A stretch of DNA of 33,753 nt, taken from NCBI GenBank assembly GCA_024103275.1, contig JAGFIV010000079.1:1-33753 (forward strand). The letters are read 5' to 3'. This DNA is from Flavobacteriales bacterium. Its GTDB lineage: Bacteria; Bacteroidota; Bacteroidia; Flavobacteriales_F; PHOS-HE28. This document shows positions 1 through 33,753 of this stretch, piece by piece (position 1 is the first letter of the stretch; every line of letters begins with the position of its first letter). A model generated the notes under the pieces. That model was not told the origin of the DNA, did not search any database, and saw nothing but the letters and a program-made list of their open reading frames with translations. A program made the position numbers and the translations under genes.

Positions 1-2
1 GC

Positions 3-131
3 GGCATGAAAGCCCTGCGTTACATGGACCTGCGGGTGATCCAGTTCTCCGAAAAGGAAATGGCCCGCATCACGGCCCTGCTGCCCCAGGTGAAGATCTT
101 CTTCTCCCAGCCCTGCAATTGCGGGGAGTGA
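3..131 (+). CDS. 3' end of a possible leucine-rich-repeat protein (partial)
   Basis: An open frame runs in from the left edge of the window and stops at TGA 129-131, giving 42 residues. The visible part, with the segment LRYMDLRVIQFSEKEMARI followed by a leucine/proline stretch and a Cys-x-Cys near the end, has the spacing of a last leucine-rich repeat and its cap. This is a resemblance only; the fragment is too short for a firm family call. Its start lies outside the window. The next gene (purS) is on the opposite strand, so the two converge. Confidence 0.5.
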   Translation, partial: GMKALRYMDLRVIQFSEKEMARITALLPQVKIFFSQPCNCGE

Positions 132-136
132 AGGGG

Positions 137-163
137 AAAGCTGAAAAAGCTGGAAAAGCTGGA
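137..163. repeat. Three tandem 9-bp units (AAAGCTGRA) just after a stop codon
   Basis: AAAGCTGAA, AAAGCTGGA and AAAGCTGGA follow each other directly, five bases after the stop of the upstream gene. The 9-bp period keeps the frame, so if the stop were bypassed they would encode a short Lys/Ala/Gly-rich tail. The rest of the gap up to purS (to 285) shows nothing clear. Confidence 0.6.
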
Positions 164-285
164 GACCGTTGCTCCGTGGGGCTTTGCTACTGCCAAGGAA
201 TGGAAGGGACGTGATCAACAGGCAGCCCCGGATCCCGGTCTCACGGTAGGTGAGGAGGGCATGAAGCGAGGCTTCCCCGACTTCC

Positions 286-540
286 TCAGCCCTCCACCAC
301 CGTGAAGGAGTACTTCTCCATCACCAGGTTGGCCAGCAGCTTGCGGCAGGCCTCGTCCACCTTGGCCTCCGCGTCCTTTTTGTCCTTGGCCTGCACGTGC
401 AGGGTGATGTGCTTGCCAATGCGCACGTTGGCGATCTCCGCCAGGCCCAGGTTGGCCATGCTCCCGCTGACCGCCTTGCCTTGGGGGTCCAGCAGGTTGT
501 CATGCGGCATCACATCAATGGAAGCGAGGAAGGTTTTCAT
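286..540 (-). CDS. purS: Phosphoribosylformylglycinamidine synthase subunit PurS
   Basis: PurS is the small subunit of the three-part FGAM synthase (PurS, PurQ, PurL) of de novo purine synthesis. It is thought to help pass ammonia from PurQ to PurL in the cytoplasm. The 84-residue length is typical. The family pattern is clear: DPQGKAV near residue 20, the VRIGK strand around residue 40, and CRKLLANLVMEKY near the C-terminus. The gene follows pssA with an ATGA overlap at 537-540, so the two are probably co-transcribed although their pathways differ. PurL and PurQ are not in the window, so the subunits are encoded apart. Confidence 0.93.
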   Translation of the reverse strand: MKTFLASIDVMPHDNLLDPQGKAVSGSMANLGLAEIANVRIGKHITLHVQAKDKKDAEAKVDEACRKLLANLVMEKYSFTVVEG

Positions 541-1337
541 TCAGGCTTGGGGAAGAGCTTGCCCCAAAGGGGGCTCAGCAGGTACACGATCACCAGCAAA
601 GGAACGGCAAGGAATCCGAACCACGGTACCAGCACCACCCCGATGGCGGCCAGGATGAAGACCACTTCATTGCCGCGCCATTGCATCTTGCGGAACTTCA
701 GCGACGGCAGGGGCAGCCCGGTAAGCATCAGGCCGGAAAGGATGAACACCAGGCCGACCAGGATGCCCGTGAACACAGGCCCCTGCATCGCGGCAGGGAG
801 GTGGTCCATGCCGGCCAGCCCGGGGACAAGTCCGGCCCAGAAAAGGGCGTTGGCCGGGGAGGGAAGCCCGAGGAAGGCATGGCCCTGGCGGGGGTCGATG
901 TTGAATTTGGCCAAGCGCCACGCCGCGGCCACGGGGATCACCAGGGCCAACAGGATGCCCGGGGCCTGCGCCTTCAGGAAGGTGTAGGCCTCCGGGCCCG
1001 CCGATGCCGCCGGGGGGGGCGAAAGGAAGAAGGTGGACAGGGGCTGCCCCAGGAAATGGAAAACGATGATCCCCGGCGCCACGCCGAAGCTCACCACGTC
1101 CGCCAAGCTGTCCAGCTGCTTGCCCAGTTCGCTGCCGCCGCCGAGGGCGCGTGCGGCCAGGCCGTCAAACACATCGAAAAGCGCCGCGACGAAGACCAGC
1201 CAGCAGGCGGCCGTCAACGCCCCGTGGGAGGCCATTAGGATGGAGACCACCCCGCATCCTAGGTTTGCGGAGGTCAGCAGGTCGGGCAGGCGGGGCAAGC
1301 GGGCCAAAGCGCGCCGAAGTTGAGTATTTTCGGACAA
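537..1337 (-). CDS. pssA: CDP-diacylglycerol-serine O-phosphatidyltransferase (PssA)
   Basis: This is a 266-residue membrane enzyme of the CDP-alcohol phosphatidyltransferase family. It would make phosphatidylserine, the precursor of phosphatidylethanolamine, in the inner membrane. The catalytic signature D-x2-DG-x2-AR-x8-G-x3-D-x3-D is complete: it begins at DVFDG and ends at DSLAD. The N-terminal LLTSANLGCG stretch and the number of hydrophobic helices fit PssA better than PgsA. Start choice: an in-frame TAA (plus positions 1341-1343) lies just upstream and the next in-frame ATG would cut off the first membrane helix, so a TTG start at 1337 is the best option. The gene is divergent from the porV-like gene with about 40 bp between the starts. 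Confidence 0.9.
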   Translation of the reverse strand: MSENTQLRRALARLPRLPDLLTSANLGCGVVSILMASHGALTAACWLVFVAALFDVFDGLAARALGGGSELGKQLDSLADVVSFGVAPGIIVFHFLGQPLSTFFLSPPPAASAGPEAYTFLKAQAPGILLALVIPVAAAWRLAKFNIDPRQGHAFLGLPSPANALFWAGLVPGLAGMDHLPAAMQGPVFTGILVGLVFILSGLMLTGLPLPSLKFRKMQWRGNEVVFILAAIGVVLVPWFGFLAVPLLVIVYLLSPLWGKLFPKPE

Positions 1338-1355
1338 TAATTAAGGCCACCCATT

Positions 1356-1374
1356 GTTAGAGGTTGCGTCTAAC
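1356..1374. promoter_or_regulatory. Inverted repeat GTTAGA-N7-TCTAAC before the porV-like start
   Basis: Perfect 6-bp arms (1356-1361 and 1369-1374) surround a 7-nt spacer and end three bases before the ATG at 1378. The site lies in the 40-bp gap between the divergent pssA and porV-like genes. It could be an operator shared by both, or an RNA hairpin that masks the start codon. Neither role is shown. Confidence 0.4.
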
Positions 1375-1377
1375 ACG

Positions 1378-2487
1378 ATGATGATGGAACGATCGGAAGC
1401 GATCTCTTGGAGGGTGGTGGCCGCCGGCCTGGCACTTTTCCTGTTCACCGGCATGCAGGCGCAGGACGCGCCGAAATACAGCAACGAGTTCCTGTCCATC
1501 GGGGTGGGGGCGCGTTCGCTGGGCATGGGCTATTCCCATGTGGCCGCCACCAACGACGTGACCGCCGGCTACTGGAACCCGGCCGGCCTGCTGGGCGTGC
1601 GCGGCGACCTGCAGGTAGGGGCCATGCACAGCGAGTATTTCGCCGGCATCGCCAAGTACGATTACCTCGCCGTGGCCAAACCCATCGATTCGGTCAGCAC
1701 CATCGGCGTGTCGTACCTCCGCTTCGGCGTGGACAACATCCCCAACACCACCGAGCTGATCGACAACAACGGCAACCTCGACTACGACCGCATCACCAGC
1801 TTTTCCGCCACGGACAATGCCTTCCTGGTGAGCTATGCGCGCAAGCTGAAGGTGCCGGGGCTCCGCTTGGGCGCCAATGCGAAGGTGGTGTACCGCAATG
1901 TGGGTCCTTTCGCCAAGGCCTGGGGCTTCGGCCTGGATGCGGGCCTGCAGTACGACCGGGGGGCGTGGCACTTGGCGGCCATGGGGCGCGACATCACCGG
2001 CACCTTCAACGCCTGGACCTACTCCCTGGATGAGCGCACCAAGGACGTGTTCGTGCGCACCGGCAACGAGCTGCCCGTGAACGGCGTGGAGGTGACCCTG
2101 CCGCGCCTGGTGCTGGGCGTGGCCAGGGGCTTCAAGCTGGGCGGCAAGGTGGACCTGCTCGCCGAACTGGACCTGGAGAACACCTTCGACGGCCAGCGGA
2201 ATACCTTGGTGGCCACCAGCGCGTGGAGCGGCGACCCGCGACTGGGCATCGAGGTGGGGTATGCCCAGGTCGTCTTCCTCCGGGCCGGGGTGAACAACAT
2301 GCAGTACATCACCGACATCAACGACAAGCGGACGTTGAACGTGCAGCCCAACATCGGGCTGGGCCTGAAGATCAAGAGCGTGGCCCTGGATTACGCGCTT
2401 ACCAATATCGGCGAGGGCAACGGTGCGCTGATCTCCAATGTCTTCTCCCTGCGCTTCGACCTGTTCAAGCATAGTTCCGATTCATGA
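1378..2487 (+). CDS. PorV/PorQ-family outer-membrane protein (T9SS-associated)
   Basis: A 369-residue outer-membrane beta-barrel protein of the PorV/PorQ family. In the type IX secretion system, PorV-type barrels shuttle cargo to the cell-surface sortase PorU. The mature start carries the family's N-terminal pattern: YSNEFLSIGVGARSLGMG, then the segment ATNDVTAGYWNPAGL, followed by many alternating barrel strands. A signal peptide is visible (hydrophobic GLALFLFTGMQAQ). Three ATG codons follow one another at 1378, 1381 and 1384; an upstream TTG at 1354 is possible but unnecessary. The gene overlaps the PorU-like gene by ATGA, which supports a matched PorV/PorU pair. It may be a paralogue rather than the main PorV. 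Confidence 0.82.
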   Translation: MMMERSEAISWRVVAAGLALFLFTGMQAQDAPKYSNEFLSIGVGARSLGMGYSHVAATNDVTAGYWNPAGLLGVRGDLQVGAMHSEYFAGIAKYDYLAVAKPIDSVSTIGVSYLRFGVDNIPNTTELIDNNGNLDYDRITSFSATDNAFLVSYARKLKVPGLRLGANAKVVYRNVGPFAKAWGFGLDAGLQYDRGAWHLAAMGRDITGTFNAWTYSLDERTKDVFVRTGNELPVNGVEVTLPRLVLGVARGFKLGGKVDLLAELDLENTFDGQRNTLVATSAWSGDPRLGIEVGYAQVVFLRAGVNNMQYITDINDKRTLNVQPNIGLGLKIKSVALDYALTNIGEGNGALISNVFSLRFDLFKHSSDS

Positions 2488-5400
2488 AACGCCTGCTGCC
2501 CGTTGCCTTTATCGCCGGCCTATGCCTTCAACTGGCGGCCCAGCCATTCGGCAACGAGTGGATCCGTTACGACCAGCAGTATTGGGCCTTCAAGGTTTGG
2601 GCGGAAGGGGCGCGGCGCATCGATTCCACCGCCTTGGCGGATGCCGGCCTCCCCTTGGCCTCCATCGATCCGCGCGGGTTCCAGCTGTATGCCCGCGGCC
2701 GGCAGGTGCCCATTTATGTGAAGGGGGAACAGGACGGCCAGTTCAACAGCGGTGACTTCATCGAGTTCTACGCCTTCAAGAATGATGGTTGGCTCGACAG
2801 CACCTTGTGGGATGACCCCGCCCACATCAACAACCCGTATTATTCCCTCTACAACGACACCATCCGTTATTACCTCACGTGGGGCTCCTCGTCCGGTGCC
2901 TTGCGCATGGACACGATCTCCAGTTCCAATTGGGCCGCCAGGCAGCCCTTGCCTTGGTGCTGGGGCACTACCCTGGTCCAGGATGCGAACATCTACCAGG
3001 GCGGGATCTCGTCCTACAACGGTGCCATGTTGTGTACCATCAATGAGGGGGAAGGCTATTTCAGCGGCCAGCCCTTGTCCACCACGGGGGGCGATGCGGT
3101 GAAGACCTATACATTGAACCTGCCCGGATTGAACACCACTGCCGGACTGCCGCCGCTGACCTACAGGTCCGTGTGGGCCGGCCTGCTCAATCCGGGGTTC
3201 GCCACCTGCCCGGACCATCACTTGGTGCTCTCCCATGCGGGCACCACGTATATGGACACCATCTTCCAGGGGCGGCGGTTGTTGAAGCTGGAATTTGAGT
3301 TCCCTCTTTCCAGCGTGGGCGGGGCCAGCACCGTGGTGAACTACACCGCCGTGCATGACCTGGTGTGCAATGGCCTCCCGCCGGACTATCACGATGCCAC
3401 GGCCCTGGCCTGGCACAGCATCCGGTATCCCAGGGATTTTGCCTTTGTCAATGGCACGGTGGCCGAGTTGCCCGCGCAAGCAGGCACCGACAGCCTGCGG
3501 ATGGACTTTTCGCTGGCCAATGACGCCATCATACATGCCTGGACCCCCGGAGGAAGCTTGGTGCGGTGCAAGCCCGTACTGGAACTCGGGGGCCTCCATG
3601 CCGTGCTGCCCCCCGCCGCAACGGACATGCGGATGGCGGTGACCCGGGTGCCCCTGATGGCCCCCGTGACCGCGGCCCAGCTGCTACCGGTAACGCCCAC
3701 GGGGTACTTCACCGACCCTGCCGGGAACCTGCCCGATTCCGCCTTGGTCATCGTCACCCATACCACGCTGATGGATGCCGCGCAGCAGTATGCGCTTTAC
3801 CGGCAGACCAATCCGAACAACCGCTACAACACCATCGTGGCGGACGTAGAGGATTTGTACCACCAGTTCGGGGGCGGGGTGCGGCTGCACCCGATGGCCA
3901 TCCGCAACTTCATCCGGTATGTATACAGCCAGGCTCCCTCCAGGCCCCAGGGCCTGTTCCTGGTGGGCAAGAGCGTGAAGGCACCGGCCACGGGAGGATT
4001 GAGCTATCAGCGCGGCTACCGTAGGGATGCGCTTGCCGCGGCGGCCTGCCTCGTTCCCACCATGGGGTGGCCCAATTCCGACATGAGCTTCGGGCTCAAC
4101 CTCACCGGCACCCAGCCTGCCTACCTCTCGGTACCCGTGGGCCGCCTGGCGGCGCGCACCCCCGATGATGTGTTGCACTACCTGGCCAAGGTGGATTCCG
4201 TGGAAAGCCAGCCGCCCGCCGCATGGATGAAGAACATCCTGCACTTCCGAGGCGGATTCACGGACCTGGAGCGGACCATGTTCGACAATGCCTTGCACAG
4301 CTTCCAGGTCGTGGCCGAGGACACCTCCTTCTTCGGCCATGTGACCCGCTTCGTCAAGAACGGTCCCGACATCATTGAGCAGGCCGCCTTGGACAGCGTG
4401 ACCGACATGGTGGCGAACGGGGTGACCCTGATGACCTTCTTCGCCCATGCCTATGGCGGCGGGTTCGACATCACCATCGACTCGCCCAGCAACTACAACT
4501 GGCACGGCAAGTTCCCCACCATTTTCGGCAACTCGTGCTACACCGGCAACCTGCACCTGTACGATGCCGCCAGCACCAGTGAACAGTTCGTGCTCCATGA
4601 GAACGCCGGGGCCGTGGCCTTCATCTCCTCCAGCGATATCGGGCTTTCCACGCTGCTCGCCCAGTATTGCCGCGATTTCTACAAGAGCTTCAGCCAGGTG
4701 AATTACGGGAAGAGCATCGGGCAGCACATGCGCTTTGCAAGCTTCAACCAGTTGGGCACCGGCACCATCGATGCGGTGAACAGCGCGGAGACCATCCACC
4801 TGCACGGCGACCCCACCCTGGTCATGAACTCGCCCAAGCTGCCCGACCTGGAGGTGACCCAGGCCGACGTGCTGACCATCCCCCAGCAGGTCACGGCCGA
4901 CCTGGATTCCTTCCGCCTGCAAGTGATCTTCCGCAACATCGGAAGGGGTACCCACCAATCCTTCAGCGTGGCCGTGGACCGGCGGCTGGTGGACTTGGGC
5001 GTGGACCTGCCCACCGTGACCCGGCAGGTGCAAATGGGGTCATTCCAGGATACCGTGGTCTTCACGCTTCCGACCCAGGTGGCCGCGGGCGGAGTGGGCA
5101 TCAATGACTTGCAGGTGAGGCTGGACTTGGACCCCGACTTGATCCAGGAGCTGGACGAAACGGGCAACAACCAGGTGACCATGCGGATCAATATCAGGCC
5201 CGGGGACCTGCTGCCGGTGCATCCCTACAATTTCGCCATCACACCGGACCATGCACCCATCCTGAAGGCCAGCACCGGCGACCCCTTTGCGCCGCCCCGC
5301 CGGTACATCTTCCAGATCGATACCACGGACCTGTACAACAGCCCGATCATGGAGCAACACGTGGTGGAAGCGCCGGGCGGGGTGGTGGAGTGGGCTCCTT

Positions 5401-7577
5401 CGTCCATCTATGCGATCAACTTCAACCGGGACAGCGTGGTCTTCTTTTGGCGCTGCTCCCTGGACAGCGCAGGGCAGGGTGATTACAACTGGCATGAGTT
5501 CTCCTTCCAGCACATCACCGGCAAGACCGGATGGGGGCAATCGCATTTCTTCCAGTTCAAGGACAATGCGTTCAATTTGTTGAACTATGATCGCCCGGGC
5601 CGCCGCATTGATTATTTCGGCGGCAACCACCAGATCGCCTGCGTGGTACGGGGCGGTTCATACAACCAAGTGTATTGGACCAAAGACCTTGAGATGCAGG
5701 AAGGCAACGGATGCGGTGCAACACCGTACATGAACGTGGCCGTGGTGGACCCCTTCGACTTCTCAACCTGGGAAACGGGTTATGGGGGCTCGGGCCATTA
5801 CTACGGCGAGTTCAACGCGGGGTCGGCATGCGTGGACAGGCCGAAAAAGAACTTCGCCTTCCGTTTCGTGTATGCCAACCAGCCGGACGTGGCCCAGATG
5901 GATACGATGGCCTATATGTTGAGCAACGTCATTCCCAACGGCCATTATGTGCTGGTGTACTCCTATGTGCGCCTGTTGCGCAACTCCCTGCTGGCCTCCA
6001 ATGCCATGAATGCGATGGCCGCCTTGGGCGCGGTGAACTTGGCCAACGGCACGGTGCCGGATAGTGTGCCGTACATATTCTTCTGCAAGAAAGGCGACCC
6101 CTCCTCGGTACAAGAGGTATGGGGCGACACGCCGGAGGCATTGATCGAGATGAATGCCTCCATGACGCTTAGCAGCCGGAGCGGTTCATTGCAGGCCCCG
6201 CGCAGCAATCCGGCATTGGGCTGGCAGGGGCTTAGCTGGCAGATATCACCGAGGCAGGCCAACGACAGCACCCGGATACAACTGGCGGGCGTGTCCCAGG
6301 GATTCGAGACCGCGCTGCTGGACCTGGAGGGGCTGACGGGGGACGTGGACCTGCTTCCCATCGTGGATCCCGACCAATTCAGCCAGCTCAGGCTGAAGGG
6401 GTCCTTCTGGAACGACACCGTGGAAACCCCGTTGCCTGCCCAGTTGAAGCGGTGGCAGCTGTTGGGCGTTCCCGCGCCCGAGTGCGCGATCGACCCACCG
6501 TCCGGGTTCCTGTTCCACATGGACAGCCTGTTCCAGGGGCAGGATGGCCAGGTGATGGTGGCCGTGCGGAACATCGGCCAGGTACACATGGACAGCCTGC
6601 TGATGACCGCGTGGGTCACCGACCGGAACAACCAGGTACACCGTGTGCATTACAAGTACAACCCGCCCCTGCCCGAAGGGGCCGTCCTGAGGGATACCAT
6701 CACCATCAACACGCAGCAGTATCCCGGCCCCAATTCCATCCTCATCGAGGCCAATCCCATCGATACCCTCACCGGTGAATACGACCAGCGCGAACAATAC
6801 CATTTCAACAACATCGCCGAACTGCGCTTCCTCACCCTGCAGGACCTGGAAAACCCCATGCTGGACATCACCTTCGACGGCATCCACATCCTGGACGGGG
6901 ATATCGTAAGCGCCGAGCCGGAGATCCTGATCCGACTGGAAGACGAAAACCAGACCCTGCTGCTGGACCAGCCCGGCGACACGGCCTACTTCAAGGTCTT
7001 CCTGACGGACCCTTCCGGTGCAAACAGGCGCATCTACTTCCGGGAAGGGACGCGGGAAGTGCTGCAGTTCATCCCCGCCAGCGGGCCGGAAAACGTCAGC
7101 CAGGTGATCTACAGGCCCAAGTTCACCGTGGACGGCAAGTACCGCATCAGCGTGCGGGCCACGGACAAGAGCCGCAACAACAGCGGGGACCGCGACAACA
7201 GCGCGAATTTCGAGGTGATCACACGCCCCACCATCACCGAGGTGCTCAACTACCCCAACCCCTTTACCACCAGCACCCGCTTCGTATTCACCGTCACCGG
7301 GCGTGAACCCCCGACGGCCATGCGCATCCAGGTGATGACCATCACCGGAAGGGTGGTGCGCGAGATCTCCGCCGCCGAACTGGGGCCCTTGCACGTGGGC
7401 CGCAACATCACCCAATTTGCCTGGGACGGCACCGACCAGTTCGGCGACCGCCTGGCACGCGGGGTATACCTGTACCGGGTGACCGCCCAGCTGCACGGCC
7501 AGGACATCGAATACCGGGACGGCGGCGCCGGCGCCTACTTCACCAAGGGAGTGGGCAAGATGTTCCTGCTACATTGA
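2484..7577 (+). CDS. PorU2-like C25-family sortase/peptidase with FlgD-like C-terminal domain
   Basis: A 1697-residue secreted protein resembling the putative type IX sortase PorU2. The N-terminal signal peptide is followed by a PorU-like region, with YARGRQVPIYVKGEQDGQF and the GDFIEFYAF stretch. A gingipain-type C25 peptidase domain covers roughly residues 400-780. The likely catalytic pair is His655 (FFAHAYGGG) and Cys685 (FGNSCYTGN), and HLHGDPTLVM closes the domain. A CARDB-like domain (around residues 790-900) and other beta-rich domains follow. The last 100 residues hold NYPNPF and WDGTDQFGDRLARGVYLYR, a FlgD-like/T9SS C-terminal fold. By analogy with PorU it would cleave the sorting domain of secreted proteins and attach them to the surface. 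The protein is larger than PorU itself. It starts in an ATGA overlap with the PorV-like gene. Confidence 0.85.
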   Translation: MKRLLPVAFIAGLCLQLAAQPFGNEWIRYDQQYWAFKVWAEGARRIDSTALADAGLPLASIDPRGFQLYARGRQVPIYVKGEQDGQFNSGDFIEFYAFKNDGWLDSTLWDDPAHINNPYYSLYNDTIRYYLTWGSSSGALRMDTISSSNWAARQPLPWCWGTTLVQDANIYQGGISSYNGAMLCTINEGEGYFSGQPLSTTGGDAVKTYTLNLPGLNTTAGLPPLTYRSVWAGLLNPGFATCPDHHLVLSHAGTTYMDTIFQGRRLLKLEFEFPLSSVGGASTVVNYTAVHDLVCNGLPPDYHDATALAWHSIRYPRDFAFVNGTVAELPAQAGTDSLRMDFSLANDAIIHAWTPGGSLVRCKPVLELGGLHAVLPPAATDMRMAVTRVPLMAPVTAAQLLPVTPTGYFTDPAGNLPDSALVIVTHTTLMDAAQQYALYRQTNPNNRYNTIVADVEDLYHQFGGGVRLHPMAIRNFIRYVYSQAPSRPQGLFLVGKSVKAPATGGLSYQRGYRRDALAAAACLVPTMGWPNSDMSFGLNLTGTQPAYLSVPVGRLAARTPDDVLHYLAKVDSVESQPPAAWMKNILHFRGGFTDLERTMFDNALHSFQVVAEDTSFFGHVTRFVKNGPDIIEQAALDSVTDMVANGVTLMTFFAHAYGGGFDITIDSPSNYNWHGKFPTIFGNSCYTGNLHLYDAASTSEQFVLHENAGAVAFISSSDIGLSTLLAQYCRDFYKSFSQVNYGKSIGQHMRFASFNQLGTGTIDAVNSAETIHLHGDPTLVMNSPKLPDLEVTQADVLTIPQQVTADLDSFRLQVIFRNIGRGTHQSFSVAVDRRLVDLGVDLPTVTRQVQMGSFQDTVVFTLPTQVAAGGVGINDLQVRLDLDPDLIQELDETGNNQVTMRINIRPGDLLPVHPYNFAITPDHAPILKASTGDPFAPPRRYIFQIDTTDLYNSPIMEQHVVEAPGGVVEWAPSSIYAINFNRDSVVFFWRCSLDSAGQGDYNWHEFSFQHITGKTGWGQSHFFQFKDNAFNLLNYDRPGRRIDYFGGNHQIACVVRGGSYNQVYWTKDLEMQEGNGCGATPYMNVAVVDPFDFSTWETGYGGSGHYYGEFNAGSACVDRPKKNFAFRFVYANQPDVAQMDTMAYMLSNVIPNGHYVLVYSYVRLLRNSLLASNAMNAMAALGAVNLANGTVPDSVPYIFFCKKGDPSSVQEVWGDTPEALIEMNASMTLSSRSGSLQAPRSNPALGWQGLSWQISPRQANDSTRIQLAGVSQGFETALLDLEGLTGDVDLLPIVDPDQFSQLRLKGSFWNDTVETPLPAQLKRWQLLGVPAPECAIDPPSGFLFHMDSLFQGQDGQVMVAVRNIGQVHMDSLLMTAWVTDRNNQVHRVHYKYNPPLPEGAVLRDTITINTQQYPGPNSILIEANPIDTLTGEYDQREQYHFNNIAELRFLTLQDLENPMLDITFDGIHILDGDIVSAEPEILIRLEDENQTLLLDQPGDTAYFKVFLTDPSGANRRIYFREGTREVLQFIPASGPENVSQVIYRPKFTVDGKYRISVRATDKSRNNSGDRDNSANFEVITRPTITEVLNYPNPFTTSTRFVFTVTGREPPTAMRIQVMTITGRVVREISAAELGPLHVGRNITQFAWDGTDQFGDRLARGVYLYRVTAQLHGQDIEYRDGGAGAYFTKGVGKMFLLH

Positions 7578-7583
7578 CGGCCC

Positions 7584-8720
7584 ATGGCCAGTTCCGCCGA
7601 TCCCAGGGATACCGTTCGCGCGCGGCCTACTGCCTGGCATGCCGTGGCCGTGGGTGCGTGGCTGTTGCTGCTTGCGGCAATTTGGTGGAACCAAGGTGTA
7701 CTTGAGGACAAGGAAGCGATCAAGTACACCACTTGCGCGAAGCAGGTGCTGGCGGGGGATTTCCATGACCTTACAAGCAACTATGCCAAGTACGGGGCCT
7801 ATGTGGTCTTCTTGCTCCCGGCCCTGGCACTGGGCCAGGTTTGGATCGCGGTGGTCGCGCAGGCCGCCCTTTCCCTGGCGGCGGCCTTTGCGCTGGAACG
7901 GATCGTCAGGCCCATGGCGGGCATGCGCGCGGCCCGTTGGGCTTTCACCGCGTTCTTGCTGATGCCGTTGGTGCAACAATGGGTGCTTGCACTCTATACC
8001 GAATCCTTTTTCATCAGCATGTCGCTGCTCTTCCTGGAACGGATCATGAGGCCAAGCCCGGGATGGCTGCCCACGGCAGCGTTTGCCTTGGCTGTATTGT
8101 TCGCAAGGCCCGTCGGCATGCTTTTCGTCGCGCCCGCGATCCTGTGGCTGGGGAAGGAACGGGGATGGTATGGCGGCCCGGCATTCGCGGCCGCCAACGC
8201 TGCCATCCTGGTTATTGCCATTTCGATGCCGGGCATCAGGCGGGCCCAGCTGGAGCCCATCGTGGAAGGCCAAGTGATCTGCGGATTCACTGAACAACCG
8301 GCCGCCGCCGTGGATTTCCAAGGCAGCAGCATCCTTGCCGCGCAGGTCCATCTATTCCGGAACCATTCCTTCGCCTATGCAGCAGGCCTGATCCCGCGCC
8401 GCATGGCCGCCATGCTCTTCCCGGTACGCCCTTACTTTTCACCGCCCCACAATGCCCTGAACCTGTTCTACTGCCTGCTATATCCATTGGCGGTGGCCGG
8501 CATCCGGCGAAAATGGGATGCCCGTGGAATGCCCTTGCTGGTAGCAATCGGGGCGGTATACATCCTGTTGGTGGGGCTTACACATGCCGAGTGGAGCATG
8601 CGCTTCCTGGCCGTGCTGTTGCCCATCATATTGTTGGCCGCAGCCTGTGGGCTGCCCGGGATGCCCCGGTGGCATGGGCCCGGAGTTGCCGCGCAGGTGC
8701 ATTCAACCGCATCCGCATGA
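7584..8720 (+). CDS. Polytopic membrane protein, possibly a GT-C type glycosyltransferase
   Basis: A 378-residue integral membrane protein with about nine hydrophobic helices. It starts six bases after the stop of the PorU-like gene and shares an ATGA with lnt. Its features suggest a GT-C fold glycosyl- or mannosyltransferase: acidic residues in the first periplasmic loop (NQGVLEDKEAIKY), ALYTESFFISMSLLFLER in the middle (a YTE motif is also found in PIG-V-like enzymes) and a FARPVG helix start. No family-specific signature is certain, so the function stays open. The spacing implies it is part of the porV-like/porU-like/lnt operon. Confidence 0.6.
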   Translation: MASSADPRDTVRARPTAWHAVAVGAWLLLLAAIWWNQGVLEDKEAIKYTTCAKQVLAGDFHDLTSNYAKYGAYVVFLLPALALGQVWIAVVAQAALSLAAAFALERIVRPMAGMRAARWAFTAFLLMPLVQQWVLALYTESFFISMSLLFLERIMRPSPGWLPTAAFALAVLFARPVGMLFVAPAILWLGKERGWYGGPAFAAANAAILVIAISMPGIRRAQLEPIVEGQVICGFTEQPAAAVDFQGSSILAAQVHLFRNHSFAYAAGLIPRRMAAMLFPVRPYFSPPHNALNLFYCLLYPLAVAGIRRKWDARGMPLLVAIGAVYILLVGLTHAEWSMRFLAVLLPIILLAAACGLPGMPRWHGPGVAAQVHSTASA

Positions 8721-10399
8721 GGCATCGGCACCTGTATTTGGCCTGCGCATTGCTCACCGGCATCCTGTTGGCCCTGTCCTGGCCCGCCATCGGCGGCATC
8801 ACGCCGCTGATCTTCGTGGCCTGGACGCCCTTGTTGTGGGCGGAGCAACACTATGCGGACAGCCCCAAGGAGGAAAGGCCGCGCAACTTCATGCCCTATG
8901 TGATGCTGGCCCTGCTGGCGTGGAACCTGGCCACCACGTGGTGGCTGTTCTTCGTCAGCGAGCATCTGGCCACCAGGCTTTTCACGCTCATCGGGCCGAA
9001 CGTGGGCAACACCTTGGTCATGAGCGCCCCATGGCTCCTGTTCCGTGTGGTGCGCCGGGGCCTCCCGGGGGCCTGGGCACGGGTGGCCCTGGCCGTGTTC
9101 TGGCTGGCCTTCGAGCGCTTCCACATGCATTGGGACCTCAGCTGGCCCTGGCTCACGCTGGGCAATGTGTTTGCGGGCAACACGGAATGGGTGCAGTGGT
9201 ATGAGGTGACCGGCCACTTGGGCGGAAGCATCTGGGTGTGGGCGGCCAACCTGGCTGTGCTCAATCTGCTGTTGGCCCGGCCCGGCCGGCCGGCCACGGG
9301 CATTACCCGTCCCGCGGCCCTGGCCGTGGCGGTGATCGCGCTACCGGTGGTGGCCGGCTGGGTGCGTTATGCCACCGTACGGGAGGAGGGACCGGCGGCC
9401 ACGGTGGTGATCGTCCAGCCCAACATCGACCCATATAAAGAGAAGTTCGGCGCGATCGAGCCCATGGAACAGCTGGAGCGCATGTTGGCCCAAGCCCGTC
9501 CGTTGATGGACAGCTCCGTGGCCCTGGTGGTGATGCCCGAGACCGCCCTGCAGGAACCATCGACCATCTCCAACGAGCAGGGCAGGCTTGTCTTCCACGG
9601 CTTGTGGGAGAATGACATGGGCAACAGCCGCAGCCTGGCCCGCATCCGCGAGTTCCTGGCACCGTGGCCCCATGCTTCGCTCATGGCCGGGATGTCCTCC
9701 GTGCGCTTGTATCCGCCGGGCGCCGACCATCCGCCGTCGGCCCGCATCCTGGAGGGCCTGGGAAGGGCCTTCGATGCCTACAACGCCGCCTTGATGGTTC
9801 GCGGGGACGGGAGCTTCGCATACTACAACAAGAGCAAGCTCGTTCCCGGCGTGGAACTGATGCCGTTCGAGGAAGTATTGGGCCCGTTGGGCGGCCTGGC
9901 CTTGGACCTGGGCGGCACCACCGGAAGCCTGGGCACCCAAAAGGAACGCTCGGTGCTCTGGGATCCGGCCAAACGCTTGGGCATCGCACCGGCCATTTGC
10001 TACGAAAGCGTGTACGGCGACCACGTGGCCGCCCATGTGCGCAATGGCGCCAACCTGCTGGTGGTGATGACCAATGACGGATGGTGGGGTGATACGCCCG
10101 GGTACAAACAGCACCTGCTGTACGGAAAACTGCGGGCCGTGGAGGAGCGGCGCGACATGGCCCGAAGTGCCAACACCGGCGTTTCGGCCATCATCGATCA
10201 GCGGGGCGATGTACACCATCCCACGGGTTGGTGGGTAAAGGCCACCATCCGGGGGAAGGTCCATTTGCGCAGTGGCCTCACCTTCTATGCCCGGCACGGG
10301 GACTACATCGGTAAGAGTGCCTACGCTGCTTCGTTGCTTTTGGTGGTGCTGGCTGCGGGAAGAATGGCGCTGGCCCGGTCAGGTCCCCGGTCGGAATAG
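8717..10399 (+). CDS. lnt: Apolipoprotein N-acyltransferase (Lnt)
   Basis: Lnt adds the third acyl chain to the N-terminal cysteine of lipoproteins at the periplasmic face of the inner membrane. The 560-residue protein has the expected plan: six or so N-terminal membrane helices, then a nitrilase domain, then a final helix. The Glu-Lys-Cys triad is present: Glu275 (MPETALQEP), Lys372 (YYNKSKLVPG) and Cys428 (AICYESVYGD). The start at 8717 forms an ATGA overlap with the preceding gene and gives the usual short N-terminus (MRHRHLYLACALL). An in-frame extension to 8513 exists but would lie wholly inside the upstream gene. Lipoprotein maturation fits the envelope theme of this operon. Confidence 0.93.
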   Translation: MRHRHLYLACALLTGILLALSWPAIGGITPLIFVAWTPLLWAEQHYADSPKEERPRNFMPYVMLALLAWNLATTWWLFFVSEHLATRLFTLIGPNVGNTLVMSAPWLLFRVVRRGLPGAWARVALAVFWLAFERFHMHWDLSWPWLTLGNVFAGNTEWVQWYEVTGHLGGSIWVWAANLAVLNLLLARPGRPATGITRPAALAVAVIALPVVAGWVRYATVREEGPAATVVIVQPNIDPYKEKFGAIEPMEQLERMLAQARPLMDSSVALVVMPETALQEPSTISNEQGRLVFHGLWENDMGNSRSLARIREFLAPWPHASLMAGMSSVRLYPPGADHPPSARILEGLGRAFDAYNAALMVRGDGSFAYYNKSKLVPGVELMPFEEVLGPLGGLALDLGGTTGSLGTQKERSVLWDPAKRLGIAPAICYESVYGDHVAAHVRNGANLLVVMTNDGWWGDTPGYKQHLLYGKLRAVEERRDMARSANTGVSAIIDQRGDVHHPTGWWVKATIRGKVHLRSGLTFYARHGDYIGKSAYAASLLLVVLAAGRMALARSGPRSE

Positions 10400-10408
10400 C
10401 GTTGCGGA

Positions 10409-10427
10409 CCTGCCCCCGCGGGGCAGG
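10409..10427. terminator. GC-rich hairpin between two convergent genes
   Basis: CCTGCCCC and GGGGCAGG form a perfect 8-bp stem around a CGC loop, ten bases after the lnt stop and ten bases from the stop of the facing gene. No T-run follows on either strand, so it is at best a weak or factor-dependent bidirectional terminator. Confidence 0.5.
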
Positions 10428-10436
10428 GGACCTCAC

Positions 10437-11786
10437 CTATTGGATGTGCACCCGGCGGCTCATCTGGTCCTTGCTGTTGCGCAGCTGGACCACGTAGATG
10501 CCGGTGGCAATGCCCTGCTTGCTGATGCGTAAGGTGGTAAGCCCGGCCTGGATGGTTTGCGACGGACGTATGCCCATGATCTTGCCCTGCACGTCCATCA
10601 ACACCACGTCGTACAGGCCGTCCGCCGTGGACGAGACCACCACGTTCACATCCGATCCGTCGTCCCAGGTGTTCACGATCTCGGTGTTGTGCACCCCCTT
10701 GCCGCAATTCGTGGTGATCACCTCGCTCACCTTTGAGGTGCCGTTGAAGTCCGTTTGACGCAGGCGGTAATAGGCCAGTCCGGTCGCGCCGCCATCATCC
10801 GTCCAGGAATAGCTGATCGCGTAGCTGCTGTTCCCGGCGCCCGGTACCGTGCCGATCGCGGTCCACTCCACGCCGTTCCGGCTTCGTTCGATGGTGAAGA
10901 AATCGTTGTCCTGCTCCGATGCCGTGGTCCATCCGAGCTTGACGGCCGCGCCATCGCACGAGGCATCCCAAGCCAACAGTTGGACGGGCAGCGGCAGCAG
11001 CGTGTTCGAAAGTGTCCAGCTACGGTAGAAATCCGCCGGTGTGGGCGTAACCCCGGTCACCACCGTGGGGCCCGTCTGCGCACCATAGGGCAGGACATCA
11101 TACCACTTGTTCAGCCCCGGATTGAAACGCTGCGCCACCAGGTTGTTGTTGATATAGTACAGTCCGGGATCGTTCCCGCCATTGAGGTTGCTTTCCACCG
11201 GGTCGAAACTGAAGGAGATGTTCACGGCGGGTTTGGCCGTGTAAGCGTAACTTCCTTCCCCCGCATCGATGATCCAGAACCGGTCAATCGCGTTCTTCGA
11301 GTTGTTCACCGACCCCGAAGGCATGTCGTTCATGTGGGTCACGTCCGAAGGGCGGTAGTTGTCGTTGTTCCAGCCCGCGGCCACCGCCGTCCCAATGGAT
11401 TGGCTGTTATAGGTGGAGAATATGAGCGATCCGGCACCGGTGCCTGCCGTGGTCTTGTTCACCGTGAGCGGCATCGACACCCCGCTGGCAGTCGAGAACG
11501 GAATGGTGTAGTTGCCGATCGTGGATCCCGTGGCCCATCGGATCTTGTTCTCCTCCCTTTCGCTCTTGATGACGGGGACGCCTGTGGTTACCGGCCCGGA
11601 CATGGTGATGGCGTTCGTGTTGCTGTTGTCGATCACCACATAGGTACCCGGGTTCGCGGCCGGATTAAAGACGACGAATGGGTGCTGGTTCACCCCCGTG
11701 CCCGTGCTGTAGAACACGATGCGTGCCTGTCCCAGGGCGACGGCGCTGGCGGCTGCACCAAGGATGAAGAGTAGGGGTCTGTTCAT
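10437..11786 (-). CDS. Secreted protein with type IX (type A) C-terminal sorting domain
   Basis: A 449-residue exported protein. Residues 1-20 form a signal peptide (MNRPLLFILGAAASAVALGQ). The middle is a beta-rich region of unknown function. Around residues 270-360 is a block common in Bacteroidota surface proteins: LPVQLLAWDA, LGWTTASEQDNDFFTIERS and YYRLRQTDFNG. The last 80 residues look like a T9SS sorting domain, with GLTTLRISKQGIATGIYVVQL and a basic end. It would leave the cell through T9SS and be cut by a PorU-type sortase. It is convergent with lnt, whose operon encodes such a sortase-like protein. The substrate or role is unknown. Confidence 0.82.
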   Translation of the reverse strand: MNRPLLFILGAAASAVALGQARIVFYSTGTGVNQHPFVVFNPAANPGTYVVIDNSNTNAITMSGPVTTGVPVIKSEREENKIRWATGSTIGNYTIPFSTASGVSMPLTVNKTTAGTGAGSLIFSTYNSQSIGTAVAAGWNNDNYRPSDVTHMNDMPSGSVNNSKNAIDRFWIIDAGEGSYAYTAKPAVNISFSFDPVESNLNGGNDPGLYYINNNLVAQRFNPGLNKWYDVLPYGAQTGPTVVTGVTPTPADFYRSWTLSNTLLPLPVQLLAWDASCDGAAVKLGWTTASEQDNDFFTIERSRNGVEWTAIGTVPGAGNSSYAISYSWTDDGGATGLAYYRLRQTDFNGTSKVSEVITTNCGKGVHNTEIVNTWDDGSDVNVVVSSTADGLYDVVLMDVQGKIMGIRPSQTIQAGLTTLRISKQGIATGIYVVQLRNSKDQMSRRVHIQ

Positions 11787-12212
11787 GGGTTTGGGCTGGG
11801 TAAGTCAAATATAGCCCAATTTCATCGATCCGTTGACGGGCTCTACGCCTTTTTTCCCCATGGCCCGGGAAGGGTCCGATGGAAAATCAGGCGGATACCG
11901 AAGCGTACTGGTTGTACAGGTTCTGGGGGGCAGGGCCAAATGGAAGCAGGGGTCTTTGGTTGAGATAGACGTGCGTGATCGGACCGGGTTGCCTTCTGGG
12001 GAAAACTTCCTCCCAAGGCACAGTTTCCGGTCTGCCCGATCCCAAGAGCGTCCCTGTATGGCTAACCTTGCAGGCAATGAAAGGAAATGGTGCTGCCCGG
12101 CGAAAGTGGCCTGGACCTGAATGCCCGGTGCACCTTGGCTTTGGGGATTGCCACACCCCCGGGATCGCACGATGGAAGGGAGTCGGCCTTCCATGCGGCT
12201 TGCCCAATACCA
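11787..12212. other. 426-bp gap between the T9SS cargo gene and tilS
   Basis: No convincing gene is visible. The open frames here are overlaps or antisense of tilS and lack family features. The left edge holds a good TAnnTTTG box for the minus-strand gene (separate entry). No tilS promoter could be recognised. Confidence 0.5.
11806..11813 (-). promoter_or_regulatory. Promoter -7 box TATATTTG for the T9SS cargo gene
   Basis: Read on the minus strand, TATATTTG matches the Bacteroidota -7 consensus TAnnTTTG exactly. It lies 19 nt before the ATG at 11786, leaving a leader of about 14 nt. No clear -33 TTTG was found at the usual distance. Confidence 0.5.
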
Positions 12213-13547
12213 ATGGCCATGCTCAGTAAGGTCAGGCGCACCCTTGCACACGGCAGGATGCTGCAGACCGGCGAGCCCGTTTGGGTGGCCGTCAGCGGGG
12301 GCGTGGACAGCATGGTGCTGCTGCATGTGCTGCTGGAGATCGGCCATCCCTGCCGAGTGGCCCATGTGGACCACGGTTTGCGCGGGGAGGCGAGCACCGC
12401 TGACCGGTACTTTGTGGAAGGAGAGGCCCGGCGTTTGGGCCTTGCATTCCGGTGGGTGAAGGTGGACGTGAAAGAGGAGGAGGGCCGGTCGGTGCAGATG
12501 GCCGCCCGGGAATTGCGCTATGGCTGGTTCCGGGAATTGCTCCGCGAAGGGCCCCGCGTCATGGCCCTCGGCCATCACCGGGATGATGCGGTGGAGACCC
12601 TCCTCCTGCACCTGATGCGGGGGATGGGCGTCCATGGCTGGGGCGGCATTCCCCCGGTGACCCGGCTGCATGAAGGACGGATCTGCAGGCCGCTGCTGGA
12701 CCTGGACAGGGCGGAGATCTTGGCGTATGCCAGCGGGAAAGGGATCCACTTCCGGGAGGATGCAAGCAATACGGACCCCAAATACCTGCGCAACCGGGTG
12801 CGTGCCGAGCTGCTGCCACGGATGGAGGAACTGCGCCCCGGGGCCCGCCGGTCCCTGGCACGCGCCAGCCGCCTGTTGCCGGAACTGGCGGCCTTGGCGG
12901 AAGAAGGGCTTCAACGATTGGCGCAGGAGTTGGTCACTGACGAAGGCGGCGGGGTGCAGCGCCTGGCTTTGGACAAGCTGATGGAAAGTCCTGCGCCGCA
13001 CCTGCTGTTGATGCACGTACTTGGCATGGACCGGCCGCACCCCGACGTGATCGGGCAGGTCCTGGAGGCGGTGGCCGCAGGTGCCGTAGGGGCCCGATTC
13101 CAGGCCGGACGCCGCAGGCTGACCGTGGAAAGCGGGAGCCTGGTGATCGACCAGGGGGCGGTTGGCTTTCCCACATTCACCATTCATGAGGCCCAGGCCG
13201 ACGGGGGAAGCCAAGGCCCGTTCACCTGGGCCGCGTGCCCTCCGGGGGAGGTGGACCTGGCGCAAGGGCCGGCCACGGTATGGCTAGATCGGTCCAAGCT
13301 GACCTTCCCCCTGGTGCTGCGGCCGTGGAAGCCCGGGGACCGCATGCGGCCCGTGGGCCTGAAGGGGTCCAAGCTGGTGAGCGACATCCTGACCGATGCG
13401 CGGGTACCCCGGACCGAAAAGGAGGCTGCCTATGTCCTGGTGAGCGGGGGCGTGTTGGCGTGGGTGGCTGGCCACCGTGTGGCACAGGGGTTCGAGGCTG
13501 CCGGCAACACCACGCAAGTGCTGCGGATCACCTGGCGCCGGCCGTGA
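12213..13547 (+). CDS. tilS: tRNA(Ile)-lysidine synthase TilS
   Basis: TilS attaches lysine to C34 of tRNA-Ile(CAU), which changes its decoding from AUG to AUA; it is essential in most bacteria. The 444-residue protein has the PP-loop ATP-binding motif SGGVDS at residues 28-33, then HVDHGLRGEAS and the segment MALGHHRDDAVETLLLHLMRG with its family-typical HxxDD. The linker region contains DASNTDPKYLRNRVR. The C-terminal domain includes WKPGDRMRPVGLKGSKLVSD. Start at 12213 (MAMLSKVRRT) was chosen because the longer frame upstream lacks family sequence and ATG 12219 is two codons further in. The last bases overlap a Crp-like palindrome. Confidence 0.93.
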   Translation: MAMLSKVRRTLAHGRMLQTGEPVWVAVSGGVDSMVLLHVLLEIGHPCRVAHVDHGLRGEASTADRYFVEGEARRLGLAFRWVKVDVKEEEGRSVQMAARELRYGWFRELLREGPRVMALGHHRDDAVETLLLHLMRGMGVHGWGGIPPVTRLHEGRICRPLLDLDRAEILAYASGKGIHFREDASNTDPKYLRNRVRAELLPRMEELRPGARRSLARASRLLPELAALAEEGLQRLAQELVTDEGGGVQRLALDKLMESPAPHLLLMHVLGMDRPHPDVIGQVLEAVAAGAVGARFQAGRRRLTVESGSLVIDQGAVGFPTFTIHEAQADGGSQGPFTWAACPPGEVDLAQGPATVWLDRSKLTFPLVLRPWKPGDRMRPVGLKGSKLVSDILTDARVPRTEKEAAYVLVSGGVLAWVAGHRVAQGFEAAGNTTQVLRITWRRP

Positions 13548-13558
13548 TAAAGATCACG
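13543..13558. promoter_or_regulatory. Crp/Fnr-like palindrome CGTGATAAAGATCACG
   Basis: A perfect 6-bp inverted repeat with a 4-nt centre, containing GTGA-N6-TCAC, the core of Crp/Fnr-family sites. It covers the tilS stop codon. Its centre (13550.5) is about 60 bp before the expected start point of the promoter at 13601-13608, a distance typical of an upstream activator site. Binding is inferred only from the pattern. Confidence 0.45.
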
Positions 13559-13600
13559 ATCCAAGCGTGTTTCTGCCACGGCCATCCTGCCCGGTGGGGC

Positions 13601-13608
13601 TACCTTTG
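13601..13608 (+). promoter_or_regulatory. Promoter -7 box TACCTTTG before the DsbD-alpha-like gene
   Basis: Exact match to TAnnTTTG, only four bases before the ATG at 13613. The expected transcription start falls at or next to the start codon, which implies a leaderless or almost leaderless mRNA, unless translation starts at the in-frame ATG at 13622. Confidence 0.5.
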
Positions 13609-13612
13609 GACC

Positions 13613-14083
13613 ATGACGCGAATGTGCGCCCCCATGCTGGCCGTGATGATGCTGGCGCCCATGGCCGGGATGGCATGCTACGGCGGACCGGTGACGTGGA
13701 ATTTCGCAGCCCACCCCGTGGATGCCGGCACCGTGCGGGTGGAACTGTCCGCTGTCTGCGAACCGGGGTGGCACATCTATTCGCTGGCCCAATCGGGGGA
13801 GGAAGGACCCCTGCCCACGGTGGTGACCTTGGATGAAAGCCCGGATTATCGGGTGCAGGGCACGGTGGCGGAGCCTGTCCCGGTGGAGGCCATGGATGCC
13901 GCCTTCGGCCTTGTCGTCCAATACCATGCCGGCACCACCAGCTTCACGCAGGCCGTGGAGCGCGGTTCGGCACAACCGTTCACCGTCAGCGGCCGGGTGG
14001 ATTACATGGCGTGCAACGACCGCACCTGCCTGCCACCGCATTCCGTGCGTTTTTCCGTGGACATCCCAGCTTATTCAAAGTGA
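13613..14083 (+). CDS. Stand-alone DsbD alpha-like periplasmic domain protein
   Basis: A 156-residue exported protein consisting of little more than one DsbD N-terminal (alpha) domain. After a signal peptide (MLAVMMLAPMAGMA) the fold markers match those in the next gene: VTWNF, GWHIYSLAQSGEEGPLPTVV and VDYMACNDRTCLPP. Cys134 and Cys139 form a CxxxxC pair like the redox pair of the alpha domain. It probably accepts electrons from the membrane domain of DsbD and passes them to a periplasmic partner, though this is inferred from the family. The stop TGA shares one base with the ATG of dsbD (TGATG), so translation is coupled. A Cys right after the hydrophobic stretch (MAC) leaves a lipoprotein anchor possible. 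Confidence 0.78.
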   Translation: MTRMCAPMLAVMMLAPMAGMACYGGPVTWNFAAHPVDAGTVRVELSAVCEPGWHIYSLAQSGEEGPLPTVVTLDESPDYRVQGTVAEPVPVEAMDAAFGLVVQYHAGTTSFTQAVERGSAQPFTVSGRVDYMACNDRTCLPPHSVRFSVDIPAYSK

Positions 14084-16608
14084 TGCGACCGATAGCATTT
14101 GCCTTTCTTGCCGCGATGGCCGGCCCGGCGGGCGCGCAGCAGCCCGGTGCCGCCGCTGAACCCCTGGAACCGGTGAAATGGAGCATCGCCGCCGTGGCGC
14201 AGGGACCCGGGGTGTGGGACCTGGTGTTCAACGCAAAGGCCGATCCGGGGTGGTATGTCTATTCCCAGGAGCATTTCGGCGATGCGGGCCCCATGCCCAC
14301 CACCTTCAGCTTTGACACCCTGCCCACCTTCACCTTGGAAGGCGCAACCCGGGAGAGCGGCCAGCACAAGAAGGAGGGCTTGGACCCCATTTTCGAGATG
14401 AACGTGCGGAAATACGCGGGGCTGGTCACCTTCACGCAGCGTATCCGCACCGCCTCCCCCGAAAGCCCGGTGACCGGTCACTTCGACTTCATGACCTGCG
14501 ACGACAGCCGGTGCATCTTCCCCGACCCGACCTACTTCCGCATCATCCCGGCCACGGGCCAGGCCGACATGGGGGCCATGCCCCTTGGCGCCGCCACCGG
14601 GCCCGGAGGCACCGTGGCCGATCAGTTGAATGCACCGCAGGACGGCCTTCTGGATCCGGTGAAATGGAGCGCCACGGCGACCGGTCTGGGCGGAGGCAAG
14701 TGGCGCGTGGACCTGAAGGCGACCATCGATGAGCCGTGGGGCGTGTACTCGCAGGTTTCCTTCGGCGAAGGGCCCCTGCCAACGGTGATCACCTTCGACA
14801 GCACATCGGCCGCCGTGCCCTTGGGCACCACGGTGGAGAGCGGCCCCGACATGCACGAGGGCATGGACGAATTGTTCGGCATCGTGGTGCGCAAGTTCTA
14901 CAAGGAAGTCACCTACAGCAGGGAGGTGCAAGTACTGGACCCCAACGAGCCCATCACCGGCACCATCGAGTACATGGCGTGCGACAACAGCCGCTGCGTG
15001 TTCCCCGACCCGTTGCCGTTCCGGATCATACCGGCCACCGGCGCCGGCGTGATCGGCGATCAGACGGCCTCGGTGCCCACCACCGGCGAGGGCTGCGACC
15101 TGAAGCTGGCCAAGGTGGACCTCGATGCGCCGGTGCTCAAGGCGGACAGCGAGACCATCGATGTGCAGGTGCGCAAGGGGGGCTCGCTCTGGAACATCTT
15201 CTTCCTGGGCTTCGTCGGCGGGCTGATCGCCCTGCTCACGCCATGCGTGTTCCCCATGATCCCGCTCACCGTGAGCTTCTTCACCAAGGGCAGCGAGGAC
15301 AAACGCAAGGGCATGCGCAACGCGGTCGTGTACGGGGCCTTCATCCTGCTCATATACCTGCTGTTCAGCCTGCCTTTCCACCTGTTGGGCTCGGTCAATC
15401 CGGAGATCTTCAATGAGATCAGCACCAATCCCTGGCTCAACATCTTCTTCTTCGCCATCTTCATCGTTTTCGCCATTTCGTTCTTCGGCTACTTCGAGAT
15501 CACCCTGCCCGCCAGCTGGGTGAACAAGATGGACTCCAATGCCAGCCGCTTCGGGGGTGACATCGGCATCTTCTTCATGGCGCTCACCTTGGCCCTGGTG
15601 TCCTTTTCCTGCACCGGCCCCATCCTGGGGTCCCTGTTGGCCGGTGCCCTGTCCAGCGATGGGGGGGCTTGGCAGCTCACCGTGGGCATGGGGGCATTCG
15701 GCCTGGCCCTGGCGCTGCCGTTCGCCATCTTCGCCATGTTCCCCGGATGGCTGAATTCCATGCCCAAGTCCGGAAGCTGGCTCAACAGCGTGAAGGTGGT
15801 GCTGGGCTTCGCCGAGGTGGCCTTGGCCTTCAAGTTCCTCAGCAACGCCGACCTGGTGAAGGGGTGGAAGATCGTACCGTACGAGCTGTTCATGGCCATT
15901 TGGGTGATCTGCGCGCTGGGGGCTGCCCTCTACCTGCTGGGGAAGATCCGCTTCCCGCACGACAGCCCGCTGATGAAGATCTCCCCCATTCGCGGTGGCC
16001 TGGCCTTGTTGTTCCTTGTCATGACGGGCTATCTGGCCAGTGGCTTCATGGTGGACAAGTCGCGCAACACGTTCACCACAAAGAAGTTGATGAGCGGCCT
16101 GGCGCCACCGGTGGGCTATAGCTGGCTGTTGCCGCAGGAATGCCCCAGCGGGTTCGACTGTTTCCACGACCTGGAGGCCGGCATGGCCCATGCCAAGGCC
16201 ACAGGCAAGCCCATCCTGTTGGATTTCACAGGCTATGCATGCGTGAACTGCCGCAAAATGGAGGAGCACGTTTGGCCTGTGTCCGAGATACACAAGCAGA
16301 TCGATAAGAAGTACGTGCTGATCTCCTTGTACGTGGACGACAAGACGGAGCTGCCCGCCGACGAGCAGCGGAACTACACCACCTGCCAAGGCAAGCAGAA
16401 GCGCATCGTGACCGTGGGCAACAAATGGAGCACCCTGCAGACGGAGACCTTCATCAACAACAGCCAGCCCTATTACGCACTGCTAAGCCCGGATGGCGTG
16501 TTGCTCACGGACCCGGTGGGCTATACACCGGATGCCCGGGAGTACGGCGCATTCCTGCAACGCGGGCTGCAGGCCATGCAGGAGTTGCAGTTGCGGGCGA
16601 GCAGGTAG
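14083..16608 (+). CDS. dsbD: Thiol:disulfide interchange protein DsbD with duplicated alpha domain
   Basis: An 841-residue inner-membrane protein that moves electrons from cytoplasmic thioredoxin to periplasmic thiols (disulfide isomerases, cytochrome c maturation). Order: signal peptide; first alpha domain with Cys139/Cys144 ([13 protein letters not shown]); second alpha domain with Cys300/Cys305 ([13 protein letters not shown]); eight-helix membrane domain with Cys388 ([11 protein letters not shown]) and Cys510 (FSCTGPILG); C-terminal thioredoxin-like domain with CVNC at 720-723. Both alpha copies begin with the same PVKW-S segment, so they are a clear internal duplication; E. coli DsbD has only one. 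With the gene just upstream the locus offers three alpha domains. Start at 14083 gives a proper signal peptide ([18 protein letters not shown]). Confidence 0.93.
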
Positions 16609-16723
16609 GGAAAGCGCCTTACCTGTGGCGCTGTCCGGCGGCAGGTGTTCCGTTCCCTCTTCCCGGGGATCCCGATGCGGTCACGACGCGTGGGCTAGAT
16701 GGCAGGACACCTCCATCCTGACA

Positions 16724-16746
16724 TCGCAAACTGCGACTTCAAGTCC
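16724..16746. promoter_or_regulatory. Degenerate copy of the ORF6N-gene palindrome, upstream of that gene
   Basis: TCGCA-AAC-TGCGA is followed by CTTCAAGTC. The right half matches the perfect inverted repeat at 17024-17054 in 16 of 21 positions and keeps the same 3-nt centre between CA and TG. It lies about 80 bp before the ORF6N start. It may be an operator for that gene. The rest of the 217-bp gap (16609-16825) shows nothing clear. Confidence 0.4.
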
Positions 16747-16825
16747 CAACACTTGCACGATCGGATCGGACCCTCCATCTTGTCCGTCCGCAGCGCGACG
16801 AATAATCCGTCAATGTGACTGGGCC

Positions 16826-17356
16826 ATGGAAGAGACATTGGTCGTTCCCGATGAGGCCATCGCCTCCCGGATATACTGGATACGTGGCATGAAGGTGATG
16901 CTGGACGAGGATTTGGCGGAACTCTATCAGGTGGCGACCAAGGTCTTGAACCAGCAGGTGAGGCGCAACATCGACCGGTTTCCGGAAGACTTTGCGTTCC
17001 AGCTTACGCGGGATGAGTGGGCCAACTTGAAGTCACAATTTGTGACTTCAAGTTCGTGGGGTGGTCGGCGGAAGCTCCCGATGGCCTTTTCCGAGCACGG
17101 TGTCCTGATGCTCTCCAGCGTCCTCTAGAGCGAGCGGGCTATTGCCGTGAACATCCGGATCATGCGGGTGTTCGTGCGCATGAACCGCATCCTGATGAAC
17201 GACCGTGAACTGCTGCTGCGCTTGGAGCGTATGGAGGACCGGCAGGATGCGGGCGAAGAGGCGCTGGCGGGCCTGTTCGAGGCGGTGAAGCAGCTCATGG
17301 AAAAGCCTGCTGGCGACCGGAAGCGCATGGGATACAGGGGCGGCGACGCACTTTGA
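16826..17356 (+). pseudogene. ORF6N-domain DNA-binding protein, interrupted by an in-frame TAG
   Basis: The ORF6N domain (residues 1-100) is recognisable: [21 protein letters not shown], then [17 protein letters not shown] and [17 protein letters not shown]. These proteins bind DNA and are common in Bacteroidota genomes and phages. A TAG at 17126-17128 (codon 101) stops the frame where relatives continue straight into SERAIAVNIRIMRVFVR. That sequence follows directly in the same frame, with a coiled-coil tail to TGA 17354-17356 (176 residues in all, counting the stop position). One base change explains the break, so the decay is recent, or it is a sequencing error, or there is read-through. 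The N-terminal 100 residues may still be made. The gene contains a perfect 31-bp palindrome. Confidence 0.85.
17024..17054. repeat. Perfect 14-bp inverted repeat inside the ORF6N gene
   Basis: AACTTGAAGTCACA (17024-17037), centre ATT, then TGTGACTTCAAGTT (17041-17054). The arms are exact reverse complements although the sequence also encodes a conserved stretch of the ORF6N domain ([10 protein letters not shown]). A degenerate relative lies upstream at 16724-16746. Confidence 0.9.
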
Positions 17357-17358
17357 CG

Positions 17359-17366
17359 CATCTTTG
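17359..17366 (+). promoter_or_regulatory. Possible promoter box CATCTTTG before gmhA
   Basis: One mismatch to TAnnTTTG, six bases before the gmhA ATG at 17373. The spacing is the same as in several other genes of this window, which is the main reason to list it. Confidence 0.3.
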
Positions 17367-17372
17367 ACGGGC

Positions 17373-17948
17373 ATGAGCACCGACCGCATCCGATCGCACT
17401 TCGAGGAAGCCGCCTCCGTGTTGAACACCTTTCTGGCCGATCCCGCCAACATCGGGGCCGTGGAACGCGCCGCCACCCTCATGGGCCGCTGCCTCAAGCA
17501 GGGCGCGAAGATCATTAGCTGCGGCAATGGCGGCAGCATGTGCGATGCCATGCACTTCGCCGAGGAGCTCACCGGCCGGTTCCGTGAAGACCGCGACCCG
17601 ATCGCCGCCCTTAGCATCAGCGATCCCAGCCACCTCACCTGCGTGGGCAACGACCATGGCTTCGAGCAGGTGTTCGCGCGGTTCGTGCAGGCGCATGGGC
17701 GCGATGGCGACGTGCTGCTGGCAATCAGTACCAGCGGCAACAGCCCCAACGTGCTGCGTGCCGCCGAGGTGGCCCGCGGCCGGGGCATGCACGTGATCGG
17801 CCTCACCGGCAAGGACGGCGGCCGGCTGGCACCCTTGTGCGATGTGGAAGTAAGGGTGCCGCACCCGGGTTATGCCGATCGGATCCAAGAGGTGCACATC
17901 AAGGTGATCCACGCTTGGATCGACCACATCGAACGATACCTCGGCTGA
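17373..17948 (+). CDS. gmhA: Sedoheptulose-7-phosphate isomerase GmhA
   Basis: GmhA converts sedoheptulose 7-phosphate to D-glycero-D-manno-heptose 7-phosphate, the first step toward heptose for lipopolysaccharide or glycoproteins. The 191-residue SIS-domain protein has the phosphate-binding [17 protein letters not shown] with Glu64/Glu65, the [10 protein letters not shown] loop, and the C-terminal [19 protein letters not shown] with His175 and His180, the positions of the family's catalytic Glu and His. The ATG at 17373 was preferred to a TTG three codons earlier. It begins 16 bases after the end of the broken ORF6N gene. No other heptose gene is in the window. Confidence 0.92.
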
Positions 17949-17980
17949 TCGGCGACGGGACCGGCGTATCTTCCCCGCCC

Positions 17981-19519
17981 ATGTTGGTGAAAAGCTACGG
18001 CTGCGCCGTGTTCGGCGTGGAAGCCACCGTGATCACGGTGGAAACGAACATCGTGAAAGGGACCACCTTCTTCATGGTGGGCCTGCCGGACAGTGCGGTG
18101 AAGGAGAGCCATCAGCGGGTGGGCGCGGCGATCAACAACATCGGCCTGCACATGCCCCGGGGACGCGAGATCACGATCAACCTGGCGCCGGCCGACATCC
18201 GCAAGGAAGGCACGGCCTACGACCTGCCCATCGCCTTGGGCATCCTGGGGGCCAGCAACCAGATGGACCCCGCCCGCCTCGACGGGTTGGTGGTGATGGG
18301 CGAGCTCTCCCTCGATGGGGAGGTAAGGCCCATCAAAGGTGCGTTGCCCATTGCGCTGGAGGCCCGCAAACAAGGCTTCAAGGGCGTGGTGGTGCCGGTG
18401 GCCAATGCCCGGGAGGCCGCCATCGTGCAGGGGATTGACGTCTTTGGGGTGGAACACCTGCGGCAAGTGATCGACTTCATGGAAGGGCGCGAGACCTTGG
18501 CACCCACGCTCGTGGACGTAGCGGCTGAGTTTGAGGCACAGAGCCGCAGCTATCCGGTGGACCTCAGCGACGTGAAGGGCCAGGAGAACATCAAGCGGGC
18601 CTTCGAGATCGCCGCGGCCGGCGGGCACAACGTGATCCTCATCGGTCCGCCCGGGGCGGGCAAGACGATGATCGCCAAACGCCTGCCCACCATCCTGCCC
18701 CCGCTCAACCTGGAGGAAGCACTGGAGACCACCAAGATCCATAGCGTGGCGGGCAAGCTTTCGGCGGAGGATTCGTTGATGTGTACCCGCCCGTTCCGCT
18801 CCCCGCACCACACCATCAGCGACGTGGCCCTGGTGGGCGGTGGTTCCTACCCCCAGCCGGGCGAGATCAGCCTGGCGCACAACGGGGTGCTGTTCCTGGA
18901 CGAGTTGCCGGAGTTCAAGCGCACGGTGCTGGAGGTGATGCGCCAACCGCTGGAGGACCGCGTGGTCACCATCAGCCGGGCCAAGTTTACCGTGGAATAC
19001 CCGGCCAGTTTCATGCTGGTGGCCGCGATGAACCCCTGCCCCTGCGGCTACCACAACCACCCGGAGCGCGAATGCGTGTGCGCACCCGGGGTGGTGCAGA
19101 AATACCTCAACAAGATCAGCGGGCCCCTGCTGGACCGCATCGATATCCATGTGGAGGTCACACCGGTGAATTTCAGCGAGCTGGCCAGTGAGCGGGAGAC
19201 CGAAAAGAGCGGGTCCGTCAGGGAGCGTGTGATGCGCGCCCGGTCCGTGCAGGAGGCCAGGTACAAAGGCACCCGGATGTATTGCAACGCCCAGATCTCC
19301 ACGCGCCAGTTGCGCAAGTATTGCCGGGTGGACGCGGCCGGGACCGCTTTATTGCAAAAGGCCATGGAGCGCCTGGGGCTCAGTGCCCGTGCCTACGACC
19401 GTATCCTGAAGGTGGCCCGTACCATCGCCGACCTGGCCGCAAGCGCCGATATCCGGACGGAGCACCTGGCCGAGGCAATCCAGTACCGCAGCTTGGACCG
19501 GGAAGCCTGGGCCGGTTGA
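17981..19519 (+). CDS. comM: YifB/ComM-family Mg-chelatase-like AAA+ ATPase
   Basis: A 512-residue cytoplasmic ATPase. ComM is a hexameric helicase that promotes branch migration during natural transformation; relatives occur widely, including in species not known to be competent. The N-terminal ChlI-like domain ([15 protein letters not shown], then [15 protein letters not shown]) is followed by Walker A GPPGAGKT at residues 222-229, Walker [11 protein letters not shown], then a zinc-like cysteine cluster ([20 protein letters not shown]) and the C-terminal lid with [16 protein letters not shown]. The start at 17981 matches the family N-terminus; a TATCTTCC box ends six bases before it. Confidence 0.92.
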
Positions 19520-19625
19520 GCATCAGTGTTTCACCATCCCGTGCCAGGCCGCCCCGTGGCGCACATGCAGGGCTGAAACCTTGCCACCCGGCATCGCGTA
19601 GGATGGAACAGAATCCCGGTAACCC

Positions 19626-20297
19626 GTGAACAGCAAAATGTCGATCGTGCTTCCCATGTTGTTGGCCTTGGGCCTGGCCTCAGCGCCCGTGCAGGCCCAA
19701 AAGGTCTATCTGGATGCGACCTTGGAGCCCGTGAACAAGGGCAAAGCCGTGTATTACCTGGAGCCGGGCGGCAGTGATGGCACAGGCGGCTATTTGGCCG
19801 ACCTGTACTTCATGGACGGTACGCTCAAGGCCAAGGGCCGGTACGCGGATGATCAGTATAGGGTGCCCGACGGCCATTTCGTGTTCTTTCATCCGAACGG
19901 GAAGATCGAAAGCGAGGGGAACTACGTGCAAGGAAGGAAGGACGGACCGTGGACCCGCAAGGACAAGTGGGGACGTGAGCTGGCGGAGAAGATCTATGAT
20001 GCGGAACCCTTGCGGAACATCATTTATACCATGGCCCAGACCATGCCGCAGTATCCCGGCGGGGAAAAGGCCATGGTACGGTATGTCCGCGACCGGGTGG
20101 GGAAACCCTCCGGGGATGTCATGGCCACCTTCGTGGTGGAAAAGGACGGCCGCCTTTCGGGCGTCGAGGTAACGGGTGCCGAGAACGCGCAGATGGCCGG
20201 TCAGATCGCCTCCGCCATCAGTGAAGCCCCGCGTTGGACGGCCGGCTCACAGGATGGCCAACCGGTACGTGTGCAGATGCGCGTGCCCTTGAAATAA
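19626..20297 (+). CDS. Exported protein with MORN-like repeats and TonB C-terminal domain
   Basis: A 223-residue protein with a signal peptide (up to ASAPVQAQ). Residues about 65-110 resemble MORN/YwqK-type repeats (LKAKGRY, then PDGHFVFFHPNGKIESEGNY). Residues about 135-223 are a TonB C-terminal domain: MPQYPGGEKAM, TFVVEKDGRLSGVEV, and a final W-x8-PVRVQMRVP. The usual segment between the two parts of TonB_C is shortened. With no N-terminal anchor like that of TonB it is not a classical energy transducer; such proteins are common in Bacteroidota and mostly uncharacterised. A GTG start at 19626 places a lysine before the hydrophobic core; ATG 19638 is the alternative. Confidence 0.75.
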   Translation: MNSKMSIVLPMLLALGLASAPVQAQKVYLDATLEPVNKGKAVYYLEPGGSDGTGGYLADLYFMDGTLKAKGRYADDQYRVPDGHFVFFHPNGKIESEGNYVQGRKDGPWTRKDKWGRELAEKIYDAEPLRNIIYTMAQTMPQYPGGEKAMVRYVRDRVGKPSGDVMATFVVEKDGRLSGVEVTGAENAQMAGQIASAISEAPRWTAGSQDGQPVRVQMRVPLK

Positions 20298-20325
20298 GAA
20301 CCAAGCGACATACACCATAGCTGGG

Positions 20326-20343
20326 CGCCCCGGGAACGGGGCG
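20326..20343. terminator. Hairpin between convergent TonB_C-protein gene and secA
   Basis: CGCCCCG and CGGGGCG form a perfect 7-bp stem with a GGAA tetraloop, 29 bases after the plus-strand stop and 23 bases from the secA stop. There is no T-run. It probably serves both converging genes. Confidence 0.5.
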
Positions 20344-20365
20344 TTCGGCATTCGGCCGCTCGCGG

Positions 20366-23740
<3,375 letters not shown>

Positions 23741-23842
23741 GGAAAGGTGCGTGTCTGTGGTTCCGGTGGCCTGGGATCGTCGTGGTCAACGATGGTTTCC
23801 GCGACAGGTGGCCGACCGTGTGCCTGGTTCTATAAAGGCATG

Positions 23843-23850
23843 CAAAGGTA
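23843..23850 (-). promoter_or_regulatory. Promoter -7 box TACCTTTG for secA
   Basis: Exact match to TAnnTTTG on the minus strand, 102 bases before the secA ATG. The leader of about 100 nt is longer than elsewhere in the window and could hold regulation; no convincing leader peptide was seen. Confidence 0.45.
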
Positions 23851-23949
23851 ACGGGTATCCGGGGAGGCGATTTTCGTGCCATCCCGAAAGAATGTGACAG
23901 ACCGGCAGCAACGTTCCTGTCCTTGCCGGTGCCGCTTGATGGACTTGTG

Positions 23950-23982
23950 AAAGAAAAGCCCCGCCACAGGGGGGCGGGGCTT
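23950..23982 (-). terminator. Rho-independent terminator after the DUF2795 gene
   Basis: AAGCCCCGCC and GGCGGGGCTT form a perfect 10-bp stem with a 7-nt loop (23956-23982). On the minus strand the stem is followed by TTTTCTTTC. It starts 24 bases after the DUF2795 stop and separates that gene from secA. Confidence 0.85.
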
Positions 23983-24006
23983 GGTGTTACCGGGTGTGTA
24001 AGGCTC

Positions 24007-24228
24007 TCAGTACTCGTCCTCGTTGAAGAAGAAGTCCTCCTTGCTGGGGTAATCGGGCCAGATGTCCTCGATGGTCTCAAAGACTTCTTCTTCGTCCTCG
24101 ATGGCCTGCAGGTTCTCCACCACTTCCAACGGGGCGCCCGTGCGCATGGCAAAGTCGATCAGTTCATCCTTGGTGGCGGGCCAGGGGGCATCTTCGAGGT
24201 AGGAGGCAAGTTCAAGTGTCCAATACAT
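24007..24228 (-). CDS. DUF2795 domain protein
   Basis: A 73-residue soluble protein. The N-terminal half (MYWTLELASYLEDAPWPATKD, then ELIDFAMRTGAPLEVVENL) matches the DUF2795 pattern, a small fold of unknown function. The C-terminal third is strongly acidic and aromatic (DIWPDYPSKEDFFFNEDEY). The start at 24228 gives the family N-terminus; longer frames upstream run through the promoter. It has its own promoter box (24265-24272) and a strong terminator, so it is probably a single-gene transcript made in quantity. Confidence 0.8.
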   Translation of the reverse strand: MYWTLELASYLEDAPWPATKDELIDFAMRTGAPLEVVENLQAIEDEEEVFETIEDIWPDYPSKEDFFFNEDEY

Positions 24229-24264
24229 GTCGCGCGCGCTGAACGCGTTTTTTGAAATTGGGCG

Positions 24265-24272
24265 CAAATATA
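24265..24272 (-). promoter_or_regulatory. Promoter -7 box TATATTTG for the DUF2795 gene
   Basis: Exact TAnnTTTG match on the minus strand, 36 bases before the ATG. The surrounding TTATATTTGCGCCC is nearly the same as the box before the tRNA-Val gene (27006-27013), which supports both. Confidence 0.55.
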
Positions 24273-24335
24273 ACCGAGTACGGATAGTGGCGGCCCGCTG
24301 CACGAATTGCCGGGCCGGTGCCTGTGGCAAGGGTT

Positions 24336-24896
24336 TCATGAAGCATGGTCCCGGGGTGCCCACTGGGTCTCCGGCACGTTCATCCGCCAACCTGTCCAAC
24401 GGGCGAGCATGAAGAAGAGGTCGCTCAGCCGGTTGAGGTATCGAATGGCGATCTCCGGCACGGCCTCTTCCGCGGCCAACCGGATCAGCAGGCGTTCGGC
24501 GCGGCGGCATACGGTACGGCAGATGTGCGCCTGTGAAACGGCCGGATGACCGCCGGGCAGGATGAAGTGGCGCTGCACGGGAAGGTCCGAATCCATCGCA
24601 TCCATGGCCTTTTCAAGGCCCTCCACGTCGCTGTCCCCCACTTGCGGTACCTTGAACCGCTCGATCGTCTCTTCGTCGGCGGCGGACAGGGTGGAACCGA
24701 GGTCGAACAGCTTCATCTGTATGTCGAGGAGCAATTCCCGGTTCCCGTCGCCGAGCAGGTCCCTCAACATGCCCACGTGGCTGTTCAGCTCGTCGATGGT
24801 GCCGTACGCTTCGATGCGCAGGCTGTCCTTGGGCACCCGTTTGCCGTTGAGCAGGGCGGTCTGCCCCTTGTCGCCTGTGCGGGTATAGATCTTCAT
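24336..24896 (-). CDS. Cob(I)yrinic acid a,c-diamide adenosyltransferase (PduO type)
   Basis: This enzyme transfers the adenosyl group of ATP to cob(I)alamin or its precursor to make the B12 coenzyme form. The 186-residue protein shows the PduO/MMAB-type pattern: MKIYTRTGDKGQTAL (ATP loop), ELNSHVGMLRDLL, then FILPGGHPAVSQAHICRTVCRRAER and NRLSDLFFMLARW. The ATG at 24896 is the family start; an in-frame upstream ATG would add 11 unrelated residues and overlie the promoter-like TAACTTCG (24903-24910). No other B12 synthesis gene is in the window, so it may act on salvaged corrinoids. Confidence 0.92.
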   Translation of the reverse strand: MKIYTRTGDKGQTALLNGKRVPKDSLRIEAYGTIDELNSHVGMLRDLLGDGNRELLLDIQMKLFDLGSTLSAADEETIERFKVPQVGDSDVEGLEKAMDAMDSDLPVQRHFILPGGHPAVSQAHICRTVCRRAERLLIRLAAEEAVPEIAIRYLNRLSDLFFMLARWTGWRMNVPETQWAPRDHAS

Positions 24897-24902
24897 GGCC
24901 TG

Positions 24903-24910
24903 CGAAGTTA
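24903..24910 (-). promoter_or_regulatory. Possible promoter box TAACTTCG before the adenosyltransferase
   Basis: One mismatch to TAnnTTTG, six bases before the ATG at 24896. The close spacing would give a leaderless transcript, as proposed for several other genes here. Confidence 0.35.
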
Positions 24911-24956
24911 ATTCGGCTGCACGCGGCACCGGAACCTGCCGGGCATCGCCCGGTGG

Positions 24957-25745
24957 TCAATACCGCAATTTGAAATGCTCCCGTTGCTGCCCGTTCCTGA
25001 AGAAGACAAGGCCGAAGTGGAACAGGTCGATGGTGATGACCACTTTCGGATGTTCCTGGACCAGGGTCCATGCGTGCTCCATGTCGGCGCTCCAGTGGAT
25101 GTCGTCGAGGATGAAGACGGACCCCTCATGGGCCTTGGCAAGGCATTGGCCAAAGTAATCCAAGGTGGGCGCGGCGCTGTGATGCCCGTCGATGAAAGCG
25201 AGGTCGAGCCGGTCGATCCGGGCCAGCACTTGTGGCAGCTGTTGCGTGAAAGGGCCGGTATGGAGTTCGATGTTCCCGGCCCCCATGCGGGCGAAATTCC
25301 CGGCGGCGATGGCGGCGATGTTCGGGCAGCCTTCCAGCGTGTGGACCTGTGCCATAGGCGCGGCGCGGGCCAAGTACAGGGTGGTGATGCCCAGGCTGGT
25401 GCCCAGTTCCACCACGGTCTGCGGTTCGAAGTAGTGGGCTATACCCGCCAATTGGGCGGCCTGCCTGCGCGGTTTCAAGGAAGTGCGGGCGATGGATGCC
25501 ACTTCCCGTTCAGTGCCCCGGAGCTGGTGTGACCCGGCACCGAAGTCCGTCACTTGGATGCTGTCGGTCCGGCTCTCCATCTCGCCGCGCAATGCCTCCA
25601 GGTCCGAATGAACACCGGGCATCGTTTTTCGGCGCAACACATCCGTGATGAGCCGGTACACGAAGGGTGAATGCACATCGTACCGATTCCCTGCGGTGAG
25701 CAGGTGCCGCGCATAAGCAAGCATGGCGTGACGCACCAAAGGCAT
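24957..25745 (-). CDS. Class I SAM-dependent methyltransferase
   Basis: A 262-residue soluble protein with a Rossmann-type methyltransferase core. The SAM-binding motif I is VVELGTSLGITTLYLA (around residue 112), followed by VHTLEGCPN, then LDLAFIDGHHSAAPTLDYF and IFILDDIHWS-like strands (the sequence reads SVFILDDIHWS). This arrangement is that of the O-methyltransferase-like group (Methyltransf_24 type). The N-terminal 100 residues, with LTAGNRYDVHSPFVYRL, are typical of Bacteroidota homologues. The substrate is unknown. It stands 60 bases upstream of the adenosyltransferase gene, which has its own promoter-like box, so an operon is possible but not required. Confidence 0.82.
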   Translation of the reverse strand: MPLVRHAMLAYARHLLTAGNRYDVHSPFVYRLITDVLRRKTMPGVHSDLEALRGEMESRTDSIQVTDFGAGSHQLRGTEREVASIARTSLKPRRQAAQLAGIAHYFEPQTVVELGTSLGITTLYLARAAPMAQVHTLEGCPNIAAIAAGNFARMGAGNIELHTGPFTQQLPQVLARIDRLDLAFIDGHHSAAPTLDYFGQCLAKAHEGSVFILDDIHWSADMEHAWTLVQEHPKVVITIDLFHFGLVFFRNGQQREHFKLRY

Positions 25746-25753
25746 GGTGGCCG

Positions 25754-25761
25754 CGAAAGTA
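25754..25761 (-). promoter_or_regulatory. Possible promoter box TACTTTCG before the methyltransferase
   Basis: One mismatch to TAnnTTTG, eight bases before the ATG at 25745. Same close-to-start pattern as in neighbouring genes. Confidence 0.35.
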
Positions 25762-25842
25762 CCTCCTTGTTGTGCCGACCCCCGGGATTCCTGCGGTGCA
25801 TTACCCAGGCCCGCTGACTGAAACCAAGCGTTGGGTCTCCGA

Positions 25843-26004
25843 TTACCCGATGATCACCGCCTTGGGATACTTCTCCTTCCAGAATTCAAAGGCCTTCTTG
25901 TTTGCCAAGGTGATCACTGTGCGCGCATCCAGCCTTACTTTGAACGTCTTCAGGCCGGTGCGTTCCGGTTGGGTCAATATGAGCTCGCGTTTCTTGCGTG
26001 GCAT
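25843..26004 (-). CDS. Small basic protein, 53 residues, unknown function
   Basis: A short frame from ATG 26004 to TAA 25843-25845. The protein starts MPRKKRELILTQPERTG, continues with TFKVRLDARTVITLANKKA and ends FWKEKYPKAVIIG. The basic start, the VRLD-x-RT-hydrophobic strand and the ending WxxKYPKAxxI look like a small conserved Bacteroidota protein rather than random sequence, though this rests on memory of similar proteins, not on a search. It lies between the ECF sigma factor gene and the methyltransferase gene, same strand as both. No promoter box was recognised. Confidence 0.6.
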   Translation of the reverse strand: MPRKKRELILTQPERTGLKTFKVRLDARTVITLANKKAFEFWKEKYPKAVIIG

Positions 26005-26193
26005 TCGTCTATCATTTATACCGGCTGGTCCACCTCACACTGTTCCGCCAGCCAAGTTTGTGTGGAGCATGCGTTCCATGCAACGGAAACAGCAGCCGGA
26101 TAGTTTGTCCGTTCCGGTTGTGATTTCAGGGCTTAACATTCGTTAACCACCAATGGCGGTCCTTCCCTCACGAGGATGTGGATCGGAGACGAT

Positions 26194-26685
26194 TCATGCA
26201 AGCATGTGCATGAGCCGGTGCCTGGCTTGGTGGATCCTGCTTTTAACGGTACCCACCGGGATGGCCAGCCGGTCCGCGATCTCATGGTATTTGTAGCCTG
26301 CGTGGTGCATGGTGAAGGGCGTGCGGAAAATCTCATCCAACCGTCCCATGGCATTCTGGATTTCACTTGCTTGCATCGTTGATTCTGCCGTGGCTGGCGT
26401 TTCCACCATCCGCACTCGTTCACGAACACGTTCCACGTGGTCCATCACCCTGGTTGTGCGCTTATTGCGCCGATGGCCGTTGATGAATGTGTTTTTCATG
26501 ATGGTGAACACCCAAGCTTTGAAATCGGTGTTCTCACGGAACTTGTCCGAATATGTCAGCGCCCTCAGCATGCTCTCCTGCATGAGGTCGTACGCATCAT
26601 CACGATCGCGTGTCAGGCTCAAGGCGAAATAAAACAGTTGGTGGCGCAGGTCTACTAGTTGTTGCTGGAAACTGGTTTGTGACAT
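26194..26685 (-). CDS. RNA polymerase sigma factor, ECF type
   Basis: A 163-residue sigma-70 family protein with only regions 2 and 4, as in ECF factors. Region 2: LFYFALSLTRDRDDAYDLMQESMLRAL and the DFKAWVFTIMKNTFINGHRR helix. Region 4: GYKYHEIADRLAIPVGTVKSRIHQARHRL, a helix-turn-helix that reads the -35 element. Start at 26685 (MSQTSFQQQ) is the family-like N-terminus; two ATGs at 26709-26712 would add nine residues. No anti-sigma gene lies next to it, so control may be transcriptional or by a distant partner. Confidence 0.9.
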   Translation of the reverse strand: MSQTSFQQQLVDLRHQLFYFALSLTRDRDDAYDLMQESMLRALTYSDKFRENTDFKAWVFTIMKNTFINGHRRNKRTTRVMDHVERVRERVRMVETPATAESTMQASEIQNAMGRLDEIFRTPFTMHHAGYKYHEIADRLAIPVGTVKSRIHQARHRLMHMLA

Positions 26686-27063
26686 GGGTGGTAATGCTTT
26701 GGCCCTCATCATTCAAAGTCTGTTCCTGGTTTGACCTGGCATGCTCGCAACAGTCCCCCAACCACCACGAATGCCGCCGGGCCGCGGGTTTATGGGTGGG
26801 TGCCTGCCTCCGCCCACGCAAAGGGTTGGCCCTTGGCCAGTAGGATAATATTCCCCGATCCGGGAACAGGACTCCCCAAGCATGGGCCACCCCGGCGCAG
26901 GAGGGGAGGCCTCGCCCGCGAGGCAACTTGGGCGGATGTGCCGATGAGGCAGGGGGCGGGATGCCCGCATGCAAGTGTGCAGCGAGGGAATAATGTCAGG
27001 CGGATTATATTCGCGCCCCGTTCGGGATGCCGGGAAGGCCATCTTGGAGGGGTTGAAAAGCTT
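26686..27063. other. 378-bp gap between the ECF sigma gene and tRNA-Val
   Basis: No believable gene. It contains a 7-bp hairpin GCCTCGC/GCGAGGC (26909-26924) of unknown use and the tRNA promoter box at 27006-27013. The sigma factor promoter must lie in the left part but was not recognised. Confidence 0.5.
27006..27013 (+). promoter_or_regulatory. Promoter -7 box TATATTCG for tRNA-Val
   Basis: One mismatch to TAnnTTTG, about 50 bases before the tRNA. The context TTATATTCGCGCCC is almost identical to the DUF2795 promoter. Confidence 0.45.
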
Positions 27064-27138
27064 GGGACGTTAGCTCAGTTGGTTCAGAGCGCATGCTTCA
27101 CACGCATGAGGTCACTGGTTCGAATCCAGTACGTCCCA
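27064..27138 (+). tRNA. tRNA-Val (anticodon CAC)
   Basis: A full cloverleaf of 75 nt: acceptor GGGACGT/ACGTCCC, D stem GCTC/GAGC, anticodon stem CATGC/GCATG with loop TTCACAC (CAC at 27099-27101), T stem ACTGG/CCAGT with loop TTCGAAT, discriminator A. CCA is not encoded. It reads GUG codons. It stands at the left edge of the integrative element but does not match the tRNA fragment at the element's right end. Confidence 0.96.
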
Positions 27139-27151
27139 CACCTTACAGCAG

Positions 27152-27187
27152 CAAGCCCTTCAGCGAAAGTTGAGGGGCTTGTTTTTT
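27152..27187 (+). terminator. Rho-independent terminator after tRNA-Val
   Basis: CAAGCCCTTCA and TGAGGGGCTTG pair over 11 bp with one T:G wobble, loop GCGAAAGT, followed by TTTTTT. Its first half also belongs to a 22-nt segment that recurs (19 identities) next to the tRNA-Thr fragment at 33674-33695. Confidence 0.9.
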
Positions 27188-27267
27188 AGGGCCAGTTTCA
27201 ACAAGGTGTAAACTTTTCGCGATTTGAGCATGAAGGCCGAGGTGGGATGAAGCCGCCGGGTGCCACC

Positions 27268-27489
27268 CTACGCCCTCTCGAAGATATGCCCCAACCCCCG
27301 AAGCTCTTCCAGCACGAACTCCACAACAAGGGGGGCCAGTAGGTGACGGACGTTATCCGGTGGTAAGGCTTCCAACTCCCTGCCCATCTTCAGCAGGGCG
27401 GCGCATAACTGCCAACGCTTAGTGAAGGTCGCAACGGGGCCGCGCCCATCCGCTGCGGTGGCCTTGGCCTCAGCCTTCGCCGCGCTCAT
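27268..27489 (-). CDS. Small protein of the element, unknown function
   Basis: A 73-residue alanine-rich protein, MSAAKAEAKATAADG at the start, then two helical stretches (KRWQLCAALLKMGRELEAL and HLLAPLVVEFVLEELRGLG). No family is recognised. It starts within the end of the DUF5681 gene (20-bp overlap) and is the last gene of the leftward operon, close to the left edge of the element. The tight overlap is the main argument that it is real. Confidence 0.5.
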   Translation of the reverse strand: MSAAKAEAKATAADGRGPVATFTKRWQLCAALLKMGRELEALPPDNVRHLLAPLVVEFVLEELRGLGHIFERA

Positions 27490-27832
27490 GGCCGGGGGTA
27501 ATCATCTTTCCACCCCGCCGAAAGGTGATCGTGTGTTTCACCACGGCATCCGCTTCGGCCTTCACCTCCTGCCTGCTCAACTTAGGTAGGGCGAACTCGG
27601 CCAAGGCCGCATAGACCTGCAACGCTCCCTTGGGATCGTCCTTGCCCAGCCGCCGGATCCACTTCACAACGTCCGGGGCCGTTTCGTCAAGGGCTGCGTG
27701 GATGGTTTCCCGGATGCGCTCGTTGATCTTGTTCGGGGTGCCCTTGGGCCTGCCTTTGGGGTTGCCGCTGGCTCCCTTGGGGAACTGCCCTGCTTTGGTC
27801 CTGTTCTTTACAGGCTTCAAGTCCTGGTTCAT
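27470..27832 (-). CDS. DUF5681 domain protein
   Basis: A 120-residue basic protein with the DUF5681 hallmark near its start: KAGQFPKGASGNPKGRPKGTPNK. A helical part follows (RETIHAALDETAPDVVKWIRRLGKDDPKGALQVYAALAEFALPKL) and then a basic tail. DUF5681 proteins are often encoded beside terminase genes in phages and sometimes in other mobile elements. A DNA-packaging or DNA-binding role is therefore plausible but not shown. The start overlaps the stop of the DUF6371 gene (ATGA). Confidence 0.78.
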   Translation of the reverse strand: MNQDLKPVKNRTKAGQFPKGASGNPKGRPKGTPNKINERIRETIHAALDETAPDVVKWIRRLGKDDPKGALQVYAALAEFALPKLSRQEVKAEADAVVKHTITFRRGGKMITPGHERGEG

Positions 27833-28962
27833 GTCGTTGTCAATTTGCGGACGGTGGCCCCTGCAACGTCCAGTTGCAGCAGGTCCACCAATAGGTTGAT
27901 CGCGGGGTTCTTTGCCGCCATGCGCTCAATGGCCACCTCGGCGCGTGACTTTACGATGGGCGGTGCCGATGGGGTCAGCGGCGGTGGTGGTGCCGGTGCT
28001 GCCATGGCCCCGACCTCGGCGGGGTGCTGCTCACTCAACAGCAGGTCGGCAATGTCCATCCCGGCCAGTGTGCGCTCCATGGTGGCCCCGGCTTCCAAGA
28101 TGTCGCTCACATGGATCGACGCGAACAAGTGCCTCAGCTCAATGGCCCGTTGCTTCCAAAGGAAGTAGGCGGCACAGTTGGGGGCAAGGTCGGGGAAGGC
28201 CAGCACCTTCCGGCCCGTCAAGGCTTGGAGCTTGGCCAGCTTGAACTCTCCCAACGATCCGGTGGCCAGCCAACGGTAGTTGGGCAGCAGGGCGGCGCAG
28301 ATCAGTGCCGTTTTCTCGCTCTCCACCACGGCCACGGGCTTATCCATCGGCCAATCTTTCAGCAGGTGTTCACCGAACAGGCACTGCTCCAACTTCCGGC
28401 CCTCCGGTATGCCGCCGGTAAGCGAATGCACCCACGTGGTACCGCCCTCCTTGCTGCGGTGCCCGGTGGCCGGATCGTACAGCATGACCTTGCCGCCCTT
28501 CACCTTGCCGTCAACGTCCACCTGCCAGTAAACCGCAGCCCCGGCCATGCGTCCATCAGGCCATGTTCCCAGCGCGTAGTCAAGGGCCACCTTGTCCCAA
28601 CGGTCCGATCCGATCAGGTTCCGCCAGTATGCGCTCAGGGTGTTCTGCTCAGGGTGGGCGCGTAGGGCTTTCACCACGTCGCGATCATGCAGGAAGGGGA
28701 CGGGCGGCGGCGGCTCAGGCTTCGGGGTGTAGGCGGTGCCGTTGTCGGGCTTCAGGCCGTTGTCCCGGAAGTAGTCGCGGGGCGGGTAGTGATAGCCGCA
28801 GCGGTCCGCCCGGTTGCACTTCCCCACATGGTCGGGCAGCACCTCCCCGGTGGTGGTGTCCACGTACTTGGTGAACTCCTTTCGGTGTCCGCAGCCGGGG
28901 CAGGTGTGCCGGGTTGACGGTCCCCGGTACGGCTCCAGGGTGAAGCGTTGGGGGGCGCTCAT
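27829..28962 (-). CDS. DUF6371 primase-like protein (zinc ribbon and TOPRIM-like)
   Basis: A 377-residue protein typical of Bacteroidota mobile elements. The N-terminus has a zinc-binding pattern with Cys21, Cys24, Cys49 and Cys55, like the CHC2 finger of DnaG-type primases. Around residue 210, VAVVESEKTALICAALLP resembles the TOPRIM glutamate motif, and KVLAFPDLAPN resembles its acidic DxD-type strand, though only one Asp is seen. It may prime replication of the excised element together with the DUF3987 protein. The C-terminal 60 residues are Pro/Ala-rich. ATG 28962 overlaps the stop of the small gene upstream; the iteron-like array lies just beyond. Confidence 0.8.
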   Translation of the reverse strand: MSAPQRFTLEPYRGPSTRHTCPGCGHRKEFTKYVDTTTGEVLPDHVGKCNRADRCGYHYPPRDYFRDNGLKPDNGTAYTPKPEPPPPVPFLHDRDVVKALRAHPEQNTLSAYWRNLIGSDRWDKVALDYALGTWPDGRMAGAAVYWQVDVDGKVKGGKVMLYDPATGHRSKEGGTTWVHSLTGGIPEGRKLEQCLFGEHLLKDWPMDKPVAVVESEKTALICAALLPNYRWLATGSLGEFKLAKLQALTGRKVLAFPDLAPNCAAYFLWKQRAIELRHLFASIHVSDILEAGATMERTLAGMDIADLLLSEQHPAEVGAMAAPAPPPPLTPSAPPIVKSRAEVAIERMAAKNPAINLLVDLLQLDVAGATVRKLTTT

Positions 28963-29186
28963 GTTTTGGAGGGATATTCCCCCGTGTCACTTTTGGCACT
29001 TTGGCACTTTGCTACGGGGACGCGGGTTGCAGCGCGTTTTCGGGTGGCACAAACTTTGGCACTTTGGCACTTTGCCCACATGGGCGGGCAGGGTTTGTGC
29101 CACGTTGTGCCAGCAAAGTGCCAGCCCTTTTTGGGCCTCAAACCCGCGTCAATGCTGGGAAGTGTCAAAAAGGACAGTTGTGCCAT
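28959..29186 (-). CDS. Possible 75-residue protein encoded across the iteron-like array
   Basis: A frame from ATG 29186, four bases after the DUF3987 stop codon, to a TGA that overlaps the DUF6371 ATG (ATGA). The position is what an operon gene would have. The product is basic with two copies of AKCQSAK, a direct result of the DNA repeats, and has no recognised family. The 8-bp repeat period is not a multiple of three, which argues that the DNA, not the protein, is under selection. It may be an accidental open frame. Confidence 0.3.
   Translation of the reverse strand: MAQLSFLTLPSIDAGLRPKKGWHFAGTTWHKPCPPMWAKCQSAKVCATRKRAATRVPVAKCQSAKSDTGEYPSKT
28991..29185. repeat. Iteron-like array: nine TGGCAC motifs, five forward then four reverse
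   Basis: Forward TGGCAC starts at 28994, 29002, 29045, 29057 and 29065; reverse GTGCCA starts at 29097, 29107, 29118 and 29180. Two exact copies of a 20-bp block, itself 2.5 units of TTTGGCAC, sit at 28992-29011 and 29055-29074. The arrangement as a whole is an inverted array within the gap between the DUF3987 and DUF6371 genes. Such arrays are typical of replication origins (iterons) or of operators for a replication protein. Confidence 0.7.
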
Positions 29187-29190
29187 GGGG

Positions 29191-30633
29191 TCAATGCTCG
29201 AATTGCTTCCTGTACCGCCCTTGGCCGTCCCTTGCAAGGAGGGGTTGGCGGCCCTTGCTCCACTCGTTCAACCGCCGTTTCATGGTCCGCGCGGAAAGCC
29301 CCATGCCGTCCGCTTTAACGATTGCCTCAGCCGTGGTGAACTCACCGGGCAGGGTATCGTACAGGTCCAGCTTGTCGCCTTCCAACCGGTCCAAGGGGGA
29401 GGCTTGGAACATGGTGAAGTGCATCTTCCGCGCCGTGCGCTCGAAGTAGTCCAGCAGCTTTTGGGCACCCTCCACGGCTTCGGTGCGCACCTCTCCACCT
29501 GCTTGTTGACCGTCGCAGGCACGGTGCAGCAGTTCCAGCACAAGGGCCAGCCGGTGGTGGTATGTGTCCAGCTTGCCAAGGAGCGCGGCGGTCAGTTCGT
29601 CCCCGGCTTCGATCGCGGCGTTCTTCCGGTCCGTGTGCCTCCGGTCCCACGTGGCGTACATGGCCGCAGCCTGTTCCGTGTACCGCAGCACCACGGGTTG
29701 GGGATCGCCGCCGTTGAGGTCCATTTCCAGCCCCAGCAGGTAGTCCACCACCTGCTTCCACCACTGGATCCACTCTGCCGGTAGCTCCGTGGTGGTGGCG
29801 TATTCCGCGCGTTGTACGTCCGGCCACAACACCAGCAGACGGTGGAGAAAGCCATCGTCGGCACCGGCAAGCGCTGCCAGCTTCCCGGTTTGGATCCCAC
29901 CGGCCAAGGCAACGAATGGGCGCGGCACCAAATGTTCACCGGCGGTCTTTCGGATCTCAGTGATGGGTTGGCCGTTGAAGATCGACAGCCACTTGGGGCG
30001 GTCCCCTCCGCTGCGGTATGCGTCCATGCTTTGGAGGAAGCCCAGGAACTCATCGTTATGCCGTCCAAGCCCGCGCGGTGTTGCCGACAACTTCGCGATC
30101 AATGCCTCCATGGTAACATCCCCGACAACGTGCGGCCTCCATACCGGGCGCGGTGCGGGCGGCTCATCGGTTGGTGCGTTCTTGTCCCGCTTCTTGCCCT
30201 TGCGCTCTTCTTGCGCGGCCTCCCATTCCCTCACCTTGTGATCGTGTTCGGACTTGGTGCGGCGGTCGTGATCGGTCAGGGGCCGGGTCAGCAGGTCCAC
30301 CGGGGGGCTTTTGCCCACGGACGGGGCACCAACGGCCAGCAGCCACAGTGCGGCGGATGCCGTGTAGGGGCCGCAGCATAGGGCGGTGCTATTGCCGATC
30401 GCGGTGGAGGCGGTGAACAGCAGCCCGGCGGCGGAATAGTCCACGGGGAACCGGGCTTTTTGCCGTAGGACTTCCAGCAGGTCGGCAACTGGCTTAGGGA
30501 AGGCATCCACGGGGAACGGCCCGGCCTTGGGCCGATCGTCTTCCGCAGGCTTGGGTTCAAGGTGCAGGGCTTCGGCCTCAATGTCCGCGATCAGGTCGGC
30601 GTTCACGGACGCGGGTAGTGCTATCTTTGGCAT
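29191..30633 (-). CDS. DUF3987 protein (helicase/primase-like ATPase of mobile elements)
   Basis: A 480-residue protein. Its plan fits DUF3987: FPVDAFPKPVADLLEVLRQK, then a Walker A-like GAPSVGKS at about residues 102-109 (Lys108), a charged insert (about 125-160), RHNDEFLGFLQSMDAYRSGG and PFVALAGGIQTGKLAALAG. Family members accompany primases in Bacteroidota islands and are thought to act as replicative helicase-like ATPases. The C-terminal 60 residues (MGLSARTMKRRLNEW) resemble a winged helix and might bind the adjacent repeats. Start at 30633 (MPKIALPASV) matches the beginning of family sequence; the longer frame upstream overlaps the HTH gene. Confidence 0.8.
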   Translation of the reverse strand: MPKIALPASVNADLIADIEAEALHLEPKPAEDDRPKAGPFPVDAFPKPVADLLEVLRQKARFPVDYSAAGLLFTASTAIGNSTALCCGPYTASAALWLLAVGAPSVGKSPPVDLLTRPLTDHDRRTKSEHDHKVREWEAAQEERKGKKRDKNAPTDEPPAPRPVWRPHVVGDVTMEALIAKLSATPRGLGRHNDEFLGFLQSMDAYRSGGDRPKWLSIFNGQPITEIRKTAGEHLVPRPFVALAGGIQTGKLAALAGADDGFLHRLLVLWPDVQRAEYATTTELPAEWIQWWKQVVDYLLGLEMDLNGGDPQPVVLRYTEQAAAMYATWDRRHTDRKNAAIEAGDELTAALLGKLDTYHHRLALVLELLHRACDGQQAGGEVRTEAVEGAQKLLDYFERTARKMHFTMFQASPLDRLEGDKLDLYDTLPGEFTTAEAIVKADGMGLSARTMKRRLNEWSKGRQPLLARDGQGRYRKQFEH

Positions 30634-30676
30634 GGCAAAGGAATTTTGAGCGGGTATGCGGTAAGGCGCTGCCCGC

Positions 30677-30982
30677 TCACTTGTTTCCGGCCATGCGTTC
30701 CTCGGCGACCTCGGAGGCCATGGGTCGGCGCCCCCCGTCGATCCAAGCATCCAAAAGATCCAAGTCAAAGAACAAGCGCCCACCAACCTTACTGTGCGGC
30801 ACTTCCCGGCGATGCGTTTTCTTGTACATCGTCCGGTTAGCCAATCCGCAGTATTTGGCAGCTTCCGAAAGTCCGACCCGGCGTTTCCGATCGGGTTTCT
30901 CATTCGTGCGGCTCTTCAGTGCTCGCACATCCACGGCCAAGGCATCCAGCTTGGCGGTGATCTCCTCGAAAGGGTTGTTCAT
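30677..30982 (-). CDS. Excisionase-like helix-turn-helix protein
   Basis: A 101-residue protein. An N-terminal coiled coil (NNPFEEITAKLDALAVDVRAL) precedes a MerR/HTH_17-type DNA-binding domain: RVGLSEAAKYCGLANRTMYKK, then a wing RREVPHSKVGGRLFFDLDLLDAWI. This is the usual excisionase/regulator gene of Bacteroidota integrative elements. It could direct excision with the integrase or control the replication genes downstream. A 30-bp concentric palindrome lies about 60 bases upstream of its ATG and is a candidate binding site. Confidence 0.85.
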   Translation of the reverse strand: MNNPFEEITAKLDALAVDVRALKSRTNEKPDRKRRVGLSEAAKYCGLANRTMYKKTHRREVPHSKVGGRLFFDLDLLDAWIDGGRRPMASEVAEERMAGNK

Positions 30983-31044
30983 CTTGCGCTTGCCGTGGCG
31001 TTGGTGCCAAACGACTGCGCAAAAATTCCGCCCTGCTTTTCCGG

Positions 31045-31074
31045 GTCGCCGGTAAGTCGCGACTTTGTGGCGAC
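31045..31074. promoter_or_regulatory. Concentric palindrome upstream of the HTH gene
   Basis: The 12-bp palindrome AAGTCGCGACTT (31054-31065) is nested exactly inside outer arms GTCGCC (31045-31050) and GGCGAC (31069-31074) with 3-nt spacers on both sides. All share one centre at 31059.5. GTCGC thus occurs four times in dyad order. It lies in the 103-bp gap between the HTH gene and the 353-residue gene. Operator or excisionase site is the likely role. Confidence 0.55.
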
Positions 31075-31085
31075 AATTCTTCCTA

Positions 31086-32147
31086 CTAGTGCTCCCTGCT
31101 TTGCACAAGCTCCCTTTCCTCCGTCGCCAACTTCAATGCATCCGACCCTTTTTCAAGCCGTGGGATGACGGCATCGTAACGCTTCAACACTTCGGTGGAC
31201 CGCACTCCTGTGCCGGTGCGTCCGGCTTCATTGCGATATGTAATGAAATGTGAACGCAATCTTTTACCACTCCCTTTGCTTACGAATCCCGCATCCCTTG
31301 CGACTTTATCGGCTTCGGTGTTCGTGGATAGATTGGCTTGCCGGTCGCCTGCTGCATACCGTAAGGCATGGAACAGGGCCAAGGTCTTCAGGTCATCCCA
31401 TTCCTTCGCGGGCTTGGGCTTGGTGGTTGTGGTGGTTGCAACAACAGCACCCACACGCTCCACCAAGCGGACCCTCCATGTGTTGAAGCCTTCGATATGC
31501 CTTTGGAACATGGCCGCAATATCTCCGGGTGCGGCGTACTGGCCCCTATTCGACAGGTCTTGCCTTGCCCGTTCCAGCCGCGCCTCGTATGCCGTGCGCT
31601 CGGCGTTGCCGATGGATAGCTGGGCAATGCCGGAAGCCAAACGCCCGACCTCCTTCGCGGCTTGTTCGCCTTGGCCATGTGCGACAAACGCGGCCCGGAC
31701 TTCCTCAGCAAAGCCTTCGGCCCAACGCTCCCACCGTTGCGTCAAAGGGCCGGACTTCGCGCCGAGGTTCGTCAATGTCAACCCGTAATGCGGTGATCCA
31801 CCAGCGTGGTACCACTGGCCGGAAAGTTCACGGCGTTGGTTGCCCAAGGTACTCATGTAGTCATTCAATTCCGGGCGATAGCCTTGCAGCCTGCGATACT
31901 GTTTCCGGCGATACTCTTCGACCTCAGCGGCGCTATCAATGAGGAACGAAAGAAGGCAGTAATGGGCTTCGTGTTTCAGTTGCTCGAAGGCACCCGCAAC
32001 GGTCCGGCCTTGCCAAATGGTTGAAGCAGGAGGGAGTACTTGGGGTAACGGAGGCAATCCCATGTCGCCGCGTATGTCATTCACAAGGCCGCGCATTGCC
32101 TCGGCAGCATCCTTCATTTTGCCCTTCCTTGGTTGTTTCGCCATCAT
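31086..32147 (-). CDS. Element protein of 353 residues, unknown function
   Basis: No family is recognised with certainty. Residues 1-110 contain a segment rich in Tyr/Arg (EYRRKQYRRLQGYRPELNDY). Residues 120-240 are largely helical with several Arg/Glu pairs. A TTTTTKPKPAKEWDD linker leads to a C-terminal domain of about 100 residues: LKTLALFHALRYAAGD, then GFVSKGSGKRLRSHFITYRN and KRYDAVIPRLEKGSDALKL. That last pattern recurs in proteins encoded beside integrases in Bacteroidota islands. Its place between integrase and excisionase suggests a role in control or recombination. It starts right after the relic integrase tail (TGA, then ATGATG). Confidence 0.6.
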   Translation of the reverse strand: MMAKQPRKGKMKDAAEAMRGLVNDIRGDMGLPPLPQVLPPASTIWQGRTVAGAFEQLKHEAHYCLLSFLIDSAAEVEEYRRKQYRRLQGYRPELNDYMSTLGNQRRELSGQWYHAGGSPHYGLTLTNLGAKSGPLTQRWERWAEGFAEEVRAAFVAHGQGEQAAKEVGRLASGIAQLSIGNAERTAYEARLERARQDLSNRGQYAAPGDIAAMFQRHIEGFNTWRVRLVERVGAVVATTTTTKPKPAKEWDDLKTLALFHALRYAAGDRQANLSTNTEADKVARDAGFVSKGSGKRLRSHFITYRNEAGRTGTGVRSTEVLKRYDAVIPRLEKGSDALKLATEERELVQSREH

Positions 32148-32216
32148 TCAAAGCCCTTGGTTTGCCGCGTCCAGTTCCTCGTTGCTGAAGCTCTTCAGGT
32201 AGGCATGGCCCATGCG
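32148..32216 (-). pseudogene. Relic C-terminal tail of a second tyrosine integrase
   Basis: Directly after the integrase stop codon another frame reads RMGHAYLKSFSNEELDAAN and ends QGL before TGA. Its last 18 codons match the end of the intact integrase (AYLKRFGNNVLDVADQLL) in 11 positions, including the catalytic tyrosine. The MGH box is joined straight to AYLK, with the usual spacer between them missing. This is best read as the scar of an older integrase gene. Confidence 0.7.
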
Positions 32217-32217
32217 C

Positions 32218-33480
32218 TTACAGCAGTTGATCGGCAACATCCAGCACGTTGTTCCCGAAACGCTTCAGGTAGGCGGCGGTGGTGTTCACGTTCTCATGCC
32301 CCATGCTCTCCGAAATGATCGCCACGTCCACGCCCCTCCGCTTCAGGGTGGTGGCGTAGGTGTGCCGGGCCACGTAGAAGGTGAGGGAACCTTTGATGCC
32401 AAGTGCCTTGGCCACGGCCTTCAGGTCGCGGTTCACGTGTTGGAGCCGGTCCTTTATGCGCGTCCATACCTCAGCCTCCGTGCCCTCGTTCCCTTTCAGG
32501 ACCGGGAACAGGTAGCGGCTCTCCCGGTCGTTGAAGTAGTCCATGATCTCCTGCATGGGGGCACTTACCGGAATGCTGAAGTTGGCCCCCTCTCCCTTGC
32601 GCTTGGTCTTGGTTCGGGTGTATTCCAAGCGTCCGTTGATGACGGAGCCGTGGGTGAGGCGGGCGATGTCCGCGAAGTTGATGCCCCGTGCATAGTAGCT
32701 GAAGAGGAACAGGCGGACGGTGCAGCCCAGCAGGGGGTGTTCACCATAGGGGAAGGCTTTGAGGCGTTCAATGTCCCCATCCTCCAAGGCGCGTGGCCGT
32801 GTGGTGGCCTTCAGCCGCTTCATGGAGTAGCCTTTGTGCCGGGCCGTTTCAAAGGGATATTGTTCCTGTGCCAGCAGGCCGTCCTTTATCGCTTGGTTCA
32901 CCGCAACGCGGATGATCCGGTAGTAGGTGGCTATGCCGCCGGGGGTGCAGCCCTCACGGCGGAGGAAGGCTTCCACCTCTTCCAGCTTCCGGGGTGTCAG
33001 GTCGTGGAAGGGCAGGGGCTTGCCCGCATTGGCGCGGCGTAATGCGCTCACCGCGTTGCGGAACATGATCGCATAGCCGGGGCGGTCGTTGCGTAGTTCC
33101 TGCTCCGTGGCCTCCATGTAGGCCAGCACGTCCGACGTGGCCTTGGGGTTGCGGTACATTTTCTCGAAGGCTTCCAGCGACAGGGAATTGTTCACCACCA
33201 GCGCGTCAACGATCCCGCACACGCGGGCCTCAATACCGTTGACGATCCCGTTGATTAAGGTGCCACCGCGCACACGTGCCTTCACGCGGGCTTGGGCCTC
33301 ATCCCATTGCTCCGGCTTCACGGCCTCTTTGAGGGAGTACCGCTTCACCTTGCGGCGGTGGGACAGTTGCAGGCATATCGGTGCCATGCCGTTCTTCATT
33401 CGCTGGCTTGTCAGCAGGATGAAGCGGGCGTTGAAGCCATCTTCCTTGGCCCGCCTGTTCAGGGGTATGTTTTCGCCCAT
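32218..33480 (-). CDS. Tyrosine-type site-specific integrase
   Basis: A 420-residue recombinase that would insert and excise the element at a tRNA gene. The N-terminal arm-binding domain (FNARFILLTSQRMKNGMAPI) is followed by a core-binding SAM-like domain (residues about 105-205) and the catalytic domain. Visible active-site residues: Arg265 (YYARGINFADI), Arg372 and His373 (YVARHTYAT, with Tyr369 where many relatives have His, a common variant in Bacteroidota integrases), GH in MGHENVNTT, and nucleophile Tyr404 (AAYLKRF). ATG 33480 was chosen because an upstream TTG (33519) falls in the -33 promoter element. The gene sits at the element's right end facing inward, next to the tRNA fragment. 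Confidence 0.93.
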   Translation of the reverse strand: MGENIPLNRRAKEDGFNARFILLTSQRMKNGMAPICLQLSHRRKVKRYSLKEAVKPEQWDEAQARVKARVRGGTLINGIVNGIEARVCGIVDALVVNNSLSLEAFEKMYRNPKATSDVLAYMEATEQELRNDRPGYAIMFRNAVSALRRANAGKPLPFHDLTPRKLEEVEAFLRREGCTPGGIATYYRIIRVAVNQAIKDGLLAQEQYPFETARHKGYSMKRLKATTRPRALEDGDIERLKAFPYGEHPLLGCTVRLFLFSYYARGINFADIARLTHGSVINGRLEYTRTKTKRKGEGANFSIPVSAPMQEIMDYFNDRESRYLFPVLKGNEGTEAEVWTRIKDRLQHVNRDLKAVAKALGIKGSLTFYVARHTYATTLKRRGVDVAIISESMGHENVNTTAAYLKRFGNNVLDVADQLL

Positions 33481-33487
33481 CTTGGGG

Positions 33488-33519
33488 CAAACGTAAGCAA
33501 AACGTAAACACTTTGGCAA
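33488..33519 (-). promoter_or_regulatory. Integrase promoter (TTG-N21-TACGTTTG)
   Basis: On the minus strand TTG (33517-33519) is followed after 21 nt by TACGTTTG (33488-33495), a full match to the Bacteroidota TAnnTTTG box with near-normal spacing. The box ends seven bases before the ATG, so the mRNA is nearly leaderless. Confidence 0.6.
33489..33507. repeat. Two direct AAACGTAA repeats, 11 bp apart, in the integrase promoter
   Basis: AAACGTAA occurs at 33489-33496 and 33500-33507, one helical turn apart and overlapping the promoter box. They could be arm-type sites or an operator used by the integrase or HTH protein on its own promoter. Confidence 0.45.
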
Positions 33520-33625
33520 GATGGAGGAAAAAGGGGGCTAACCGGTTTTCCTTGCTGGGCTTATGTTTGCCAGCGTCAAGCAAGGGAAAAGGCCACTTTT
33601 GGAAGCCCCGGAAAAGGCCGAAATA

Positions 33626-33672
33626 ACTCATTCGTAATGAGCAGGTCGTCAGTTCAAATCTGACAGGAGGCT
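33626..33672 (+). other. Attachment-site scar: 3' half of tRNA-Thr (anticodon CGT)
   Basis: From the anticodon arm onward the sequence is a good tRNA: stem CTCA/TGAG with loop TTCGTAA (CGT at 33633-33635), variable loop, T stem GTCAG/CTGAC with loop TTCAAAT, acceptor 3' strand AGGAGGC and discriminator T. The 5' half (acceptor, D arm) is absent; the sequence upstream belongs to the element. This is the standard right-end (attR-like) signature of integration into a tRNA gene. Confidence 0.8.
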
Positions 33673-33685
33673 CCCTTAGAGCCGC

Positions 33686-33721
33686 AAGCCCTCCAAGCGT
33701 TTTGGGGGGCTTCGCTTTTTT
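33686..33721 (+). terminator. Rho-independent terminator of the interrupted tRNA-Thr gene
   Basis: AAGCCCTCCAA and TTGGGGGGCTT pair over 11 bp with one wobble, loop GCGTT, then CGC and a run of seven T. It was the terminator of the original tRNA-Thr gene. The 32 bases that follow to the window end show nothing. Confidence 0.85.
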
Positions 33722-33753
33722 GGGGGTCGGATGCCTTACCGTTCTGGCGATGC

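Follow-up and report, generated by a model that had tools for sequence, protein, structure and literature searches.

Why should one DsbD be accompanied by three alpha domains, one of them encoded by a gene of its own? DsbD is the textbook example of how a single membrane protein, by way of one alpha domain, can supply many clients in the periplasm with electrons. In the window, by which we mean the whole stretch of 33,753 nucleotides that was analysed, the gene of a stand-alone alpha domain (S) overlaps a dsbD with two alpha domains in tandem (T1 and T2). This arrangement, given in a preliminary description, is borne out, with an overlap of a single base. On balance, we favour the reading that the two genes specify a single trans-membrane thiol reductase whose three output domains work in parallel. 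The features concerned are, in window coordinates:

12087..13547, forward strand: tilS, the conserved upstream neighbour, outside the system
13613..14083, forward strand: S, stand-alone DsbD-alpha gene (open reading frame of 156 aa, ATG at 13613, TGA at 14081-14083; PF11412)
N-terminus of S: signal-peptide-like stretch, judged by eye
13679..14080, forward strand: alpha (Ig-fold) domain of S, CNDRTC-LPP, Cys codons 14012-14014 and 14027-14029
14081..14085, forward strand: TGATG junction, in which the stop codon of S shares one base with the start codon of dsbD
14083..16608, forward strand: dsbD, 841 aa, alpha-alpha-beta-gamma, ATG at 14083
14161..14559, forward strand: T1, first fused alpha of DsbD, CDDSRC-IFP, Cys codons 14497-14499 and 14512-14514
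14560..14649, forward strand: T1-T2 linker of 30 residues, with low pLDDT in the DsbD model
14650..15042, forward strand: T2, second fused alpha of DsbD, CDNSRC-VFP, Cys codons 14980-14982 and 14995-14997
15193..15843, forward strand: beta transmembrane domain (DsbD_TM) with Cys 388 and Cys 510 of DsbD
16084..16575, forward strand: gamma thioredoxin-fold domain, CVNC, Cys 720/723 of DsbD

The domain assignments agree between profiles, alignments and models. PF11412 (DsbD_N) matched S with 36.4 bits and the window DsbD with 37.4 bits in two stretches (cut-off 25), and the latter protein was also matched by PF02683 (DsbD_TM; 86.4 bits, cut-off 27.1), with both cysteines of the beta domain present, and by PF13899 (Thioredoxin_7; 37.8 bits, cut-off 27), with CVNC as the CxxC of gamma. 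It scored 129.5 bits against NCBIfam NF001419 (PRK00293), below the curated cut-off of 330, and is thus a DsbD-type protein by architecture that lies outside that curated subfamily. The three alphas share pairwise identities of 33, 36 and 45% (E-values 2e-24, 6e-21 and 4e-43), a likeness that is not due to chance, and all keep the CX4C pair as had been described. The cap-loop Phe70, both cysteines and Pro112 were invariant in a 12-row alignment including E. coli DsbD; F70 is the cap-loop Phe of E. coli DsbD alpha according to excerpts of PMC7347389. Because searches of PDB sequences gave no relevant match for S with phmmer and no match at E up to 1 for the A2 profile, the alphas were compared by fold. 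The AlphaFold model of S (pLDDT 93.5) matched the DsbD alphas 1jzd, 1jpe and 1l6p at Z 11.8-12.1, and in the model of whole DsbD (pLDDT 73.0 on average and mostly 80-93 in the alpha regions) T1 matched 6dps_A at Z 12.5 and T2 matched 6dnv_A at Z 12.0. All three are hence predicted to have the DsbD-alpha fold; their presumed similarity is upheld by Z-scores of about 12 to solved DsbD alphas, and no copy turned out to lack the fold, which had been named as the outcome that would speak against three alphas. The gamma domain matched 3f9u with E 5e-30, 41% identity and Z 19.0.

The coupled S-dsbD pair is the norm in the lineage of the window genome, whose family and order contain only its genus in our genome collection (n=45). 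S stood beside DsbD in 43 of the 45 genomes, the two misses being 73% and 72% complete; 25 of the 43 had S with two fused alphas and 18 had S with one. The survey of domain counts proposed earlier therefore found three alphas to be usual in the genus and not peculiar to the window genome. CX4C was present in 111/111 alphas examined, the T1-T2 linker measured 17-30 residues in the 25 genomes with tandem copies, and tilS adjoined the pair in 40/42 other loci of the genus. The distance between the end of S and the start of dsbD was -4 to +9 bp in all 43 loci, and this points to translational coupling. Weak alpha-like matches without the Cys region were also seen in two large frames of 884 and 852 aa (G010:C5:156584-156814 and G024:C6:27584-27811).

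In E. coli DsbD, cytoplasmic thioredoxin passes electrons to beta, and beta passes them on to gamma. The window protein would follow the same route, and its gamma domain would then reduce any one of S, T1 and T2. T1 and T2 would be fused outlets held at the membrane, while S, separate, predicted to be secreted and made from a translationally coupled gene, would carry electrons to clients away from the membrane. We infer reduction of S in trans by gamma, parallel outlets and different clients. The genome search found one DsbD_TM protein in the window genome, all three window alphas lie beside it, and neither VKOR nor DsbB had a match there, so all extracytoplasmic thiol reduction would pass via the three alphas, barring an undetected thiol gate. 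Some of the 13 AhpC-TSA family proteins above the cut-off in this genome may be clients of the system.

Whether a free alpha can act in trans was approached through the wider phylum. PF11412 recovered only two of the three window alphas in the genome search, and none of six cysteine-less fused alphas tested reached its cut-off; as it was too insensitive, alpha profiles were built from the window and its relatives, and these are biased toward the window family. An alpha match was present in 106 of 158 Bacteroidota genomes drawn evenly from the phylum. Such a match lay in a frame of at most 250 aa in 16/39 other genomes of the class, and two matches shared one frame in 6/157 other genomes, weaker matches being missed in both counts. 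Loci were then classified by script in two non-random sets: 36 picked by hand from this survey (short frames, tandem matches and some ordinary ones) and 80 named loci, the best 80 of 590 found via one motif, together 116 wide loci. Among the best 80 of 590, S accompanied an alpha-less DsbD in 31 (two copies of S in one of them, a single copy in the other 30), a DsbD whose alpha is without CX4C in five, two fused alphas in four and one fused alpha in one; S was absent beside one fused alpha in 29 and beside two in two, stood without DsbD in the fetched stretch in seven, and one locus was of another kind. Over the 116 wide loci, which include these best 80 of 590, a free alpha lay beside an alpha-less DsbD in 35 and beside a cysteine-less fused alpha in ten.

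The alpha-less DsbD with S occurs in Mucilaginibacter, Pedobacter, Hymenobacter, Spirosoma and Siphonobacter. In 34 of these 35 proteins, 62-141 residues precede the first transmembrane Cys motif; L143 has 226, and an unrecognised domain may remain there. The cysteine-less fused alphas belong to Chitinophagaceae, including Chitinophaga and Sediminibacterium (L085-L089, L155, L162, L170, L180 and L192), and each stands beside an intact stand-alone alpha. The alpha profile recognises all ten (E 2e-4 to 4e-16), yet none has an active-site Cys; the single Cys counted in L089 sits at the end of the stretch. Two Mucilaginibacter loci (L169 and L178) carry two adjacent stand-alone alpha-like frames followed by an alpha-less DsbD, and CX4C is absent from one of the two frames in L178. 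In L099 (G177) the frame of an alpha-less DsbD overlaps with an alpha-like one that has no CX4C, possibly through a frameshift, and that was not counted as S.

Nine genomes, all listed as 100% complete, were examined whole, four with an alpha-less DsbD and five with a cysteine-less fused alpha. Each had one DsbD_TM protein, all Cys-bearing alphas were stand-alone, and the adjacent S kept CX4C; G181 had a second stand-alone alpha elsewhere in the genome. The alpha used by those DsbDs, if any, must therefore be the free one. Elsewhere in Bacteroidota the stand-alone alpha thus appears to replace the fused one, which suggests that a free alpha can do the job alone and that gamma probably reduces it in trans. 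Katzen and Beckwith reportedly found in 2000 that E. coli DsbD domains complement when expressed separately. The earlier idea that the separate domain reaches targets beyond the fused ones gains indirect support here, the free alpha being the sole Cys-bearing one in nine genomes. Legionella DsbD2 is reported to be without alpha (in the part of PMC4491210 consulted), so gamma might serve clients alpha-free, and the split genomes need not depend on S.

We tentatively extend this to the phylum, with less confidence than we place in the reading of the window itself: Bacteroidota may repeatedly have made DsbD modular by outsourcing alpha. The free domain would be the diffusible sole outlet of an alpha-less DsbD; or it would be active alongside a cysteine-less fused alpha whose role is confined to docking or spacing; or, in the case of the window, it would be one of three outlets beside a membrane-held pair whose new CxFP flank serves different clients.

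The trees indicate how the three copies arose in the genus. In a tree of 111 alphas, S formed one clade (100) and T2 another (99), with T1 intermixed with the single fused alphas; in a beta-gamma tree of 41 rows, from which G011 and G030 were left out as truncated, the tandem state requires two changes. Taken together, they indicate that S is an old separate branch and that T2 was gained once within the genus and lost once later. In 13 pairs, dN/dS was at most 0.38 for every computable alpha comparison (S was saturated in one of them); S, T1 and T2 are all intact alphas under purifying selection. dN was highest in S in 11/13 pairs, and this fastest evolution of S could alternatively mean weaker constraint. 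A wider alpha tree (131 columns) included 19/43 genomes of the genus; L113-L116 and L120 were left out as window-genus contigs, as were stand-alone frames below 100 aa or without the Cys pair. The S copies of different families did not form one clade, deep forks were weak with long branches, and only L080 and one L077 copy showed a clear local origin of S, so we treat the S proteins found in split families as analogues of the window S, not as proven orthologues.

The residues after the second active-site Cys differ between the copies. Within the genus, LPP follows it in 43/43 S and 16/18 single fused alphas, [IV]FP in 19/25 T1 (LPP in 5/25) and xFP in 24/25 T2; YA occurs in 98% of S vs YS in all fused alphas. 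E. coli DsbD alpha has YPP. Across the 116 wide loci, including the best 80 of 590, xPP was found in 66/69 S and in 38/40 single fused alphas without S, and xFP among fused alphas was confined to the window-genus loci; one stand-alone copy outside the genus has FFP. S thus retains the usual CxPP and the tandem copies mostly have CxFP, which suggests partner specialisation of the tandem copies versus S and fits the different thiol partners proposed in the preliminary description. Among the wide loci, one genome outside the genus (L078) has the state of the window, and L077 (G201; 1967-5469, forward strand) has four alphas in three adjacent genes, two stand-alone followed by a DsbD with two fused. 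The tandem copies of both, from another family, keep CxPP, so the presence of S does not in general entail divergence of the flank.

Three other explanations were weighed against parallel outlets. The preliminary description had offered a serial relay, in which electrons pass from gamma to a fused alpha, to the next fused alpha and then to the free one. Three CX4C pairs beside one DsbD and the short T1-T2 linker would suit it; however, the loci in which the free alpha accompanies an alpha-less DsbD or a cysteine-less fused alpha (35 and 10 of the 116 wide loci, with the best 80 of 590 among them) argue against it, and one fused alpha is enough in 18/43 genomes of the genus. We consider the relay quite unlikely; in its obligatory form it finds no support, since the free alpha occurs without any Cys-bearing fused alpha, and a compulsory passage of that kind is improbable. 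A relay special to the window genus is possible.

Somewhat easier to entertain, although still unlikely in our view, is that the three alphas are interchangeable, have no separate clients and persist through drift or for the sake of capacity. The copy number is labile: the trees fit a single gain and a single loss of T2, L077 has four alphas, and independent tandems occur in L079, L094-L096, L107, L121 and L177. Mere dosage is argued against by the fully supported branch between S and the fused alphas and by fixed differences such as YA vs YS and CxPP in all S vs CxFP in nearly all T2. That S is an independent secreted thiol protein (e.g., for metal binding or peroxide defence) which is merely co-transcribed with dsbD seems very unlikely to us. 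The window S does have two extra cysteines, C24 and C51, and S was found away from any DsbD in 6/36 hand-picked loci and in seven of the named loci (best 80 of 590); yet the junction with dsbD is tight in every pair of the genus, and the domain missing from DsbD in the split families is precisely the one that S provides.

Among known systems, E. coli DsbD shares with the window the domain order, the alpha fold, the cap-loop Phe, the two beta cysteines and the gamma CxxC. It has one alpha, as had been stated and is confirmed for K-12, with a CX5C pair, in contrast to three alphas with CX4C, one of them on a separate protein. ScsB (Proteus mirabilis 6c29; Caulobacter) resembles the window DsbD in two Ig-like domains N-terminal to the transmembrane part, and 6c29 was the top VIA match for S and the third Foldseek match for the DsbD model. 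Furlong et al. reportedly found in 2018 that only one of the two Ig domains of ScsB is catalytic, whereas both carry CX4C in the window DsbD; a ScsC partner of the ScsB type was absent among the locus neighbours, which are tilS upstream and the ORF6N, SIS and ComM-like genes downstream of dsbD. The DsbD-like protein of Bacteroides fragilis (3f9u) is alike in gamma, the comparison covering the gamma structure alone. Legionella DsbD2 and CcdA are reduced forms of DsbD that have no fused alpha, and the parts of PMC4491210 and PMC4460558 consulted describe no partner stand-alone alpha gene, unlike the window with its S. Searches of a library of openly licensed papers yielded none on duplication of DsbD alpha or on a stand-alone alpha. 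We would read the window system as a DsbD variant with parallel outlets. A lineage that has duplicated alpha, set it free and here and there made it redundant offers natural experiments on the choice of alpha by gamma and of clients by alpha.

Some further observations concern the locus and its surroundings. In P0001 numbering, C24 of the window S closes the signal-like stretch and C51 immediately precedes GWHIY, and a C51-type Cys is also present in the related S copies of L067 and L045. A promoter scan of the window found none, and three terminator-like sites were seen vs 2.2 expected. The ORF6N-domain protein directly downstream of dsbD lies at 16493-17128 (122.7 bits). At 2484-7577 the window encodes a 1697-aa Peptidase C25 protein that contains a FlgD-like Ig domain and resembles PorU of type IX secretion.

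Follow-up and report, generated by a model that had tools for sequence, protein, structure and literature searches.

How does an element come to lie between an intact tRNA gene and the displaced half of a different one? The locus that raises this question is at the right-hand end of the window, the 33,753-nucleotide stretch of Flavobacteriales DNA analysed here, which is the entire contig C101 of a draft genome of 137 contigs and ends with that contig at position 33753. The only intact tRNA in the window, tRNA-Val(CAC), was placed at 27064–27139 on the forward strand by ARAGORN and Rfam. To its left, the window appears chromosomal, with genes such as those for a TilS-like protein and an ECF sigma factor; a 1697-aa protein with a peptidase C25 domain is encoded in this part at 2484–7577. 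A first-pass annotation had described half of a tRNA-Thr(CGT) gene at the right end. This half is real: positions 33627–33672, on the forward strand, are the displaced 3′ part of tRNA-Thr(CGT) and form a Thr-type attR, identical to positions 23524–23569 of contig C78 in the same assembly. The fragment indeed has no cognate tRNA to its left, where the intact, non-cognate tRNA-Val(CAC) is the sole tRNA. The intact tRNA-Thr(CGT) that had been predicted elsewhere in the genome was located at C78:23498–23573, and further tRNA-Thr genes, with TGT and GGT anticodons, both lie on C108.

Identity between the fragment and C78 extends 81 bases beyond the tRNA into the terminator, to 127 bases in total. 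The last 127 bases of the window (33627–33753) are thereby identical to the end of C78 and also to the start of a further contig, C125; positions 33673–33753 (forward strand), the host sequence downstream of tRNA-Thr, are the terminator part of this contig overlap. An exact identity of 127 bases rules out a chance match. The broader idea that the fragment resembles a tRNA by chance, or is an old pseudogene with no link to integration, has a negligible probability, given this identity, the neighbouring integrase and the same arrangement in two related genomes, G002 and G006. C125 is part of the chromosome and shares synteny with the DNA flanking the G002 island. Housekeeping genes, named from reading translations, are found on both contigs (EF-G-like on C78; ClpC-like and GyrA on C125). 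In another relative, G004, the counterparts of C78 and C125 are neighbours, separated by the tRNA-Thr region and the sequence shared by the C78 end and the C125 start. Because these counterparts adjoin around the shared sequence, the path from C78 to C125 appears to be an empty tRNA-Thr site. Separately, C125:12950–15023, a tail of 2.1 kb, deviates in composition and encodes an RhlE-type helicase; the best matches of this helicase in a plasmid collection are proteobacterial (68% to Eleftheria). The tail may reflect a mis-join, horizontal transfer or contamination.

The left end of the element has its closest counterpart in the genome G050. There, on contig C171, the same tRNA-Val(CAC), a Val-type attL, is followed by sequence identical to 27148–27420 of the window, an exact match of 273 bp to the left end of a Val-type island. 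On the basis of this match, we delimited a Val-type left-end cassette at 27140–27420, consisting of a terminator, an arm-like repeat and part of a short open reading frame (ORF). The repeat, read in the window at 27195–27213, is GTTTCAACAAGGTGTAAAC. A second G050 contig carries a body 92% identical to window positions 28124–32377, followed by a different integrase, and beyond this Val-type integrase lie the same GTTTCAACAAGGTGTAAAC string, standing beside it at the right end of the island, then a tRNA-Val fragment and folC. The two G050 contigs presumably represent one island. The gene folC also adjoins tRNA-Val in G002 and G022. A relative in which tRNA-Val is followed directly by tRNA-Thr, the arrangement that the first-pass annotation had named as contradicting its reading, was not seen; in the relatives, tRNA-Val adjoins folC. 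The window thus has tRNA-Val(CAC) and the left-end cassette with its arm-like repeat, as in the Val-type family, and at its right end neither a Val-type integrase nor a tRNA-Val fragment.

In the genome under study, C59 opens with tRNA-like pieces in tandem, followed by folC, and no displaced tRNA-Val half was found at this locus or elsewhere in the assembly. The array (C59:1–200) consists of tandem tRNA-Val-like 3′ pieces with altered anticodon stems and a period of ~108 bp; a tRNA-like piece related to it sits between tRNA-Val(CAC) and tRNA-Val(TAC) in G002. The latter gene, the neighbour of tRNA-Val(CAC) in relatives, was not found anywhere in the assembly under study, and DNA adjoining the junction of tRNA-Val and the element is therefore probably missing from it.

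The right end of the element matches islands of another type. The G002 element shows 95–98% DNA identity to window positions 27978–33726, with a gap near 31011–31403, and ends in the same tRNA-Thr fragment, followed by a homologue of the C125 flank. In G006, a near-identical tRNA-Thr(CGT) fragment stands beside the integrase, but the host flank is a different one. On the other side of both islands, an intact tRNA-Thr(CGT) is followed by a left end with repeats like TTCGTAAACGATCCGTAAAC, and this Thr-type left end joins sequence homologous to the window from 27468 onward. Neither G002 nor G006 has the Val-type cassette sequence in its Thr-type left end. The two ends of each of these islands lie on separate contigs, and we infer that each pair bounds a single island. 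At its right end, the window has the Thr-type integrase and the tRNA-Thr(CGT) fragment, as in this family; the intact tRNA-Thr(CGT) and the Thr-type left end are absent and a Val-type left end occupies their place. In the assembly to which the window belongs, the body occurs once; a Val-type integrase, a tRNA-Val fragment and a Thr-type left end like that of G002 were not found in it.

The Thr-type tyrosine integrase of the window is encoded at 32218–33483 on the reverse strand. Its three domains (Arm-DNA-bind_5, Phage_int_SAM_5 and Phage_integrase) all exceed the Pfam cut-offs, and it has the same domains as the Bacteroidota tyrosine integrases with Arm-DNA-bind_5 and SAM_5. The arm-like repeats next to it, AACGTAAGCAAAACGTAAAC, were read at 33490–33509 and are near-identical at the right end of the G002 island. 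The protein is 98–100% identical to the integrases of G002 and G006, which adjoin tRNA-Thr fragments (about 99.5–100% for G006; 99.5% over 420 aa), and 45% identical to the Val-type integrase of G050. A scan of GTDB returned only the G006 and G002 contigs, both from metagenome-assembled Flavobacteriales, and a scan of IMG/VR a sole integrase relative, 26% identical. We compared the targets of ten integrases of the genus, the window's included. Those of G050, G052 and G020 stand beside tRNA-Val fragments, and those of G002, G006, G013, G040 and the window beside tRNA-Thr fragments; the G042 and G045 integrases (~49% identical to that of the window) have neither fragment nearby. The integrase tree unites the window with G002 and G006 at 100/100 and G050 with G052 at 100/100, while the deeper split between Val and Thr is weakly supported, so that the separation of all Val-associated from all Thr-associated integrases is not firm. 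Judged from the adjoining tRNA fragments alone, the clade would have site preferences. In the G013 island, the anticodon loop of the intact tRNA-Thr on the left (TTCGTAC; tRNA at L114:1429–1501) and that of the displaced fragment on the right (TTCGTAA) are one base apart, which would place strand exchange at or 5′ of the anticodon.

A Thr-type integrase of relaxed specificity could in principle have put its island into tRNA-Val. The Val- and Thr-associated integrases do form one family (45–58% identity), within which site choice has changed. However, insertion into tRNA-Val should leave a tRNA-Val fragment on the right, where the window has a tRNA-Thr fragment with its downstream host DNA, and the left end is of Val type, as in G050, rather than of Thr type. 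We consider such an event very improbable; as an insertion of a Thr-type island at tRNA-Val it was rejected, the right flank being host DNA downstream of tRNA-Thr.

Between the two ends lies the body, encoded on the reverse strand. A 73-aa ORF without a family match in Pfam or PHROG (27268–27489) is followed by a DUF5681 protein (27470–27832; PF18932), a module common to islands at several tRNAs. Next are a DUF6371/zinc-ribbon protein (27829–28962; PF19898, PF21957), which is putatively primase-like, a DUF3987 helicase-like protein (29191–30633; PF13148; PHROG 2373, DNA helicase), an HTH_17 excisionase-like protein (30677–31108; PF12728; PHROG 66, excisionase and transcriptional regulator) and a 353-aa ORF, again without a family match in Pfam or PHROG (31086–32147). 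No conjugation or mobilization gene was recognized in the island: Pfam and PHROG gave no relaxase match, two ORFs being without a family match. PADLOC, run on the six ORFs other than the integrase, returned no defence gene. A second copy of the body was not found elsewhere in the genome, and only the 0.3-kb DUF5681 module recurs, with 91% DNA identity, in islands at tRNA-Glu (C21) and tRNA-Asp (C57). These are two more related islands, C21:1–5156 and C57:1–4009, adjoining tRNA-Glu(TTC) and tRNA-Asp(GTC), respectively. Their contigs begin with a common stretch that falls in the integrase genes, and 112 bases of this stretch also form the end of C3.

The contig therefore combines a Val-type left end with a Thr-type right end on a shared body. 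Exact identity to the Val-type island of G050 runs for 1353 bp (29272–30624) and 495 bp (31708–32202), and that to the Thr-type island of G002 for up to 428 bp. Along the body, the sequence switches several times between resembling G050 and resembling G002/G006, forming a patchwork. The first-pass annotation had offered three origins for the mismatch: recombination between two islands, rearrangement of the chromosome after insertion, or two loci joined in assembly. The ends do come from two island types; a true recombinant and a mis-join are not separated by this finding.

What bears on that choice is the behaviour of the assembly. C21 and C57 have a prefix of exactly 127 bases in common; as this second pair of contigs shares the same length as the window, C78 and C125, we took 127 bases to be the k-mer overlap of the assembly and the shared stretch to be a vertex of its graph. 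In one and the same assembly, a given piece of host DNA thus directly adjoins the tRNA-Thr site in one path and an island end in another. Together, the empty and occupied junctions point to mixed templates. The probable loss of DNA beside the tRNA-Val junction, tRNA-Val(TAC) included, likewise speaks for a mis-join. We give slightly better than even chances to a mis-join, made by the assembler from two islands in a mixed short-read sample, as the cause of the hybrid contig. The left end (tRNA-Val, terminator and arm-like repeat, up to ~27420) is that of a Val-type island, and the right end (integrase, arm-like repeats and tRNA-Thr fragment) that of a Thr-type island, for which the tRNA-Thr gene between C78 and C125 is the normal site. 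Body segments common to both types can be identical for >1 kb, which exceeds the 127-base k-mer, and a short-read assembly of a mixed population could have collapsed the shared body, retaining one left and one right end. The contig would then break where the paths through the empty tRNA-Thr site (C78 to C125) and through the occupied one converge, in the 127-base vertex. That the assembler rather than the cell made the join, and that the sample was mixed, is our inference; the assembler and the type of sample were likewise deduced from the contig overlaps. If the join is a mis-join, the tRNA anomaly is no biological puzzle, since each parent island keeps the usual rule.

Some features of the contigs count against a mis-join. 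The assembler did not resolve a repeat of 142 bp that links other islands (C3 to C21/C57), and the contigs therefore look like plain unitigs. C101, by contrast, is unbroken from tRNA-Val to the tRNA-Thr fragment, so that a competing branch must have been absent or pruned at both ends. Had two complete islands simply been mixed, the Thr-type left end and the Val-type right end should not both have disappeared. These observations favour the main alternative, to which we assign somewhat less than an even chance: a true hybrid, in which homologous recombination between a Val-type and a Thr-type island through the shared body produced mismatched ends and, by inversion, translocation or tandem duplication, joined the tRNA-Val locus to DNA downstream of tRNA-Thr. 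A real junction would fit a contig that runs on without a break, given that other island repeats, no more than 127–142 bp long, did interrupt the assembly, and would fit the finding of neither reciprocal end in the assembly. The several switches in the patchwork body also speak for it, as they indicate that these islands recombine naturally. Such a hybrid should not be excisable by its own integrase, because no Thr-type left end remains. Against it stands the empty tRNA-Thr site in the same assembly: C125 would have to follow both C78 and the hybrid, which requires a mixed population or a duplication of C125. Furthermore, we did not find in the assembly a Thr-type left end at tRNA-Thr, the expected reciprocal product, and mismatched ends occur in none of the relatives seen. 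On balance, we regard a mis-join as slightly more likely than a true recombinant. It is doubtful, in our view, that a natural recombinant island with mismatched ends records a recent event between the tRNA-Val and tRNA-Thr loci, either a chromosomal rearrangement or a tandem duplication, and that both chromosome forms are present in one population.

The mismatched tRNA pair is thus largely explained by other contigs and by relatives, and illustrates that a contig of a draft genome can display a tRNA paradox that these mostly resolve. When an intact tRNA and a displaced fragment do not match, contig ends and parent islands should be checked first. The comparison also brings out small islands of one family in uncultured Flavobacteriales: their bodies are identical in places from one species to another, but they have different integrases, arm-like repeats and target tRNAs. 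A true hybrid would clearly exemplify how two islands can provide the homology for large-scale changes of the chromosome.

Among the titles and abstracts returned by literature searches for hybrid islands and chimeric contigs, none described a closely matching case; besides the Bacteroidota integrases mentioned above, two known systems offer the nearest comparison. Under the Islander rule, an island in a tRNA gene is bounded by the regenerated target on one side and by that target's own fragment on the other (PMC4383910). As in such islands, C101 has a tyrosine integrase inside the element, an intact tRNA on the left and a displaced 3′ fragment on the right, both in forward orientation, and the fragment starts in the anticodon region. 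C101 differs in that the fragment is non-cognate to the intact tRNA and the ends do not match, whereas the parent islands of the relatives obey the rule, to the extent that this can be judged from ends on separate contigs. Related ICEs and IMEs have been documented to exchange integration modules (reviewed in PMC5704250), and the islands described here likewise have near-identical bodies with different integrase and attachment modules and different target genes. In C101, however, only the right end is of Thr type, leaving an island with mismatched ends.
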